NCBI GenBank assembly: GCA_902515985.1
Contig: CABXWY010000007.1
Location: 1-60,931, forward strand
Direction of reading: 5' to 3'
DNA length: 60,931 nucleotides
Origin: an uncultured Pelagibacteraceae bacterium
GTDB lineage: Bacteria; Pseudomonadota; Alphaproteobacteria; Pelagibacterales; Pelagibacteraceae
Part shown: piece by piece, positions 1 through 60,931 of the stretch
How the letters are laid out: each line of letters starts with the position of its first letter
How positions within the stretch are numbered: the first letter of the stretch is position 1
Made by a program: the position numbers and the translations under genes
Notes under the pieces: generated by a model
Told to the model about the DNA's origin: nothing
The model's input: the letters and a program-made list of their open reading frames with translations, nothing else
Database searches by the model: none

Positions 1-988
1 TACTTTTTTGTTTATGAAGTTTTTTATGATTAAAGCATCTGACGCTAGTATTAAACTCATCTACAAATTCCAGTTCTGGAGAATTTATTTTACATTTATC
101 CTCTGCAAATTGGCACCTTACATAAAAACTGCATCCTTGTTTAATTGTTCCAGGCTGCGGCTGACTGCCAGACATCGAGTCAGGCAAACCCGAAAGGGTT
201 AACTTTGGTATAGATTTTAATAATCCATAAGTATACGGATGGATAGGATTTTTTAGAATATTTCTCACTGGACCATCTAAAACTATTTCACCCGAATACA
301 TTACAATTACTCTATCGCTAACTTGTGCAATCGCACCTAGGTCATGACTAACATAAACCATCGAAGTGCCAGTATCTTTTGCAATAAAATTAAGTAACTC
401 TAGTACATGTGCTTGGGTTGTAACATCTAAACCAGTAGTAGGTTCGTCTAATAGTAATAAATCTGGATTACCTGCTAAAGCCATTGCTACAGCTACTCTT
501 TGTTGTTGACCGCCTGAAAGTTCATGTGGGTATCTTTTGGCAATTGCTTCTGGAGAAGGTAGCCTTACTTTGTTTAGTAATTCAGAAATTTTATTATCTC
601 TATTTTCTTTTTTAAGATTGGTGTGTAATTTTAAAGCCTCATCTATCTGATACCCAATTTTTAAATTTGGTGTCAATGACTGTCCAGCATTTTGGGGTAT
701 CATTGCAATTTTTCTTCCACGAATACCCTCTAGTTCTCTGTTTTTCATTTTTAAAATATTATTTGATTGATACAAACATTCGCCTGAAATTGTGTACAAT
801 CCATGCTTAACATATCCCATCATTGCTAAAGCAAGAGTACTTTTACCTGATCCAGATTCTCCTACGATGCCAACTGTTTCTCCTTTTTTAATTTTTGTAT
901 TAATGTTTTTTAAAATTGAAATTTGTTGACCTTTTTTACTCGTAAAACCAATTGATAAATTTTTAATTTCTTGAACTACCTGTTGCAT
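1..988 (-). CDS. Peptide/nickel-type ABC transporter ATP-binding protein (DppD/OppD-like), 3' end cut by window edge
   Basis: Read directly on the minus strand from ATG at 988-986, open for 329 codons to the left edge. It has a Walker A motif GESGSGKST near residue 35, the signature LSGGQQQRV, Walker B LLLLDEP and an H-loop SHD. Near the C-terminus is the oligopeptide-transporter cysteine segment (GCSFYVRCQFAEDKC) seen in DppD/OppD-class ATPases that accompany family-5 binding proteins. It lies 1 nt after the permease at 990-1880 and is evidently the third gene of a binding protein-permease-permease-ATPase operon. About 330 residues is the normal single-ATPase length, but fusion to a second ATPase beyond the edge cannot be excluded. 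Confidence 0.9.
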   Translation of the reverse strand, partial: MQQVVQEIKNLSIGFTSKKGQQISILKNINTKIKKGETVGIVGESGSGKSTLALAMMGYVKHGLYTISGECLYQSNNILKMKNRELEGIRGRKIAMIPQNAGQSLTPNLKIGYQIDEALKLHTNLKKENRDNKISELLNKVRLPSPEAIAKRYPHELSGGQQQRVAVAMALAGNPDLLLLDEPTTGLDVTTQAHVLELLNFIAKDTGTSMVYVSHDLGAIAQVSDRVIVMYSGEIVLDGPVRNILKNPIHPYTYGLLKSIPKLTLSGLPDSMSGSQPQPGTIKQGCSFYVRCQFAEDKCKINSPELEFVDEFNTSVRCFNHKKLHKQKS

Positions 989-989
989 T

Positions 990-1880
990 TTAAACTGGGG
1001 CTTTTGTTGATCTATCAATGCCTAAAGCTTTTGCAAAAGCATCTGCTGTTAAATTAATACCAATTATAAGTGAACTTAATCCAAATATTGGAGCAAGAAC
1101 TGACCAATATGCAAACGACATTAATCCTCTTGCATTAGATATCATTAAACCCCAATCAGGAGTTGGAGGACTCACACCAAAACCTAAAAAAGATAATGAA
1201 CTAAAACCTAACAACATCCATGACCATCTCATTGCACCCTCAACCATAATAGCATCTCTCACATTAGGCAGTATTTCATTCCAAATTATAGAAAAGTTAC
1301 TGTGACCTCTAGCTCTTGCAGAAACTATAAAATCTTTAGCGATTACATCATGTGTTGCCGCTCTTGCAACTCTTACAATTCCCTTTCCATAAAAGAATCC
1401 TAGAGCAGGAATTAAAACTATTATGGATGTGCCAAGTAAAGACACTATTAAAAGCATAGCAAGTATCCACGGAATAGATAAAAACGCATCAATTATTCTC
1501 ATAACAACATCATCAATTTTTCCTCCAACTAAACCACAAAAAATACCAACTGCGCCTCCCCACAACAGGGCAATTAAAGAACCAAAAAAAGTAACTGTCA
1601 AAGCTGTACGTCCTCCTAGTATGGTTCTTGTAAAAACATCCCTACCTAAGCTATCTGTTCCAAACCAGTATTCCGAAGATGGTGGTTGTAACATTAAAGA
1701 TGGATCTATAGCTTTATAATCATGAGGTACATACAAAGGGCTTGTTATTGCAAGCGTTACATGAAAAATTAAAATTATTAAGCCAATTAAACCTGATGGT
1801 CTTGATACCATGGTTAAAATAACTTCTAATACTTTTGAAATAGTATTTTTTGGCTTTTCTTCTTTAATAATTGAGTTCAT
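990..1880 (-). CDS. Peptide/nickel-type ABC transporter permease (DppC-like)
   Basis: A 296-residue inner-membrane permease of the DppC/OppC class. The N-terminal segment has a first TM helix, the GTDSLGRDVFTRTILGGR motif typical of DppC/OppC, several TM helices, and the EAA-type loop near residues 185-215 (ARARGHSNFSIIWNEILPN) that docks on the ATPase. It starts 4 nt inside the end of the DppB-like gene (translational coupling) and ends 1 nt before the ATPase. Substrate cannot be read from sequence; the family moves di/oligopeptides, nickel, opines or modified sugars. Confidence 0.92.
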   Translation of the reverse strand: MNSIIKEEKPKNTISKVLEVILTMVSRPSGLIGLIILIFHVTLAITSPLYVPHDYKAIDPSLMLQPPSSEYWFGTDSLGRDVFTRTILGGRTALTVTFFGSLIALLWGGAVGIFCGLVGGKIDDVVMRIIDAFLSIPWILAMLLIVSLLGTSIIVLIPALGFFYGKGIVRVARAATHDVIAKDFIVSARARGHSNFSIIWNEILPNVRDAIMVEGAMRWSWMLLGFSSLSFLGFGVSPPTPDWGLMISNARGLMSFAYWSVLAPIFGLSSLIIGINLTADAFAKALGIDRSTKAPV

Positions 1881-2833
1881 TTTTTAATTTGAAGTGATTT
1901 TAATCTAGGATTTAACATTAAAGTTAATAAATCTGCGATCAGGTTAATAACAACATATATAGAAGCTAAAATAATTGCTAAAGCTTGCACAACTGGTAAA
2001 TCTCTATTTGAAATAGACTCGATTACTAGTCGACCTAAGCCAGGATAATTAAATACTACTTCTGTAACAACTACTCCACCTAATAACCATGCAATTGTTA
2101 AGGCAACTACATTAATTGCTGGCAATAATGCATTTGGTAATACATGTTTAAATACCATTTTCCAATAAGGTACACCTTTGAGTATTGCCATTTGAACATA
2201 GTCTGATGACATAACTTGTATAACGCTTGATCTTACCATTCTGGCCATATGAGCAGTCATAATCATTGAAATTGCAATTACAGGTAAAATTATATTTGGC
2301 AACAATTCCGATATTGAAGCACCTGTTGGCACTATAACTATTCCTGGCAACCATTCTAGCCAAATAGCAACGATTAATATTAATAATGTTGCGCTAATAA
2401 ATTCAGGAATTGTCATTGAGAAAATTGTAAAAGTCGAAATTATTATATCTGGTAATTTATCTCTCCATAATGCTGTGATAATACCCAACAATAAAGCAAT
2501 TGGAATTCCTATCAAAATTGAAGCTGACGCCAAAACTAATGAATTTTTTACTCTTGGGCCTAACACATCATTTATTTTCATTTCCCCACTCAATGAATAA
2601 CCAAAATCACCTTGGATTACACCTACTGCCCAATTAACATATCTTTCATAAGCTGGGATATCCAATCCTAATCTTTTATAACATGCCTCAAGAGCAGCAC
2701 CATAGGCCTCTCGTTCAAGATAAGTTGTGCACGCATCACCTGGTAAAACCTCAACACCAACAAAAGTAATTAATGAGACAATAAATAAAGTTATCAATCC
2801 AAGAAGAATTCTTTTTAAAACTAAAATTAACAT
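1877..2833 (-). CDS. Peptide/nickel-type ABC transporter permease (DppB-like)
   Basis: A 318-residue DppB/OppB-class permease. It has an N-terminal TM helix (KRILLGLITLFIVSLITFVG), a family-typical periplasmic loop, six TM segments, and the EAA loop (AILKGVPYWKMVFKHVLPNA) around residue 220. The C-terminal part carries the VTEVVFNYPGLGRLV motif typical of DppB. It pairs with the DppC-like product to form the transmembrane channel. It follows the binding-protein gene after a 94-nt gap that contains a strong stem-loop. Confidence 0.92.
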   Translation of the reverse strand: MLILVLKRILLGLITLFIVSLITFVGVEVLPGDACTTYLEREAYGAALEACYKRLGLDIPAYERYVNWAVGVIQGDFGYSLSGEMKINDVLGPRVKNSLVLASASILIGIPIALLLGIITALWRDKLPDIIISTFTIFSMTIPEFISATLLILIVAIWLEWLPGIVIVPTGASISELLPNIILPVIAISMIMTAHMARMVRSSVIQVMSSDYVQMAILKGVPYWKMVFKHVLPNALLPAINVVALTIAWLLGGVVVTEVVFNYPGLGRLVIESISNRDLPVVQALAIILASIYVVINLIADLLTLMLNPRLKSLQIKK

Positions 2834-2885
2834 AATAATGATTATAAATATTTAATTTAAATATATTTATAATAAATGAATTAGA

Positions 2886-2915
2886 TTTTACAGGCCTAAT
2901 TAAAGGCCTGTAAAA
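2886..2915 (-). terminator. Perfect 12-bp stem-loop between binding-protein and permease genes
   Basis: TTTTACAGGCCT (2886-2897) and AGGCCTGTAAAA (2904-2915) are exact reverse complements separated by a 6-nt loop. In the minus-strand transcript the hairpin follows the binding-protein stop codon by 12 nt, with only a weak U-run after it. It is most likely an mRNA-stabilising or attenuating element that keeps binding-protein message in excess over permease message, as known for other ABC operons. The mechanism is inferred; the palindrome is seen. Confidence 0.7.
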
Positions 2916-2927
2916 AAATTTTTTGTA

Positions 2928-4415
2928 TTAGTCTACTTTTAGCTTATGCCAACGCACAGAAAAAACTTCTACATCATCTAAATTTTTAACTCTAGATGAA
3001 GTTATAACAAGTTTAGATACGTGATAAGGAATCATTGTACCAGACTCTTCCCATAAAGTTTTTTGAGCATTTTGGTAAGCTTTTTTTCTTTTACCGAAGT
3101 TCAATTCACCTCTTGCATCAGATAAATTTTTATCGAATGCACTATTTTTGAAAAATGACTCATTCCATTTTGCTCCACTATGATAAGCTTCGTGAAGTAT
3201 ACTATCTGCCGGTCTTTCATTCCAACGAGTCATTGCTACCGCTTTCTTCATCCAAGTTTCTTTCCAGTAACTTTTTGAAGGTGTCATTTTAACTTCAGCT
3301 TTAATCCCTGCTTTAGCTAATTGTTGTTGTAATACTTCACCGATTGTAGGCCAAGTAGGTTCTTTTGTTGATACATGTATTACCATATCAAAACCATCAG
3401 CATATCCAGCTTCTTTAAGAAGCTTTTTAGCTTTCTTAATATCTTGAGGACATTTCATTTTTAGACGATATTGATCTGATGGTGCAACAGGTGTATCGCA
3501 AGATACAGTAGCTGCTCCTCCCATAACTAAATCAACAAGCTCTTGTCTATCAACTGCCAATCTAACTGCTTTTCTTACTTTTGGATTGTCGAATGGAGCT
3601 GTGTCTGTTCTCATAACCATACCTCTCCAATTCCCAGTTGGTACTACAGAAACGTTAAATTTTTTATTACCGTCAAAAATTTTTTTCTGACTAAATGGAA
3701 CATATCTATTCATATCAATCTGACCAGTAAGAAGTGCTTGAACTCTTGCTTCCCCATCAGGTATAGCAATTACATGCACTTCACCTACGCCAGGTGCGCC
3801 TTCCCAATAATCCGGATTTGCTTTAAGTACAGTTGTTCCTTCTGGATCAAATGTGTCTACTTTAAATGGTCCAGTACCCATACCAGTTTTACCAATGGTA
3901 TCACCAGAGCCTGAAGGTATCATTCTTAATCTGTAATCAGTTAATAATAATGGAAAATCCGCGAATGAAGTATTTAATTTCATTTTTACAGTATGTGAAT
4001 CTACTACTTCAATATCAGTAACAGAGCTCATACTTTTCTTAGCCGGAGATCCAATATCTGGATCTTTAACTCGCATTAATGAATATTTAACATCCTCTGC
4101 ATCAAAATCAGAACCATCGTGAAATTTAATTCCTTTACGAAGATTGAAAGTCCATTCAGTTGCTTCAGAGTTCGCCGACCATTTTGTTGCTAATGATGCA
4201 GAAACTTTTCCTTTTAAATCTTTTCTTACTAAACGATTTTGTGTCATTATAACCACTTGGAATAAACGACCTTTAGTAATTGCATCAAGGTTTGTATCTT
4301 TTCCAAAGCCTAGATCATGCGATAATTTAAAAACTCCGCTAGATGCATTTGCTAATGAAAAAGACAACATTAAAGATATCAATGAAAATGATATCACTTT
4401 GTATATTTGTTTCAT
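2928..4415 (-). CDS. Family-5 extracellular solute-binding protein (DppA-like)
   Basis: A 495-residue periplasmic binding protein: a Sec signal peptide ending near residue 25 (SLANAS), then SBP_bac_5 hallmarks. These include the N-terminal WSANSEATEWTFNLRKGIKFHDGS segment of the family, DVKYSLMRV, the GTGPFK motif and KANPDYWEG, with a C-terminal lobe ending in SVRWHKLKVD. It captures the ligand for the permeases and ATPase downstream. A good Shine-Dalgarno (GAGGGG, plus-strand complement at 4423-4428) precedes the ATG, consistent with high expression. Ligand is unknown; dipeptides, short oligopeptides or a small modified compound are all possible. Confidence 0.92.
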   Translation of the reverse strand: MKQIYKVISFSLISLMLSFSLANASSGVFKLSHDLGFGKDTNLDAITKGRLFQVVIMTQNRLVRKDLKGKVSASLATKWSANSEATEWTFNLRKGIKFHDGSDFDAEDVKYSLMRVKDPDIGSPAKKSMSSVTDIEVVDSHTVKMKLNTSFADFPLLLTDYRLRMIPSGSGDTIGKTGMGTGPFKVDTFDPEGTTVLKANPDYWEGAPGVGEVHVIAIPDGEARVQALLTGQIDMNRYVPFSQKKIFDGNKKFNVSVVPTGNWRGMVMRTDTAPFDNPKVRKAVRLAVDRQELVDLVMGGAATVSCDTPVAPSDQYRLKMKCPQDIKKAKKLLKEAGYADGFDMVIHVSTKEPTWPTIGEVLQQQLAKAGIKAEVKMTPSKSYWKETWMKKAVAMTRWNERPADSILHEAYHSGAKWNESFFKNSAFDKNLSDARGELNFGKRKKAYQNAQKTLWEESGTMIPYHVSKLVITSSRVKNLDDVEVFSVRWHKLKVD

Positions 4416-4531
4416 AAATTAACCCCTCTTTTTAAAATATAAAGTTAACAATTCGTTACTTCGAGATCAATAAAGAAAACTTTATTGTTTTATTGACATT
4501 TGTTGTTTAATAATCATCTAAAGTAAATAAA
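4416..4531. promoter_or_regulatory. Divergent promoter region with 8-bp inverted repeat
   Basis: This 116-bp gap separates the minus-strand importer operon from the plus-strand methyltransferase cluster. It contains CAATAAAG (4468-4475) and CTTTATTG (4480-4487), a perfect inverted repeat with a 4-nt centre. A consensus-like TTGACA lies at 4493-4498, followed 18 nt later by TCTAAA (4517-4522), only 9 nt before the ATG at 4532. If that is the promoter, the plus-strand mRNA would be nearly leaderless. Promoter boxes are inferred by eye only; the palindrome is seen. Confidence 0.4.
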
Positions 4532-5749
4532 ATGCATGATACGCTAAAAAAAGTCAGATTTTCTATTAAACCAACAAAATTGAATGGTGGTAATGAGGTT
4601 GAGCTAGCAAGAACTCTTCCAATTCACCCTCTCACATATCAAGAACTGCCTTATGACCCAGAATATTCACATTATGCAGGGAGACTAACTTTAGAAAAAC
4701 TCTCAAATGCTACTCCTGAGGAAATGTATTGGAAAACAAGAAAGGAAATTATTTTAAGACATACTGGAGAATATCCATATGAGATATCTGGTCCAGATTC
4801 ATTAAATTTTTTAGAAAGAATTTTTCCAAGAAACATTTCAAGAGTAAAAGTTGGAAGATGTTCTTACCAATTTGCATGTTACCATGATGGTGGGATGATC
4901 ACCGACGGAATTCTTTTACGATTAGAAGATCAAAAATATTGGTTTGCACAAGCTGATGGAGATCTTTTTTCATGGTACAAAGCAAACTCTGAAGGTTATG
5001 AGGTGAAAATATCTGATCCAAATGTATGGATTAGTCAAATTCAAGGTCCTAAATCTATGGAACTTTTGTCAAAATTAATAAAAGAGGATACAGTAAAAAC
5101 ATGGAATTATTTTGATTGTAAGGAAGTTACAATTTTAAATGAAAAAGTTATTATTAGTAGAACTGGATTTACCAACGAACTAGGCTGGGAAATATATTTT
5201 AGACCTGAAAATAATTCTGAAAAAATTGGAGATTTAATTCTTTCTGAGGGACAAAAAATGGGAATGATTTTAACAGCTACACCATCCTTTAGAGGTAGAA
5301 GAATAGAGGCAGGCCTTCTTTCAGCTGGACAAGATTTTAATAAAAATACAAATCCTTTCTCAGTTGGTCTCGGAAAATTTGTGGATTTAGATAAAAAGGA
5401 TTTTATTGGAAAAAACGCTCTATCAAACGTTGAGAAAAAATGCAGAACATGGGGGCTGAGAGTTAAGGAAAGTGTAGCGTTAAAAGGTGAAAATATTTTT
5501 ATTGAAAATAAATTGATCGGAAAAGTTACATCAAGTACCTGGTCACCTTTTCAGGTTTGTGGTGTAGCAATAATACATTTAAACAATGATAATATTGGTC
5601 CAGGATCTGTAATAGATGTTAAGTGTTTAGATGGGAATCTATATAAAGGTGAGATTTGCAAATTACCAATGTACGATGAGAAAAACGAAATAGTTCGTGG
5701 GTTGTCGAAAAATATACCTAATAAACCAAAACCGTGGGTAGGAATTTAG
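4532..5749 (+). CDS. GcvT-fold aminomethyltransferase-family protein
   Basis: A 405-residue member of the GcvT/DmdA family of tetrahydrofolate-dependent methyl-transfer enzymes. Seen: the DGGMITDGILLRL segment matching the family motif around the conserved Asp, QIQGPKSMELLSKL, SRTGFTNELGWEIYF, and the C-terminal barrel domain with GKVTSSTWSP. Known for the family: a methyl or aminomethyl group moves from an amine or sulfonium substrate to THF. The N-terminal 70 residues are longer than in GcvT itself. It heads the plus-strand cluster and is only distantly similar to the DmdA-like protein at 9701, so a different methylated substrate is likely. Not GcvT proper: no gcvH or gcvP is nearby. Confidence 0.8.
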   Translation: MHDTLKKVRFSIKPTKLNGGNEVELARTLPIHPLTYQELPYDPEYSHYAGRLTLEKLSNATPEEMYWKTRKEIILRHTGEYPYEISGPDSLNFLERIFPRNISRVKVGRCSYQFACYHDGGMITDGILLRLEDQKYWFAQADGDLFSWYKANSEGYEVKISDPNVWISQIQGPKSMELLSKLIKEDTVKTWNYFDCKEVTILNEKVIISRTGFTNELGWEIYFRPENNSEKIGDLILSEGQKMGMILTATPSFRGRRIEAGLLSAGQDFNKNTNPFSVGLGKFVDLDKKDFIGKNALSNVEKKCRTWGLRVKESVALKGENIFIENKLIGKVTSSTWSPFQVCGVAIIHLNNDNIGPGSVIDVKCLDGNLYKGEICKLPMYDEKNEIVRGLSKNIPNKPKPWVGI

Positions 5750-5767
5750 ACAAATTAAATTTCTTAA

Positions 5768-6463
5768 ATGAAAAGAGTTGAAAAAAAAATTATATCTATT
5801 GGAGGTGGTGGGTTTACTCATCAGTCTGATAAAATTTTAGATGAGTTTGTAATTAATCAAAAAATAAAAAGAAATATTAAATTCGGCTTTTTACCGACAG
5901 CAAGTAAAGATAACCCTAATAAAATTAAATCATTTTATAAAGAATTAAAAAAATATGATTTAGAACTATCTCATTTTGAACTTTGTTCAGAGGTAGAGGG
6001 TTTTTCTGATTGGATTAAGGATAAGGATATAGTTTATGTTGGAGGGGGAGATACCTATTTTATGCTTAACTTATGGCAAAGACATAAATTATATAAAAAT
6101 TTCAAAGATGCTTATAACGCGGGTATCATTTTATCAGGTGTAAGTGCTGGCGCTGTGTGTTGGTTTGAATGGATATTAACCGACTCTTTAGGAAGCGGAT
6201 ACAAGCCTCTAAAAGGAATGAACTTTATCTCAGGAAGCTGCACACCTCACGCATCTAAAAAAAATCGATTAACTGAATTTGAGTTGAACATCAAAAATAA
6301 AAAAATACCTTCTGGAATTGCTATAGATGATGAAGCTGCAGTGCTTTTTATTAACGGTAAACCAAACTCAGTATGTTCATCCAAAAAAAATAGATCTGCG
6401 TATTTTATCAATAAAAATAATAGAATTCTCTTAAATGATCATATAAAAAAAACTTATGAATAA
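5768..6463 (+). CDS. Peptidase S51 (PepE/cyanophycinase-like) family protein
   Basis: A 231-residue cytoplasmic protein of the peptidase E family. Seen: IGGGGFT at the N-terminus, FLPTASKD, YVGGGDTYFML, the nucleophile elbow GVSAGAVCWF with its serine, and a conserved-type SCTPHAS segment with a possible catalytic His. Family members are aspartyl dipeptidases or cyanophycinases. Its 3' end overlaps the next gene by 8 nt, so it belongs to the same transcription unit. Its role in the cluster is unclear; it might release an amino acid from an Asp-linked or acylated precursor (inference). Confidence 0.75.
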   Translation: MKRVEKKIISIGGGGFTHQSDKILDEFVINQKIKRNIKFGFLPTASKDNPNKIKSFYKELKKYDLELSHFELCSEVEGFSDWIKDKDIVYVGGGDTYFMLNLWQRHKLYKNFKDAYNAGIILSGVSAGAVCWFEWILTDSLGSGYKPLKGMNFISGSCTPHASKKNRLTEFELNIKNKKIPSGIAIDDEAAVLFINGKPNSVCSSKKNRSAYFINKNNRILLNDHIKKTYE

Positions 6464-7613
6464 TACTTTAACAAGCAAAAAAATTCATAGTGTAGAAGAA
6501 GCTCGAAATCTAGCAAAAAAAAGAATGCCCAGGATGATGTTTGATTTTGTTGATGGCGCTTCAGGAGATGAAAAATTATGTGAAAATAATAGTAAAGCTC
6601 TAGATCAAATTAGACTACAACCAAGAGTGCTTAGAAATATTGAAAAAAGAAAGATTAAAAAAAATTTTTTAGGCACTGAATACGACCAGCCATTTGGTTT
6701 TGCTCCGATGGGAATGTGTAATTTAACATGGCCAGGAGCAGATAAAATGTTAGCTGCTGAGTGTAAAGCAAACAATATACCCATGTGTGTTTCTATGGCG
6801 TCGTCAACATCTTTAGAAAAAATGTATGATCTTTCACAAGGAAATTGTTGGTTGCAATTATATAATTTTCAAGATGAAGAATTCTTAATGGAGCTTTTAG
6901 ATAGAGCTCATGAAAAGGGGTATAAAGTTGCAATTCTAACTGTTGATGTACCAATACAATTTAGAAGAGCTAAAGATAATAAGAATGGATTTGCTGTTCC
7001 ATTTAATCTAGGCCCCAAACAATTTTTTGATTTTGCAATACATCCTCTTTGGTCAATAAGTACATTGATGTATGGAATACCTAAACCAATGAATTATCAC
7101 ACATCTAAGAAAGGAAACAAATTTGTTAGAAGTGAAAGCAGAGGATCTACAGATTGGAATACTCTTAAAAGAGTAAGAGAAAAATGGAAAGGAAAATTAA
7201 TAATAAAAGGTGTGATGTCACCAGAGGATGCTACGAAAATCAAAGACGAAGGAGTTGATGCAATACAAGTATCTAATCATGGAGGGAGACAATTAGATAG
7301 TGCAACTACTTCTATAGAGGCGCTTCCTTTAATTAGAAATGCTTTAGGTAAAGACTTTCCAATAATATTTGATAGTGGAATAAGAGGGGGCAGTGACATT
7401 GTTAGAGCATTAGGATTGGGAGCTGATTTTACTATGGTCGGAAGACCTTTGATGTATGGAATAGGTGCTGACGGTGCTAAAGGACTTAGAAGAATAGTTG
7501 ATATTATTAAAGAGGAACTTAGTACAACCTTGGGATTAGTAGGTTTAAATGATATAAAAGACATATCTTCGGATATAATTGCAGAAAGATTTATTAGAGA
7601 GTTTAAGTATTAA
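6456..7613 (+). CDS. FMN-dependent alpha-hydroxy-acid dehydrogenase (lactate/glycolate oxidase family)
   Basis: A 385-residue TIM-barrel flavoprotein of the LldD/glycolate oxidase/mandelate dehydrogenase family. Seen: the N-terminal MPRMMFDFVDGASGDE, the PFGFAPMGM strand, WLQLYNF, LTVDVP, the catalytic HGGRQLD segment with its His-Arg pair, and the phosphate-binding DSGIRGGSDIVRALGLGADFTMVGRP. The family oxidises an L-2-hydroxyacid to the 2-oxoacid. Adjacent to a ThDP-dependent 2-oxoacid/acyl lyase, it could supply or consume that enzyme's substrate. The exact hydroxyacid (lactate, glycolate, other) cannot be told. Confidence 0.88.
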   Translation: MNNTLTSKKIHSVEEARNLAKKRMPRMMFDFVDGASGDEKLCENNSKALDQIRLQPRVLRNIEKRKIKKNFLGTEYDQPFGFAPMGMCNLTWPGADKMLAAECKANNIPMCVSMASSTSLEKMYDLSQGNCWLQLYNFQDEEFLMELLDRAHEKGYKVAILTVDVPIQFRRAKDNKNGFAVPFNLGPKQFFDFAIHPLWSISTLMYGIPKPMNYHTSKKGNKFVRSESRGSTDWNTLKRVREKWKGKLIIKGVMSPEDATKIKDEGVDAIQVSNHGGRQLDSATTSIEALPLIRNALGKDFPIIFDSGIRGGSDIVRALGLGADFTMVGRPLMYGIGADGAKGLRRIVDIIKEELSTTLGLVGLNDIKDISSDIIAERFIREFKY

Positions 7614-7614
7614 A

Positions 7615-9357
7615 ATGTCAGATAAAAAAATAAGAGGTGGATCCTTAATTGCTAGAGCTTTAAGAGACAAGGGTATCGAAAATGTTTTTACACTTTCAGG
7701 AGGTTTCTGTAATCCTGCATTAGAAGGATTAATGGAGTGTCAAATCGATGTTATTAATTGTCCTCATGAACAAATAGCAGGACACATTGCAGATGGGCAT
7801 ACAAGAATAACCAGAAAGCCTGCTGTATGTTTAGTTGGTCCAGAAGGATTTGCCAATGCAGTTCCATCAATGATGGAGGCATGGGGGGAAAGATCTCCAG
7901 TAATATTCATTACTGGATCAAGCAGTTTAAGAAGACAAGGGTCAGGTGGATTTAAAGAGATTGACGATGTTAAAATTGCTGAACCATTAACAAAATATAG
8001 CGCTAGTATTACTGATGGAAATAGAATTCGTGAATTTGTAGATAAAGCATATTTAATAGCCACGAATGGTTACCCAGGAGCAGTTCATTTAAGTATACCT
8101 GTAGATATTATGTTTTCTTCATTTCATGAAAATGCAGGATTGGATGAAAGACCTTTTTCACAATCAAAGAAATTAAAAAATATTGCTTGGCCAGATCCAA
8201 ATCAAATGAGTGAAGTATTGAAATTAGCCTCAAATGCAAAAAAACCTATGCTCATTGGTGGTCATGGAGTTTGGTGGTCCGGTTCTGAAAAAAAATTAGA
8301 GGCTGCAGGTCAAAATTTAAATATACCAATTTTTAATGTTCCATATCATCAAAAACTTTTAGGAGAAGAGGCAAAATCTTATATGGGACTTGCAGATATA
8401 CATCAGTATCCACCTTCAAAATTTGCATTCGATAATTCTGATTTAATTTTGATGGTTGGGACAAGACTTGACAACCAAATGAATTTTGGAAATCCCCCAC
8501 TATTTCCAAAATCTACAAAACTTATTTGTATAAATGGATCTCACGAGGAAATTGAATTAAATAGAGCAGCAGATATTAATATGTTGTGTGACCCTGGTGT
8601 ATTTCTAGATACTTTAAATAAATTAAAAGTCAGCAATAAATGGAACTTGGATAAAAAGTGGATTGAACAAAATTTATTAGAAAAGAAGAAATGGATTGAT
8701 AAATCTTTAAAAGATCTTGAGAAAGAAACTGCTGAAGCAAAAAAAAATGGAGGGAAGATCCACCCGTTACAATTAGCATTAGATGTGCAAGAAGTGATGA
8801 AAGATAATGACTGGTTAGTAATTGACGGTGGAAATACTCATTTTTGGTCTGAAATAGCAATTAATATTGCGGGTCATAAAGGAAAAAAACTTGGAGGTAT
8901 ATTACATCCTGGAACATTTAGTATGTTGGGAGTGGGCGTTCCATTTGCACTATCAGCAAAGAATCTTAATCCTAAATCAAATGTAGTTTTAATTAGTGGT
9001 GATGGAGCTTTTCTATCAGGAGGCTTATCAATTGAGGCAGCTTTTCAAGAAAATAAACCTATAGTAGTTGTAATAGATAACAACGGTGGATTAGATTGTA
9101 TTTCTCAGCAACAAGAAAGGTTATTTGAAAATGGCAAACACTTTGCAACAGATTTCAGAGATATTCCTTTTCATAAAATTTTTGAAGGATTTGGAGGCCA
9201 TGGAGAACTTGTTGTTAAAAGAGAAGAATTAGAACCTGCACTCAAAAGAGCTTTGAAGAGTGGAAAAACTGCTTGTGTAAATGTAAAAGCTAAAGGGGTT
9301 ATTAGCCCGATAGTAGCTGCCGTAAGTAATAAAAGAGACAAGGCATCAATTGAATAA
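7615..9357 (+). CDS. Thiamine-diphosphate-dependent enzyme of the acetolactate synthase/oxalyl-CoA decarboxylase family
   Basis: A 580-residue three-domain ThDP enzyme. I chose the ATG at 7615, 1 nt after the preceding stop; an upstream TTG at 7579 would add 12 residues inside that gene. Seen: the N-terminal Pyr domain with the cofactor-activating glutamate in the PHEQ motif near residue 50, a central domain (MLIGGHGVWWSG), and a C-terminal PP domain with the GDG...N Mg-ThDP motif (SGDGAFLSGG then DNNGG). The family includes acetolactate synthase, glyoxylate carboligase, oxalyl-CoA decarboxylase and 2-hydroxyacyl-CoA lyase. Context (hydroxyacid dehydrogenase, thiolase) fits a C-C lyase or ligase, but the specific reaction is not determined. 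Confidence 0.85.
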   Translation: MSDKKIRGGSLIARALRDKGIENVFTLSGGFCNPALEGLMECQIDVINCPHEQIAGHIADGHTRITRKPAVCLVGPEGFANAVPSMMEAWGERSPVIFITGSSSLRRQGSGGFKEIDDVKIAEPLTKYSASITDGNRIREFVDKAYLIATNGYPGAVHLSIPVDIMFSSFHENAGLDERPFSQSKKLKNIAWPDPNQMSEVLKLASNAKKPMLIGGHGVWWSGSEKKLEAAGQNLNIPIFNVPYHQKLLGEEAKSYMGLADIHQYPPSKFAFDNSDLILMVGTRLDNQMNFGNPPLFPKSTKLICINGSHEEIELNRAADINMLCDPGVFLDTLNKLKVSNKWNLDKKWIEQNLLEKKKWIDKSLKDLEKETAEAKKNGGKIHPLQLALDVQEVMKDNDWLVIDGGNTHFWSEIAINIAGHKGKKLGGILHPGTFSMLGVGVPFALSAKNLNPKSNVVLISGDGAFLSGGLSIEAAFQENKPIVVVIDNNGGLDCISQQQERLFENGKHFATDFRDIPFHKIFEGFGGHGELVVKREELEPALKRALKSGKTACVNVKAKGVISPIVAAVSNKRDKASIE

Positions 9358-9360
9358 CTA

Positions 9361-9696
9361 ATGGCAATAGTATCATCACACTTGTTGAGTTCAACAGATG
9401 GTTCCCATGCGTCGGGAGTAAAAGTAATTATCAACCAGATAAAAAAAAATGGTAACAGAAAAAAAATCTATCAATCCCAAACAGACAAAAATGGAAGGGT
9501 ATCTAAAGAATTTTCACTCTCAAAAAAAGATTGTTTATTGAAATACGAACTTATTTTTAGTTTAGAAAAATATTATAAAAAGAAAACAAATGTTTCAGAT
9601 ATAGTAATTAAATTTAATATGAGAAGCCCAAAAAAAAAATACCATATACCAGTTATAATTGCTCCAAATGGATATTCTATATGGTGGTCAAAATAA
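9361..9696 (+). CDS. 5-hydroxyisourate hydrolase / transthyretin-like protein, divergent C-terminus
   Basis: A 111-residue member of the transthyretin/HIU hydrolase family (family length 110-120). Seen: the N-terminal SSHLL strand with His7, the DKNGR loop with Arg46, and the C-terminal YHIPVIIAPNGYS strand with His95. These three positions correspond to the catalytic His, Arg and His of HIU hydrolase. The signature C-terminal tetrapeptide YRGS is replaced by WWSK, so canonical 5-hydroxyisourate hydrolysis is uncertain. It starts 3 nt after the ThDP enzyme and ends 4 nt before the DmdA-like gene, so it is co-transcribed. It may open a related lactam or imide ring (inference). Confidence 0.75.
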   Translation: MAIVSSHLLSSTDGSHASGVKVIINQIKKNGNRKKIYQSQTDKNGRVSKEFSLSKKDCLLKYELIFSLEKYYKKKTNVSDIVIKFNMRSPKKKYHIPVIIAPNGYSIWWSK

Positions 9697-9700
9697 TCAA

Positions 9701-10864
9701 ATGAGAAAAGCTGCAGTAAATAAAGCACAAAATATTAAATTAAATATGTCTAGACGGATAAGACGTACACCTTTTACAAATAAAGTTGAAAAGTTAGGTG
9801 TATCGGATTTTACAGTTGTAAATCATATGCTATTGCCAAAAGGTTTTAGAAAAACCGTAGAGGAGGATTATTGGCATCTAAATAAACATGTGCAACTATG
9901 GGATGTTTCATGTCAGAGACAGGTTCAAATAACAGGTAAAGATGCCTTCAAGCTTATTCAAAAATTAACACCGAGATCTTTAAAAAATATGGAAACTGGA
10001 AAATGTTTTTATATTCCAATCTTAAACGAGTATGGTGGTATGATTAACGATCCTGTTTTGCTTAAATTAGATGATGATATGTTTTGGATATCTATTGCAG
10101 ACTCAGATATTTTACTATGGGCCAATGGTATTGCAATAGGATCTAATTTAGATGTTCAAATAAAAGAGCCTGATGTTTACCCTTTGGCTGTTCAGGGACC
10201 AAAATCTGAAGATTTACTTGTAACTATTTTTGGAGAAGGAATAAGAAAAATTAAATTTTTTAATTTTAAAATATTTGATTTTATGGGAACAAAACAAATT
10301 ATTGCAAGATCAGGTTACAGTAAACAAGATGGTTTTGAAATTTATTTTAAAAGTTTTGAAAAGTATTTTAATACTGTTGATATAGGTGAAAAACTTTGGG
10401 ATACAATTTGGAAAGCAGGAAAAAAATTTAATATTTCTCCTGGATGCCCAAATTTAATTGATAGAATTGAAGGGGGTTTAATGTCTTATGGAAATGATTT
10501 TACAAAAGAAAATAATCCTTTTGAATGTAATTTGGATAGATATTGTAAATCTTCAGAACATAATTTTATAGGAAAAAAAGCCTTAGAAAAAATTAAAAAA
10601 AAAGGTTTAAAACAAAAAATGCGAGGAGTGATGTTTGATGGTAAACCATATAAGCCAAATGGTAAACTTTTGCCAGTTCTTTCTAAAAATAAAAAAATTA
10701 TTGGACGTATAACTTCAGGAATTTTTTCACCAAAATATAAAAAAAACATAGGTCTATCAATGATTTCAAAAGGTTACTGGAATGAAAATGAGAAAATAAT
10801 AGTTGAAACTTCAGATGGCAAGTTGGTTAAAGGTATTATTACCACTTTGCCATTTCCAAAATAA
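9701..10864 (+). CDS. dmdA: DmdA-like DMSP demethylase family protein (GcvT fold)
   Basis: A 388-residue THF-dependent demethylase-family protein. The ATG at 9701 follows the preceding stop by 4 nt. It shows the segments I recognise as DmdA-characteristic rather than general GcvT: RRIRRTPFTNKVEKLGV, NHMLLPKGF, EEDYWHLNKHVQLWDVSCQRQV, YGGMINDPVLLKL, ADSDILLWANG, EPDVYPLAVQGPK, ARSGYSKQDGFEIYF, LIDRIEGGLMSYGND. DmdA moves a methyl from dimethylsulfoniopropionate to THF, giving methylmercaptopropionate. The C-terminal third (ECNLDRYCKSSEHNF) is more divergent, and no dmdB/C/D genes follow, so a diverged clade or a related sulfonium/betaine substrate is possible. Confidence 0.7.
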   Translation: MRKAAVNKAQNIKLNMSRRIRRTPFTNKVEKLGVSDFTVVNHMLLPKGFRKTVEEDYWHLNKHVQLWDVSCQRQVQITGKDAFKLIQKLTPRSLKNMETGKCFYIPILNEYGGMINDPVLLKLDDDMFWISIADSDILLWANGIAIGSNLDVQIKEPDVYPLAVQGPKSEDLLVTIFGEGIRKIKFFNFKIFDFMGTKQIIARSGYSKQDGFEIYFKSFEKYFNTVDIGEKLWDTIWKAGKKFNISPGCPNLIDRIEGGLMSYGNDFTKENNPFECNLDRYCKSSEHNFIGKKALEKIKKKGLKQKMRGVMFDGKPYKPNGKLLPVLSKNKKIIGRITSGIFSPKYKKNIGLSMISKGYWNENEKIIVETSDGKLVKGIITTLPFPK

Positions 10865-10881
10865 ATATATATATATAAAGT

Positions 10882-12006
10882 ATGTTCAAACCTGTAATAG
10901 CTGGATACGCACGTTCACCATTCACAATGGCAAGAAAAGGTGCTTTAATTGATGTGAAACCTGTAAATTTATTAGCAGAAGTTGTAAAAAACTTAGTTGC
11001 TAAATCAAAAATTAATAAAGATGATGTTGAAGATATAGTTGTTGGTTGTGCTTTTCAGGTTGGTGAACAATGTTTTAATATTGGTAAATTAGTTACTTTC
11101 CTTGCAGATATGAGCATTAAAACATCTGGAATGACGGTAGATAGATGGTGTGGATCATCTATGGAGGCTATACATATAGCTGCTGGTAAAATTGCAATGG
11201 GATCAGGTAAAGTTTTTATTTGTGGAGGTGTTGAAAGCATGTCTAGAGTAAACACTGGATTTGATCCAGTTCCATATCCATTTACTGAAAAAGAAAATCC
11301 TCATGTATATTTTACTATGGGTACAACAGCTGAGAATGTTGCTAAAAAATTCAAGATCTTGAGAAAAGAGCAACAAGACTTTGCTATATCAAGTCATACA
11401 AAAGCTAGTCAGGCGCAAAAAGATGGAAAATTTAATGAGGAAATAGTTCCTATTGGTGAATGTAATACTGATGGGAATATCAGGCCAGGTAGTACACAAG
11501 AAAAATTAGATCAGTTGAAACTTGCATTTGATCCAAATGGAACTGTTACTGCAGCTACATCATCTCCATTAACAGATGGAGCCGCAGCAACAATAATTTG
11601 TGAAGAAAATTACGCGAAAGATAATAATCTTGATATTTTAGGTCGAATAATTTCTACAGCTGTTGAAGGATGTGACCCTGACTATATGGGGCTTGGACCA
11701 ATAGGAGCAACAAAAAAAGCTTTGAAGCGAGCAAATTTATCTATTGATCAGATCGATATATTTGAATTAAATGAGGCTTTTGCTTCGCAATCTTTAGCTT
11801 GCATTAAGGATTTAGGCATCGATCAAAAAAAAGTAAATATAGATGGAGGAGCTTTAGCATTGGGACACCCTCTTGGCGCAACAGGAGCAAGAATAACCGG
11901 CAAAGTTGCAAATTTGTTGCGAAGAGAAAATAAAAAATATGCTCTTTCAACTCAATGTATTGGACTTGGAATGGGAATTGCTACTATAATTGAAACAGTA
12001 GACTAA
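10882..12006 (+). CDS. Acetyl-CoA acetyltransferase (thiolase)
   Basis: A 374-residue thiolase. Seen: the acylated nucleophile Cys90 in DRWCGSSMEA, the NEAFASQ motif, GGALALGHPLGATGAR with its catalytic His, and the second active-site Cys near the C-terminus (STQCIGLGMG). It catalyses reversible condensation or thiolysis of acyl-CoAs. Last gene of the plus-strand cluster; its stop overlaps the convergent permease stop at 12003-12006. It may finish the breakdown of the compound handled by the upstream enzymes, releasing acetyl-CoA or propionyl-CoA (inference). Confidence 0.9.
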   Translation: MFKPVIAGYARSPFTMARKGALIDVKPVNLLAEVVKNLVAKSKINKDDVEDIVVGCAFQVGEQCFNIGKLVTFLADMSIKTSGMTVDRWCGSSMEAIHIAAGKIAMGSGKVFICGGVESMSRVNTGFDPVPYPFTEKENPHVYFTMGTTAENVAKKFKILRKEQQDFAISSHTKASQAQKDGKFNEEIVPIGECNTDGNIRPGSTQEKLDQLKLAFDPNGTVTAATSSPLTDGAAATIICEENYAKDNNLDILGRIISTAVEGCDPDYMGLGPIGATKKALKRANLSIDQIDIFELNEAFASQSLACIKDLGIDQKKVNIDGGALALGHPLGATGARITGKVANLLRRENKKYALSTQCIGLGMGIATIIETVD

Positions 12007-12863
12007 GTTTGTCTGTTTATTCCCCTAATTCTCTCAGATCTTCGTCTTAAAAGTTCTGCTGTAACTAAAATAAGAGTTGATAAAACAATCAAACAAGTGG
12101 CAACTGCAAGAATAGTAGGACTTAATTGTTCTCTTAAACCTGTCCACATCTGAACTGGTATTGTAGTATTATCTAGTCCAGCCAAGAATAAAACTACAAC
12201 AACTTCATCAAAAGATGTTACGAATGCAAATAATCCACCAGATATTACTCCAGGTAAAATAAGCGGTAAAGTTATTTTCATAAAAGTATTTACTGGATCA
12301 CTTCCAAGACTAGATGCTGCTCTTGTTACACTATGATCAAAACCAGATAATGTTGCTGTAACGGTGATTACTACAAATGGTGTTCCTAAAATTATATGAG
12401 CTAAAATAATACCAGTATGTGTAGCTGCCAATCCTACTTTGGCCATAAAAAAGAAAATTGCAACACCCGAAATAATTAGTGGAACAATCATTGGAGAAAT
12501 TAAGGTTGCCATTATAATTCCTTTATAAGGCATGTGTCTGCTACTTAAACCTAACGCCGCAACTGTTCCTAATAATACAGATCCCAACGTTGCAAATATA
12601 GCTATGATAAAACTGTTTTTTGCTGCAAGTCCCCAGGGATTTTTAGTGCCGTACACCATATCCTGATACCATCTTAATGAAAATGCATCAGGATCAAGTC
12701 TTTTCATGCCGTCAGAAAAAACCAAAAATTCCTCTGCATTGAATGACAATGGAAAAATAACAAATAAAGGTGCTATTAAAAAGAAAAATACAAATGCACA
12801 AATAGTTAAATAAAAATAATGCCAAATTCTATAATGTGGTTCTGTATATTTTGGTAAAGCCAT
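12003..12863 (-). CDS. Spermidine/putrescine/opine-type ABC transporter permease (PotC-like)
   Basis: A 286-residue inner-membrane permease of the PotC/PhnV group with about six TM helices. Seen: an N-terminal TM (FYLTICAFVFFFLIAPLFV), the PLSFNAEEFLVFS segment typical of PotC-like permeases, and the EAA loop (AASSLGSDPVNTFMKITLPLILP). It begins 3 nt after the PotB-like stop and is the last gene of the operon; its stop codon overlaps that of the convergent thiolase. Confidence 0.9.
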   Translation of the reverse strand: MALPKYTEPHYRIWHYFYLTICAFVFFFLIAPLFVIFPLSFNAEEFLVFSDGMKRLDPDAFSLRWYQDMVYGTKNPWGLAAKNSFIIAIFATLGSVLLGTVAALGLSSRHMPYKGIIMATLISPMIVPLIISGVAIFFFMAKVGLAATHTGIILAHIILGTPFVVITVTATLSGFDHSVTRAASSLGSDPVNTFMKITLPLILPGVISGGLFAFVTSFDEVVVVLFLAGLDNTTIPVQMWTGLREQLSPTILAVATCLIVLSTLILVTAELLRRRSERIRGINRQT

Positions 12864-12866
12864 AAT

Positions 12867-14120
12867 TTATCCTAACTTAATATTATCAACTCCTACAAGT
12901 TTATTATAAATCCAATAGATCGCCAGCACACCGGTTAACAACATTAATCCCATAGCTGAAGCAAAGCTCCAGTCTAAAGTGCTTTTCATGTGGTAGGCTA
13001 TTTGATTACTAATCAATGTTCCTGATGCACCTCCTACTAATGCTGGGGTAATATAATAACCAATTGCTAATATGAATACCAATAAACAACCAGCTCCTAT
13101 TCCAGGTATCGTTAAAGGAAAATAGACTTTCCAAAAAGCTACGAATGGTGTGCCACCTAATGATTTACCTGCTCTCATTAAACTAGGTGATATAGTCTTC
13201 ATAACGCTATACAAAGGTAGAACCATAAATGGTAAAAGTATTTGAGTCATCGCAACATAAGTTCCGGTTTTATTATACATCATTTCTGGTCTATTATCGT
13301 CGGTGACCAGACCTACCCATACAAAAAAATCATTAACAATTCCTTGTTGTTGTAACAAGATCATCCAGCTTGCAGTTCTTACAAGCAAAGAAGTCCAAAA
13401 TGGAAGAAGTACACAGATCATTAATAGGTTGCTATATTTCATTGGAAGAGTTGCGAGTAAATGGGCAATCGGATAAGCCATCAAAAAACACAATACTGTT
13501 ACAAAAAAAGCAACTTCAATAGTCCTAACCCATAATATTTTATGTACCCTTCTATCCTCTGGGACTTGAACAATTTTACCATCTTCGTTTTCATACATAT
13601 CAACTCCTTTTAAATATTTAGAGTAGCTATATGATGGAGTTCTCCTTTTAAGAGCTCTCCAATATTCAACGTTTGCCCATCTCTTATGTACTCCCATTAT
13701 TTGTTCTTTGTAATTTCCTTCCTCAAATTTTTTCATTTTTCTTTTTAATTTTTTAAGGATGCTTTTAAAACCATTTTTTTCGAAATTTAGTTGGGTAGCT
13801 AATTTTCCAAAAGTTTTTTCTTCGACTAATTTTTTATAATCTAAATAGAATGCCGCAAAAACTTCTTCTTCTGGCAACTCCTTTCCATCCCACTCTTCCA
13901 TTGCTTTAAAAGTTTTAGGAAGCATATTAGTTACCATTCGATCATCTACACTTCTAAAAAGCATATCTCCAATTGGAAAAACATATGTGATTATCAAAAA
14001 TAATAATAAAGGGGCCACCAACAAAAAAGCTTTTATTTTATTTTTTCTTTCAGCTTTTTTAAGACTTTCCTCTAAAGGAATTCCATCAGTTGTTAGAATT
14101 TTTTGTGATTTACTGCTCAT
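12867..14120 (-). CDS. Spermidine/putrescine/opine-type ABC transporter permease (PotB-like) with long N-terminal insert
   Basis: A 417-residue permease. TM1 (residues about 30-52) is separated from the remaining TM helices by a charged insert of roughly 140 residues (55-195) rich in Lys and Glu, as in the longer opine/polyamine permeases of alphaproteobacteria. The PotB core follows, with the EAA loop (GKSLGGTPFVAFWKVYFPLTIPG) near residue 320. The ATG lies just 8 nt beyond a G+C-rich hairpin and its U-run, with no Shine-Dalgarno visible, so translation probably depends on hairpin read-through or is leader-independent. It partners the PotC-like product. Confidence 0.88.
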   Translation of the reverse strand: MSSKSQKILTTDGIPLEESLKKAERKNKIKAFLLVAPLLLFLIITYVFPIGDMLFRSVDDRMVTNMLPKTFKAMEEWDGKELPEEEVFAAFYLDYKKLVEEKTFGKLATQLNFEKNGFKSILKKLKRKMKKFEEGNYKEQIMGVHKRWANVEYWRALKRRTPSYSYSKYLKGVDMYENEDGKIVQVPEDRRVHKILWVRTIEVAFFVTVLCFLMAYPIAHLLATLPMKYSNLLMICVLLPFWTSLLVRTASWMILLQQQGIVNDFFVWVGLVTDDNRPEMMYNKTGTYVAMTQILLPFMVLPLYSVMKTISPSLMRAGKSLGGTPFVAFWKVYFPLTIPGIGAGCLLVFILAIGYYITPALVGGASGTLISNQIAYHMKSTLDWSFASAMGLMLLTGVLAIYWIYNKLVGVDNIKLG

Positions 14121-14128
14121 AAATAAAA

Positions 14129-14153
14129 AGGGCGGTTATTAAATAACCGCCCT
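14129..14153 (-). terminator. Rho-independent terminator-like attenuator between binding-protein and permease genes
   Basis: AGGGCGGTTATT (14129-14140) and AATAACCGCCCT (14142-14153) are perfect reverse complements around one base. On the minus-strand transcript the G+C stem is followed immediately by a run of five U's and AUUU, then the AUG of the PotB-like gene. This is a classical intrinsic terminator shape placed inside the operon, 37 nt after the binding-protein stop codon. It presumably lets only a fraction of transcripts reach the permeases. Confidence 0.8.
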
Positions 14154-14190
14154 AAATATAATATATAATTTTAGTCTTTAAAACTTAAAA

Positions 14191-15306
14191 TTACAGACCA
14201 GCTTTCATTGCTTCCCATTTTTCTCCAAGCTCTGTGCCATTATCCGCCCAAAAAATTGGATCTACTAGGAAATAATTTTTAGTATTTGAAGGAGCTGTTG
14301 GCATATGAGGTACCATATTAGTTTTACCATCTTTATACCACGGCTCACCTTTAGCCATTACACCGATTGAAGATTTTCTCCAAGGAGCATAAGCAATATA
14401 CTTAGCGCTTCCCGCTAAACCTTCTGTGCTTGTCATTTCAGCTAAAGCTTTTTTTGCATTCGCTTCATCTGGACCACCTGCAACAAGTACAAAATATTCA
14501 TAGTCAAGACCTTGACCATCCCATACTTGTTTAATTGGAGCACCTTCACCTACTGTTGCGTTGAAGAATCTACCGTTCCAACCAGTTGCCATAACAACCT
14601 CACCACTCATTAATAGTTCTGGTGGTTGAGCACCTGCTGACCAAAATACACATCCACCTTTTGGATCTGTACAAAGTTTTTTGATTTTATCCATTGCTCT
14701 GTTAACACCTTTTTCTGTTTCAAGAGCTTTGTAAATTTTAGCACCACCTTTTCCTGGTTTAATTCCATCTGCTGCTAAAGCGATTTCTAAATTCGTTAAT
14801 GCACTTTTATAGATAGCTCTTTTCCCAGGGAATTTTTTTGTGTTAAAAAAATCTTTTATAGTTTTTGGAGTACCTTTTACATTTTTTGTATTATAAGCAT
14901 AGTTCCAAGAATATAAAATATTTCCTACTGCACATTTTGATGGCATAGTTGTAAAGAAGTCTTGACTTGCAGGAGTTCCATCTGGAGCTGCTGGAAAGTC
15001 TTTGTCAAAATCAAACTCAACAAATAAACCTTCATCACATCCAGTGATAGTGTCCATAGCAAATACGTCAATTATATCCCATACAATTGCGCCAGCTTCT
15101 TTTTGTGCTTTAATCTCAGATAATCCACCTGAATAATCAACCCAGTTAATTTCAACACCAAGTTTTTTAGCAGTAGGATCACCATAACCTAACTTTTGAG
15201 ACTCTGTATAAGCTCCACCCCAAGATGCAACTGTAACTGCAAATGCTGATGAAGTTATTGAGAGAGCAAAAGAAAGGGCAAGTAATAATTTACTTAATTT
15301 TTTCAT
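14191..15306 (-). CDS. Spermidine/putrescine-type periplasmic binding protein (PotD/PotF-like)
   Basis: A 371-residue extracellular solute-binding protein with a clear signal peptide (cleavage after SSAFA near residue 23) and a mature start VTVASWGGAYTESQ typical of polyamine/opine binding proteins. Also seen: DIIDVFAMD, YSWNYAYNTKN, and WSAGAQPPELLMSGEVVMATGWNGR, the family's second-lobe segment. It has a strong Shine-Dalgarno (GGAGG) and its own upstream gap of 127 nt, so it can be transcribed apart from the ATPase gene. The ligand could be a polyamine, an amino-acid derivative or, given the neighbours, ectoine or a relative (inference). Confidence 0.9.
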   Translation of the reverse strand: MKKLSKLLLALSFALSITSSAFAVTVASWGGAYTESQKLGYGDPTAKKLGVEINWVDYSGGLSEIKAQKEAGAIVWDIIDVFAMDTITGCDEGLFVEFDFDKDFPAAPDGTPASQDFFTTMPSKCAVGNILYSWNYAYNTKNVKGTPKTIKDFFNTKKFPGKRAIYKSALTNLEIALAADGIKPGKGGAKIYKALETEKGVNRAMDKIKKLCTDPKGGCVFWSAGAQPPELLMSGEVVMATGWNGRFFNATVGEGAPIKQVWDGQGLDYEYFVLVAGGPDEANAKKALAEMTSTEGLAGSAKYIAYAPWRKSSIGVMAKGEPWYKDGKTNMVPHMPTAPSNTKNYFLVDPIFWADNGTELGEKWEAMKAGL

Positions 15307-15310
15307 TTAT

Positions 15311-15315
15311 CCTCC
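15311..15315 (-). promoter_or_regulatory. Strong Shine-Dalgarno of the PotD-like gene
   Basis: Plus-strand CCTCC reads GGAGG on the message, 4 nt before the ATG at 15306. It is a full consensus site, stronger than those of most genes in this window, and fits the need for excess periplasmic binding protein. Confidence 0.75.
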
Positions 15316-15433
15316 GTTTAAACGTTTTTTTAAAAACATAATTACAACAAGTAAAAAAAATGGAGTCAACCTTGTATTTGCTTTAAATTTATTGAATTAG
15401 AGGTGATTATAACAAGAATAGTTCTAAAGTAGT

Positions 15434-16519
15434 TTATTTTGGGTCTAAAGCTCTTGCATCAGCTGAGTTCCAGCTAATATCAATATTATTACCAAGTTTT
15501 AGATCCAAATTTTGGGAACTGTTTGGGACTTTTAAAATAAATTCTGAGTTACCAAGTACATTTAATCTTACTCTAGTATGGTCACCGTGATAAATCACTT
15601 CTTCAATTTTACCTTTATAATTATTATCCAATTTTTTTGATGGATTAATTAAAGCTCTTTCAGGTCTTATAGATACAGTAGTTTTGTCTCCTTTAGATTT
15701 TACATTGATAGGATTTGCTATTATCTCTCCTTCTTTTAGTTTTACTTTACATTTTCCATTTGAAATATCTGAAACTTCTCCCTGAAATGTATTATTTTCT
15801 CCAATAAATTCAGCAACAAAAGAATTTACTGGCTCCTCATATAATTTATCTGGTGATGATAATTGTTGAACTTTTCCATCATTAAATACAGCAATTCTAT
15901 TGGACATGGTCAAAGCTTCACTCTGGTCATGGGTAACATATACTACCGTAACACCAATACTTTCATGAATATGTTTTATTTCGTATTGCATACTTTCTCT
16001 TAAATTTTTATCTAATGCACCCAGTGGTTCATCCATTAAAACAACTGCAGGATCAAAAACTAATGCACGAGCGACTGCAACTCTTTGTTGTTGTCCTCCA
16101 GATAATTGTCCTGGCATTCTATTCTCAAATCCTGTTAGGGAAACCATTGATAATGCTTTATCAACTTTTTTATCTATTTCATCTTTAGCAATTTTTCTTA
16201 CTCTAAGAGGAAAAGCCAAATTTTCATAAACTGTCATATGTGGAAACAAAGCATAATTTTGAAAAACCATTCCTATTCCTCTTTTGTGAGGTGGAATATT
16301 TGAAATAGGGTTCGAATCTAAATAAATTTCACCATTTGTTGGAGTTTCAAAACCAGCTAGCATCATTAAACAAGTCGTCTTACCAGAACCAGAGGGTCCA
16401 AGCATTGTGATAAACTCGCCTTCTGAAATATCTAAATTAAGGTCTTTAACAACCAAAACTTTACCGTCATAACTTTTGTCAACTTTATCGAATTTTACAA
16501 ATTCTGAATTCTTAGACAT
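15434..16519 (-). CDS. Spermidine/putrescine-type ABC transporter ATP-binding protein (PotA-like)
   Basis: A 361-residue ATPase. Seen: Walker A GPSGSGKTT near residue 43, a Q-loop (MVFQNYALFPHMTVYENLAFPL), signature LSGGQQQRVAVARAL, Walker B VVLMDEPLGALD, H-loop VTHDQ, and a C-terminal TOBE-type regulatory domain from about residue 240. It energises the PotB/PotC-like pair. It sits between the hydrolase gene upstream (38 nt) and the binding-protein gene downstream (127 nt), so transporter and catabolic genes are on one strand and likely co-regulated. Confidence 0.92.
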   Translation of the reverse strand: MSKNSEFVKFDKVDKSYDGKVLVVKDLNLDISEGEFITMLGPSGSGKTTCLMMLAGFETPTNGEIYLDSNPISNIPPHKRGIGMVFQNYALFPHMTVYENLAFPLRVRKIAKDEIDKKVDKALSMVSLTGFENRMPGQLSGGQQQRVAVARALVFDPAVVLMDEPLGALDKNLRESMQYEIKHIHESIGVTVVYVTHDQSEALTMSNRIAVFNDGKVQQLSSPDKLYEEPVNSFVAEFIGENNTFQGEVSDISNGKCKVKLKEGEIIANPINVKSKGDKTTVSIRPERALINPSKKLDNNYKGKIEEVIYHGDHTRVRLNVLGNSEFILKVPNSSQNLDLKLGNNIDISWNSADARALDPK

Positions 16520-16557
16520 AGAGATGTTTTAAAACATTTGTGTGATGATTTATCAAG

Positions 16558-17724
16558 TTATTTTATATATAAATCTTTGGGGAAATTGCAAAATAACTCA
16601 CTTCCTTTATCTGTTATTCTGACAGACTCAGATGCTTCAACTCCCCAGTCTCCAAATTGCATTACTGCAATCATATGAAAACAGGCATTTGGTTTTAATA
16701 TAGTTTTATCACCTTTGGAAATATTTAGAGTATGTTCGCCCCAATCTGGAGGGTATCCAATTCCAATTGAGTATCCAGTTCTAGATTCTTTTTTAATATT
16801 ATATTTATCAAGAACACCCCAAAATTTTTGAGCAACATCATCTGCTGTGTTACCTGGTTTTGCTGCAGATATTCCCTCATTTAAAGCTTCATTAGTTGCT
16901 TTCATTGCATCTATTTTTTTTTGCTCCGGTTTTCCAAGATGGACCGTTCTTGCCATTGGACAATGATATCTTTTATTAACACCAGATAATTCAACTACAG
17001 TTGCCTCACCATTAACAAATTTTTCATCTGTTGCTGTTAAATGTGATGCTGATGTACCTTTTCCAGTAGGTAGTAAAACTGCAATGCTTGCATATTCACC
17101 TCCAATTTCTGGTGTTCCTCTAAAAAGAGCTCTTTGTATTTCTGCAACTGCATCGCACTGTCTTATCCCAGGATTTATACTATCCATTGCAACTTTCATT
17201 GCATTTTCGGAAATTTTTGCTGCTCCTTTCATAAGATTTATTTCTGCTTCTGACTTTAAAAATCTTACCCAATTAATTAATCTCTCTGAGTCTGTAATAT
17301 TTGCATTTGGTAGTCCCTTTTTTAATTTTTCATAACTGTATGCTGTGAAATAATGGCTATCCATTTCAACGCCAATATTAAGTTTATCCCATTTTCTTTC
17401 TTTAATTAAACTAACTAAAGAGTCGTAAGGGTGCATTGGCCAAGTATGAATATACTTTTCATCATAAACTATGATGTTTTCCTCTTTTAAATAAGTTTTG
17501 ATATACGCACCACCAGCATCTTGAGCTCTTACAAAACATAGTGGTTGCTCTAAGTTAACGTGGACAATAACACACTGAGCATAATAAAAAGACCATGCAT
17601 CATAACCAGTAAGATAATTTATATTGTTGGTATCTTGAGAAATTAAAAGTTCTAGTCCTTTCTCTTGCATGGAATGCTGTGTTTTTTTTAATCTATCCTG
17701 ATATTCTTTTTTTGAGAAAAGCAT
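16558..17724 (-). CDS. M24-family hydrolase resembling ectoine hydrolase DoeA/EutD
   Basis: A 388-residue pita-bread-fold (creatinase/aminopeptidase P-like) protein. I chose the ATG at 17724 (MLFSKKEYQ), 1 nt after the upstream stop. Seen: LTGYDAWSFYYAQCV, FVRAQDAGGAY, NWVRFLKSEAEI, GGEYASIAVLLPTGKG, RYHCPMARTVHLGKP, SRTGYSIGIGYPPDWGEHTL, and EASESVRIT. These match, from memory, the distinctive segments of ectoine hydrolase (DoeA/EutD) better than proline peptidases. DoeA opens the ectoine ring to N-acetyl-diaminobutyrate. The next gene upstream is EutA-like, which in ectoine-utilisation operons sits with this hydrolase. No DoeB/EutE deacetylase is in the window, so the substrate remains an inference. 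Confidence 0.7.
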   Translation of the reverse strand: MLFSKKEYQDRLKKTQHSMQEKGLELLISQDTNNINYLTGYDAWSFYYAQCVIVHVNLEQPLCFVRAQDAGGAYIKTYLKEENIIVYDEKYIHTWPMHPYDSLVSLIKERKWDKLNIGVEMDSHYFTAYSYEKLKKGLPNANITDSERLINWVRFLKSEAEINLMKGAAKISENAMKVAMDSINPGIRQCDAVAEIQRALFRGTPEIGGEYASIAVLLPTGKGTSASHLTATDEKFVNGEATVVELSGVNKRYHCPMARTVHLGKPEQKKIDAMKATNEALNEGISAAKPGNTADDVAQKFWGVLDKYNIKKESRTGYSIGIGYPPDWGEHTLNISKGDKTILKPNACFHMIAVMQFGDWGVEASESVRITDKGSELFCNFPKDLYIK

Positions 17725-17725
17725 A

Positions 17726-18472
17726 TTAATTTGATGTAAATAATTTACCAAACCCTGTTATAGAATCATTTTGTCCAATTTTTTCTAAAGTATCCCAAAT
17801 TAAAACCTGGTTACTAGAAAGAACAAATTTATTGAGATTTGTTTCAAGTTTTTTAATTATTTGAAGTACAGGTAGAGCGGTACAAGAAATAAAGACTGCA
17901 TCAGCTTCAGCATGATCCATATTAATTAATACTTCATATAAAAAATCTGGATCAACTTTCCAAATATCACTGTCTGAATCGATATCTAAATAAGCATTTG
18001 CTGTTACATCAAATTTCTCATTCTTAAAAAATGAAACAACTTCATCGTTTAACTTTTTTGGGTAAGGAGTAAAAATAGATATTTTTTTAATATTTAATTT
18101 TTTTAATGCAGATATCGCAGCTGAGCTTGGAGTTGTTACTTTAGATAGAGGTTTTGCATTTTTGATCTTTCTTTCAATTGAGCTAAAACCACTAGCTATT
18201 GTTCCAGAAGTACAACCATAAACAACACAATCGATTTTTTCATTTGGTAAAATTTCATTTGTAACGCTTGTTATCTCCTCTGACATTTTTATCAAATTTT
18301 CTCTTGTCAAAGGATCATAAGATTTAATTCGATTTACAAAAAAATCTATATTTTTTTCTTTAATTATAGTTGTAAAATCTCTTTCAATTACAAAATCTGA
18401 GGCTAGGGCTATAAGACCAATTCTTGGATTTGTTTTTTTAATAAATTTTGGATCAATTTTTTTAAAGTTCAT
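17726..18472 (-). CDS. Asp/Glu racemase / maleate isomerase superfamily protein (EutA-like)
   Basis: A 248-residue protein with the two-cysteine architecture of the Asp/Glu racemase, arylmalonate decarboxylase and maleate isomerase superfamily: Cys87 in VVYGCTSGT and Cys197 in VFISCTALP. It also has the N-terminal RIGLIALASD and TPSSAAISAL segments. EutA of ectoine-utilisation clusters belongs to this group. It is first in the operon; its 3' end lies 1 nt before the M24 hydrolase. The specific reaction is unknown: isomerisation or decarboxylation of an acidic intermediate would fit. Confidence 0.7.
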   Translation of the reverse strand: MNFKKIDPKFIKKTNPRIGLIALASDFVIERDFTTIIKEKNIDFFVNRIKSYDPLTRENLIKMSEEITSVTNEILPNEKIDCVVYGCTSGTIASGFSSIERKIKNAKPLSKVTTPSSAAISALKKLNIKKISIFTPYPKKLNDEVVSFFKNEKFDVTANAYLDIDSDSDIWKVDPDFLYEVLINMDHAEADAVFISCTALPVLQIIKKLETNLNKFVLSSNQVLIWDTLEKIGQNDSITGFGKLFTSN

Positions 18473-18572
18473 ATAATTCTTTAATCTCTGTATACTCCTC
18501 TATAATTTCAGGATTTACTAGTGCTTCTTTTTCAAAATTGGTTCTTTTGGATAAAATAATGGTATTTTTCAG
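18462..18572 (-). pseudogene. Possible gene remnant: open frame without standard start, overlapping eutA-like start
   Basis: Reading minus, 36 codons run from CTG at 18572 to a TAA at 18464-18462 inside the first codons of the EutA-like gene. The composition is protein-like (Glu/Lys-rich, ending EYTEIKELYEL) and the stop overlaps the downstream start, as in a coupled operon. There is no ATG, GTG or TTG in frame, and a TAA lies directly upstream. It may be the tail of a degraded gene or may use a rare start. Weak call. Confidence 0.25.
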
Positions 18573-18660
18573 TTATAAAATTAAATAATTTTAATCTTGA
18601 AAAATAAATTTAATCGTCCTTAAATTACTCTTTTATAAATGCAAACAACTTAGAGGGAAA

Positions 18661-19851
18661 ATGAGAAAATTAATAATTGCTGTATTTTTATTTGTATCTT
18701 CAATGATTACAAATTCTTATGCGGACGGACATGGAATTAAAATGGGTATTATTTTAGGTTTCACGGGTCCAATTGAATCACTTACTCCAGCAATGGCGGC
18801 GTCAGCAGAACTTGCCTTTAAAGAAGCATCTGACTCAGGATCATTGCTAGGTGGTAAAAAAATTTCGGTAACAAGAGCGGATTCTACATGTGTAGACTCG
18901 GCGGCAGCTGTAACTGCAGCTGAAGGATTAGTTTCTGGAGGCGTTGTTGCTATTATGGGTGCAGACTGTTCTGGAGTTACTGGTGCAATTGCAGAAAAAG
19001 TTGCAGTGCCTAACGGTGTTGTAATGATTTCACCATCAGCAACATCACCTGGTTTAACGGATATTAATGATAGAGGATATTTTTTTAGGACAGCACCATC
19101 TGATGCAAGAGGTGGTCAAATTCTTGCAGATATCACGAAAGATAAAGGTGTTAAAAGTGTTGCAATAACATATACGAATAACGACTATGGAAAAGGTCTG
19201 GCAGATGTTTACTCTGCTGCAGTTAAAGCACATGGTATTAAAGTAACAACTGTTGCAGCTCATGAAGATGGTAAAGCAGATTACTCATCTGAAGTAGCAA
19301 CATTAGCTTCAGCAGGTGGAGATGCAGTTGCAGTTATTGGATACTTAGACCAAGGTGGAAAAGGTATTATACAAGGATCTTTGGATTCTGGAGCTTTTGA
19401 TAAATTTATTTTATCAGACGGTATGATAGGAGATTCTCTTACAGACTCTTTTGGTAAAGATTTAAACAAATCTTTTGGATCTATACCTGGATCAACTGGC
19501 AAAGGTGCTGGTGTATTTTCTAAGGTAGCTAAGTCTGCTGGTATAGACTCATCTGGACCATATACAGGTGAATCTTACGATGCCGCTGCATTAATCACTC
19601 TTGCTATGCAAGCAGGAGGAAAAGCTGACAGAAATACTGTACAAAAGAATGTAATGTCTGTAGCGAATGCACCTGGGACAAAAATTTATCCTGGCCAACT
19701 TAAAAAAGCTCTTGATTTATTAGCAAGTGGAAAAGCTGTAAATTATGAAGGAGCAACAGGAGTAGAATTTACTGATGTCGGTGAAGCCTTTGGTTCTTTT
19801 TTAGAGAAGGAAATAAAAGGTGGTAAATTTAAAACAAAAAAACAAAGATAA
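18661..19851 (+). CDS. Branched-chain amino acid-type periplasmic binding protein (LivK-like)
   Basis: A 396-residue type I periplasmic binding protein. Signal peptide to about residue 22 (ITNSYA-DGH), then MGIILGFTGPIESLTPAMAASAELAFKEA, GADCSGVTGAIAEK, SPSATSPGLTD, FFRTAPSD, and a hinge and second lobe with YTNNDYGKGLAD. A good Shine-Dalgarno (AGAGGG) precedes the ATG. It is convergent with the livGFHM operon, from which it is separated by a bidirectional terminator and the MFS gene, and it is presumably that transporter's receptor. Ligand: amino acid, urea, amide or similar small molecule. Confidence 0.9.
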   Translation: MRKLIIAVFLFVSSMITNSYADGHGIKMGIILGFTGPIESLTPAMAASAELAFKEASDSGSLLGGKKISVTRADSTCVDSAAAVTAAEGLVSGGVVAIMGADCSGVTGAIAEKVAVPNGVVMISPSATSPGLTDINDRGYFFRTAPSDARGGQILADITKDKGVKSVAITYTNNDYGKGLADVYSAAVKAHGIKVTTVAAHEDGKADYSSEVATLASAGGDAVAVIGYLDQGGKGIIQGSLDSGAFDKFILSDGMIGDSLTDSFGKDLNKSFGSIPGSTGKGAGVFSKVAKSAGIDSSGPYTGESYDAAALITLAMQAGGKADRNTVQKNVMSVANAPGTKIYPGQLKKALDLLASGKAVNYEGATGVEFTDVGEAFGSFLEKEIKGGKFKTKKQR

Positions 19852-19861
19852 TTTTTAATTT

Positions 19862-19898
19862 AAAAACCCTAGCGTTTTAATACGCTGGGGTTTTTTTT
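19862..19898. terminator. Bidirectional intrinsic terminator
   Basis: AAAAACCCTAGCG (19862-19874) pairs with CGCTGGGGTTTTT (from 19883) through one G-T pair around an 8-nt loop, followed by T8 on the plus strand and with A-rich sequence on the other side. It ends the livK-like transcript 10 nt after its stop. It also covers the last codons and stop (TAG at 19871-19869) of the minus-strand MFS frame, so the terminator is partly coding. Confidence 0.8.
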
Positions 19899-21052
19899 AT
19901 CTACAATATCTGCTCTAACACTTGCCAGTATTATTAATATTATAAATGGGATACATATTAAGTTCATTATTTTCCAACTAGATAAGGATATAAATATTCC
20001 CGCTGATAAACTTCCTAAAGCATGCACGGAATAAACAATAAAATCATTTAAGCCTTGTGCTTTGTATTTTTCATTTTCATTATATGTAAGCACAAGTAAA
20101 CTTGTCCCAGCTATAAATAAAAAGTTCCAGCCCAAACCTAAAAAATAAGTGCAATCATATAATTATAAAAACTTTGATCAAAAGTACTCATAAATAATGT
20201 GACACCATAAAGAAATAAACCTGCATAGATTACATTGCTATGACCTATTTTTTTTATTAGATGACCTGTGATAAGAGATGGCAAGAACATTGCGGCTACA
20301 TGAAATTGAATAACAATACCTGTTTTACTCAAACTCATTTTTTCCATAACATGCATACTTATTGGCGTTGCTGTCATTAGAAATGTCATTATTGCATATC
20401 CAAAAGCTGATGCCGTAATCGCTTGAATAAATCTTGGTTGTAAAATTAATTCTAGATAACTTCTCCCGGAATATTTTATATTTTTTTTCACTACTGTATC
20501 ATTTTTATAAAATGAAAACAGAATTGATGGTATAAAAGTTAATACTGCTAAAGCTAGATAAGATCCTACGTATAAATGTTCGCTTACTAAATCTTTTGCA
20601 TAGTTTGCTAAACTCGGCCCAAGAAAAGCCGAGATTATTCCTCCAAATAGTATTATTGAAATAGCTTTAGGGGCCATATTTTTTTCTACACTTTCAGCAG
20701 CTGCAAATCGATATTGGTGTGTAAAAGCCATACCTACGCCCAAAAAAAAGTTTGCAAAACAAAATAAAACAAAATTTTGATTTAATACTGAATATGCAGC
20801 TAAAATTGAGATTAGTGCATTACCTATTGATGCTAGTATAAAACCATATTTTCTTCCCACTAAACTCATTAATTTTGTTGCCACAATTGCTCCAATGGCT
20901 ATGCCAACGACAGAAATTGACATTGGTAAAGTGGATAATGATTTTACTGGACTTATTTGAGATCCAATAATCCCACTTAAAAAAACTGTTACCGGTGCAG
21001 CTGTAAAACTAAAAATTTGGCTTAAAGCTAATAGTAAAAGGTTTTTATTCAT
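19869..21052 (-). pseudogene. Major facilitator superfamily transporter, interrupted by single-base frameshift
   Basis: Two adjacent frames encode one MFS protein: residues 1-304 (start at 21052) end at TAG 20140-20138, and the remaining 80-90 residues continue in another frame through MGWNFLFIAGTSLLV to 19869. The break lies in a run of six T's on the coding strand (A6 at 20140-20145). Seven would restore ALIF-LGLGWNFLF and an unbroken protein of about 394 residues with roughly 12 TM helices. A genuine disruption, sequencing or assembly error, or slippage-prone expression are all possible. Its start overlaps the stop of a 22-codon micro-ORF (TAATG). Confidence 0.8.
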
Positions 21053-21120
21053 TAAAAAATGTATTTATCAGATAAATACATCGCAAAAGCTAAGGCTGCT
21101 CCTAATAAAATATATTTCAT
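21052..21120 (-). CDS. 22-residue membrane micro-protein coupled between livM-like and MFS genes
   Basis: ATG at 21120-21118 overlaps the TGA of the livM-like gene as ATGA. Twenty-two codons later its TAA (21054-21052) overlaps the ATG of the MFS gene as TAATG. The peptide is one hydrophobic helix (KYILLGAALAFAMYL) ending SDKYIF. Stop-start overlaps at both ends argue that it is translated rather than a chance frame. Function unknown; it could be a small transporter subunit or simply a coupling device that carries ribosomes to the MFS gene. Confidence 0.5.
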   Translation of the reverse strand: MKYILLGAALAFAMYLSDKYIF

Positions 21121-22493
21121 ATTTTTTTAATATTTATTTTCTCTGGTATTAAACCTTTTGGACGATATCTCATTATTATCAATAGTCCAATTCCAACTAA
21201 TAAAAACCTGAAATATGCAGCACTTTCAATTAAATGTGCCTTAAATGAGTTAGTTTCCTCCAAATGTGATGTAAAAAAATTTATAAAAAATAAAGCTATT
21301 GGAGCTGCCTCCACCCATAAAAACCAAACGACAAATCCCCCGAGTATCGCTCCAAAATTATTTCCTGTACCACCAACAATAACCATTACCCATATTACAA
21401 ATGTGTATCTCATAGGTCTATAGCTTCCAGGTGTAAACAAACCATCATTTGTTACCATCATTGCGCCTGCGATCCCAACTATTGCGGAACCTAATATAAA
21501 AATTAATAAATGCTCTTTAACTACATTTTTTCCCATAGCATTTGCTGCAACTTCATTATCTCTAATTGCTCTCATTTTTCTTCCCCATGGAGAATATAAA
21601 GCTTTTTGAGTAAGAATTAATAAAATGATTACAACGGTTAAAAATAATCCTGCAAGACACAATTTCACATATACAGAGGATGCATCAATAACTAGTTGGT
21701 TCAAAATATCTTGTTTTTCAGAGAGAGATGAAATTAATTGTAACTTCTTTGAGTGAAATTTTTCAACTAAATTTATAAACCAACTTGTGTTTTGTAGATC
21801 AACTTCGTATGGAACTGGGCGTTTCAAACCTATTACATTCTTAACACCTCTTGACAACCAATCTTCATGTTTTATTACAGAGACTATTATTTCAGCTATA
21901 AGTAAGGTTGCTATTGCTAAATAATCTGCTCTTAAACCAAGTGCAATTTTTCCAACGACAAAAGCAATTCCTGCTGCAAATAAACCTCCGACTATCCAAG
22001 AAAAAATTATGGGTAAACCTAGTCCACCAAGAAATCCGGTTTTAGCAGGATCTACTGCTTCTATATTTTCAATCGCTGGTCCAGATATATATCTTACAAC
22101 TAAAAATCCAATAATAATTATTAATGCAATTAAATAATTTCTTTTTTTTGACTTTACAAGTTTCCTTAAAATAAACTGTATTAAATAAACGCCCAATATA
22201 ATTAAAATTAGAGAAATTATCATTTCCATTCCCCCAGCTTTCCAGGCTTCTTTAACTGGTGGTGTATTTACTAAAACTGCAGCTAAACCTCCTAAAGCTG
22301 TGTAGCCCATAATTCCAAAATTTATTAATCCAGCATAACCCCATTGGATATTTGCACCAATTGTCATAACAGCAGATATCAAACAATAATTTAAAATTGT
22401 TAAAGCAATTGACCATGATTGTAAAACTCCTACGGAAATAATTAATAGTATCATTATTGTGTAAGCAGCAATTACATTTTTATATTGCTTCAT
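21117..22493 (-). CDS. Branched-chain amino acid-type ABC permease (LivM-like), oversized
   Basis: A 458-residue permease, longer than typical LivM (roughly 320-430). It has many TM helices; WGYAGLINFGIMGYTALGG and GLRADYLAIATLLIAEII are the LivM hallmarks. It also has the ATPase-docking segment (GRKMRAIRDNEVAANAMGKNV) near residue 310 and ends in MRYRPKGLIPEK. The extra length lies in an additional TM region around 90-175 and a polar loop around 235-275. Its start overlaps the LivH-like stop by 4 nt. Confidence 0.88.
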   Translation of the reverse strand: MKQYKNVIAAYTIMILLIISVGVLQSWSIALTILNYCLISAVMTIGANIQWGYAGLINFGIMGYTALGGLAAVLVNTPPVKEAWKAGGMEMIISLILIILGVYLIQFILRKLVKSKKRNYLIALIIIIGFLVVRYISGPAIENIEAVDPAKTGFLGGLGLPIIFSWIVGGLFAAGIAFVVGKIALGLRADYLAIATLLIAEIIVSVIKHEDWLSRGVKNVIGLKRPVPYEVDLQNTSWFINLVEKFHSKKLQLISSLSEKQDILNQLVIDASSVYVKLCLAGLFLTVVIILLILTQKALYSPWGRKMRAIRDNEVAANAMGKNVVKEHLLIFILGSAIVGIAGAMMVTNDGLFTPGSYRPMRYTFVIWVMVIVGGTGNNFGAILGGFVVWFLWVEAAPIALFFINFFTSHLEETNSFKAHLIESAAYFRFLLVGIGLLIIMRYRPKGLIPEKINIKKI

Positions 22494-23500
22494 AAAGTTT
22501 TCCCCTTGAATATACCAGATGGTCTAAACAGTAATACAATTACTAAAATAGAAAATGATACTGCAAATTTATAATCTGTTGATAATAATTGTATTAAAGA
22601 GTCTGGTTCTAAAAAGTCAGGCAAGATGTAGGTAAAGAATTTTTTATAAGCGTAAGTAACTAATATTTCTGCAAAAGCAATTACATAACCTCCAAGAAAA
22701 GCACCAAACGGATTTCCTATACCACCAACAATTGCTGCTGCAAAAATTGGAAGCATATTATTGAAATAAACAAAAGGTCTATAACTTTTATCCAAACCAT
22801 AAAGTACTCCTCCAATAGTTGCTAATACACCAGCAATAATCCATGTAATTAAAACAACCCTTTTAGGATCAATTCCTGATAATAAAGCTAAATCTTCATT
22901 GTCAGAATATGCCCTCATACTTGTTCCCGTTTTAGTTCTATTTAAAAACCAAAACATTATTGATACTAAAACTATAGTAACCAGGATAGTAATTGCTTGT
23001 GTTGATTTAATTGTTAAACCTTCATTAAGTCCTGTCATTTCTTTAAATTCTGTAGCCTTTAAGATAAATTTTTCACCATCAAAAAATCTTCTATCAAATG
23101 GACCAATTATTATTCTAATTATTGCTTGTGTAACAAACATTACACCCACACTAACCATTGCTAATTGAACTGGTGGACTTTTTTTAATTCTATAATAACT
23201 GAAAACAAATTTATCAATAAATAGCATGTAAAAAATCATGCCTATTATTGCAAAAGGTATTGTTAATAAAGCAGTTGGCAAAAAACCAAAACTAATACCT
23301 AAAGATTGAAAATAAAAAGTTAATAATACTGCAATCATTGTACCAAATGACATCATGTCTCCAGTTGCAAAGTTTGCAAATCTTAAAATACCATAAACTA
23401 AAGTTACGAATATTGCTCCTAAAGCAAGTTGAGATCCATAAGTAAGAGCTGGTATGATTGTATAGTTTAAAAGTAATATTATTGCGTTTATAAATTCCAT
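22490..23500 (-). CDS. Branched-chain amino acid-type ABC permease (LivH-like)
   Basis: A 336-residue permease with about eight TM helices. Seen: ALGAIFVTLVYGILRFANFATGDMMSFG at the N-terminus, the family's LRFANFA motif, the docking loop (MRAYSDNEDLALLSGIDPKRV), GGVLYGLDKSYRPF, and GGIGNPFGAFLGGYVIAFAE. It forms the channel with the LivM-like protein. It begins directly after the LivF-like stop. Confidence 0.9.
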   Translation of the reverse strand: MEFINAIILLLNYTIIPALTYGSQLALGAIFVTLVYGILRFANFATGDMMSFGTMIAVLLTFYFQSLGISFGFLPTALLTIPFAIIGMIFYMLFIDKFVFSYYRIKKSPPVQLAMVSVGVMFVTQAIIRIIIGPFDRRFFDGEKFILKATEFKEMTGLNEGLTIKSTQAITILVTIVLVSIMFWFLNRTKTGTSMRAYSDNEDLALLSGIDPKRVVLITWIIAGVLATIGGVLYGLDKSYRPFVYFNNMLPIFAAAIVGGIGNPFGAFLGGYVIAFAEILVTYAYKKFFTYILPDFLEPDSLIQLLSTDYKFAVSFSILVIVLLFRPSGIFKGKTL

Positions 23501-24208
23501 TTAAGCTCCTAAAAAGGATCTTCTAACTTCTGGGTCATTTAGAAGATCTTTGCCTGATCCCTCAAATTTATTTTCACCTGTCACTAATACATAGCCTCTA
23601 TCAGAAACACTAAGAGCCTGTTTTGCATTTTGTTCCACCATTATTATAGCAACATTTGTTTTTTTAACTTTTATAATGTGCTCAAATAATTCATCCATCA
23701 CAATGGGTGAAACGCCAGCTGTCGGTTCATCAAGCATTAAAACAGAAGGTTTGATCATTAAGGCACGTCCCAATGCAACTTGTTGTCTTTGCCCTCCTGA
23801 TAACTCACCAACTATTTGAGATTGTTTTTCACGAAGAATTGGAAATAAATCATAAATTTCGTTAAGTATTTTTTCTATATTGTCTGATCTTAAGAATGCA
23901 CCAATCTCTAGATTTTCTTTAACTGTAAGTTCTGCAAACACATTTCTACTTTGAGGTACGAATGATATTCCTTTTTTTACTCTATCTTGTGGAGATAAAT
24001 TTGTTATATCGTTTCCCTCAATTAAAACTTTACCAGATTTAAGATTAAGCAGACCTAGCAAAGTTTTCATAGCCGTAGATTTGCCCGCACCGTTCGGTCC
24101 AAGTATGGCAACAATCTCTCCTCTATCAACTTTAATTGTACAAGAATTTATTATATTAGGACCATCTCCGTAACCTGCTGTCATTTTACTTCCCTCAAAA
24201 AATGCCAT
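23501..24208 (-). CDS. Branched-chain amino acid-type ABC ATPase (LivF-like)
   Basis: A 235-residue ATPase. Walker A GPNGAGKST, LSGGQRQQVALGRAL signature, Walker B VLMLDEPTAGVSP, and H-loop segment VEQNAKQAL (the LivF-type EQN in place of the usual H). The short C-terminus ends NDPEVRRSFLGA, the LivF-type ending. It lies head-to-tail without a gap between the LivG-like and LivH-like genes. Confidence 0.92.
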   Translation of the reverse strand: MAFFEGSKMTAGYGDGPNIINSCTIKVDRGEIVAILGPNGAGKSTAMKTLLGLLNLKSGKVLIEGNDITNLSPQDRVKKGISFVPQSRNVFAELTVKENLEIGAFLRSDNIEKILNEIYDLFPILREKQSQIVGELSGGQRQQVALGRALMIKPSVLMLDEPTAGVSPIVMDELFEHIIKVKKTNVAIIMVEQNAKQALSVSDRGYVLVTGENKFEGSGKDLLNDPEVRRSFLGA

Positions 24209-24988
24209 CTATTTTTTTCCTCTACCTAAATAACTATCAATTACTTTTTCATTTTTTTTTACTTGTTGAGAGGTACCTTCAAACAGGACTGAACCTTCGG
24301 ACATCACTATAACTGGATCACACATTCTACTTATGAAATCCATATCATGCTCGATCATGCAAAAAGTATAGCCTCTTTCCTTGTTTAATCGAAGAATTGC
24401 ACTTCCTAAGTCTTTTAATAATGTCCTATTTACACCTGCACCAACTTCGTCTAACAAAACTAAACTGGCCTCAACCATCATAGTTCTACCAAGCTCTAAA
24501 AGTTTTTTTTGTCCACCCGATAAATTACCAGCTAGTTCATTTGCTAAATGTTTCAAATTTAAAAAATCTGTAACACTTAATGCTTTATTTTTAATCTCTT
24601 CTTCTTGTTTTTTTATTACTTTTGAATTTAAAAAAACATTAGTTAATTTTTCACCAAATTGATTTCCTGGCACCATCATTAAATTTTCTAATACTGTTAG
24701 ATTTGTAAATTCATGAGCAATTTGAAATGTTCTCAAAATACCTTTTGAAAAAAGTTCATAAGGTGGTGTTCCTGTAATATCATGATTATTGAATAATACT
24801 TTTCCTTGGTTTGGTTTAAGATTGCCAGAGATTAAGTTAAATAAAGTTGTTTTTCCTGAACCATTTGGTCCAATAATTCCTGTGATAGAGCCTTTTTTTA
24901 TATTTAGATTACAATTCGATACAGCGGCCAACCCTCCAAAGTATTTTGAAAGACTGTTGACTTGCAAAATGTTTGAATTTTGCTGCAT
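24209..24988 (-). CDS. Branched-chain amino acid-type ABC ATPase (LivG-like)
   Basis: A 259-residue ATPase. SKYFGGLAAVSNCNLNIKKG and Walker A GPNGSGKTT at the N-terminus, then a long helical segment with RTFQIAHEFTNLTVLENLM, signature LSGGQKKLLELGR, Walker B LVLLDEVGAGVN and H-loop IEHDMDFI. Walker B here ends DE-V rather than the usual DEP. The first transporter gene of the operon, beginning 3 nt after the proC-like stop. Confidence 0.92.
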   Translation of the reverse strand: MQQNSNILQVNSLSKYFGGLAAVSNCNLNIKKGSITGIIGPNGSGKTTLFNLISGNLKPNQGKVLFNNHDITGTPPYELFSKGILRTFQIAHEFTNLTVLENLMMVPGNQFGEKLTNVFLNSKVIKKQEEEIKNKALSVTDFLNLKHLANELAGNLSGGQKKLLELGRTMMVEASLVLLDEVGAGVNRTLLKDLGSAILRLNKERGYTFCMIEHDMDFISRMCDPVIVMSEGSVLFEGTSQQVKKNEKVIDSYLGRGKK

Positions 24989-24991
24989 AGA

Positions 24992-25762
24992 TTAAGATTT
25001 ATTTAATCTTTTTAATAAATTATTTAGAGAATTTTCAAGTGACTTGTAATAACCAGATTTTCTTAAATAATTCACACCTTGCCAATTTAAACCCCCTGGT
25101 GTTTGAGAATCTGCAACAAATTTCTTTAAACTGTTACGTGAATTTTCTAATGCTAATCCTGCTAAAGCAAAATACAGCGAGGTAATATATTCTTGAGATT
25201 TTGTCCTATTTACTTTCTTTTTTACCAACCAATCAGATAAAACTTTTAAAGTTTCGTAAAATGTTGCCATTGTTCCTGAAATAGCCCAAAAATTATTGGA
25301 TTGTTTTTCATTTTTTATTTCAAAACTTTTTCCAAGTTTATTAAAGAAATTTTTTACTTTTTTATTAGGTGGATACATAACTACAGGACCCAAGCCGAGA
25401 GATATAGGAGGCATAGGTATTGCTCTTACTAAAGTTTTTTTATTATTTATTATTTTTTTTAAAGTTGTAAAATCAAGAGTTGCAACAAAACTAATTACTG
25501 TATGATTTCTTTTAAAATTTAACTCTGGTAAAATTTTTTCAGCAACTTTCGGTAGCAAACCTATAAACACCCAATCAGATTTGTTTAGAACCTCTTGGTT
25601 ATTTTTAGCTATGTAAACTTTTCTAAATTTCTTTCTTAGTTTATTAGCCTTAATTCTATTTCTAGGTGAAATTATTATTTCTTTAAATTTTAAACTGGAT
25701 TTACAAATTCCACTTATTACATCTGAAGTGATATTTCCTGTTCCTAAAAAACCTAATTTCAT
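24992..25762 (-). CDS. Pyrroline-5-carboxylate reductase family protein (ProC-like)
   Basis: A 256-residue NAD(P)-dependent reductase. Rossmann start KLGFLGTGNITSDVISG, NKSDWVFIGLLP, VRAIPMPPISLGLGPVVMYP, and the C-terminal dimer domain with the SQTPGGLNWQGV segment that corresponds to the TPGG motif of P5C reductases. P5CR makes proline from pyrroline-5-carboxylate, but relatives reduce other cyclic imines. It is the first gene of the livGFHM operon, so it may act on an imine derived from the imported compound (inference). Confidence 0.75.
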   Translation of the reverse strand: MKLGFLGTGNITSDVISGICKSSLKFKEIIISPRNRIKANKLRKKFRKVYIAKNNQEVLNKSDWVFIGLLPKVAEKILPELNFKRNHTVISFVATLDFTTLKKIINNKKTLVRAIPMPPISLGLGPVVMYPPNKKVKNFFNKLGKSFEIKNEKQSNNFWAISGTMATFYETLKVLSDWLVKKKVNRTKSQEYITSLYFALAGLALENSRNSLKKFVADSQTPGGLNWQGVNYLRKSGYYKSLENSLNNLLKRLNKS

Positions 25763-25840
25763 AAAAAATAGACATTAATATTATTACACCAAAATTATCT
25801 AATTGGTAAAAAAATGGAAATTTATGTATTCTAAGTTGTG

Positions 25841-25890
25841 GATAGCCCTAAAAAACCGGGAGCTAAAGATGGCTAGATAGGACTATCTAT
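25841..25890 (+). promoter_or_regulatory. Structured non-coding segment upstream of DUF2805 gene (possible leader RNA)
   Basis: The 191-bp gap 25763-25953 is the most structured non-coding stretch in this part. TAGCC (25843-25847) can pair with GGCTA (25871-25875), while the overlapping TAGATA (25874-25879) can instead pair with TATCTA (25884-25889). The two pairings share bases and exclude each other. A C-rich/G-rich pair (GCCC and CGGGAGC) adds to it. This resembles a switchable 5' leader, but I do not recognise a known class. It could also be ordinary promoter sequence. Confidence 0.3.
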
Positions 25891-25953
25891 AGTGAATATA
25901 ACACATGTTATAAAAATTTCATTAATGATTTACTTAAAATAGTTAAAAAATTT

Positions 25954-26250
25954 ATGAAAAAAAGTCACAGACCCCAAACCAGAGTTAAAAATCCAGAGCC
26001 TAAGGAAGGGAGTCCAGATTGGGTTATATGGGCAGCTTGGGCAGACAGAATCACATTCGAAGAAATTAAAAGTAAAACCGGAAAATCTGAAAATGAGGTT
26101 ATTAAAATTATGAGAAAATCTCTTAAGCCTTCATCTTTTCGTTTATGGAGAAAAAGAGTCCATTCAAAAAGTATTAAACACAGAAAGAAATTTGAAGCTT
26201 TTAGAAAGAATATAAGAGTTAAAATAAATAAAAATGATTATCGAAGCTAG
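25954..26250 (+). CDS. DUF2805 / TIGR03643 family protein
   Basis: A 98-residue basic protein of a small conserved family. The core PDWVIWAAWADRITFEEI, TGKSENEVIKIMR, and LKPSSFRLWRKRV is the family's signature, with a helix-turn-helix-like predicted middle. Function is unknown. It stands alone upstream of the glutaredoxin gene (31-nt gap), preceded by an unusual structured non-coding segment. Confidence 0.8.
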   Translation: MKKSHRPQTRVKNPEPKEGSPDWVIWAAWADRITFEEIKSKTGKSENEVIKIMRKSLKPSSFRLWRKRVHSKSIKHRKKFEAFRKNIRVKINKNDYRS

Positions 26251-26281
26251 AAAAAAATTTAATAATGGTTATATCTAAAGT

Positions 26282-26539
26282 ATGAAAAATATTATTATGT
26301 ATACTGGACCGATGTGTGCATTCTGTGATGCAGCAAAAAGACTTCTAAAACGAAATAATGCATCTTTTAAAGAAGTTGATATTGGAAATGATTTAAAAGT
26401 TAGAGAAGAGATGATTAAAAAAAGTAATGGCCGAAGAACTGTTCCACAAATTTTTATTGAAGATAATCATATTGGTGGATACGAAGAGTTGAGAGCCTTA
26501 GAGAAAAATGGAGAATTAAAAAATATTTTAGGTAATTAA
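26282..26539 (+). CDS. grxC: Glutaredoxin (GrxC-type)
   Basis: An 85-residue dithiol glutaredoxin. The active site is Cys12-Ala-Phe-Cys15 (CAFC, where CPYC is usual), followed by the cis-Pro segment RRTVPQIFI and the GSH-binding GGYEEL. It uses glutathione to reduce disulfides. Full-length and apparently functional. It is convergent with the lipoprotein gene, 1 nt separating the stop codons. Confidence 0.92.
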   Translation: MKNIIMYTGPMCAFCDAAKRLLKRNNASFKEVDIGNDLKVREEMIKKSNGRRTVPQIFIEDNHIGGYEELRALEKNGELKNILGN

Positions 26540-26540
26540 T

Positions 26541-26855
26541 TTATTTTAAAATACTAAAAGGGTCTCTTAAACAATCTATTTCATCTAAAGTTTCAAAAAA
26601 TATCTCACTTAAACTCGATGAATGAAAAGTTCTACATTCTCTAACTTTGGTTTCTTTTTCAGTTAATGAAGTAATGTATTCGGTTGGGGATTGTCCTAAT
26701 GCTTGTTTAATTCCATAAGATGTAGCAACAGAAGAACCTGCTTGAACAACGCTTCCTGTTTTTGCCATTGTATAAGTTGGCCCCATCATTGATGTAGTTT
26801 GCGCACATCCATTTAAAAATAAAGTTACAAATATTATTACAAGTATTTTTTTCAT
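26541..26855 (-). CDS. Small lipoprotein of unknown function
   Basis: A 104-residue protein with a lipoprotein signal peptide and lipobox LNGC (Cys17), +2 residue Ala, so outer-membrane anchoring is expected. The mature part has a Gly/Ser/Thr-rich stretch (GSVVQAGSSVATSYGIKQALG) and two further cysteines near the end that might pair. No family recognised. It lies 78 nt downstream of the CHASE2-phosphatase gene on the same strand. Confidence 0.65.
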   Translation of the reverse strand: MKKILVIIFVTLFLNGCAQTTSMMGPTYTMAKTGSVVQAGSSVATSYGIKQALGQSPTEYITSLTEKETKVRECRTFHSSSLSEIFFETLDEIDCLRDPFSILK

Positions 26856-26933
26856 GTTTCCCTTATTGAATTACTATTATTATATGTGATAAAAAACAAA
26901 AGAAAAATATTAATAAACCAATTTGGGTTTTAT

Positions 26934-29027
26934 TTATTTGTTATCTTCTTCTTTGTTTTCTGGTCTTTTTTTCTTAGCAGGCTTTATTAACTCAGTATTA
27001 TTTAAATTTAAAGCTAAGCAAGTAATGTCATCTCTTAACTTTTCAGCTCCCCAATCTAGTTTTTCAGCGATACTATCTACAATAACTTTTGGTGTAATAT
27101 TTTGAAGATCTTTTACAATTTCTTGAACCCCTTCTGCACCAAGCTCTTGGCCATTTTTTAAGTATCCTTCTGTCACTCCGTCGGTATAAACAACAAATGT
27201 CTTATCTTTAAGATTAATTTTATTTGATTTTACCATCGACTCTGTGAAGTATTTAATAATACCAATTGGTGGCATCTCGGATTTAATGAATTCAAATTTT
27301 TTATTTCGATCGAACACCATTATACTTTCATGACCAGCGTTTACAAAATTTACTTCCCCGGTTTCAATATTAAATTTACCAAAAACTGCAGTGACAAACA
27401 TTCCTTTAAACTTTGCTTCAACAAGCTCGTTATTTACCCCGAACACTACTTTTTCAAGTGGATAAGAAAGGTTAGATAGAGTTCTAAATATAGATGAAGC
27501 TTTTGCCATATACATACCTGCTTTGATTCCTTTTCCAGAAACATCAGCAAGTGTAAAAAAATATTCATTAGAACTTACCTTCACAACATCATAATAATCA
27601 CCTGAAACATCTCTTGCTGGTACATTTTTTGCATAAATGAAATTTTCAAATTTTTCAATATTGGGAAAAAGGCTTTTCTGAACTCCTCCTGCGAGTTCTC
27701 TTTCTTTAAGGAGTTTTGCCTCTTTCTGAAGATTGGCAAGCGCCATTTTATTTTCTTCTATAAATCTAAAGTACAAACCAGTTAAAAATGTTATTGTAAG
27801 TATGAAAATTGGATAACTTATATCAACTAGTTCGGATTTTAACAAAAAGTAACTAAAGCCAATAATTATTGTCACTACTAGACTTCCAAAAAATACTGAT
27901 AAACTATATTTTGGTTTAATCTTTTGAGATAGCAGAAAGGTGATTAAAGCAACTAATATTGAGAAAATTAATTCGAAAACATAAGTATTTGGATTTCTTA
28001 TTAAATAGGATTGATCTAAAATATTTTCAATAACATTTGCATGAACTTCTACTCCTGGAATAGTCACTCCTAAAGGTGTTTTAACTAAATCAAATAAACC
28101 CTGTGCGGAAGCTCCTATTAATACATATTTATCTTTAAATCTTGTTTCATCAAACTTTCCATCAAAAACTGAACTAGCAGAAATGTATTGGCTTTTAAGA
28201 GATTTTTTATATTTAATCCAAATTATTCCATTTGGATCAGACAAAATTTTATGTGGTCTTGCGCTTATTTTATTAATGCCAACCTCATTCATTTCTACAT
28301 ATAAATTCTTTTGTTTTTCAGCGACTCTTACCATCTCGAGACCCATTGTTGGGTACATTTTTTTTTCGAACTGAACTATTAATGGTAAAGATCTTATTAT
28401 TCCGTCTGTTTGATCAAGAAAAGATATTGAACCAAGTCCTTTGACACTTTTTTCTAACATTTCTAAAGATCCAATTGAATAAGGATACGAATAGGTAAAT
28501 TTTTTGGGGTCACCACCTTTTGCAAGAAACCGAGCTTTTGATTTTCTATCATAATTACTATGGGAGGGAACAGTACTCCCTAAAACAGCAGTAACTGATT
28601 TTGATTTTTCTAACTGTTCTTTAAATATTTCATCATGACCTTTAAGATTTTGAATTTCTCCAACATCAGTTGGTATTAAATTATAAGCTTTTAAAAATTC
28701 TTCGGGTGATTGTTTATCTTTTTCAGTAAAAAAAACATCAAAACCTATTGCTTTTGGGTTTACTGCATTAACATTTTCTAAAATTTTTGCAAAAACAGAC
28801 CTACTCCAAGGAAATTGACCAAATTTTCCAAGACTTTTTTCGTCAATATCAATTATAACTACTTCGGTTTCATTTTTTTCTAAAGGAAATATTTTTTGAT
28901 ATAAGTCAAAACTTATAAAAGAAATTGATTTTACAAAGCTTGGGTTTGATATTTTTATAGAAATTAAAAGAAATAATAAAATAAAGAATGTTATATAATT
29001 TCCATATTTTAATAACCAAGCCTTCAC
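26934..29027 (-). CDS. CHASE2-domain sensor with SpoIIE-type (PP2C) serine phosphatase
   Basis: A 697-residue membrane sensor-phosphatase. The start is GTG at 29027. TM1 at about 13-30; extracytoplasmic CHASE2 domain about 40-345 (FPWSRSVFAKIL, GFDVFF, PLGVTIPGVEVHANVIENIL are typical); three TM helices about 350-425; a linker helix; then a PP2C/SpoIIE domain about 455-690. Its metal-binding motifs are SGDYYD, DVSGKG, TDGVTE and DDIT. Known role of the domain: dephosphorylating a STAS antagonist in partner switching. A STAS/kinase pair lies 4.4 kb away at 33419. It follows the FecR-domain gene at 29087, and CHASE2 and FecR genes are often neighbours. Confidence 0.88.
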   Translation of the reverse strand: MKAWLLKYGNYITFFILLFLLISIKISNPSFVKSISFISFDLYQKIFPLEKNETEVVIIDIDEKSLGKFGQFPWSRSVFAKILENVNAVNPKAIGFDVFFTEKDKQSPEEFLKAYNLIPTDVGEIQNLKGHDEIFKEQLEKSKSVTAVLGSTVPSHSNYDRKSKARFLAKGGDPKKFTYSYPYSIGSLEMLEKSVKGLGSISFLDQTDGIIRSLPLIVQFEKKMYPTMGLEMVRVAEKQKNLYVEMNEVGINKISARPHKILSDPNGIIWIKYKKSLKSQYISASSVFDGKFDETRFKDKYVLIGASAQGLFDLVKTPLGVTIPGVEVHANVIENILDQSYLIRNPNTYVFELIFSILVALITFLLSQKIKPKYSLSVFFGSLVVTIIIGFSYFLLKSELVDISYPIFILTITFLTGLYFRFIEENKMALANLQKEAKLLKERELAGGVQKSLFPNIEKFENFIYAKNVPARDVSGDYYDVVKVSSNEYFFTLADVSGKGIKAGMYMAKASSIFRTLSNLSYPLEKVVFGVNNELVEAKFKGMFVTAVFGKFNIETGEVNFVNAGHESIMVFDRNKKFEFIKSEMPPIGIIKYFTESMVKSNKINLKDKTFVVYTDGVTEGYLKNGQELGAEGVQEIVKDLQNITPKVIVDSIAEKLDWGAEKLRDDITCLALNLNNTELIKPAKKKRPENKEEDNK

Positions 29028-29086
29028 ACTTAGAATGTATATCTATTATTATTAAAGTAAATAAATCTTAGAGGAATTTATAGAGA

Positions 29087-30640
29087 TTATTTCTTTTTTC
29101 TCTTCTTTTTTTTCTTATTTTTCTTTTTCTTAACTATTTTCTTAACTTTCTTTTTAGCTTTAGGTTTTTTTGGTTTTGCTTTTTTTGGTGCTTTCTTTTT
29201 AGGTTTAGCTTTTGCTTTCTTTTTAGGTTTAGCTTTTGCTTTCTTTTTAGGTTTAGCTTTTGCTTTTGCTTTCGGTTTAGCTTTTGCTTTTGCTTTCGGT
29301 TTAGCTTTTTTCTTAGCTTTAGGTTTTTCTTTTGAAGCTTTTTTCTTAGCTTTTGGTTTTTCTTTTGAAGCTTTTTTCTTAGCTTTAGGTTTTTCTTTTG
29401 AAGCTTTTTTCTTAGCAGGTTTCTTTTTCTTTTCCGCTTTTTTATTTTCAGGTTTTTTATTTAAAGAAGCTTTCTCTTGTTTTTTTAAATTATTAAGAGC
29501 TTTCTTTTTAAATTTACCTTTCTTTTCTTTTGTAGTAACTGTTCCATCCGCTTTAGTTACCGTTTGAGTTTGTTTATATTTTCCTGTTTTTCTATTTATT
29601 GTTTGTTTAATCTCAACCGTAGATCCGTCTTCACGAGTCAGTGTTTTAATTCTTATCATCTCCTTCGGAAGTTTATCTTTTTTGTTTTTAGCTTTATCTT
29701 TTTTCTTTTTAGGTTCTGGATCAGATCCATCTGTTTCGGGCTTGGCTGCTTCTGTTTCTGTTGCTTCAACAGCATCACCAATGCTCTGGTCTATCTCTAA
29801 ATCATTTGAATCTTGCGTATCTGGATTTAATAAAACAATTCTTTTTTCTTTATCTTTTTGCAGATTATCTTTAATTAAAGTTCTTATTTCTTCTTTTTCA
29901 AAACCTTGTGCTTTTAATTCTTGTTTAATTTGTTTTCTAATTGCTTTCTTCTCCTCTTTTGATGCTCCTGAAGCTTTAGCAACCTTAAGAGATTTCATTT
30001 TTTTATTAAATTTTTTGAGTTGTGCTTTAGTTATTTGCTTAGCCTTTCCAGGCGCTTTACCTTTAGTCATACTAGCAACGCTGTAAGGTTTGTTTAATAA
30101 CGTTTGACCCTTGTTATTTCCAACAAGTACTGCACCAGGTCTCAAACCTAATGTATTATTTTTTCCTGGACCAATTAATAAAGTATCAGTTTTGCCTTTA
30201 GAAACGTTTGTTTGAAATTCTGTTCCTCTTGATCCTAGTGTTCCCTCGGGAACTTCTACAGTGAGACTATCCGGATTTTTTTTACTAATTAATCCTGAAA
30301 TTACCTTTAAACTTCCTTGTTTTACACTTGCAACGATTTTTCCATCATTAGTTTCGGGATCGTATATGAAAGTGTCCATTACAACTTCTGACTCCGATCC
30401 AATAGTAAAAGTTGACTGATCTAATAATAAAATCTGAGTACCTGAGTTTTCTGATGCATAAATTGTCTCATTTAAATAAATTTTATCACCTGCTTCTAAT
30501 GTTCTTGTTTCAGTTTTAACTGTTCCACTAATCGCGCCTACAATTCCAACTAATTGTTTCTCTATAGTTAGTTTTTCTTCAGCTTGTAAAGCTGTAAAGG
30601 TAAATATCAGGCCAACAATTATGGACAATATTTTTTTCAT
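29087..30640 (-). CDS. Secreted FecR-domain protein with long Lys/Ala/Pro-rich tail
   Basis: I chose the ATG at 30640 (MKKILSIIVG), giving 517 residues with a cleavable signal peptide (ALQA-EEKL). The N-terminal FecR-type domain (about 25-190) has GVVGAISGTVKT, GDKIYLNETIYA, SGTQILLLDQSTFTIG and VPEGTLGSRGTEF, the class's recognisable core. The middle is charged and helical. The last 140 residues are almost only Lys, Ala, Pro with a few Glu/Ser, in repeats of 11, 8 and 6 residues, like a histone H1 tail. A periplasmic or surface polycation is predicted. Its paralog at 43834 lacks the tail. Also pairs with an upstream OMP gene. Confidence 0.85.
   Translation of the reverse strand: MKKILSIIVGLIFTFTALQAEEKLTIEKQLVGIVGAISGTVKTETRTLEAGDKIYLNETIYASENSGTQILLLDQSTFTIGSESEVVMDTFIYDPETNDGKIVASVKQGSLKVISGLISKKNPDSLTVEVPEGTLGSRGTEFQTNVSKGKTDTLLIGPGKNNTLGLRPGAVLVGNNKGQTLLNKPYSVASMTKGKAPGKAKQITKAQLKKFNKKMKSLKVAKASGASKEEKKAIRKQIKQELKAQGFEKEEIRTLIKDNLQKDKEKRIVLLNPDTQDSNDLEIDQSIGDAVEATETEAAKPETDGSDPEPKKKKDKAKNKKDKLPKEMIRIKTLTREDGSTVEIKQTINRKTGKYKQTQTVTKADGTVTTKEKKGKFKKKALNNLKKQEKASLNKKPENKKAEKKKKPAKKKASKEKPKAKKKASKEKPKAKKKASKEKPKAKKKAKPKAKAKAKPKAKAKAKPKKKAKAKPKKKAKAKPKKKAPKKAKPKKPKAKKKVKKIVKKKKNKKKKKRKKK
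29190..29408 (-). repeat. Tandem coding repeats in the Lys/Ala/Pro tail
   Basis: Within the FecR gene, a 33-bp unit (encoding about SKEKPKAKKKA) is present three times at about 29308-29406 with near-identical DNA. Upstream on the plus coordinate, 24-bp units (AKAKPKKK) and 18-bp units (AKAKPK) recur. Near-identity at third positions suggests recent slippage expansion, so repeat number may vary among strains. Confidence 0.8.
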
Positions 30641-30778
30641 ATATATGGATTTTATACCAATTTTCATTGATGAAAAAACCTCTTTTTTTAATCACTTTGA
30701 GTTTTTCAACCAATTAATTTTTATAAAAAACCCCTTAAAAAGCATATTTTCATTTTTTTACCTAAATCTTTGAAAATA

Positions 30779-32086
30779 TTACCTTCTCAGATTAAAAGAT
30801 CTTGAAATTCCAAAGGCAAAAGATTCTGCCTCATAGTCATAGTTTATAATGTTCGCTTCAGAAACTGATCTGTCGTATGAAAAAGATAAATCAATTAGGC
30901 CATTTGGGTCAATAAATGGCAGAAAATCGCCTAAAGGTTTTAGCACGATTATATCAAAAGTATTTGCTACATCTGACCTAACCAATGAAGAATTGTTACT
31001 TGGGTCAAATTCAAAATAGTCATTAAATGACAAAGCCTCTCCTATAGAAACGTAAGCATATGGAAGATTTAAATTCACTCTAAAGTTTATATCGTAAGTT
31101 TCGTAATCGTTTGCACCAAGTTTGTTTTCTGAAATACTATAACCCGTTCCTGAACTTAATGACATAATTTCATTGAATGCATAATCGTGCCCTATGGTAA
31201 AACTATGTCCGATAGAATTAGAGTCGTTTGCTGTCGTGTCTGAGGTATTATGATTAGCCTTTGAATCAGAAAGTGTGTAAGAGTAACTGTAAGTACTTCT
31301 ATCTCCACTTGGAAAAAATCCCGACAGACCAGCCATACTTGAAAAACTATCTGCATCATCAATATAATCAGACTTACTAAACATTCCAAAAATAGATATA
31401 CCTTGATTGCCTATTGAGGTATCATAAGATGTCGTCAAAGAGTAGCCTTCCACATCATCGCTAGTCTCAATAACTTGTCTAGAGTCTGAGACACTTGCGC
31501 TAAGCGAGAAGGCGGAATCTTCACCAATCTTTCTTATTGCAGACAAATCAAAACCTGCGCTGTAAGTTCTATCGTGCATTGGGGTATTAAAACCACTTAA
31601 AACATTCTCATCCATCTGAAGTCTTGTTTTTGAAACATTGTTTACATTATTGCTTTGGGAAAGACCCCAATTTAAACCCGCAGAAAGACTCCATAATTTT
31701 GGTCTTGCTCTATCTTCTAATTCTTTTTCAATTTCTTCAACTGTTAATAAATCTTCTTCGGTTACGTCTTCATTGTTTTTAATCTCTTCTATAACCGTAA
31801 GTGCCTTATCTGGTGAGTCAGCTTGAACAAGAACAGACAATAGATACATTTTAATTTCAATATTATCTGGATAAACCATATTCAATCTTTCAAGAGTTGA
31901 AATAGTTTGTTTGAAGTTACCTATTTTGCCTTGTTGTTGTGCATACTTGATATTGAGCTCTAGATCATTTGGTTTTTGTAAAATTTGCATATAGGTAATG
32001 TTCTTTTCTGCTGCAAAAGTTGCACTAATAGAAAATAAAATAAATAATAGTACCGAAGTTGATTTTAAGAATTTCAATTTATTCAT
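30779..32086 (-). CDS. TPR + beta-barrel outer-membrane protein (FecR-partner paralog 1)
   Basis: A 435-residue protein: signal peptide (ISATFA), a TPR-like helical domain about 30-130 (NDLELNIKYAQQQGKIGNF, TLERLNMVYPDNIEIKMYLL), then about 300 residues of alternating Ser/Thr/aromatic strands ending FAFGISRSFNLRR, a typical terminal beta-barrel strand. The TPR-plus-barrel layout resembles DUF560/Slam-type secretion porins, though I cannot claim membership. Close in layout and TPR sequence to the protein at 44396. Precedes the Lys-tailed FecR gene, and its start overlaps the 81-residue membrane-protein gene. Confidence 0.75.
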   Translation of the reverse strand: MNKLKFLKSTSVLLFILFSISATFAAEKNITYMQILQKPNDLELNIKYAQQQGKIGNFKQTISTLERLNMVYPDNIEIKMYLLSVLVQADSPDKALTVIEEIKNNEDVTEEDLLTVEEIEKELEDRARPKLWSLSAGLNWGLSQSNNVNNVSKTRLQMDENVLSGFNTPMHDRTYSAGFDLSAIRKIGEDSAFSLSASVSDSRQVIETSDDVEGYSLTTSYDTSIGNQGISIFGMFSKSDYIDDADSFSSMAGLSGFFPSGDRSTYSYSYTLSDSKANHNTSDTTANDSNSIGHSFTIGHDYAFNEIMSLSSGTGYSISENKLGANDYETYDINFRVNLNLPYAYVSIGEALSFNDYFEFDPSNNSSLVRSDVANTFDIIVLKPLGDFLPFIDPNGLIDLSFSYDRSVSEANIINYDYEAESFAFGISRSFNLRR

Positions 32087-32324
32087 CTTTTTTCCATATA
32101 ATATAAATTATAAATGGTGTAACAGCTGGTACTAAACCAAACCATATCCATTCTTCCCACTTAAAACTTTTATCAAAGCCAGGACTTTTAAGTCCATTCC
32201 ACCATACTAGGTAGCCAATTAAAATCATCCACAAAATGCTCATTGTGGAAAATATTTTTATTTTTATAGATTGTTTCCCAGAGAAGAGTTTCTTACTAAA
32301 ATCTTTAAGGTTTTCAAAAGACAT
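32079..32324 (-). CDS. Small two-helix membrane protein of unknown function
   Basis: An 81-residue protein with two predicted TM helices (about 25-42, IFSTMSILWMILIGYLVWW, and 60-77, WFGLVPAVTPFIIYII) and charged ends. No family recognised. It lies between the pilin genes and the OMP gene, overlapping the OMP start by 8 nt, so it is likely in the same operon and translationally coupled. Confidence 0.65.
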   Translation of the reverse strand: MSFENLKDFSKKLFSGKQSIKIKIFSTMSILWMILIGYLVWWNGLKSPGFDKSFKWEEWIWFGLVPAVTPFIIYIIWKKDE

Positions 32325-32354
32325 CTTATTACTTGCATCAATTAAAAATTATTA

Positions 32355-32780
32355 TTAATCATTAAAATTATTACTTCCCTTAGCGTTTAAAGTGTATGGG
32401 TCACCATCACAAGCTGCGTCTTTAATTGCACAAGCAGTTATTTTATATCCAGTAGCGTGATCTTCAATACAAAATTCCCAACCGTCAACATCTATATTTT
32501 TTTCATCTCCCACAGTATCAAAAAGATCTGAATTTATTGTACTACTGCCCGCGGGTACTCCACAGTTACCTGTAACTGTTGTTACGTATTCTCCGTTAAT
32601 TGAGTAATATTCTTGCTGAGCTAATGCTATTTGTTGCATTGAATTTTTGGCAGCAGACGATTTTGTACCAGCTATGTAGCCGTTGTAAGCTAGTGTTCCT
32701 GCTGCTGCAAGAGTACCTATTATTGCAACGACTACTAAAAGCTCAATTAAACTAAAACCCTCAACTTTATTTTTTAACAA
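32355..32780 (-). CDS. Type IV pilin-like protein (major-type pilin 2), TTG start
   Basis: A 141-residue type IVa pilin. Short leader LKNKVEG then the mature start FSLIELLVVVAIIGTLAAAG with Glu5, the prepilin peptidase recognition and assembly signature. The globular part has a Cys pair near the C-terminus (ITACAIKDAACDGD), as in pilin D-loops. The only in-frame start before the leader is TTG at 32780, which overlaps the stop of the preceding pilin (TTGTTAA). Translation is therefore probably coupled and the level limited. Adjacent paralog: 32774-33241. Confidence 0.88.
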   Translation of the reverse strand: MLKNKVEGFSLIELLVVVAIIGTLAAAGTLAYNGYIAGTKSSAAKNSMQQIALAQQEYYSINGEYVTTVTGNCGVPAGSSTINSDLFDTVGDEKNIDVDGWEFCIEDHATGYKITACAIKDAACDGDPYTLNAKGSNNFND

Positions 32781-33241
32781 CTATTTCCTATACAAACTTT
32801 ACTTTCAAGTGCATCCTCTTCATCATCGTACAAAGTTGTAAAAACAACATCATCATCTGAGGTAGTTACTATTACATAACCTAATAAACTGGCGTCTGAT
32901 GCTGTACCAGCTGCTCCTGTAGCAACTGCTGCCTCACCTGTATCAAATGGATTTTTGTCAGCCATTGGTGAATCATCACCTACAAGTAATGCTGAAACAT
33001 CTGTCGCAGTTCCTGGACAAGTTATATCACCACCAAATGGTTCTCCATCTATGTTACATTTTGCCATTTCTGAAGCAACATACTTAACAACGTTTGCATG
33101 AATTGATTTTGTAGAATTTTTCTTTGCTGCAGCAGTATACCCGTTATATGCAACAACACCCACGGCTGCAAGCGCTCCAATAATTGCAACAACAACTAAT
33201 AATTCGATAAGCGTAAAACCTTTGTTATTATTTTTTTTCAT
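32774..33241 (-). CDS. Type IV pilin-like protein (major-type pilin 1)
   Basis: A 155-residue type IVa pilin from ATG 33241. Leader MKKNNNKG then mature FTLIELLVVVAIIGALAAVG with Glu5, followed by an Ala/Thr/Asp-rich globular domain ending SKVCIGNSC, whose two cysteines probably close a D-loop. First gene after a divergent promoter region (33242-33418) that it shares with the STAS-kinase pair. Best candidate for the structural pilin because of position and its ATG start; a longer upstream start (33274) would add 11 residues that are not leader-like. Confidence 0.88.
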   Translation of the reverse strand: MKKNNNKGFTLIELLVVVAIIGALAAVGVVAYNGYTAAAKKNSTKSIHANVVKYVASEMAKCNIDGEPFGGDITCPGTATDVSALLVGDDSPMADKNPFDTGEAAVATGAAGTASDASLLGYVIVTTSDDDVVFTTLYDDEEDALESKVCIGNSC

Positions 33242-33418
33242 TTTTTTTCCTTTACAAATAATAGATTTATTCACGTATTTTTAATATTTATATTTATTAT
33301 GTAAAGAATGAATTTATCAAGTAAATAAAGAAAAATAAGCCTTTTTTGGAAATTTGTGGTCATTTTGACGAAATTTTACATTTTTAATAATTTCTTAATA
33401 ATGTTATCAACTATTTGA

Positions 33419-33718
33419 ATGAGTTATAAAATTACAGAAGAAGGTAATGTTGCAACTATTTTCCTTGATGGGGAAATAGATATGGACGTCACAGAAAAAG
33501 CAAAAGAGGTTATTTTGCCATTAGTAGAGGCAGGGAAAGAAGTTCATTTAAACTTAAAAGATGTATCTTACATGGACTCTTCAGGTATTTCTGTTTTAAT
33601 TGAAAGTCATCAAAAAGCTCTGGAAACGAACACAAAAGTAGTTGTTAAGGAAGTAAGCAAATCAGTTTTAAAAGTTATAATGATGGCTAAGTTGGAGCAA
33701 ATTCTTAATTTAGAGTAA
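33419..33718 (+). CDS. STAS-domain anti-sigma-factor antagonist (RsbV/SpoIIAA-like)
   Basis: A 99-residue single STAS domain. The phosphorylation loop is VSYMDSSGISVL, in which Ser55 corresponds to the serine phosphorylated in SpoIIAA/RsbV. Its stop overlaps the kinase start (TAATG), the classical rsbV-rsbW arrangement. In the known scheme, unphosphorylated STAS binds the kinase and releases the kinase's other partner. No sigma factor is in the window, so the controlled output may be something other than sigma. Divergent from the pilin genes. Confidence 0.9.
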   Translation: MSYKITEEGNVATIFLDGEIDMDVTEKAKEVILPLVEAGKEVHLNLKDVSYMDSSGISVLIESHQKALETNTKVVVKEVSKSVLKVIMMAKLEQILNLE

Positions 33719-34131
33719 TGGATATCTCAGAATCTAAAGATTTTTTAGTTCACAGCGGTAGTTTAAAAGAAGTAAGAACTTTTTCTAGAGAAGTATTTGA
33801 AAAATTAAAACTAAACAATGATCTTAAAGATGAATTGGTGCTTGCAATCGCTGAAGCAGCGCAAAATATAGTCAAACATGGTTATAAAGGAGTTGAAGAT
33901 ACAAAAGATCATATGCAAATTAAAATTTCCATGAAGGATAATCAATTAGAAATAGGTTTTTTTGATAAAGGTAAGCCGGTAGTTGCGGAAAACATACAGC
34001 ACAGAAATTTAGATGATATAAAACCTGGAGGTTTAGGAACATTTTTTATTAAACAAATAATGGATGACGCTGTTTTTAAAAAAGACCAACAAAAATGGGT
34101 CAATCACTTAATACTTACAAAAAAGATTTAG
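33718..34131 (+). CDS. RsbW/SpoIIAB-like serine kinase (HATPase_c)
   Basis: A 137-residue GHKL-fold kinase/anti-sigma-type protein. N box LVLAIAEAAQNIVKHGY (Glu46, Asn50), a G1-type segment FFDKGKP, and G2-type GGLGTFFIKQIMDD. It would phosphorylate the STAS protein encoded just upstream and, in the unphosphorylated-partner state, sequester a target. The nearby SpoIIE-type phosphatases at 26934 and 46650 would reverse it. It is convergent with pilC and the coding ends overlap by 4 nt. Confidence 0.9.
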   Translation: MDISESKDFLVHSGSLKEVRTFSREVFEKLKLNNDLKDELVLAIAEAAQNIVKHGYKGVEDTKDHMQIKISMKDNQLEIGFFDKGKPVVAENIQHRNLDDIKPGGLGTFFIKQIMDDAVFKKDQQKWVNHLILTKKI

Positions 34132-35366
34132 CCAATTAATGCACCAACATTAAATATTGGTGAATACATTGCTATCATTAGTCCACCAATCATCAAGCCC
34201 ATAAAAACAATCATTATAGGTTCTATTAAACTGGACATATTATCAACTGCTGTATCAAATTCAGCTTCATAATATATTGCTACAGAATTAAACATTTCAT
34301 CAAGCTGACCAGTTTGTTCACCTACAGAGATAAGTTGGCTAAAAGTAGGTGGGAACAATGGTTCCTTTAAAAATAATTTTGTTAATGTGTCACCAGAAAA
34401 AACACCCTTTTTAACATTTTCTAAAGCTTCAGTTACTACTACATTTTTACTTACTGATTTTGCAATCTCTATACTTTCAAGCAAATTCACACCAGCGGCA
34501 CTCAAGTTTCCCATTATCAAAGAAATTTGTGCTAACAAAGATTTTAAAATTAAGTCTCCAAAGACTGGAAGTTTTAAAACCTGCTTATGCCATCTATATT
34601 TAATAGCTTCATTTTTTGTCGTCAAATATCTAAAAGCTCCATACCCACCTACTAATGATATAAGCATAATCAATCCACCTGTCCCTCTAAGAAAATTACT
34701 CATATTCATAATAACTGCAGTAGGTTTTGGAAGTGCAATTCCCATTCCATCATACATGTTTGCAAATACCGGAACTACTTTAATTAACATAAAAGCGCTT
34801 ACAGTAATTGCTACTGTAAACATTATTGACGGATACATTAATGCACTTTTGATTTTTTTCTTTATTTTTTCTTTTTTTTCCAAATCATCTACAATTTTCA
34901 TAAGAAAAACATCTAACTTACCACTCGCTTCTCCAGCTCTTATTAAGTTTACGTAAACATTATCAAACTGTTTTGGATATTTTTCAAAACATTTTGATAA
35001 AGTAACACCTCCCTCTAAACTTTTTCGAATATCCTCAACTATATCTTTAATTGCAGGTCCCTCAAGCTGATCTCTTAACATTGCAAGCGTTTGAAGAATA
35101 GGCAGACCCGCTTTAACCATGGTTGCAAATTGCTTTGAAAAAATTAATATTTCCTCAACTTTAACTTTCTTTTTACCAAAAAGAGAAGATCCTTTGCTCT
35201 TAGATTTTTCTTTTTTAGCGCCTTTTTTCTTTGCTGACTTTATTAAGTTAGTGATTATTATTTTTTGTTCTTTTAATTTGAATGATGCTTCGTCTTGATT
35301 TAAGGCCTCTATTTCTCCTTCAACGTATTTTCCTGCTGATATTCCTTTATAAGTGAAGGCTTCCAT
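34128..35366 (-). CDS. pilC: Type IV pilus inner-membrane platform protein PilC (GspF family)
   Basis: A 412-residue platform protein: N-terminal segment AFTYKGISAGKYVEGEIEA, a Lys-rich linker, the first GspF domain (FSKQFATMVKAGLPILQTLAML), TM helices about 175-200 and 225-245, a second GspF domain (SLIMGNLSAAGVNLLESI), and a final TM with SLIEPIMIVFMGLMIGGLMIAMY. It anchors the motor ATPases. Starts 2 nt after the pilB stop and is the last gene of the pilMN-O-P-Q-B-C operon. Confidence 0.92.
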   Translation of the reverse strand: MEAFTYKGISAGKYVEGEIEALNQDEASFKLKEQKIIITNLIKSAKKKGAKKEKSKSKGSSLFGKKKVKVEEILIFSKQFATMVKAGLPILQTLAMLRDQLEGPAIKDIVEDIRKSLEGGVTLSKCFEKYPKQFDNVYVNLIRAGEASGKLDVFLMKIVDDLEKKEKIKKKIKSALMYPSIMFTVAITVSAFMLIKVVPVFANMYDGMGIALPKPTAVIMNMSNFLRGTGGLIMLISLVGGYGAFRYLTTKNEAIKYRWHKQVLKLPVFGDLILKSLLAQISLIMGNLSAAGVNLLESIEIAKSVSKNVVVTEALENVKKGVFSGDTLTKLFLKEPLFPPTFSQLISVGEQTGQLDEMFNSVAIYYEAEFDTAVDNMSSLIEPIMIVFMGLMIGGLMIAMYSPIFNVGALIG

Positions 35367-35368
35367 TT

Positions 35369-37120
35369 TTAACTAGATGACAATACACGTTCGAATTCTC
35401 TAAAATTCAATTCTCCGTTCGCAATTAGTCTTCTGCCCATATCTTGCATAGTTTGAAAACCCTCTTTAATTGCAATTTCTCTTAATTCAGGTGTTGTGGC
35501 TTGTCTAAGAATTGCCTCTTTAATTGGTTTTGAAACTACCATGATTTCATAAATTCCTTGTCTACCTTTATACCCAGTACTTTTACACTTAGCACAACCT
35601 TTTCCTTTAATTGCTTTAGTTCTTGATGCTTGCTCAGGAGAAAAACCTAAATCTGTTAAAACTTTTGGCGTAACGTCGTCATCTGGCACACGACAATCTT
35701 TACAATTTTTTCTAGCCAATCTTTGAGCTAGAACCATTTGAGTTGCTGCACTAATTAAATAATCGGGTGTTCCCATATTTTGCAATCTTGTAATAGTACT
35801 TGGTGCATCGTTAGTGTGTAGGGTGCTAAATACTAAGTGACCAGTTAAGGCAGCTTTTAAACCTATATCTACTGTTTCTTTATCTCGCATTTCTCCAACT
35901 AGAATAATTTCTGGATCCTGACGTAGAAATGATCTCAGAGCTGATGCAAATGATAAACCAATATCATCTTTAATTTGTACCTGTCCCACTCCATCTAATT
36001 CATATTCAACCGGGTCTTCTGCAGTTAAGATGTTTAAGTGAGGTTTGCTAACTTCTTTCAAAATACTATAAAGAGTAGTTGATTTACCAGATCCTGTTGG
36101 TCCTGTAACTAATATTAATCCTTGGGTACTATGAATTGATTTTCTTAAATTTTTTAAATCTTGGTCCTCAAAATTTAATTGTTCAAGCGTAATATCTCCA
36201 GCATCTTTATTTAAAATACGCATAACAATTCTCTCATTGTTAGCTGTTGGAAGAATTGATAATCGAAGATCAACTACTTTGCCATCTATCTTAAAATTTA
36301 TTGCACCATCTTGTGGCAGTCTTCTTTCAGCAATATCAAGTTTTCCCATTATTTTAAATCTTGTCACCACCGCGCCATAATTATCATGAAGAAATTTTTT
36401 ATATTCCTCTTGTTCTTGAAGCATACCATCTAATCTGTATCTAACTCTAGATGAAAATCTGTATGGTTCAATGTGAATATCACTAACACCTAACTTTATT
36501 GCATCTGCAACCACGGCTGTACTAAACTTAATAACTTCAGACTCGTTTTCTAACGCTTCAATTTCCTCTTCAGGTTCTTTTTCTAAAACTTCTCCAGCAT
36601 CTCCTAGATCAGAGTCGAATGTTTTTGTTTTTTCTTTTTTTTCTTGTCTTATTGTTTCAGTTGTAATGTTACCACTTTCACTTTGAAGTTTTTGAATATA
36701 CTCAGAAATTTGACTTACAGTAGCAGCATGTAATTCAATTTCTTTTTTTGTAATAGCCTTTAAATTTCTCATTAAACCAAGTTTCGAACTATCAGATATT
36801 GCGATATGGAGTACCTTTCCATCTACTTTAAATGGAGCAACAAAATTAACATTAATATAATTTGATGGAAGTACAGATTTTATCTCATCTGTAATTTCTA
36901 CTTTTGCTAGATCAATAGTTTCTAAACTTTGTTCTTTAACTAATACATCAAGAATTTTTTTTTCATCACATAATTTAAGTTCAAAAACTGCATCAATTTG
37001 TGATTTATTACCCTCAGTACTGACTTTTTTTATATTTGGTAAATCTTTTCCTGAAATAATATCGTTATCTATCAATACATTAATAAGATTAATTTCACTT
37101 TCTCTACTTATTTTTAACAT
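35369..37120 (-). CDS. pilB: Type IV pilus extension ATPase PilB (GspE family)
   Basis: A 583-residue secretion ATPase from ATG 37120 (MLKISRESE). MshEN-type N-terminal domain, then a C-terminal motor with SDIHIEPY, Walker A GPTGSGKST near 350, Asp box EDPVEYELDG, Walker B FLRQDPEIILVGEMRD, and His box HLVFSTLHTNDA. A tetracysteine zinc site (CKDC...CAKC) in the C-terminal part is a PilB trait that distinguishes it from PilT. It powers pilus extension. The start overlaps nothing; the secretin stop is 1 nt upstream. Confidence 0.93.
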   Translation of the reverse strand: MLKISRESEINLINVLIDNDIISGKDLPNIKKVSTEGNKSQIDAVFELKLCDEKKILDVLVKEQSLETIDLAKVEITDEIKSVLPSNYINVNFVAPFKVDGKVLHIAISDSSKLGLMRNLKAITKKEIELHAATVSQISEYIQKLQSESGNITTETIRQEKKEKTKTFDSDLGDAGEVLEKEPEEEIEALENESEVIKFSTAVVADAIKLGVSDIHIEPYRFSSRVRYRLDGMLQEQEEYKKFLHDNYGAVVTRFKIMGKLDIAERRLPQDGAINFKIDGKVVDLRLSILPTANNERIVMRILNKDAGDITLEQLNFEDQDLKNLRKSIHSTQGLILVTGPTGSGKSTTLYSILKEVSKPHLNILTAEDPVEYELDGVGQVQIKDDIGLSFASALRSFLRQDPEIILVGEMRDKETVDIGLKAALTGHLVFSTLHTNDAPSTITRLQNMGTPDYLISAATQMVLAQRLARKNCKDCRVPDDDVTPKVLTDLGFSPEQASRTKAIKGKGCAKCKSTGYKGRQGIYEIMVVSKPIKEAILRQATTPELREIAIKEGFQTMQDMGRRLIANGELNFREFERVLSSS

Positions 37121-37121
37121 T

Positions 37122-38675
37122 TTATAAAACCCTTGGCGCAATAAAGATTAATAATTCATCAAGGCTATCACTTTTTTTTGTACCTTTAAATAAATTTCCT
37201 AAAACTGGAACATTTCCCAAACCAGGAAGTTGCTCTTTTGAATCAAATACCTTATTTTTCTTAATGCCACCAATAACAACAATATCTCCATCAGCAATTA
37301 AAAGTTTAGTTGCTATCTCCATCTTATTAATTCCTGGCTCGCCAGAAACAGCCCTGTTTACAGAGTCGTTATTTACTTGAACATCTAATAGAACGTTTCC
37401 GTCACCTATAATGCTTGGTGTAACTGTTAACTTTAGTGCCGCCTCTTTAAATGAAGTATTAGCACCTTCGGCTCCTGTTGCTTGAAATTGTATTTCTTCA
37501 CCTTGTGTAATAGTTGCTACTTGGTTATCTAATGTGAAAACTTTTGGATTAGATATTGTTTTTCCAAGTCCTAAAGACTCTAAAGCTTGAATTTCAGCTT
37601 TTAAAACAGCTGAACCAGTTCTTTTCAAAATTCCAATACCACTTGTTGCTCCTGCTGCATTAGTTGTAAAATCAGTAATTGTGTCCGCTGTTCCTCCTAT
37701 CGCAGCACTACCATCTGTAATTGCAGTATTTGCGGTTGAGCTTGCGCCAGCTATACCACCAACAGACTCTTGACCTCTCTGATATGCACCACCCAATCTT
37801 GTTCCAAGTGCTCTCTCAAAATCTGAATCTGCTTCTACAATAAATGCTTCGATTAAAACTTGTTTTGTTCGTACATCTATTTCTCCAATTATTTTATCGA
37901 CAACATCTAAATCTTCACTTTTTCCTCTAACAATAATAGATCTTGTTGTAACTTCTTCTGTTATTTGTATTGGGCTAAAAGAGGATTCTCCTGATGAAGC
38001 AAATAATTCAGTTATGGTCGTTTTAGCCTGTGCAGGCGATATATAATAAAGTCTAAAAATTTCAGAGACTATTGGTTCGACTGAGTCCTCTAGTTCAACT
38101 TTTTTCTTTACTGCTGCCGCTCTTGTTGATTTATAATTTTCTTGTGCAGTTAGAGTTGATGGTGAGTGAACTCTTATTAAATTACTACTAACATCTATAT
38201 CTGCCGCGTAATTTTTCATGTCAAGTAATGCATTAAAAGCTTTATCCCAAGGAACATTACTTAGATCTGCAGATATTGAGCCTGCCACCTCGTCTCCAAC
38301 TAAAATATTAATTCCTCCTACTTTTCCCATTAATTGCATAGCTTCAGAATAATCTAAATTTTTAAATTTAAAACTTACGTTCTGTTTTAAAGAAGAAAAC
38401 TCATCAGGTATTAATAAATAATTTCTTTTTTGTTGTGATGAAATTTTTTTTCTTTTCTGAAGTTTTGTAGTATCTCCCAATACAGGTTGTGGACCCATAT
38501 CAATTGTTTTTTGTATTGTAGCTTTACCGGTCTTTCTAATATCCTCTTTTATAAGTGGTTCATTATGCTTAAAACCTCTAGATTTTGTCTTAGATAAAGG
38601 GTTGGTTGCACAACCATTTAGAAATATTGCTGAAATTATAAATATGAAAAAAAGCTTTAAGAATTTAATATTCAT
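37122..38675 (-). CDS. pilQ: Type IV pilus secretin (PilQ-like), lipoprotein
   Basis: A 517-residue outer-membrane secretin. It has a lipoprotein signal with lipobox LNGC (Cys22). Then an STN/N0-type domain (VSFKFKNLDYSEAMQLMGKV), an N1/NolW domain (EIFRLYYISPAQAKTTI), and a C-terminal secretin core with IVEADSDFERALGTRL, NPKVFTLDNQVATI, IADGDIVVIGGI and the end GLGNVPVLGNLFKGTKK followed by LLIFIAPRV. Shorter than PilQ of Pseudomonas (no AMIN domains). The lipid anchor may make it self-piloting. Its start overlaps the PilP-like gene by 11 nt. Confidence 0.9.
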   Translation of the reverse strand: MNIKFLKLFFIFIISAIFLNGCATNPLSKTKSRGFKHNEPLIKEDIRKTGKATIQKTIDMGPQPVLGDTTKLQKRKKISSQQKRNYLLIPDEFSSLKQNVSFKFKNLDYSEAMQLMGKVGGINILVGDEVAGSISADLSNVPWDKAFNALLDMKNYAADIDVSSNLIRVHSPSTLTAQENYKSTRAAAVKKKVELEDSVEPIVSEIFRLYYISPAQAKTTITELFASSGESSFSPIQITEEVTTRSIIVRGKSEDLDVVDKIIGEIDVRTKQVLIEAFIVEADSDFERALGTRLGGAYQRGQESVGGIAGASSTANTAITDGSAAIGGTADTITDFTTNAAGATSGIGILKRTGSAVLKAEIQALESLGLGKTISNPKVFTLDNQVATITQGEEIQFQATGAEGANTSFKEAALKLTVTPSIIGDGNVLLDVQVNNDSVNRAVSGEPGINKMEIATKLLIADGDIVVIGGIKKNKVFDSKEQLPGLGNVPVLGNLFKGTKKSDSLDELLIFIAPRVL

Positions 38676-39105
38676 TTGTCTCTCTAATTTGATTTTTGAA
38701 ATCCATTATTAAATAAGATTCATCACTTTGAAAAATGGCCTCATCTTGCTTCATGTCAACAAGCTTTACACCATCATTTAATTCTTCAAACATTGCTAGG
38801 CTTACAGTTTCTCCATCTTGATTAATCATAGAGATATAGCTTTTATTTTCAGATTTAATAATTCCAACTAGTTTGTAAGTATATAAATCTATTTTTTTTC
38901 TTTCTTGTTCTGACGTTTCGCCAGATGTAATAACTTTTACTCCACCAGAAAATGATGAGTCTCCTACAAATGGATCATTTAACGGTAAAGGTTCCTCTTT
39001 ATTGGTTTTTGCAGAAGCATTAGTATCGTGATTATCTGCAGATAAAACTGTACTAAATAAAAGTATAAATACTAATTTATAAAGAGTAATTTTAATAAAA
39101 TTCAT
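38665..39105 (-). CDS. pilP: PilP-like inner-membrane/periplasmic alignment protein
   Basis: A 146-residue secreted protein with a signal peptide (or N-terminal anchor), the NDPF motif that starts the PilP core, and a compact beta domain (TYKLVGIIKSENKSYISMIN, ELNDGVKLVDMKQDEAIF). PilP links PilN/PilO in the inner membrane to the secretin. It has no lipobox, unlike many PilP proteins. Position between PilO and the secretin supports the call; sequence similarity alone is modest. Confidence 0.75.
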   Translation of the reverse strand: MNFIKITLYKLVFILLFSTVLSADNHDTNASAKTNKEEPLPLNDPFVGDSSFSGGVKVITSGETSEQERKKIDLYTYKLVGIIKSENKSYISMINQDGETVSLAMFEELNDGVKLVDMKQDEAIFQSDESYLIMDFKNQIRETNEY

Positions 39106-39781
39106 TTGCTAGCCCCACTATTGTTAAAGTTCCACTAACTTTTATCGCTCCAGTTGAATCTCCTTTTACCACTTTTATTGATTCATTGTCAAAATTTAGC
39201 ATTTTATTGGATAAAGATAGTGCTCTCTTAAACTTTATATAACCAATAAAATTCCCGTTAATTTGAAATTTGACGGGTATTTTGTAATAAGCAATATCTT
39301 TTATAGCTTCTTTTTTTGAGGCCTTTTTCTTCTTTTTCTTCTTTTTCTTCTTCTTAGCTTTAGCATTTAATGCTTTAGATTTTGAAACTTCAACTGGCTG
39401 TCCTTTCTCAATTACTGATATTATCAAACCATTCATTGAAGCAAATTCACTTAAATTTTGGTAAAGACCTTCGACCTCTGCTTTCGAATGAAATAAAGTT
39501 GAATAATTTTCATATTTAGGCTTAATTTTTTTTATTTTCTTTTTTGCTTTAACTATGCCGTCTTTAAATTGAACTATCTCTGCTTGCTTAGCTTTCATAT
39601 CGCTAATTTTTGCTTTTTTCTTATTAACGATTGGATTAAGAATTGCGTAATAAATAATTAAAAAAACAATAATTGAACCTAGGCTGATACCAATTTTAAT
39701 AAGAGTTTTTTTGTCTGCAAAAGCCATAACTTTTGCTTTAAGATCGTCAATATTTAGGTTTTTAAGTTCGTTTAAATCCAT
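39092..39781 (-). CDS. pilO: PilO-like inner-membrane protein with polylysine linker
   Basis: A 229-residue protein: short cytoplasmic N-terminus, one TM helix about 30-50 (IGISLGSIIVFLIIYYAIL), a periplasmic coiled-coil (KKAKISDMKAKQAEIVQFK) and a ferredoxin-like domain. A tract of eleven consecutive lysines within KAKKKK...KKAS (near 143-157) interrupts the periplasmic domain. PilO dimerises with PilN in the alignment complex. It starts 2 nt after the PilM-PilN gene. The poly-A/G coding tract is slippage-prone. Confidence 0.8.
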   Translation of the reverse strand: MDLNELKNLNIDDLKAKVMAFADKKTLIKIGISLGSIIVFLIIYYAILNPIVNKKKAKISDMKAKQAEIVQFKDGIVKAKKKIKKIKPKYENYSTLFHSKAEVEGLYQNLSEFASMNGLIISVIEKGQPVEVSKSKALNAKAKKKKKKKKKKKASKKEAIKDIAYYKIPVKFQINGNFIGYIKFKRALSLSNKMLNFDNESIKVVKGDSTGAIKVSGTLTIVGLANEFY

Positions 39782-39783
39782 AA

Positions 39784-42210
39784 TTATCCATTCACTTTCA
39801 CAAAAACTTTAAAACCCTTCATTATTTGTTGCCCTGCTTTTGCGTTAGGCATTTTCATTGAAGAGAGTGACGCCTGTTTAATTAAACTTTTGCTTTGTAA
39901 GTTTCTAATCAACTGAAGTATATCATTATCCCCAGCAGCAATCCCTGTAATAACCACTTGTCGTTTGCCATCATAGTCTACAGAATCAAATTTAACTCTA
40001 TTTGGTACACTGGAAGCTATTTGGGCTAATACTCTATAACTTAAATCCTTATTAGATTTTAAAGTATTACTTAATTTTAATGTAGCAGTCATTTTTTTTA
40101 ACTCTTTTTTTATTTTTGCCAGTTGCTTTTGACTAATATCGTGCTCAGTTAAAACTTTTTGATAGCCTTTCAATTGATTATTGAAACTATAAATATTCCA
40201 GAAAGACAATCCAAACAAAATTAAATAAATTCCAGCAACAGCTCCTACTAAACCTTTATAGGCAAAATTTGAGAAAGCTTTCATCTTTTTCTGCTTAATC
40301 ATGCCTTCCCTATTTGGCAGAAGATTAATATTTTTGACTGCTGTTACAAATTTGTAATAACCAAAAACATCAAGTTTTCTAAATGCCAGTCCAACAACTG
40401 TTGAAAAATAAGATCTATTTTGTAGGCTTACTTTTTCCTCAAGTTGCTGAGGTATTTTAAGTCCATCAAAAGGATCAAATAAGTTAAAGCCTGTATTTAC
40501 TAAGCTTTTTCTAAAACTTGATAAATAATCCTCAACATTTTCTAAATTAGACACAACCTTTATATTTCTGACTCTTTTTTCATATTTAGTTTCAAAGTCT
40601 TGAACAGCTTGTTTTACCTGTGTCATAAATCTTCTAACTAATGCATCTTTTTCTTCCTGATCTTTTGACTCTTTTAAAATTTTTCTATCCTGACCCCTTA
40701 AGAAAATGTCAGTAATTATTGGGTTATTATTATATAAAATCATCACATAATTTTCATCTAAACCAAATTCGAGCAAAGCAGTAAAATTAGTATCTTCAGT
40801 CTTATTCGAAATCTGATTTATTTGATCAACTGCAGATTTTAATGCAAAACATTTTACATCTATAATTACAGGATTTAATCCACTATTTTTAATTATAGAT
40901 GTGTAATTATTTATATCAGTAAGTTTTGAGGCAACAAATAGAATATCCATTGTATTATCTTTTGGACTTCTATTAATAACTTGGTGGAATATTGAATAAT
41001 CATCTAAATTATCTGTAAGTTGAACTAAGTTTTCCCATAATGAGTTTGTATCAATAGCTTTTTTTAATTCTTCATCATTCATTAATGGTGCAGTTACAAC
41101 TCTTATAATTGCATTAGTTACTGGTATTGCTATTGCAGCGTTTGATGTAGAAACTTTTGATTTTTGTAAAGCAATATTTAATTCTTCACTCACCTTAGTT
41201 GCATGATCTACAATTAATGCGTCCTCTGGTAAATCAATTTTGTGTATATAAAATCTATCCATCACCCATTGATTAGATTTATTTGATGAAATTTGCGAAA
41301 GTCTAATTTCTGTATTTGTGATTTCAACTCCTACAATTTCCTCACCTTGAGCAGTTTTCTTACCAAGTCTTGTTTTAATAAAATTATTAAATTTTTCTTT
41401 TACTTTCCCGCCACTTGATTTAAAATTTAATTTTTTTCCATCTCCTTTTCCTAAAGATGGAACTTTAAATTTAATATTTTTTAATTTTTCTAATAAATTT
41501 TTTGGTTTTGTTTCAACTGGATCTTCTGACAAAATTTTTTGAGAAGCTGGCGTTATATTTTCTGTAGTTGGTTTATTTTGTTCTGTAACTTGATTTACAA
41601 CTTCTTGAGGTTTCGTTACTGTCTCAACTGGTGTTTCAATTTTTTCTGCTACTTCACTTGAAACTTGTTGTTCTAAATTTTCTTTCTCTTTATCATTTCC
41701 TGATTGTACATCATCAAACCATTTTTCAAGAATAGGTATTGCTTCTTCCAAATTTGGCGTGCCTGATGAAGAAATTTTTTGTTTTCCATCTTTATAAAGT
41801 CTTCCAACCCAATTTTTCGATTTTAGTTCTCCCTTATATTTATCTTGTCTTACATATATATGAAGTCTTCCATCCTTTTTGTGAATTACTTGGTGTTCTT
41901 TTTTTTCTTGTTCGTTATTTTTTTCAATATTTTCATTAATATTTATGTCTTGCGCAACTTCATCGTTACTTTCAGGGGAATTTTTTTCTGGTGAGGATAA
42001 ATTTGTACTTTGAGTTTCTACTTCGGCATCTTTCTGCGTCTCATTATCAACTTTAGGTTGTTCAGAAGTTAAATTCTGCTTTTGATCTTCTGTTTTTGCA
42101 TTTGAGTCAGGAGTTCCAGACGATTCATTATCAACCTGAGGTTTTTCACCTTCAGATTGGTTATTCTTATCTATTACGACTCCGAACTTTTCTTTCTCTT
42201 TGTCATCCAT
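39784..42210 (-). CDS. PilM-PilN fusion protein with extra N-terminal domain
   Basis: An 808-residue fusion. Residues 1-105: acidic disordered region; 108-170: a compact basic domain (GRLHIYVRQDKYKGELKSK, WVGRLYKDGKQ, EKWFDDVQS); 171-285: disordered. About 290-600 is an actin-like PilM fold (GVEITNTEIRLSQIS, and DATKVSEELNIALQ-type helices). From about 640 comes PilN: the INLLP motif, one TM near 660-680, and a periplasmic coiled coil and domain. PilM and PilN normally bind through the INLLP peptide, so the fusion makes this fixed. First gene of the operon, behind the repeat-rich region. Confidence 0.85.
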   Translation of the reverse strand: MDDKEKEKFGVVIDKNNQSEGEKPQVDNESSGTPDSNAKTEDQKQNLTSEQPKVDNETQKDAEVETQSTNLSSPEKNSPESNDEVAQDININENIEKNNEQEKKEHQVIHKKDGRLHIYVRQDKYKGELKSKNWVGRLYKDGKQKISSSGTPNLEEAIPILEKWFDDVQSGNDKEKENLEQQVSSEVAEKIETPVETVTKPQEVVNQVTEQNKPTTENITPASQKILSEDPVETKPKNLLEKLKNIKFKVPSLGKGDGKKLNFKSSGGKVKEKFNNFIKTRLGKKTAQGEEIVGVEITNTEIRLSQISSNKSNQWVMDRFYIHKIDLPEDALIVDHATKVSEELNIALQKSKVSTSNAAIAIPVTNAIIRVVTAPLMNDEELKKAIDTNSLWENLVQLTDNLDDYSIFHQVINRSPKDNTMDILFVASKLTDINNYTSIIKNSGLNPVIIDVKCFALKSAVDQINQISNKTEDTNFTALLEFGLDENYVMILYNNNPIITDIFLRGQDRKILKESKDQEEKDALVRRFMTQVKQAVQDFETKYEKRVRNIKVVSNLENVEDYLSSFRKSLVNTGFNLFDPFDGLKIPQQLEEKVSLQNRSYFSTVVGLAFRKLDVFGYYKFVTAVKNINLLPNREGMIKQKKMKAFSNFAYKGLVGAVAGIYLILFGLSFWNIYSFNNQLKGYQKVLTEHDISQKQLAKIKKELKKMTATLKLSNTLKSNKDLSYRVLAQIASSVPNRVKFDSVDYDGKRQVVITGIAAGDNDILQLIRNLQSKSLIKQASLSSMKMPNAKAGQQIMKGFKVFVKVNG

Positions 42211-42232
42211 ATTTTAAACAAAAATTTTTTTC

Positions 42233-42543
42233 TCTAACACAATTTCTATTATCTCTAACACAATTTTATAAAAAGTCTAACACAAAAATTTAATTTAAGT
42301 GTCCATTATAGGTTGAAAATTAAATAAACCGCATAAATACTTGTTTTTTGATCATTATGAAATTTTTATAAAATTATTATTTTTTTTATTTAATTTTACA
42401 ACTCTAACACAAATCCACGAATCAATTTTGTGTTAGAGTTTATATTTTTTTTTACAAATTAAAAAAGTCAATAAATTCAACGTTTTTTTTAAATTAAATT
42501 TTTAGTTGAAAATTTGTGTTAGAGTGTTTTTTTTTGTGTTAGA
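42233..42543. repeat. Seven-copy TCTAACACAA array, four forward then three reverse
   Basis: Forward copies at 42233-42242, 42254-42263, 42276-42285 and 42403-42412; reverse copies (TTGTGTTAGA) at 42428-42437, 42514-42523 and 42534-42543. Six of seven extend to CTCTAACACAA. The first three are spaced 21 and 22 bp apart, and the last two 20 bp, close to two helical turns each. All left-hand copies point right and all right-hand copies point left, so the array is mirror-symmetric. Read in the pilMN direction, the proximal three lie 23-75 bp before its ATG. Operator-like; the binding factor is unknown. Confidence 0.85.
42400..42440. terminator. 14-bp inverted repeat at the centre of the array
   Basis: AACTCTAACACAAA (42400-42413) and TTTGTGTTAGAGTT (42427-42440) are perfect complements around 13 nt. 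On the plus strand it is followed by TATA then a T-run, so it could end plus-strand transcripts; on the minus strand a T-rich stretch is less direct. It may instead serve as the core operator of the array. No plus-strand gene upstream needs ending, so a regulatory role seems more likely. Confidence 0.45.
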
Positions 42544-42765
42544 GAAGATAAATCTGATCATTGAATTAAAATTTTTATCAGTTGGTTAGTTTCAAACTGT
42601 TAAAAATATTTTTAAATTTTTTTTATTAATGTCTAATTTATAGAATTTGCCTTTTTTCAATTGAAAATTGACTTATTTTTCATAAAAAAAACGTTTTTTT
42701 CTGTAAATAAATAAAAAATATTAAAATTTTTTTAAGTTTAATTTTTTTTATTAATTTTTATCAAA

Positions 42766-43833
42766 TTATTCAGCAGCTTTACCGACTAATGTAAATGTAC
42801 CTTCATACCTTTCAATAGACTCTACAAATGTTTGTTCATCAGCACCATTTGCAGTATGTCCGCCTTCCATGGCCATAGTTCCAAATCCATCAGAACCTTC
42901 TGATGCAGTTGTAAATTTACCGTAAAAATAAATTGAACCAAATGAACTTGTATCATTTATGTCGTTGTTATATTCCTCAATATGATTTTGTTTAACAGTC
43001 CAATAATTTCCGACTCCGCATGCAGCAGCTGTACAAGCATCTTGAAGTAATTCAGTTGTTTTTTTCATAGTACTAAACTTGCTTGATGCATCGTCAGCAC
43101 CAAAGGGTGCGCCGTGAGATCCCCATCCAGTACCTATTCTTTGATCCTCTGTTGCTACTATTGGCTGAGGTGGATCTGTATTAAGTGCAGCTGCGACAGA
43201 CGCTGTTCCAGTTCTCCAATCACTTTCAATTTCAAAATTTTTTTCAGCACCTTGTCCACCTGCACCTGCCGCACGTGTTATTTTTGTAAAGACATCCGCA
43301 AAAATAGTTTGGTCCTTGAAATTTACATAAACTTTTGATCTTGCTTGTGGTGGTGAGCTTGCATTAAATACATCATTGCTATCTGTGTATTCTAAATCAC
43401 CTCCGGTAACTTTAGTCAAAGTTTGCCATTCACTATCATAGACAATAGTGTCCGGAGTAATTGCTTGAACATAATCGTCACTTAAGTGTGATATATTAGT
43501 TTCCATTGATGCGATTGCTGCTGCCATCGTCTCGGTATCTGATGCATCTAAAGACGCTAAGATTGTTGCAGCTTCAGTATTTATTTGTAATCCATTTTTT
43601 TCTGCAGCTTTTTTTATTCCTATACTAAGCTCTGCACTATCAATTAAACTTGCAGTGGCATTACCACTGTCTTCAATACTTTGTGTATCATTTGTTACAG
43701 AGCTACTCATGGAACTTGCAATTTGATTTAGTGCTGTAGTTGATGGTGAAGGTATAGAAATCTCTGCAAATACAAAAGAGTTTATAAAAGCAAGTATTAA
43801 AATTGTTTTTAATGTTAAAAATATTTTTTTCAT
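42766..43833 (-). CDS. Secreted protein of unknown function, third gene of OMP-FecR operon
   Basis: A 355-residue protein with a signal peptide (NSFVFA-EIS). Residues 25-125 are Ser/Ala/Thr-rich and helical; the rest has strands and turns with two closely spaced Cys (LLQDACTAAACGVG). It ends in a beta-rich segment (FGSIYFYGKFTTAS, FGTMAMEGGH, YEGTFTLVGKAAE). The alternating Gly/aromatic C-terminal pattern is reminiscent of the small barrels of TbpB-like surface proteins, but this is only a resemblance. Begins right after the FecR stop, so probably exported or surface-located cargo of this cassette. Confidence 0.6.
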   Translation of the reverse strand: MKKIFLTLKTILILAFINSFVFAEISIPSPSTTALNQIASSMSSSVTNDTQSIEDSGNATASLIDSAELSIGIKKAAEKNGLQINTEAATILASLDASDTETMAAAIASMETNISHLSDDYVQAITPDTIVYDSEWQTLTKVTGGDLEYTDSNDVFNASSPPQARSKVYVNFKDQTIFADVFTKITRAAGAGGQGAEKNFEIESDWRTGTASVAAALNTDPPQPIVATEDQRIGTGWGSHGAPFGADDASSKFSTMKKTTELLQDACTAAACGVGNYWTVKQNHIEEYNNDINDTSSFGSIYFYGKFTTASEGSDGFGTMAMEGGHTANGADEQTFVESIERYEGTFTLVGKAAE

Positions 43834-44409
43834 TTAATTTTTTATGGTAGCCTCAAACCCAGGATTAGTAATGTTTACTGAACTTATTCCATCTGAAAGT
43901 ATTAAATTGCCTGGAATCATTCCTAATGAGTTTTCTGGTCCAGGACCAAGTAATACAACTGTACTCTCATTTTTATTTTCTGCTAATACAACAAACTCTG
44001 TTCCACGTGCTCCAAGTGTACCAGAAGGAAACTTTACTTCTAAGTTTTCAGGATTTTTCTTACTTATTTGACCAGTAATGAATTTAACAGTTCCAGACTT
44101 CACATTAGAAACAAAAGATCCATCATGACTGTTTGGATCATATATAAACTCATCTATCGTTAATTCTGTATCTTCTCCAAGTGTTAAAATTGTTTGATCA
44201 AGAAACAATATTTGTGCATTCGAATTTTGATTTGATATAACGGTATCCCCAAAAAATATTTTCGATCCATTTGATAATTTTTCATTGTTTTGATTGGTTA
44301 TTTCACCAACAGCTGCCCCTATAACACCAATAAAATCAGTATTGGCCTTACCAAAATTTGGCATTAGGAGAAAAACCAGTAATATTAATAACTTTTTATT
44401 TAACAACAT
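43834..44409 (-). CDS. Secreted FecR-domain protein, short paralog
   Basis: A 191-residue protein: signal peptide (NFGKA-NTDF) and one FecR domain. IGVIGAAVGEITNQNNEKL, AQILFLDQTILTLGEDTELTIDEFIYDP, FPSGTLGARGTEF and LLGPGPENSLGM align visibly with the first 200 residues of the protein at 29087. It lacks the Lys/Ala/Pro tail. Its start overlaps the OMP gene by 14 nt. Despite the name, no sigma factor or TonB receptor is nearby, so a FecR-style iron-signalling role is not indicated. Confidence 0.85.
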   Translation of the reverse strand: MLLNKKLLILLVFLLMPNFGKANTDFIGVIGAAVGEITNQNNEKLSNGSKIFFGDTVISNQNSNAQILFLDQTILTLGEDTELTIDEFIYDPNSHDGSFVSNVKSGTVKFITGQISKKNPENLEVKFPSGTLGARGTEFVVLAENKNESTVVLLGPGPENSLGMIPGNLILSDGISSVNITNPGFEATIKN

Positions 44410-45718
44410 CTATATTCAACCTTTTTGTTAAACTTATCGTAAAAAAATTTCTTTCTACATCATAGTTAACTATATTTGAACTTACATCAGAGTTTTTTAA
44501 ATTTAAAGAATAAAAAATACTATTATCAGAATTTATTCTACTCACAAAAGGTAGTATTTGGTTGATTTGTCCACTTAGAGATAGAGATGTAACCAAACTT
44601 TCATCACTTCTTAAAATTTTACTACTTATAAACGACTCTCTTTCCTCATAATCATTTTCTAAATATGTACTCGTTAAATTAAAAGTTCCAATTGGATATA
44701 TTTGTGAATATGAAAGACTGATACCTTTTGAGTAATAGGTGTCATACTCCTTAAGAGTTTCAGTTCTATTTAAAATTAATCGGCTACCTAATTGTTTATT
44801 GTTAGAGAAATTGTAATTATGTCTAACAAAACTAGAATAGACATTGCTGTTACTTTCGTTAGCTGAAGGAAATTTTGAATTAGTATTATAAACAGTATCT
44901 GAAAAGGCCAATGAATAATTAATATTATTTTTTTCATTTAGAATTAAAGTATTATTTATTCCTGCACCAACTGATTGATAATCTTCTTGTCCTGTATAGT
45001 TCGGTTTTGTCCAGTATAGGTATGGGGAGGTGTAATGGTTTCCAAACATTTTAAAATAACTTAAAGAGGTCGATAAAATATCATTGTCGCCTTTAACTTT
45101 TTTATCAACATCATTTATATCGGCACCAAGATTTATAAAAAATGATGAACTATCATCAATATTTTTTCCTAATGTAATTGATGCAGCTCTTTTTCTAGTT
45201 CTGTCAGCTTTAACAATTATAGATCTATCTACGAATGGATATGCTTGTAGAACATTTCCTTGCATGATCTTTTTATTCTTTGTTACTCCACTGATATTAT
45301 TTTCTTTTGTCTGAGCATAAGTTAAATCTAAATATGCAAACCATTTGTTTTCTTTTTTTTCTTTCTTTTTTGTTTTAACTAACAACTCTGCTATAATTTT
45401 TTTTGTTTTATCTGACGTGTTTGGATCATTCATCATTGTTCTAACCATTAAATCAACTTTTACTGCTGAGTCCATTTCAATTAAAATTGATAACAAATAT
45501 AATTTAATATCTAGGTTCTCAGGATATAACATGCTAAGTCTTTCTAGAGTTGCTATAGTAAGTTTTAAATTACCTTGCTTTTCCTGTTGCTTGGCATAAT
45601 TAAGATTTAATTCTAAGTCCGATGGATTGTCTAAGATTTCCTCGTAAGTAATATTAATTGCGTAAACGTTCTTTGTAAAAAAAACAAAAATAAGTATTAA
45701 AAAAATTCTAAAGCGCAT
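44396..45718 (-). CDS. TPR + beta-barrel outer-membrane protein (FecR-partner paralog 2)
   Basis: A 440-residue protein with the same layout as 30779-32086: signal peptide (NVYA-INIT), TPR domain about 20-125 (SDLELNLNYAKQQEKQGNL, TLERLSMLYPENLDIKLYLL), and about 300 residues of beta strands ending FFTISLTKRLNIDVVK. The helical repeats of the two proteins are nearly superimposable, while the barrels have diverged. Followed by FecR and a secreted protein with overlapping or abutting ends, so a three-gene operon. Starts 13 nt after the pilD stop. Confidence 0.75.
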   Translation of the reverse strand: MRFRIFLILIFVFFTKNVYAINITYEEILDNPSDLELNLNYAKQQEKQGNLKLTIATLERLSMLYPENLDIKLYLLSILIEMDSAVKVDLMVRTMMNDPNTSDKTKKIIAELLVKTKKKEKKENKWFAYLDLTYAQTKENNISGVTKNKKIMQGNVLQAYPFVDRSIIVKADRTRKRAASITLGKNIDDSSSFFINLGADINDVDKKVKGDNDILSTSLSYFKMFGNHYTSPYLYWTKPNYTGQEDYQSVGAGINNTLILNEKNNINYSLAFSDTVYNTNSKFPSANESNSNVYSSFVRHNYNFSNNKQLGSRLILNRTETLKEYDTYYSKGISLSYSQIYPIGTFNLTSTYLENDYEERESFISSKILRSDESLVTSLSLSGQINQILPFVSRINSDNSIFYSLNLKNSDVSSNIVNYDVERNFFTISLTKRLNIDVVK

Positions 45719-45731
45719 ATGATTTTTATAT

Positions 45732-46502
45732 TTAAAGATTAAATATAGCGAATTTTATAAAATTACCAAATGTTATAAATATCACACAACCTATAATTAA
45801 AAAGGGACCAAAAGGAATCTCGGCAGAAAGATTTCTGCTTTTATTTATTAATGATGGAGCAACTGTTGCTAATGCAACTAAAGAAGAAAAAAAAATAACA
45901 ATTGGAATACTCACCCAGCCAAACCAAAACCCTATCGCAGATAATAATTTTGCATCTCCAAGCCCCATGCCTTCCTTATTCCTTATTTTTTTGTACAAAA
46001 ATATAATTGACCATATAATAAAGTAACCAAATACTCCTCCGATTAGAGAGTTTATATAATTAGGAAATAATTCTTGGTTTAAATTTGGGTCAAATGATTT
46101 AACAAATCCAATAAACATCAAAGGAAAGGTAAGCTCATTAGGTATTATATAATGTTTAAGGTCAATAAAGAAAATTATTACAAAAAAAACCGTTAATATA
46201 AGAAGTAATAATGTTGTTACCGAAAAACCATAGATAAAGTAAATAAAAGTAAATATCGAAGCAGTTAAAAGCTCCACAATAAAATACTGTGAACTTATTC
46301 TAAAATCTCCACATCTGCATTTTGCCTTTAACAAAATAAAGGAAATAAGTGGAATATTATCAAACCATTTAATTTTTTTTTTGCATCCTGGACAATAAGA
46401 ACGATCAAATACAACACTTTCATTTTTTGGTAGCCTGTAAATACAAACATTTGAAAAACTACCCCAAAGACTTCCTAGAATAAAAAAAAAAATTAAGAAC
46501 AC
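45732..46502 (-). CDS. pilD: Prepilin peptidase PilD
   Basis: A 256-residue membrane aspartyl protease/methyltransferase. The start is GTG at 46502 (GSLWGSFSNVCIYRLP follows). Seen: the zinc-binding CPGC...CRCG pairs at 39-62, the first catalytic Asp in FIDLKHYIIPNE, and the second in the GxGD motif GMGLGDAKLL; eight TM helices. It cleaves and N-methylates the leaders of all the pilins here. The first gene of the pilD-OMP-FecR-secreted protein run. Confidence 0.93.
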   Translation of the reverse strand: MFLIFFFILGSLWGSFSNVCIYRLPKNESVVFDRSYCPGCKKKIKWFDNIPLISFILLKAKCRCGDFRISSQYFIVELLTASIFTFIYFIYGFSVTTLLLLILTVFFVIIFFIDLKHYIIPNELTFPLMFIGFVKSFDPNLNQELFPNYINSLIGGVFGYFIIWSIIFLYKKIRNKEGMGLGDAKLLSAIGFWFGWVSIPIVIFFSSLVALATVAPSLINKSRNLSAEIPFGPFLIIGCVIFITFGNFIKFAIFNL

Positions 46503-46649
46503 TAATCAAATCTTAAATTGTGAAGTAAAATTCAAAATCCCATCAATACAATATTGAACAAATACTATAGCATCTTGGATGTGAAGGTAGAAACCTGGTG
46601 AATTAATTATTATTTCCATGCTTGTTAAAAATATCAAAAAAGCATTAGA

Positions 46650-47951
46650 ATGCCAAATATAAAAATGTTTTTTAAATCTAATAAAACCGAAATAAAAAAA
46701 GAAGATTCATCTAAAACTCAAGACTTAGCTATCATTACACAAATGAACCAAGAGTTTGCAACATCTCTTGATTTAAATGAAACTTTGCAAACAGCTCTTG
46801 AAGTAATTATAAAAAGATTAAATGCTCAGGCAGCAAATATATTTTTGATCGAAGATAAAAAACAAGTTTTCCAATGTATTGCATCTAAATACCAATCTTA
46901 TCTTGATGAATACGAAATACCTTTAACTCAAGGTGTCATGGGTAAAGCAGTTTTGCAAAAAAAATGTATTAGAGTTGGGGATGTTAGAAAAGATGTAAGA
47001 GAAATTGCAGAGTTTTATTTTGATTTAGATAATAAAACTAATTTTACTACATACTCTGTTTTATGTTCACCTCTTATAGCAGCCAATGAATGTATAGGTG
47101 TAATTCATTGTTTAAATAAGAAAACAAATACAAAACTTTTTGAAGAAGGAGATAGACAATTATTAGAAACTTTATCTGCACCTGCCGCTTTAGCAATTAG
47201 AAATGCAAAGATGGCTAAAGAACTTATAGAAAAGAATAGAATGCAAAAAGAAATAGAAATTGTTGGTGAAATTCAAAAATCTTTATTATCAAAAAATAAG
47301 AATGAAAATTTTCCAATTGCTGGAATAAATATTCCTGCAAAAGTTGTATCAGGTGACTTTTATAATTTTTCAGAATTAGGAGATGGAAGATATGGTTTTG
47401 GTGTTGCAGATGTGTCTGGTAAAGGAATTAAATCCTCTCTACTTATGTCCAAAGCATCAAGTCTATATAGGTGCCTTAGTAAAACAATTTTTTCAGCCGC
47501 AGATCTTTTAAATTTATTAAATAAAGAGATATGTGAAACCGCTGCAAGAGGTATGTTTGTAACAATGTTAATTGGAATTTACGACAGTGTAAAAAAGGAA
47601 TTGCTTTTGGCAAACGCAGGACATGAACCGCCATTAATTTATTCAAAAGATGGAAAGTTTACTAACTTCACAGAAGCGGGTCCACCTTTGGGGATTATGC
47701 CGAAGATTAATTATAAAGAGGCTAGTATAAAATTTGCAGATAGTTCCATGTATATATTCACTGATGGAATTACTGAGATAAAGGATCCATCAGGTGAAAT
47801 GTTAGGAGCAGAAGGTTTCCAAGACTATATAGTAAAGTATAAAGACAAACACAATAATGTACGATTGAAGATAATAGTAGAAGATATTATTAAATCTGGC
47901 AAAATTCAGAAAGATGATCTCACAATCGTCGTAATAGATTCTTTAAAATGA
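46650..47951 (+). CDS. GAF-domain SpoIIE-type (PP2C) serine phosphatase
   Basis: A 433-residue cytoplasmic protein: GAF domain about 40-200 (QGVMGKAVLQKKCIRVGDV, GVIHCLNKK), a helical linker (EKNRMQKEIEIVGEIQKSLL) and a SpoIIE/PP2C domain about 235-430 with metal-binding motifs SGDFYN, DVSGKG, TDGITE and DDLT. A predicted phosphatase for the STAS protein at 33419, complementing the membrane CHASE2 phosphatase at 26934. Same domain architecture as RsbP/RsbU-class regulators. Overlaps the following small gene by ATGA. Confidence 0.9.
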   Translation: MPNIKMFFKSNKTEIKKEDSSKTQDLAIITQMNQEFATSLDLNETLQTALEVIIKRLNAQAANIFLIEDKKQVFQCIASKYQSYLDEYEIPLTQGVMGKAVLQKKCIRVGDVRKDVREIAEFYFDLDNKTNFTTYSVLCSPLIAANECIGVIHCLNKKTNTKLFEEGDRQLLETLSAPAALAIRNAKMAKELIEKNRMQKEIEIVGEIQKSLLSKNKNENFPIAGINIPAKVVSGDFYNFSELGDGRYGFGVADVSGKGIKSSLLMSKASSLYRCLSKTIFSAADLLNLLNKEICETAARGMFVTMLIGIYDSVKKELLLANAGHEPPLIYSKDGKFTNFTEAGPPLGIMPKINYKEASIKFADSSMYIFTDGITEIKDPSGEMLGAEGFQDYIVKYKDKHNNVRLKIIVEDIIKSGKIQKDDLTIVVIDSLK

Positions 47952-48244
47952 AATCATTAATGGTATTTGTTGCAGTGATAATTTCCACAGTTTTATATTG
48001 GACAACTTCAAATGTTTGCAAATATAATTTTGCAATAGATAAAAAAACAAATATTTTAAACATTATTACTGAAGAAATAGATCCAACAATACCAAAAGCA
48101 AAAGTATACTACTACAAAGAACTAAATTGTAGTGGCGTCGAGTTAGATTGGGACATAGAAAGAGTTATCAAAAACTTAGAAACTGTCAGTGTACTTGTCT
48201 ATCAATCCCTCACCACAGACATCACAGGTAGACCTCTCAAATAA
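47948..48244 (+). CDS. Small membrane-anchored or exported protein of unknown function
   Basis: A 98-residue protein with an N-terminal hydrophobic helix (LMVFVAVIISTVLYW) followed by a mixed domain with two cysteines (NVCKYNF, ELNCSG). No family recognised. ATGA overlap with the GAF-phosphatase gene shows translational coupling, so it may belong to the same signalling step. It is convergent with the pilY1 gene, 23 nt apart. Confidence 0.55.
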   Translation: MKSLMVFVAVIISTVLYWTTSNVCKYNFAIDKKTNILNIITEEIDPTIPKAKVYYYKELNCSGVELDWDIERVIKNLETVSVLVYQSLTTDITGRPLK

Positions 48245-48267
48245 TTTAAATAATTTTTTAAGCAAAA

Positions 48268-51200
48268 TTAGAAATTTTCTCTCCATGATCTTTTAAAAGA
48301 TCTAAATTCTGTATCAGATGCTAAAATTCTAATTAAAGTTTCTTCAGTATCAGATGGTCCTGCTAAATTTGCAAACATGCTATCACCAAATACAACAAGT
48401 TTTGACAATATACCTGCCCCGACATTATAACAGTCCCCTTCTGGTACTTCTCCCCCTGGATCTATACCTTGAGTGTCAAGATATCCACACTCATCATTAT
48501 ATGCGCAAACATATGCATTACCAAGACTGCATGCATTTTCATTATTTGGCTCGTAAATTGGAAAATAAACTTTTCCTCTATAAACAGTTGGACCTGCTGA
48601 AGTTTTTCTAAATGTATTTTGGGTATTATCTAGTGATAGACCATCAGCATTACCTAAATGATATCTCCATGCAATATCGTTTAATCCAACTTCACAAACT
48701 GGTGTAAAGGTACCTGTTGTATTAACACACAGTGTGCTTGAATCACCATCTATAATAGGTGCTGCAGCTAATCCAGCAATAGCTTTTGCAATAAAATTAT
48801 TTTCATTATATATAATTTCAGTAGTAGGTCCAAAGTCAGGAAAATCTAGATCTTTAACTCCGTAAACAATATTATCCATATCTGCAGCACCTGTACTGGG
48901 GTTTACTGTATCTGCAATCCTGTTGAAATTACCTGTTCCACCAAATAACCAAAGATTGTTTGTTGTAGTTCCAATTGTAGCATCCATCTCAAAAAAGTTA
49001 TACCTTACGTTATTAAAATTTGATCTTAAGTTCATGATTGTCTTTTGATCAAAAAGTTTTCCCTCTGAAGTAAAATTTAATTTTGTAATCTTTCCCTCTA
49101 AATCATTTACATAAACCATTGCGCCACGCCAATTAGCGTCTGTATTGTCGGCAGTAATAACTATTGGGCTGGCTGGTATAGAATTTGTAATGGGACTACC
49201 CTGAGAAAATGTTCCTTCAGCTGCACTTCCCATTTTTGAATAATCTGAATCGCTGTCTAATATTGTTATTGGGCCGTCTGTTATTAATTTTCCTGCATCA
49301 TGGCCATATAAAAGAGGATCATCATTCTCATCAGCACCTCCCTCAAGATCAATAGCATAAACTCCTGACCCTAAACAAAAATTACCAGCACCCATTCCTC
49401 CACCCATTACTGCAACATATCTATCATTCATTATATTATCACTATCAGGAAGAGGAGTTCTGAATATTCTTGGAGTTGACCAAGTTTCTCCCAATGCACT
49501 ATAATCAAATTTTATATTATCAGTTCCTGCACTCTTGCAATCAGTTTCTATTTTAAATACAGTTGTTGCTGTATCTGTTGCTCCAGCGTTATAAGTTCTT
49601 TCATCTGAAAAGGATATATGTAACTCGTTACCAAGCTGTTCTGCCAATACTCCAGTTAATTCTTCCCATTCACCACCACTTTTTTGAGAGATGGTAAGAT
49701 GACCCTCTTTAACAGTTTTATCTGCATTAAGGTGTTCTTCTGGGATTATTGTATCAAATACAAATGTAGTATCAGTGAAACATGAATTAGTCCCTTTATC
49801 TCGAAAATCTCCGTCATCAGTGTCTTCATTTCCGATACAAGCTGCAACCTCATCTCTTTTGGTAGTTGTTGCGCCTGTATCATCTGCAGCTAAATCTTCT
49901 TCTTCTGCAGTTTTATATACATCAACAGCCTTTTTTGCCTCGAGAGAATCCTCAATAATTAATTTAAATCTTGTATAAGGTAGTCTTGAAATAAGTCCAT
50001 TATGATCAACTCTTATCACTTCATTATTATAAGAGTCGTTAAAGATTGAGAACATATGCAGTGGTCCACTTCCAGGGCTTCTATCACCATCGTCGCCTAC
50101 AGCACCCTCCTGAAGAATTGGATTAGTTATATCGAGAACAGAAAATCCAGCTCCACCTCGACCGTAAGTAGCAAATAATAAAGTTCTCCATGTTTTGCGG
50201 TCCTCATATTCTTCACCAGACGTGGTTAGTCCTTTAATAAATACATCATGTACCACTGGCGAACCATCTACTCCAAAAATTGCATTTGTACCACTAACTG
50301 TTTCAGATCCATCTTCAAAGGCTCCCTCATAGTTAGTGTTTACAACTAATGGCAATTGAGCTGCTATCATTGGTGGAATAAAAGCCCACTCTTCACTACC
50401 ACGTACACCTTCATCGCCTTCAGCTCTAAAAGCATGCAACATTCCACCATTTGATCCTGCGTAAACAATTTTAGGTCTATTTAGTTTAGCTCTTTTAAAC
50501 TCAGCATAGCCTTGTGTTGATCTCCAATAGGCTTCTTGATTGTTTTTGGTAAAAGTTGTATTCGCGTTAGGTTCTCCTACTTCAACAAGTTGGGAGTGAT
50601 AAATGTCTGCTAGCATTGATGATTTTGCGTCGGGACCCATATCCCAATTTCTATCATCATAAATGTTGCATCCTCCCTTATAATCAAAATAATCTTTGCC
50701 TCTTACAAAATTTATTAAACCTTTAATATCATCAAGATTACCATCTGCTACATCGCCTACACCTGCACAAGTCGTATTGCTATTATGAAAATCTCTAACT
50801 AAATTTCCATTTGCTTCAAATAAAGTATTTATCGCAACATAATTTTCTTCCTGCCAATTATTCCAAAAACCAACATAATTACTATTTCCGCCTGTACTTT
50901 CTAATGGTGTCCATATATTTCGTACTGATGATCCTAGTTCTTTCATCACCTCTCCCGCATCCCAATTCTGTCCATATTCAGGACTATGATAAATCACATC
51001 GTTTTCTATAGTTTTTCTTAAAAGTTTACCTTTCCATTCTCCTCTTTGGACATAATCAAATTGTGCTTGATATATTGATCCACCTTCCTCAAGTGTTGCT
51101 GTAATTGATGGAGCGGAAAAAGATAATCTTTCTGCAATTATTTGTCTAATTTTTGATTCAATTTCGGTTTTTAAATCGCTTGGTGTATTTGCTCCAATTG

Positions 51201-53187
51201 CTTTTTCACAATTGGTTGAATTATCAAGACCTTCATATGTATTTGGGTTTACATCTTGGTCGTAGGTGCCGGGTTGATCACAAGATCCTGCTCTCGCCAA
51301 TCTATCAAATATCGGTTTTGCACGCACGTTATCGTAAGATCCGCCATACCCAACCATAAGTGTCTTTACATCATCATCTGGTTTTGACGAGTCGGCGCCA
51401 TGTCTAAGAGTATGCAGTGTATTAAATGCAGTGCTCGCATTCCTTATATGGCCATCGCTTATAACAATTACGTAATTTAATTGACAAGGTAAATCTGGAT
51501 CTATCATTTTTACAGTTGTATCCTCAAAATAATCTTTAGCCATTTGTGAAAATGCATTTCCATCTGTCCCCCACGCCATGGTTAATCCATCAAGCTTGTC
51601 CAAGATTTTTTCAGCACCAGATGGACTAACTCCTACTTCTATACAATAATCTAAAAGGCAAGGATCTGAAACTCCATCTACTCGTGTTCCATTCCAACCA
51701 TCATAATAAAGACAATCATTTTCGTAATGACAATAAACTTGTCCACCATAACTACTACGATTTGGAAAGCCAAATCTATTATGTTGATCGAACATTCCAG
51801 AATTCCAATGACCAAAACCAAAATTTGCGCCAGCTTTTAAGGAACTATCTGTTACTATTGCTTCAATTGCATCTATAGCTCCATCAAATTTTGAAATTAT
51901 TTGGCTAAAATATTGTGAATGCCATGCGGTATCTCTATTAGCTGTTGTAAATAACGATTTAGAAAATTTTTGAAGAGAATAATTTCTATCACCTACGAGA
52001 ATTGAATTTTTATCAGCGCTTACAGAAATATTATTATTCGCATAAGATTGACTTGCCGCCCTACCAGGATTGTTAAGTAAAACATCTGCAGCAGATACTG
52101 TCCCAGGATCTCCCTCATTATTATCTAAGCCATATTTTCCAATTGATGCATCTAAACTTACAGTATATGTGTCTGGATTAACTTGAATTCTTTGAATATT
52201 GTGAGACCAAACACTTGTAGTGTAAATTACATTACTTTCATCCCTTGAAAATTCTATACCACTAATTCTTGATATTGAGTCACTAAAAGTACTTCTTTGT
52301 GCATTAGTACTATCTAAAACTCTGCTCATATGTGGTTCTACCTTCATATGATAATTAGCAGAGGGACAATAGATATCACCATCTTTTTGTAAAGGAAAAA
52401 CCCATAGCCTAGTTAGTCTTGCAAAGTAAATATAATTACCATCATTGCTAATTGTCATCGAGTTAGTTGAATTATCAGATAAAATAGTTTCAATCTCTCC
52501 AGAAAGGTTGCATTTTTTAGAGGCGCCAGTTTCTAAATTTCTCACATACATTTTACCCCGGTTTCTTCCACTATCGTGGGTTCTTCCTGCAGTAAATAAA
52601 ATTTCTTCACCATCTATTTTTCTAACTTCAAGGAATTTTGTCATAGCAATCCCACTACCAATAACGTTGGTAACTACACCACCTTCTTTTACCTTTGACC
52701 ACGCATCTATTCTATTAATGACAGCATCACAAACACCATTACTATTTAGTCTTATAATCTGTCCTCCTTCACCGTAAGTTGCAAACCATATCTCATCATC
52801 TTCGGTTATATCTCCAGCCCAACTTTTATTAGTACCAAATGTTCTGAAAATATCAGGACAATATTGAGTGCCTCTAAACTCTCCTTCTCCATCATTCCAA
52901 GTTCCATCTCTCTTATCTGTTTCAGTGATAAGTTTAAATAATCCTCGATTATTTTCTGACACTACAAAATTTCCATCATTTAGCTCAACTGCCCAATCAA
53001 TTCCTCTAATACCACTTGTTCCCTCAACTGGGTTTCTCATACTTACAGAGCTATCAAGTAAAATTAAAATATTAGCCGGCACATCTCCTTTACCAGATCC
53101 AGGAGGAATTGGTTTTGAATTGATGTTTGATGTAAAAGTTATAAAGAAAAAAATTACCGTTAAAATTATTTTAAAAAAATATTTCAT
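48268..53187 (-). CDS. pilY1: Type IV pilus tip adhesin/assembly protein PilY1 with interrupted VWA domain
   Basis: A 1639-residue secreted protein from ATG 53187; a start 6 codons upstream is less likely. Signal peptide to about 24. A MIDAS-like DSSVSM (Asp45, Ser47, Ser49) begins a von Willebrand A fold. About 375 residues of WD/NHL-like propeller repeats then intervene before the VWA fold resumes near 430 (KFDGAIDAIEAIV) and 575 (YVIVISDGHI). From about 900 the PilC/PilY1 beta-propeller appears with VYAGSNGGMLHAF. The C-terminus ends RSFKRSWREN, as PilY1 proteins do. It acts at the pilus tip and controls retraction in other species. The last gene of the minor-pilin operon. Confidence 0.88.
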   Translation of the reverse strand: MKYFFKIILTVIFFFITFTSNINSKPIPPGSGKGDVPANILILLDSSVSMRNPVEGTSGIRGIDWAVELNDGNFVVSENNRGLFKLITETDKRDGTWNDGEGEFRGTQYCPDIFRTFGTNKSWAGDITEDDEIWFATYGEGGQIIRLNSNGVCDAVINRIDAWSKVKEGGVVTNVIGSGIAMTKFLEVRKIDGEEILFTAGRTHDSGRNRGKMYVRNLETGASKKCNLSGEIETILSDNSTNSMTISNDGNYIYFARLTRLWVFPLQKDGDIYCPSANYHMKVEPHMSRVLDSTNAQRSTFSDSISRISGIEFSRDESNVIYTTSVWSHNIQRIQVNPDTYTVSLDASIGKYGLDNNEGDPGTVSAADVLLNNPGRAASQSYANNNISVSADKNSILVGDRNYSLQKFSKSLFTTANRDTAWHSQYFSQIISKFDGAIDAIEAIVTDSSLKAGANFGFGHWNSGMFDQHNRFGFPNRSSYGGQVYCHYENDCLYYDGWNGTRVDGVSDPCLLDYCIEVGVSPSGAEKILDKLDGLTMAWGTDGNAFSQMAKDYFEDTTVKMIDPDLPCQLNYVIVISDGHIRNASTAFNTLHTLRHGADSSKPDDDVKTLMVGYGGSYDNVRAKPIFDRLARAGSCDQPGTYDQDVNPNTYEGLDNSTNCEKAIGANTPSDLKTEIESKIRQIIAERLSFSAPSITATLEEGGSIYQAQFDYVQRGEWKGKLLRKTIENDVIYHSPEYGQNWDAGEVMKELGSSVRNIWTPLESTGGNSNYVGFWNNWQEENYVAINTLFEANGNLVRDFHNSNTTCAGVGDVADGNLDDIKGLINFVRGKDYFDYKGGCNIYDDRNWDMGPDAKSSMLADIYHSQLVEVGEPNANTTFTKNNQEAYWRSTQGYAEFKRAKLNRPKIVYAGSNGGMLHAFRAEGDEGVRGSEEWAFIPPMIAAQLPLVVNTNYEGAFEDGSETVSGTNAIFGVDGSPVVHDVFIKGLTTSGEEYEDRKTWRTLLFATYGRGGAGFSVLDITNPILQEGAVGDDGDRSPGSGPLHMFSIFNDSYNNEVIRVDHNGLISRLPYTRFKLIIEDSLEAKKAVDVYKTAEEEDLAADDTGATTTKRDEVAACIGNEDTDDGDFRDKGTNSCFTDTTFVFDTIIPEEHLNADKTVKEGHLTISQKSGGEWEELTGVLAEQLGNELHISFSDERTYNAGATDTATTVFKIETDCKSAGTDNIKFDYSALGETWSTPRIFRTPLPDSDNIMNDRYVAVMGGGMGAGNFCLGSGVYAIDLEGGADENDDPLLYGHDAGKLITDGPITILDSDSDYSKMGSAAEGTFSQGSPITNSIPASPIVITADNTDANWRGAMVYVNDLEGKITKLNFTSEGKLFDQKTIMNLRSNFNNVRYNFFEMDATIGTTTNNLWLFGGTGNFNRIADTVNPSTGAADMDNIVYGVKDLDFPDFGPTTEIIYNENNFIAKAIAGLAAAPIIDGDSSTLCVNTTGTFTPVCEVGLNDIAWRYHLGNADGLSLDNTQNTFRKTSAGPTVYRGKVYFPIYEPNNENACSLGNAYVCAYNDECGYLDTQGIDPGGEVPEGDCYNVGAGILSKLVVFGDSMFANLAGPSDTEETLIRILASDTEFRSFKRSWRENF

Positions 53188-53188
53188 A

Positions 53189-53749
53189 TTAGTTTGGAAA
53201 AACATTAACTTCCTCCATTTCTAAAATAACATCAAAATATTTAGGACTTGTTACTACAACTCCTTCATTGATTTCACCATCTAATTTCTTAATTTTATAA
53301 TAATAAATTTGTTTATTTCCTATATTCCAAAATTTATATCCAGGCCAATTTTTATCTTCGGTATCAATTTTTCCAAAATTTGATTGAACATATTGATTTA
53401 AAGCATCCTCTTTTATCAAATCATCATTTTTTGACATCAAAGGCCCAGTTACTTCAAGCTCAAATGCACCTATTATATTATCAACAATATATACATTCAT
53501 TAATGTATTACCAAAAATATTTATATCCTCACAAAAGCTGGAGGTTTGATCTGTATACTTAGCGATAATAGAAGTTTGTTTCATATTATTTTCATCTTTA
53601 ATATATTGACTTTCAGGCAATTCACCAAATATGTTTTTAATAGATGACTTATTTTCACCTATTCCAATACCTAGAAGATCACATGCATAAGAATTATTAT
53701 GACAGAGGCTTAAAAATAAAATCAATAAAATAAATTTAATTTTTTTCAT
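53189..53749 (-). CDS. Secreted protein of unknown function in minor-pilin operon
   Basis: A 186-residue protein with a signal peptide (HNNSYA-CDLL). The mature part has two cysteines (Cys23 and SSFCEDI) and a compact alpha/beta pattern (GIGIGENKSSIKNIFGELPE, resembling small lipocalin-like or Sel-type assembly proteins only superficially). No family recognised. It lies between PilX and PilY1 with 47 and 1 nt gaps, the slot where other species have PilE or PilY2-type accessory proteins. Confidence 0.6.
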   Translation of the reverse strand: MKKIKFILLILFLSLCHNNSYACDLLGIGIGENKSSIKNIFGELPESQYIKDENNMKQTSIIAKYTDQTSSFCEDINIFGNTLMNVYIVDNIIGAFELEVTGPLMSKNDDLIKEDALNQYVQSNFGKIDTEDKNWPGYKFWNIGNKQIYYYKIKKLDGEINEGVVVTSPKYFDVILEMEEVNVFPN

Positions 53750-53796
53750 ATTTTTTTAAATTTAATTAAAATATTAAAATAGCTCAACATTAAATA

Positions 53797-54459
53797 TTAC
53801 CCTGGTAAAACAACTAAACTTTCTAATGGTATAACCGTTTCATTGGAATCATAAATACCACAAGCATAAATTCTATACGCAGTACCTCTATTTATTACAT
53901 CCAGTGACCCTAAAGCAATACTAGATCCACTCTCAGTAAAATCTGCATTTCCAACATTTTCTATGAAATATTCGTATTTAAATTTATCCAAATAATCTAC
54001 TTCTTTATCGTCAGCGTCAGTTGGATCAGAAAGATTAGATGCTATAAGTGCAGGATATATAATATTTAAGAAACTTCCGTTTTTATGATGAACAAAAACA
54101 TCAGTTAAATTAATAATATTTTTAAAACTTTTATAGCAAACACTATCATTATCAGCTGTGTTGGAATTAGCTGGATGCTTTCCTTTGTTAGCTGGATCTG
54201 CTGGGCCAAGAGATTCATCACCATTTGATGCAATCTCTCTTTTTTTAAGACCTAAATACGTATTAACAAGATATTTCTCAGCCTCAAGTAAAGCTGTTTC
54301 AGCGACATAAAAAGTTTGTTGGTAATGATCGGTATAATTATTACTTCTATGGTCGCTCGATGCGATTACCACTAATGAACCACCCATGAGTGACATTACT
54401 AACAATAGAACTATTGATAGTATTAATGCAAATCCTCTTTTATTATTTTTATTGTTCAC
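53797..54459 (-). CDS. pilX: Minor pilin PilX-like
   Basis: A 220-residue minor pilin. Leader MNNKNNKRG then FALILSIVLLLVMSLMGGSL, lacking Glu5, as is usual for PilX. Then an amphipathic helix with the NYTDHYQQTFYVAETALLEAE segment typical of PilX, and a variable C-terminal domain. Its start overlaps pilW by 11 nt. It is part of the priming complex with PilV, PilW and FimT. Confidence 0.82.
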   Translation of the reverse strand: MNNKNNKRGFALILSIVLLLVMSLMGGSLVVIASSDHRSNNYTDHYQQTFYVAETALLEAEKYLVNTYLGLKKREIASNGDESLGPADPANKGKHPANSNTADNDSVCYKSFKNIINLTDVFVHHKNGSFLNIIYPALIASNLSDPTDADDKEVDYLDKFKYEYFIENVGNADFTESGSSIALGSLDVINRGTAYRIYACGIYDSNETVIPLESLVVLPG

Positions 54460-55411
54460 CTATATTCCTCGTATATACACTTACAACAACTGACTCTCTT
54501 AAAAATTTGTCTTTATACCCCCGGTCCTTTGTTTTATTTCTCTCCATTCTTAAAGTTTTTATAAATCTTTCATTGGCTGGTGGTGACCTATAAAAATCTC
54601 TGCCTGACCTAAATGATAGTGCAATATCTACTTGTCTTATTTTATTAAGATCATATCTGCTGTCATTATCTGGTTGTGGATATGTTTCGGTACCACTAGT
54701 ATCATAAAGATCAACACCATCCTTATCAAATAATAAAAATTCCATATCTACAACATGTGATCTTACTAATTGTTTTCTAAAACACTCATTACATTTTGCG
54801 GTATCGCTAGTCCAACCACCAGATGGGAATTCAGAATTTTCTAACCAACTCTCTTTAGTTTTATAAATTCCATAATATTTGTTTTTCTCTTCTTTATCCG
54901 CTTCGTATTCCATTGGTAATGCAAAATAAGTTATCCTATATTTTTTGTATTTTTGTTCGTCATTTTTATTAAAATCCCCATAGACAATATGAATTTTATC
55001 ACAGCAAACATGGTTTGCTTCATGTTTTGATGAAGTTTGAGAGCCAGTAGAATTATCATAAGGCACATAACCCAACTCATTTCTTATTACAATTATAGGG
55101 TCATGACTATCGTGTATTGATTCTTCACTTGTTAGTCCTGTTGTATATATTAAGTCGTCAAATGGAGCGATTCCTTCTTCATTTTGCCCGTGATAATATT
55201 GAAATCCTGCTAGTCTAATATCCCTTACCATCATGCCGACCATATCCCTGCTTGATGAACTAATTGCTGCTTTATCAAGAACTTGTCTGTAACTATTATT
55301 TACTACAGTGTATGTTGCAAACATTGCACCCATCATAAGCGCCGTAACAGCAACTCCAACTAATAGTTCTATTAAACTTACTCCCTTTTCATTTTTAAAA
55401 TTTCTATTCAT
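54449..55411 (-). CDS. pilW: Minor pilin PilW-like
   Basis: A 320-residue minor pilin. I chose ATG 55411 (MNRNFKNEKG leader), giving a normal prepilin leader; 18 extra upstream codons lie inside pilV. Mature VSLIELLVGVAVTALMMGAM with Glu5; SRDMVGMMVRDIRLAGFQYY is the PilW signature. Several cysteines (HVCCDK, AKCNEC) may form disulfides. It overlaps pilV by 8 nt and pilX by 11 nt. Confidence 0.85.
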   Translation of the reverse strand: MNRNFKNEKGVSLIELLVGVAVTALMMGAMFATYTVVNNSYRQVLDKAAISSSSRDMVGMMVRDIRLAGFQYYHGQNEEGIAPFDDLIYTTGLTSEESIHDSHDPIIVIRNELGYVPYDNSTGSQTSSKHEANHVCCDKIHIVYGDFNKNDEQKYKKYRITYFALPMEYEADKEEKNKYYGIYKTKESWLENSEFPSGGWTSDTAKCNECFRKQLVRSHVVDMEFLLFDKDGVDLYDTSGTETYPQPDNDSRYDLNKIRQVDIALSFRSGRDFYRSPPANERFIKTLRMERNKTKDRGYKDKFLRESVVVSVYTRNIGEQ

Positions 55412-56105
55412 AATTTTTATAGATATAATCTGCTTGAAAATATAAAATCTTTTTTTTCTTTCCATTATTTGTATTTATCTGAACTCTACCTATATAAGTT
55501 TCATCATAAACATGATCGCTATAAGTTTCGGTATGTTTACAGCCAACACTAGTATCATTACAAATTTTGAATACTTCTACGCTTTTGATATCTTCCGTGG
55601 TATCTACTGAGCCAATACACTTCAGATATCTATCTTCTTTAAGAATGTTTTCTAATCTCTTTCTTTTATTATAAGCTGCACTTGCTTCTGGATTGTTCTC
55701 ATAAAGAGGTGTATTTGAAGCAAAATTGTTAAATCTATCTTTAGTGCTATCACATACTTCAACTTTAATTGGCGCATCAATAAATTTTTGAGGGAATTTT
55801 TTTACAGACGAAATCACTCCGTTTTCCACTGGTCTTCTATGTTCGTCTAATTGTACAGTTGTTGTATGAGGATTTACATCAACTAAGGAGCTATTGTAAC
55901 CGATTAAATCTTCCGCTACCATACTAACTATGTAATTCATTTTTGTTCTCTCGGCAGAAACATTTACTGATGAAGTTGAATAATTCACAATTTGAAAAAC
56001 TGCTATAAAACCAATTCCTACAATGGCTGTTGATATCAATGCCTCTAAAAGGCTAACACCTTTTTCATAATTTTTTTTTAATATATTTTTTACTGTATTA
56101 CCCAT
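55404..56105 (-). CDS. pilV: Minor pilin PilV-like
   Basis: A 233-residue minor pilin. Leader ending EKG then mature VSLLEALISTAIVGIGFIAV with Glu5, the PilV pattern. The C-terminal domain carries four cysteines. Its start overlaps the FimT-like gene by 16 nt. Confidence 0.85.
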   Translation of the reverse strand: MGNTVKNILKKNYEKGVSLLEALISTAIVGIGFIAVFQIVNYSTSSVNVSAERTKMNYIVSMVAEDLIGYNSSLVDVNPHTTTVQLDEHRRPVENGVISSVKKFPQKFIDAPIKVEVCDSTKDRFNNFASNTPLYENNPEASAAYNKRKRLENILKEDRYLKCIGSVDTTEDIKSVEVFKICNDTSVGCKHTETYSDHVYDETYIGRVQINTNNGKKKKILYFQADYIYKNYE

Positions 56106-56779
56106 CCGTTTTTTTCACTATATTTTTTTAAAGTTATATTACCAAATCTAGACCATTCTAAAGCAAAAGTATTTTCCCCTTCTATTAAACAACCGGATCC
56201 AATTCCTGTTGGTGTACAAATGAAAAGCCTTTCTATAGGTGTTGTACCATCCAAAAAAACTCCAGCTGGGCTATAATAAGTTCCATCTTTTGAAAAACAT
56301 ACCGTTCCCCCACCTGTTGATATATCGCTTCCTTCCACTCCAAGTCCTACACTAGTTGCATCGATAAATATTTCATTTACAGTCAAAAGATCCTCATCTA
56401 CTGCTCCTTCATCATCCCAAGTAAAAGTCATACCACACCTTGTTTCAAATTTATGGAATTCTTTTAATGTACTTCCATCGTACTTATCTCTTACATAATC
56501 TGTAAATTTTTCAATTTCCATTCCATTAGATGAAACGGAATACTGGTTTCCGTCTTTTTGTATTTTAAATTGTACAAAACTATATTTACCTCTTTGTACT
56601 TGAGAAAATATATTTTGAATTACAGCGGTAACATTCAATGCTTCTGTTCTAACAATTCTATCAGTTCTCCAATTCATAAATGGTTTAAATGATACTGCTG
56701 ACAGAACCCCAATGATTGCAACAACAACCAACAACTCAAGGAGAGAGAAACCTTTAACTTTCTTTTCCTGCATTTGCAT
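56090..56779 (-). CDS. fimT: Minor pilin FimT/GspH-like
   Basis: A 229-residue minor pilin. The ATG at 56779 has AGGAAAG upstream; ATG 56773 is the alternative. Leader ending KVKG then mature FSLLELLVVVAIIGVLSAVS with Glu5, followed by the GspH-like strand WRTDRIVRTEALNVTAV. Two C-terminal cysteine pairs (TRCGMTF, GGTVCF, IGSGCL). It overlaps pilT by 26 nt, so minor pilins and the retraction ATPase form one operon. Confidence 0.85.
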   Translation of the reverse strand: MQMQEKKVKGFSLLELLVVVAIIGVLSAVSFKPFMNWRTDRIVRTEALNVTAVIQNIFSQVQRGKYSFVQFKIQKDGNQYSVSSNGMEIEKFTDYVRDKYDGSTLKEFHKFETRCGMTFTWDDEGAVDEDLLTVNEIFIDATSVGLGVEGSDISTGGGTVCFSKDGTYYSPAGVFLDGTTPIERLFICTPTGIGSGCLIEGENTFALEWSRFGNITLKKYSEKNGWVIQ

Positions 56780-57767
56780 CAATCTTTCCTGCGGCTACTA
56801 AATTTTCTAAAGATTTAGACATGGTAACCATTCCGTCTTTAACTGCAGTCTGCATGATACTTGGAATTTGATGAATTTTTGCTTCTCTAATTAAGTTTTG
56901 AATTGGAGCAGTACACTTCATTATTTCAAAAGCACCAACACGACCTAGACCATCTTTAGTTTTTAATAATCTTTGCGTAACAACCATTTTTAAAGAGGTT
57001 GATAACTGCGCACGGATTTGCGCTTGTTGTTCTGGAGGAAATACATCAATAATTCTATTTATAGTATTTGGTGCACCACTCGTGTGTAACGTTCCAAATA
57101 CTAAGTGGCCTGTTTCAGCAGCTGTTAATGCTAAGCTTACTGTTTCTAAATCTCTCATCTCTCCAACTAAAATTACATCTGGATCTTCCCTCAATGCAGC
57201 TTTTAAAGCACTTGCAAAACTTTGAGTTTGTTTTCCCACTTCTCTATGAGAAACAATACTTTTTGAGTCTGTATGAATAAATTCAACTGGATCTTCAACT
57301 GTTATAATGTTTGATGTTCTTGTTTTATTTATTTCATTAACAATCGCAGCAAGTGTTGTAGATTTTCCTGAACCTGTTGGGCCTGTAACTAATACTAAAC
57401 CTTTATGCATATCAATAATATCATAAAGTGCATCTGGTAAATCGAATTGTCCCATCTCTGGTATTTTGCTCTCTACTCTTCTCAAAACTGCAGCGGGTCC
57501 ATTTAAAGTTTTGTAAAAGTTAGCTCTAAATCTTAGTCCACTAATCATTACTGCTGAGTCTAATTCATGTGTATCTTGAAATTTTTTTGTCTCATGTTCA
57601 TTACAATTTGTAGTTAGCATATCTATTAAGTCTTGCGGCTTAACTACTACTTCTTTAACCATGATAATTTCACCTGTTTGTCTATAAGCTAAAGGTGAAC
57701 CTGACCTAATATGAAAATCTGAAATTTTTTTGTTATTTTTTGCTAGTTCTTCTAATTTTTCAAACAT
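56754..57767 (-). CDS. pilT: Type IV pilus retraction ATPase PilT
   Basis: A 337-residue hexameric ATPase. N-terminal FHIRSGSPLAYRQTGEI, Walker A GPTGSGKSTTL near 130, Asp box VEDPVEF, LREDPDVILVGEMRD (Walker B), HLVFGTLHTSGA (His box), and RAQLSTSLKMVVTQRLL, all typical of PilT. The motif AIRNLIRE in the C-terminus of classical PilT appears here as IQNLIREAK. It drives retraction. The first gene of the pilT-fimT-V-W-X-Y1 operon. Confidence 0.93.
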   Translation of the reverse strand: MFEKLEELAKNNKKISDFHIRSGSPLAYRQTGEIIMVKEVVVKPQDLIDMLTTNCNEHETKKFQDTHELDSAVMISGLRFRANFYKTLNGPAAVLRRVESKIPEMGQFDLPDALYDIIDMHKGLVLVTGPTGSGKSTTLAAIVNEINKTRTSNIITVEDPVEFIHTDSKSIVSHREVGKQTQSFASALKAALREDPDVILVGEMRDLETVSLALTAAETGHLVFGTLHTSGAPNTINRIIDVFPPEQQAQIRAQLSTSLKMVVTQRLLKTKDGLGRVGAFEIMKCTAPIQNLIREAKIHQIPSIMQTAVKDGMVTMSKSLENLVAAGKIDANAGKES

Positions 57768-57893
57768 GATAATTATTTATATAATAGCTTTGTTAAAATG
57801 AATTTTAAACTGTAGAATTGGCCCAAAATAGTCTACAAAATTGTTATTTTTCACAAAAATTAAACTATTTTTTGAACAAAACTAATTATCTAG
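57768..57893. promoter_or_regulatory. Divergent promoter region of pilT operon and SGNH gene
   Basis: A 126-bp AT-rich gap. It contains TGTAGA (57811-57816) and TCTACA (57832-57837), a 6-bp inverted repeat with centres 21 bp apart, a spacing typical of dimeric regulator sites. No other structure recognised. The role in controlling the minor-pilin operon is inferred. Confidence 0.3.
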
Positions 57894-58997
57894 ATGATTC
57901 TTGTAAAAAAACTACTCAACTTATTAAAGATTCTGTTAATCACCTTTGTGTTCTCATTAGTTATTGATTTTTTTCTTGGATCAAAAATTCTTAAATACTT
58001 TGATGACTATTTTGCAAAATCACAATTCTATGAAAGATTAATTCGAATAGATCATCCAATTTACCATCACACATTAAGAGAGAATGTAAAGTATACAAAT
58101 AATGTAAGTTTTGTGGATACTTATGTGTTGTGCACCAACAATCACGGTTTTAAATCAAAATGTGATCAAGTTGATAATAAAGATTATGAATTTGCTTTTA
58201 TAGGAGACTCTTTTACTGAAGGAACTCCAATTGAATATGAGGATAGCTTTGTCGGAATTTTTACTGAAAAGACAGGATATAAAACTGCAAATCTTGGAAT
58301 AGTATCTTACTCACCTAAAATATATCTTTCAAAGTTAAATTATCTAATTAATCAAGGTTTTAAATTTGATCATGTTGTAGTCTTTATTGATATTAGTGAT
58401 TTTTACGACGATATTAATTTTTACTCTATAGATGAAAGTCTTAAAGTAACCGAGAAAAATTATAAAAAGAAAAATTTAAAACGAAGGAAATTTTTAAGAA
58501 ATAATTTTCCACTAACTAACTTTTATATGTTTGTTTTAAAAAAATACAAATTTACAAAAGAGGAAAAACAATTGGATAATAATGAAAATCCAATTTTTAC
58601 TGATAAAGTAAATCTTAAAGCTAAATGGACATACTCAAAAACTGATAAAATTCAAGGGTATGATTTAGGGGTTAAAAAAGGAAATCAAATAATGATTAAT
58701 CATATGGAAAAACTTTATGAAGTACTCTCAAAAAATAATATTAAGCTAAGTCTAGCAGTATATCCATGGCCACACCAATTAAAAAATGATGTAGTTAATT
58801 CTAAACATGTAAAAATATGGCAAGAGTTCTGCCAAAATAAATGTGAAAAATTTATTAATTTTTTTCCGATCTTCTTTGAAAAGATGAATAATTCTTCTTA
58901 CTTAGAAATTTATAAAAAATATTATTTTAAAAATGACCCTCACTTTAATAAGACAGGCCATAAAGTTTTAGCAGCGGAATTAATTAGAAGTTTTTAG
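57894..58997 (+). CDS. Membrane-anchored SGNH/GDSL-type hydrolase-like protein
   Basis: A 367-residue protein: N-terminal TM helix (LLNLLKILLITFVFSLVIDFFLG), then an SGNH domain with block I FAFIGDSFTEG (catalytic-type Ser), the GNxxx-region (TANLGIVSYSPKIYLSKL), and block V NDPHFNKTGHKVLAAE, whose Asp-x-His supplies the remaining catalytic residues. Such proteins O-acetylate or deacetylate surface glycans. It faces outward and stands divergent from the pilus operon; it could modify a surface polysaccharide (inference). Confidence 0.75.
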   Translation: MILVKKLLNLLKILLITFVFSLVIDFFLGSKILKYFDDYFAKSQFYERLIRIDHPIYHHTLRENVKYTNNVSFVDTYVLCTNNHGFKSKCDQVDNKDYEFAFIGDSFTEGTPIEYEDSFVGIFTEKTGYKTANLGIVSYSPKIYLSKLNYLINQGFKFDHVVVFIDISDFYDDINFYSIDESLKVTEKNYKKKNLKRRKFLRNNFPLTNFYMFVLKKYKFTKEEKQLDNNENPIFTDKVNLKAKWTYSKTDKIQGYDLGVKKGNQIMINHMEKLYEVLSKNNIKLSLAVYPWPHQLKNDVVNSKHVKIWQEFCQNKCEKFINFFPIFFEKMNNSSYLEIYKKYYFKNDPHFNKTGHKVLAAELIRSF

Positions 58998-58998
58998 A

Positions 58999-59769
58999 TT
59001 ATTTAATTGTAATAGTTACTGCAGGTTCTTCAGCCCATATTTGACATAAATTACTGCCATTATTATTAACAGAGATCGCTGCAGATGTACCAAAAGATAT
59101 ATCAATTGTTGGTGCAATTAATGCTACAGTATACGGCGATGTTAATTCGTAGATAAGCAAATGATCATCATCTGAACTACCATCCGCATGTTGAGTTTGA
59201 TGTTTTGATGAACCAACTCCTTGATCATACTCTTGACCTTGATCAGCGTCTACATCGTCACAATCTGCATTGTTACACCTAGTATATTGATCGTTAATTA
59301 AATACATATTCATTTCAGCTCTTGTTCCACCTTCTGCTACCGCAGGCTTATGAGTGTATTTATTTGCATCTTGATCACCTGCGTACATGTCATCGGTTGT
59401 TGCGATTGTAACACATGCATCTGTATTTCCATCCCCACCACTAATTGCAGTTTTTGATCTAACTGAAAACTTTCTGTCAATTGTAACTCTCATATGAGTG
59501 TAAGTTGTTCCTAGAGGTAATAAAGCTGAATCACCATAAGCTGCTGCAACTACACCTTCACCAACAGCTGCAATGTCTACAGTACGATCACCACTTCCAA
59601 TCACAACTGCATTTTCACAACTCGCAACTCCTGTGCTCGCTGTGCATAATTCTACTTTTCTCATTGTAACTTTGTAAATATCTGCTGGGCCAGTTTCTGC
59701 AAAGGATATTTTTGTAGAACCAACCCACAAAATAAAAGAAAAAATAATGATATTAAAAATGTTTTTCAT
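58999..59769 (-). CDS. Secreted cysteine-containing protein, unknown, next to inverse-autotransporter barrel
   Basis: A 256-residue protein with a signal peptide (KISFA-ETGP). The mature domain is beta-rich and Gly/Asp/Thr-rich, with cysteines at VELCTASTGVASCEN and RCNNADCDD that suggest two disulfides, and a strand-like C-terminus ending VTITIK. No family recognised. It begins 1 nt after the barrel gene, so the two are co-translated; it may be the passenger or partner of that barrel. Confidence 0.6.
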   Translation of the reverse strand: MKNIFNIIIFSFILWVGSTKISFAETGPADIYKVTMRKVELCTASTGVASCENAVVIGSGDRTVDIAAVGEGVVAAAYGDSALLPLGTTYTHMRVTIDRKFSVRSKTAISGGDGNTDACVTIATTDDMYAGDQDANKYTHKPAVAEGGTRAEMNMYLINDQYTRCNNADCDDVDADQGQEYDQGVGSSKHQTQHADGSSDDDHLLIYELTSPYTVALIAPTIDISFGTSAAISVNNNGSNLCQIWAEEPAVTITIK

Positions 59770-59770
59770 A

Positions 59771-60613
59771 TTAATCGGTTCTAGAAATTGTTGATGTGCC
59801 TTTAAACTCTACTACAATTTTATTATTTCTTTTAACTTTAGTTAACAATTCTTTACTCATATCTTTTTCTTCATTCCAAGCAGTTGCACTTATAAATCCA
59901 TCTTGAAGTGAAGGGCCCGATCTTGGAGGATATACAAACATTACTCTTGCATACCATTCATCTTCTAAGCCTTTTTTATCCTTGTCATCAAATGCTATTT
60001 CCAAATTTAAATTTGGGTTTAATAATAATTCTGATCCAAGTTTTGTCCCTCTTATGCCGGCTCTATCTCTGCCAAACCATTCATAAGCATTAACGAATAC
60101 ATCGGCCCAATGCATGTAAGGAACTTGGGAAGCTAAATTTAAATCATAACCCTCTAAAGGTTTTTCTTCGTCTTTTCCATCTCCTGTATTTAGATAATAG
60201 TTACCAGAAAAATCCAATACTGCATTTCTAGCCTCAACTCCTAAACTTGTTCTTGAATTTCCATAACTATCATAATCCCAAAAAACATTATAACCTGTCA
60301 TCATTGTATTATCGTTGCTTAACATTCTTTGTCCAAAACCTAAGTTTCCAACTGTTCTTTCTGTGTTTCTCTTCTCAGTATTAGATAATGAGAATTGCGT
60401 AAAAAAATTACCGCTGTCTGTTTTGTCAATTTCTCTTACACCAAGAATACTATAGTCTGGTTTGTGATTTTCTCTTAAATCAATACTTACTTCAGTATCA
60501 CCTTCACCAGGTATTAAATCAGCGATTATATTTGAAATTTTATTTGATAAATCATCTGCATTTGATGAAGTAATTAAAAAGAAAGATATTAATGTTATAA
60601 GAATTTTTTTCAT
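59771..60613 (-). CDS. Inverse-autotransporter-type beta-barrel without passenger
   Basis: A 280-residue protein with signal peptide (TSSNA-DDLS). Seen: LSNTEKRNTERTVGNLGFGQRMLSNDN, MTGYNVFWDYDSYGNSRTSLGVEAR, NYYLNTGDG, GYDLNLASQVPYMHWADVF. These match the conserved pattern of intimin/invasin N-terminal barrels (IAT_beta domain) in order and spacing. Intimin-type proteins continue with LysM or Ig-like passenger domains; here the gene simply stops after the barrel and the next gene encodes a secreted protein. It is shorter than intimin barrels by some strands. Confidence 0.72.
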   Translation of the reverse strand: MKKILITLISFFLITSSNADDLSNKISNIIADLIPGEGDTEVSIDLRENHKPDYSILGVREIDKTDSGNFFTQFSLSNTEKRNTERTVGNLGFGQRMLSNDNTMMTGYNVFWDYDSYGNSRTSLGVEARNAVLDFSGNYYLNTGDGKDEEKPLEGYDLNLASQVPYMHWADVFVNAYEWFGRDRAGIRGTKLGSELLLNPNLNLEIAFDDKDKKGLEDEWYARVMFVYPPRSGPSLQDGFISATAWNEEKDMSKELLTKVKRNNKIVVEFKGTSTISRTD

Positions 60614-60674
60614 TTTATTTTGTTGTAGCAGATATGCACATTAATAAAATTATTGAAATTTGGTAGTATTAATT

Positions 60675-60931
60675 TTAGTCCTTAGGCTTAAAAATCAAGC
60701 AAATACCGTTATTACAATACCTTTTTCCAGTTGGTTTTGGACCATCATCAAAAATATGTCCATGATGCCCTCCACAATTTTTGCAATGATATTCTGTTCT
60801 TGGATAACCTAAAAGATGATCAACTTTAGTTTCAAATGCATCTGGTAAGGACTTGAAAAATGAAGGCCATCCAGAACCACTTTCGTATTTAGTTGAAGAT
60901 TCAAATAATTTTATACCACAAGCTGCACAAT
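60675..60931 (-). CDS. msrB: Peptide methionine-(R)-S-oxide reductase MsrB, 5' end cut by window edge
   Basis: 84 residues visible from the right edge to the TAA at 60677-60675. Zinc-type cysteine pair CAACG at the edge and CKNCGGHHGH further on, GSGWPSF, VDHLLGYPRTEY, FDDGPKPTGKRYC. RYCNNGICLIF provides the catalytic cysteine in the RYC motif. It repairs oxidised methionine. Complete C-terminus; about 50-60 residues are missing beyond the window. The 61-nt gap to the barrel gene shows nothing recognisable. Confidence 0.9.
   Translation of the reverse strand, partial: CAACGIKLFESSTKYESGSGWPSFFKSLPDAFETKVDHLLGYPRTEYHCKNCGGHHGHIFDDGPKPTGKRYCNNGICLIFKPKD

Follow-up and report, generated by a model that had tools for sequence, protein, structure and literature searches.

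The window, that is the whole stretch of 60,931 nt analysed here, encodes on its reverse strand a type IV pilus operon, whose first gene (39784..42210) is a pilM-pilN fusion of 808 aa. The protein is composed, in order, of an integrase-type domain, a linker, PilM, a predicted transmembrane helix and PilN. Both PilM_2 (PF11104, E 1e-19, residues 294-498; 40717..41331) and PilN (PF05137, E 2e-9, residues 726-802; 39805..40035) match above the cut-offs, and together with the pilus operon they mark the product as a type IV pilus protein. The helix at residues 653-671 (40198..40254) is predicted from hydropathy only. The domain at residues 105-167 (41710..41898), which is of the integrase arm-binding type and predicted to bind DNA, is flanked by two low-complexity linkers, after which the PilM core follows. 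This domain of about 63 aa is far better conserved than its low-complexity N-terminal surroundings, and the structure prediction for the full-length protein is poor (pLDDT 47). PilM in general is cytoplasmic and binds the N-terminus of PilN at the inner membrane. The rest of the operon lies 3' of pilM-pilN on the same strand (34128..39781), with pilO (39092-39781, PF04350), a pilP-like gene assigned by position alone and having no Pfam match (38665-39105), a secretin (37122-38675, PF00263), an ATPase recognised by reading of the sequence (35369-37141) and the T2SSF platform (34128-35366, PF00482). In addition, a minor pilin at 32355-32780 matches ComP_DUS (PF16732, E 5e-7), a family of DNA-uptake pilins, and the pilus may serve transformation. 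One HU/IHF-type gene is found in the genome.

The non-coding gap 5' of pilM measures 555 bp, as had been claimed in the original prediction, and is mostly taken up by an array of seven exact copies of the non-palindromic 10-mer TCTAACACAA, which occupy 311 bp (42233..42543, without assigned strand; both strands of the window searched) and have the consensus cTCTAACACAAa when the flank is included. The copies begin at 42233, 42254, 42276 and 42403 on the forward strand and at 42428, 42514 and 42534 on the reverse strand, all as predicted, while dinucleotide shuffling gives an expectation of 0.26 for the whole window, with a maximum of 2 among 100 shuffles. Three groups can be distinguished: a pilM-proximal triplet on the forward strand (42233..42285; sites 42233-42242, 42254-42263 and 42276-42285), whose near end is separated from the pilM start codon by 22 bp; a central inverted pair (42400..42440, no strand assigned; sites 42403-42412 forward and 42428-42437 reverse); and a distal pair on the reverse strand (42514..42543; sites 42514-42523 and 42534-42543). 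The 14-bp inverted repeat which had been noticed around the centre is indeed found, its arms at 42400-42413 and 42427-42440 enclosing the central pair. The array had been called symmetric, a term that is loose for four copies against three. The spacings of 20, 21, 22, 86 and 127 bp come to nearly whole numbers of helical turns (1.9-2.1 for the first three, then 8.19 and 12.1), which agrees with the claim that copies 20-22 bp apart lie on the same DNA face. A second conserved element, GTTGAATTTATT, is present on the reverse strand at 42470..42481 within the 86-bp gap between sites. By eye, a candidate -10 hexamer TATAAT is seen on the reverse strand at 42305..42310 in the 127-bp gap; it is absent from the list of the promoter scan, which reports 6 promoter-like sites in the gap against 5.3 expected from shuffles and thus no excess. 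Genome-wide, the 10-mer proves to be uncommon, with nine copies in the assembly (1.09 Mb, 27 contigs, 87.6% complete), seven of them in the array and two outside. A DNA uptake sequence, which would be present in many copies spread across the genome, was rejected on this count. On the other side of the array, the stretch at 42766-45718, which separates it from the prepilin peptidase, encodes a 355-aa protein for which Pfam gives nothing convincing, a FecR-domain protein and a protein of 440 aa; excerpts of PMC12636525 report a SAR11 adhesin gene that neighbours pilus genes.

We then present an overall view of the array in related genomes. A search with the PilM-PilN protein covered the window's own genome and its relatives, 61 genomes in total, and matched 18. 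Among them, nine including the window's own genome have the N-terminal extension, with frames of 755-840 aa, while the other nine are short genes without it, seven from the same genus with 572-583 aa and two more distant with 593-594 aa, one of the latter being just 23% identical. All nine extended genes have five or more 10-mers with at most one mismatch in front of them, and not one of the nine short genes does, some of these loci being cut by contig ends. In the genus as a whole, the domain is found in 62 of 300 genomes, nearly always on PilM-PilN as judged from frame length for most of them, and an exact tandem pair of the 10-mer in 57 of 300; the pair is present in 57 of the 62 genomes with the domain and in none of the 238 without. 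The five domain genomes lacking it are G146, where the domain belongs to an integrase, G285, where the locus is at a contig start, and G154, G175 and G236, which have 4-5 exact copies but no exact tandem pair. In G301 the pair and the domain are located on separate contigs, each close to a contig end. On the whole, at least 121 distinct domain sequences were collected, 3 of them in integrases; of the others, 93 have 900 bp or more in front of the domain and 25 have less. The 93 include four viral proteins without an array, and the remaining 89 of 89 all have 4-8 exact copies; these were assigned to PilM from their frame length and array layout, with the PilM core checked directly for tree members. 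Conservation 5' of pilM, a check proposed originally, is found at every collected domain-bearing PilM-type locus with adequate upstream sequence. Among the 25 shorter loci, 18 have 2-7 exact copies and seven have none, only 28-526 bp, largely pilM coding sequence, being available before the domain in these seven. With a looser expression 91 loci are obtained instead of 89, and the two added, L206 and L209, hold five copies each.

Beyond the genus, the domain search in the order matched 68 of 347 genomes, including doubtful ones, and in the order sample the domain is present in 4 of 12 genera, all Pelagibacteraceae, and the three of these besides the window's genus carry arrays of the same 10-mer. 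The matches in G452, G073 and G501 and the second match in G117 (E 2e-5 to 9e-4) were rejected, their frames containing stops or belonging to unrelated proteins. The weak, stop-containing matches at G117:C9:29790-29915 and G452:C13:8171-8293 (L191 and L192) are perhaps integrase remnants or chance. In GTDB r220, 177 loci encode a relative; the best 80 of the 177 comprise 3 integrases and 77 others, and the titles of these 80 name Pelagibacteraceae, Pelagibacter or Pelagibacterales, except for L208, titled as a Proteobacteria MAG. The order may hold further domain-less PilM loci besides the nine from the 61-genome search.

The layout of the array varies widely, with 44 layouts among the 89 loci, and the three commonest have 7-8 sites when one-mismatch sites are counted. 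In the common layouts the nearest site begins 27-51 bp ahead of the start codon; distal sites are about 200-380 bp upstream of it. When periods of 6-20 bp were scanned, same-orientation sites gave the strongest signal at 10.5 bp, with a mean cosine of 0.42 over ten layout classes represented by one hand-picked locus each, and a separate peak of 0.30 at 7.0 bp. For all 44 layouts the values are 0.39 at 10.5 bp and 0.56 at 10.7 bp, while random jitter stays below 0.10 at 10.5 bp; these phase values are descriptive, because the layouts are related. Same-orientation sites thus tend towards a 10.5-bp phase. The second element, in relatives mostly GTTGATTTTATT, keeps a nearly constant position in the 86-bp gap, where 58 of 75 loci have it within one mismatch; for the longer gap the count is 22 of 69. 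It could be part of a promoter or a bending site. Two loci (L120 and L194, in G154 and G328) show an enlarged array that extends to about 890 bp upstream of pilM, with one-mismatch sites counted.

The domain is similar to the N-termini of three SAR11 tyrosine integrases, with 51-66% identity, and a reverse search from the integrase N-terminus retrieves both integrases and PilM-type proteins, with 61 PF00589 proteins among them. As judged by sequence, the two are homologous, and the domain is likely to bind DNA, since arm-binding domains occupy the N-termini of integrases; its predicted fold consists of strands and one helix. General databases add little. Pfam gives nothing for the domain alone at E 10, and for the whole of PilM-PilN at E 1 only PilM_2 and PilN, with neither the catalytic domain PF00589 nor a winged helix-turn-helix. 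The PHROG search returns two families without an assigned function (E 6e-4 and 0.05), the PDB sequence search a single chance-level match (E 0.79), and Foldseek nothing under E 0.6. Among 349 genomes of the genus, the integrase alignment at E 1e-30 matches G146 only. Named phages have no match to the integrase or the domain, and viral contigs have no relative by the PilM-weighted alignment or by the L117 integrase query, while the P0066 query gives one weak, partial match and the integrase-alignment query gives five short membrane-type proteins. These proteins of about 115 aa, from IMG/VR contigs (L281-L285), consist of the integrase-type domain and a C-terminal hydrophobic helix, with no recombinase part and with no array in the 1.1 kb upstream, and P0083, of the same type, is listed with 359 contigs, Tara being among the sources. 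They are apparently a second membrane-anchored use of the domain. In the literature, at the level of titles and abstract starts, no paper was found that connects PilM with an integrase domain or with this array; one on the 10-mer alone would be missed.

Near-copies of the motif are also found beside the integrases. A motif model made from 674 array sites was scanned over the three whole integrase loci of 6.2 kb (L201, L202 and L203), where the main near-copy form is TCTTACACAA, one base off TCTAACACAA. The best matches, three each in L201 and L203 and two in L202, are located beside the putative attachment region, either 5' of int at 22-55 bp from its start codon or some 1.4 kb past that codon, beyond a tRNA-Leu; the status of attachment site is deduced from a piece of tRNA-Leu on the other side of int. 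Compared with the maximum of 40 Markov-chain sequences, the second-best scores are higher in L201 (12.5 vs 9.4) and L203 (12.1 vs 11.2) and lower in L202 (8.9 vs 9.2), and the single best scores of 12.1-13.6 are under the Markov maxima of 16.2-17.5 at all three loci. Since the loci are mutually related, the L117 and L181 integrases being 69% identical, they count as one supporting case, not three. As a separate observation, a complete tRNA-Leu adjoins int in L203, L201 and L202, with a 5' piece of tRNA-Leu on the other side; the tRNA was identified by ARAGORN for L201 (the same as L181) and L203 (the same as L117), both with the anticodon CAA, and by alignment for L202. The integrase element seems to replace the tRNA at its entry site, which is perhaps akin to the tRNA-dependent lysogeny described in PMC10865867.

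The trees show signs that domain and array have been inherited together. In the tree of PilM cores, clade A (A1 and A2) has 19 rows, all with the domain, and a support of 100/100, or 84/85 with a long-branched outgroup, while clade B has 17 domain rows, including the window, and seven short genes which form a single clade. In the domain tree, built on 61 columns with half of the forks unresolved, B joins A2 (98/98), and A1 and the integrases are outside. The mean identity between A2 and B is 50% for the core and 87% for the domain, and that between A1 and A2 is 63% and 72%, respectively. Within A2, some members (L136, L212 and the L199 locus) have B-like layouts, the first four sites being shared and the second gap longer. 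The most economical reading is a joint transfer of domain and array between PilM lineages; the tree conflict may alternatively reflect uneven constraint on the domain. The pilM genes that lack the domain (L019-L026, of which L026 is more distant) are divergent from a frame of 333-338 aa, which by its sequence looks like PilT, across a gap of 107-154 bp; at six extended loci the distance to the next frame (70 aa or longer) is 542-842 bp.

Taken together, the array is a real, conserved and operator-like feature, with a well-supported candidate partner domain for which binding is predicted. The original prediction of an operator for a dimeric regulator holds for its first part, as the array is conserved with the pilus operon, uses both orientations and shows a helical-phase tendency; the likely partner, however, is the domain of PilM-PilN rather than a separate dimeric regulator, the 10-mer being non-palindromic and near-copies adjoining integrases with this very domain. 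We consider it probable that the array is the pilMN operator, bound by PilM-PilN through its integrase-type domain, and that the most likely effect is repression of the operon. In the mechanism that we infer, PilM-PilN, the first product of the operon, would bind the array with its N-terminal domain. Because PilM and PilN are in one chain with a predicted helix, the domain would act from the membrane, and because the sites are not palindromes and tend to lie in helical phase, several anchored copies would jointly occupy one DNA face. Bound PilM-PilN would then cover the DNA ahead of the start codon or draw it into a loop, so that the operon is repressed once enough of the protein has assembled. 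Autorepression is favoured by the sites near the start codon and by a precedent among integrases, as KplE1 IntS and P4 Int are described in parts of PMC2951348 to repress their own genes by binding the attachment region.

Among the other readings, the one that survives best is a tether in place of a repressor, which we regard as possible yet doubtful. Here the domain would keep the pil locus at the inner membrane near assembling pili, with the array as anchor, either for transertion, in which the products are transcribed, translated and inserted in place, or for positioning of the chromosome. The predicted membrane helix, the one-face tendency of the sites, which fits a membrane surface, and the viral protein with its own hydrophobic helix all suit such a role, and Vibrio T3SS2 is a precedent for capture of a locus at the membrane, as far as excerpts of PMC9977878 describe it; but one array per genome directly upstream of its own gene is also expected from simple autoregulation, and tethering and regulation may both be true together. 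A specific form, that the pilus base grips the in-phase array and pins its own operon to the inner membrane, so that pili are built beside their genes, we would put forward only as a speculation. Activation in the manner of ToxR/CadC, with array-bound PilM-PilN recruiting polymerase and driving the operon, seems unlikely: the distal sites are far enough upstream for an activator, but the nearest one probably lies downstream of the promoter, as would fit a repressor, and the integrase precedents in the consulted parts of PMC2951348 repress. We find it quite improbable that an unlinked regulator binds the array while the PilM domain binds something else, the two being linked just by their shared locus. 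The co-occurrence rests on few evolutionary events, and since the array adjoins the domain, linkage alone could preserve both; against this, a similar motif lies beside integrases with the same domain, domain and array layout appear to travel jointly while the PilM core does not, and the array is absent from all nine domain-less PilM-type loci. Finally, an RNA element in the pilMN leader, also suggested originally, is very improbable, since the central inverted repeat could fold as a hairpin, but orientations are mixed or, in lineages such as L127-L129 and L186, all one-way, so that no hairpin is conserved, while the helical-phase tendency points to DNA and an Rfam search gave no match.

With autorepression as the preferred reading, the domain on PilM likely makes the pilus machine bind and control its own operon, and if this is true, a component of a cell-surface machine would also bind the operon encoding it, and an N-terminal integrase domain, with a closely similar site, would have moved into a core gene. 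Transertion and assembly-sensing autoregulation would become open to direct tests, by means of the predicted 10-bp code and its reader of 63 residues, and should the speculative pinning of the operon hold as well, viruses would possibly employ this domain too, on their own membrane anchor. The setting is SAR11, one of the ocean's most abundant groups of bacteria. For this group, excerpts of PMC12636525 state that surface attachment was not observed and that pili are hardly known.

The PilM-PilN protein shares features with several known systems. It resembles PilM and PilN of type IV pili in its PF11104 and PF05137 matches and in its operon, which also has the pilO, secretin and platform genes, and differs from the usual proteins in being fused, in the added integrase-type domain and in the array-bearing gap upstream. 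Like the AB domains of tyrosine integrases (P4-like, HAI7, HPI, Tn916 and lambda Int), its domain is homologous, as judged from the SAR11 integrase N-terminus, and it may be similar in fold, being predicted as strands and one helix. AB domains bind several short non-palindromic sites near the encoding gene, according to parts of PMC8138268, and the array likewise consists of short non-palindromic sites near its gene. Unlike these integrases, PilM-PilN has no recombinase and is fused to a pilus machine; the array usually has 7-8 sites, against two to four scoring near-copies per integrase, and no attachment core is seen in it. As in integrase autoregulation at attL by KplE1 IntS and P4 Int (parts of PMC2951348), the sites are upstream of the protein's own gene, binding by PilM-PilN being predicted, while in those cases a recombinase is regulated and arm- and core-type sites overlap the promoter, in contrast to the pilus operon proposed here. 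With ToxR/CadC-type transmembrane regulators, VtrA/VtrB and transertion, as outlined in excerpts of PMC9977878, PilM-PilN would share a DNA-binding domain, in its case predicted, ahead of a membrane helix on a single chain, and the local assembly of a secretion-type machine; unlike them, it has no winged-helix match and is itself a part of the machine.
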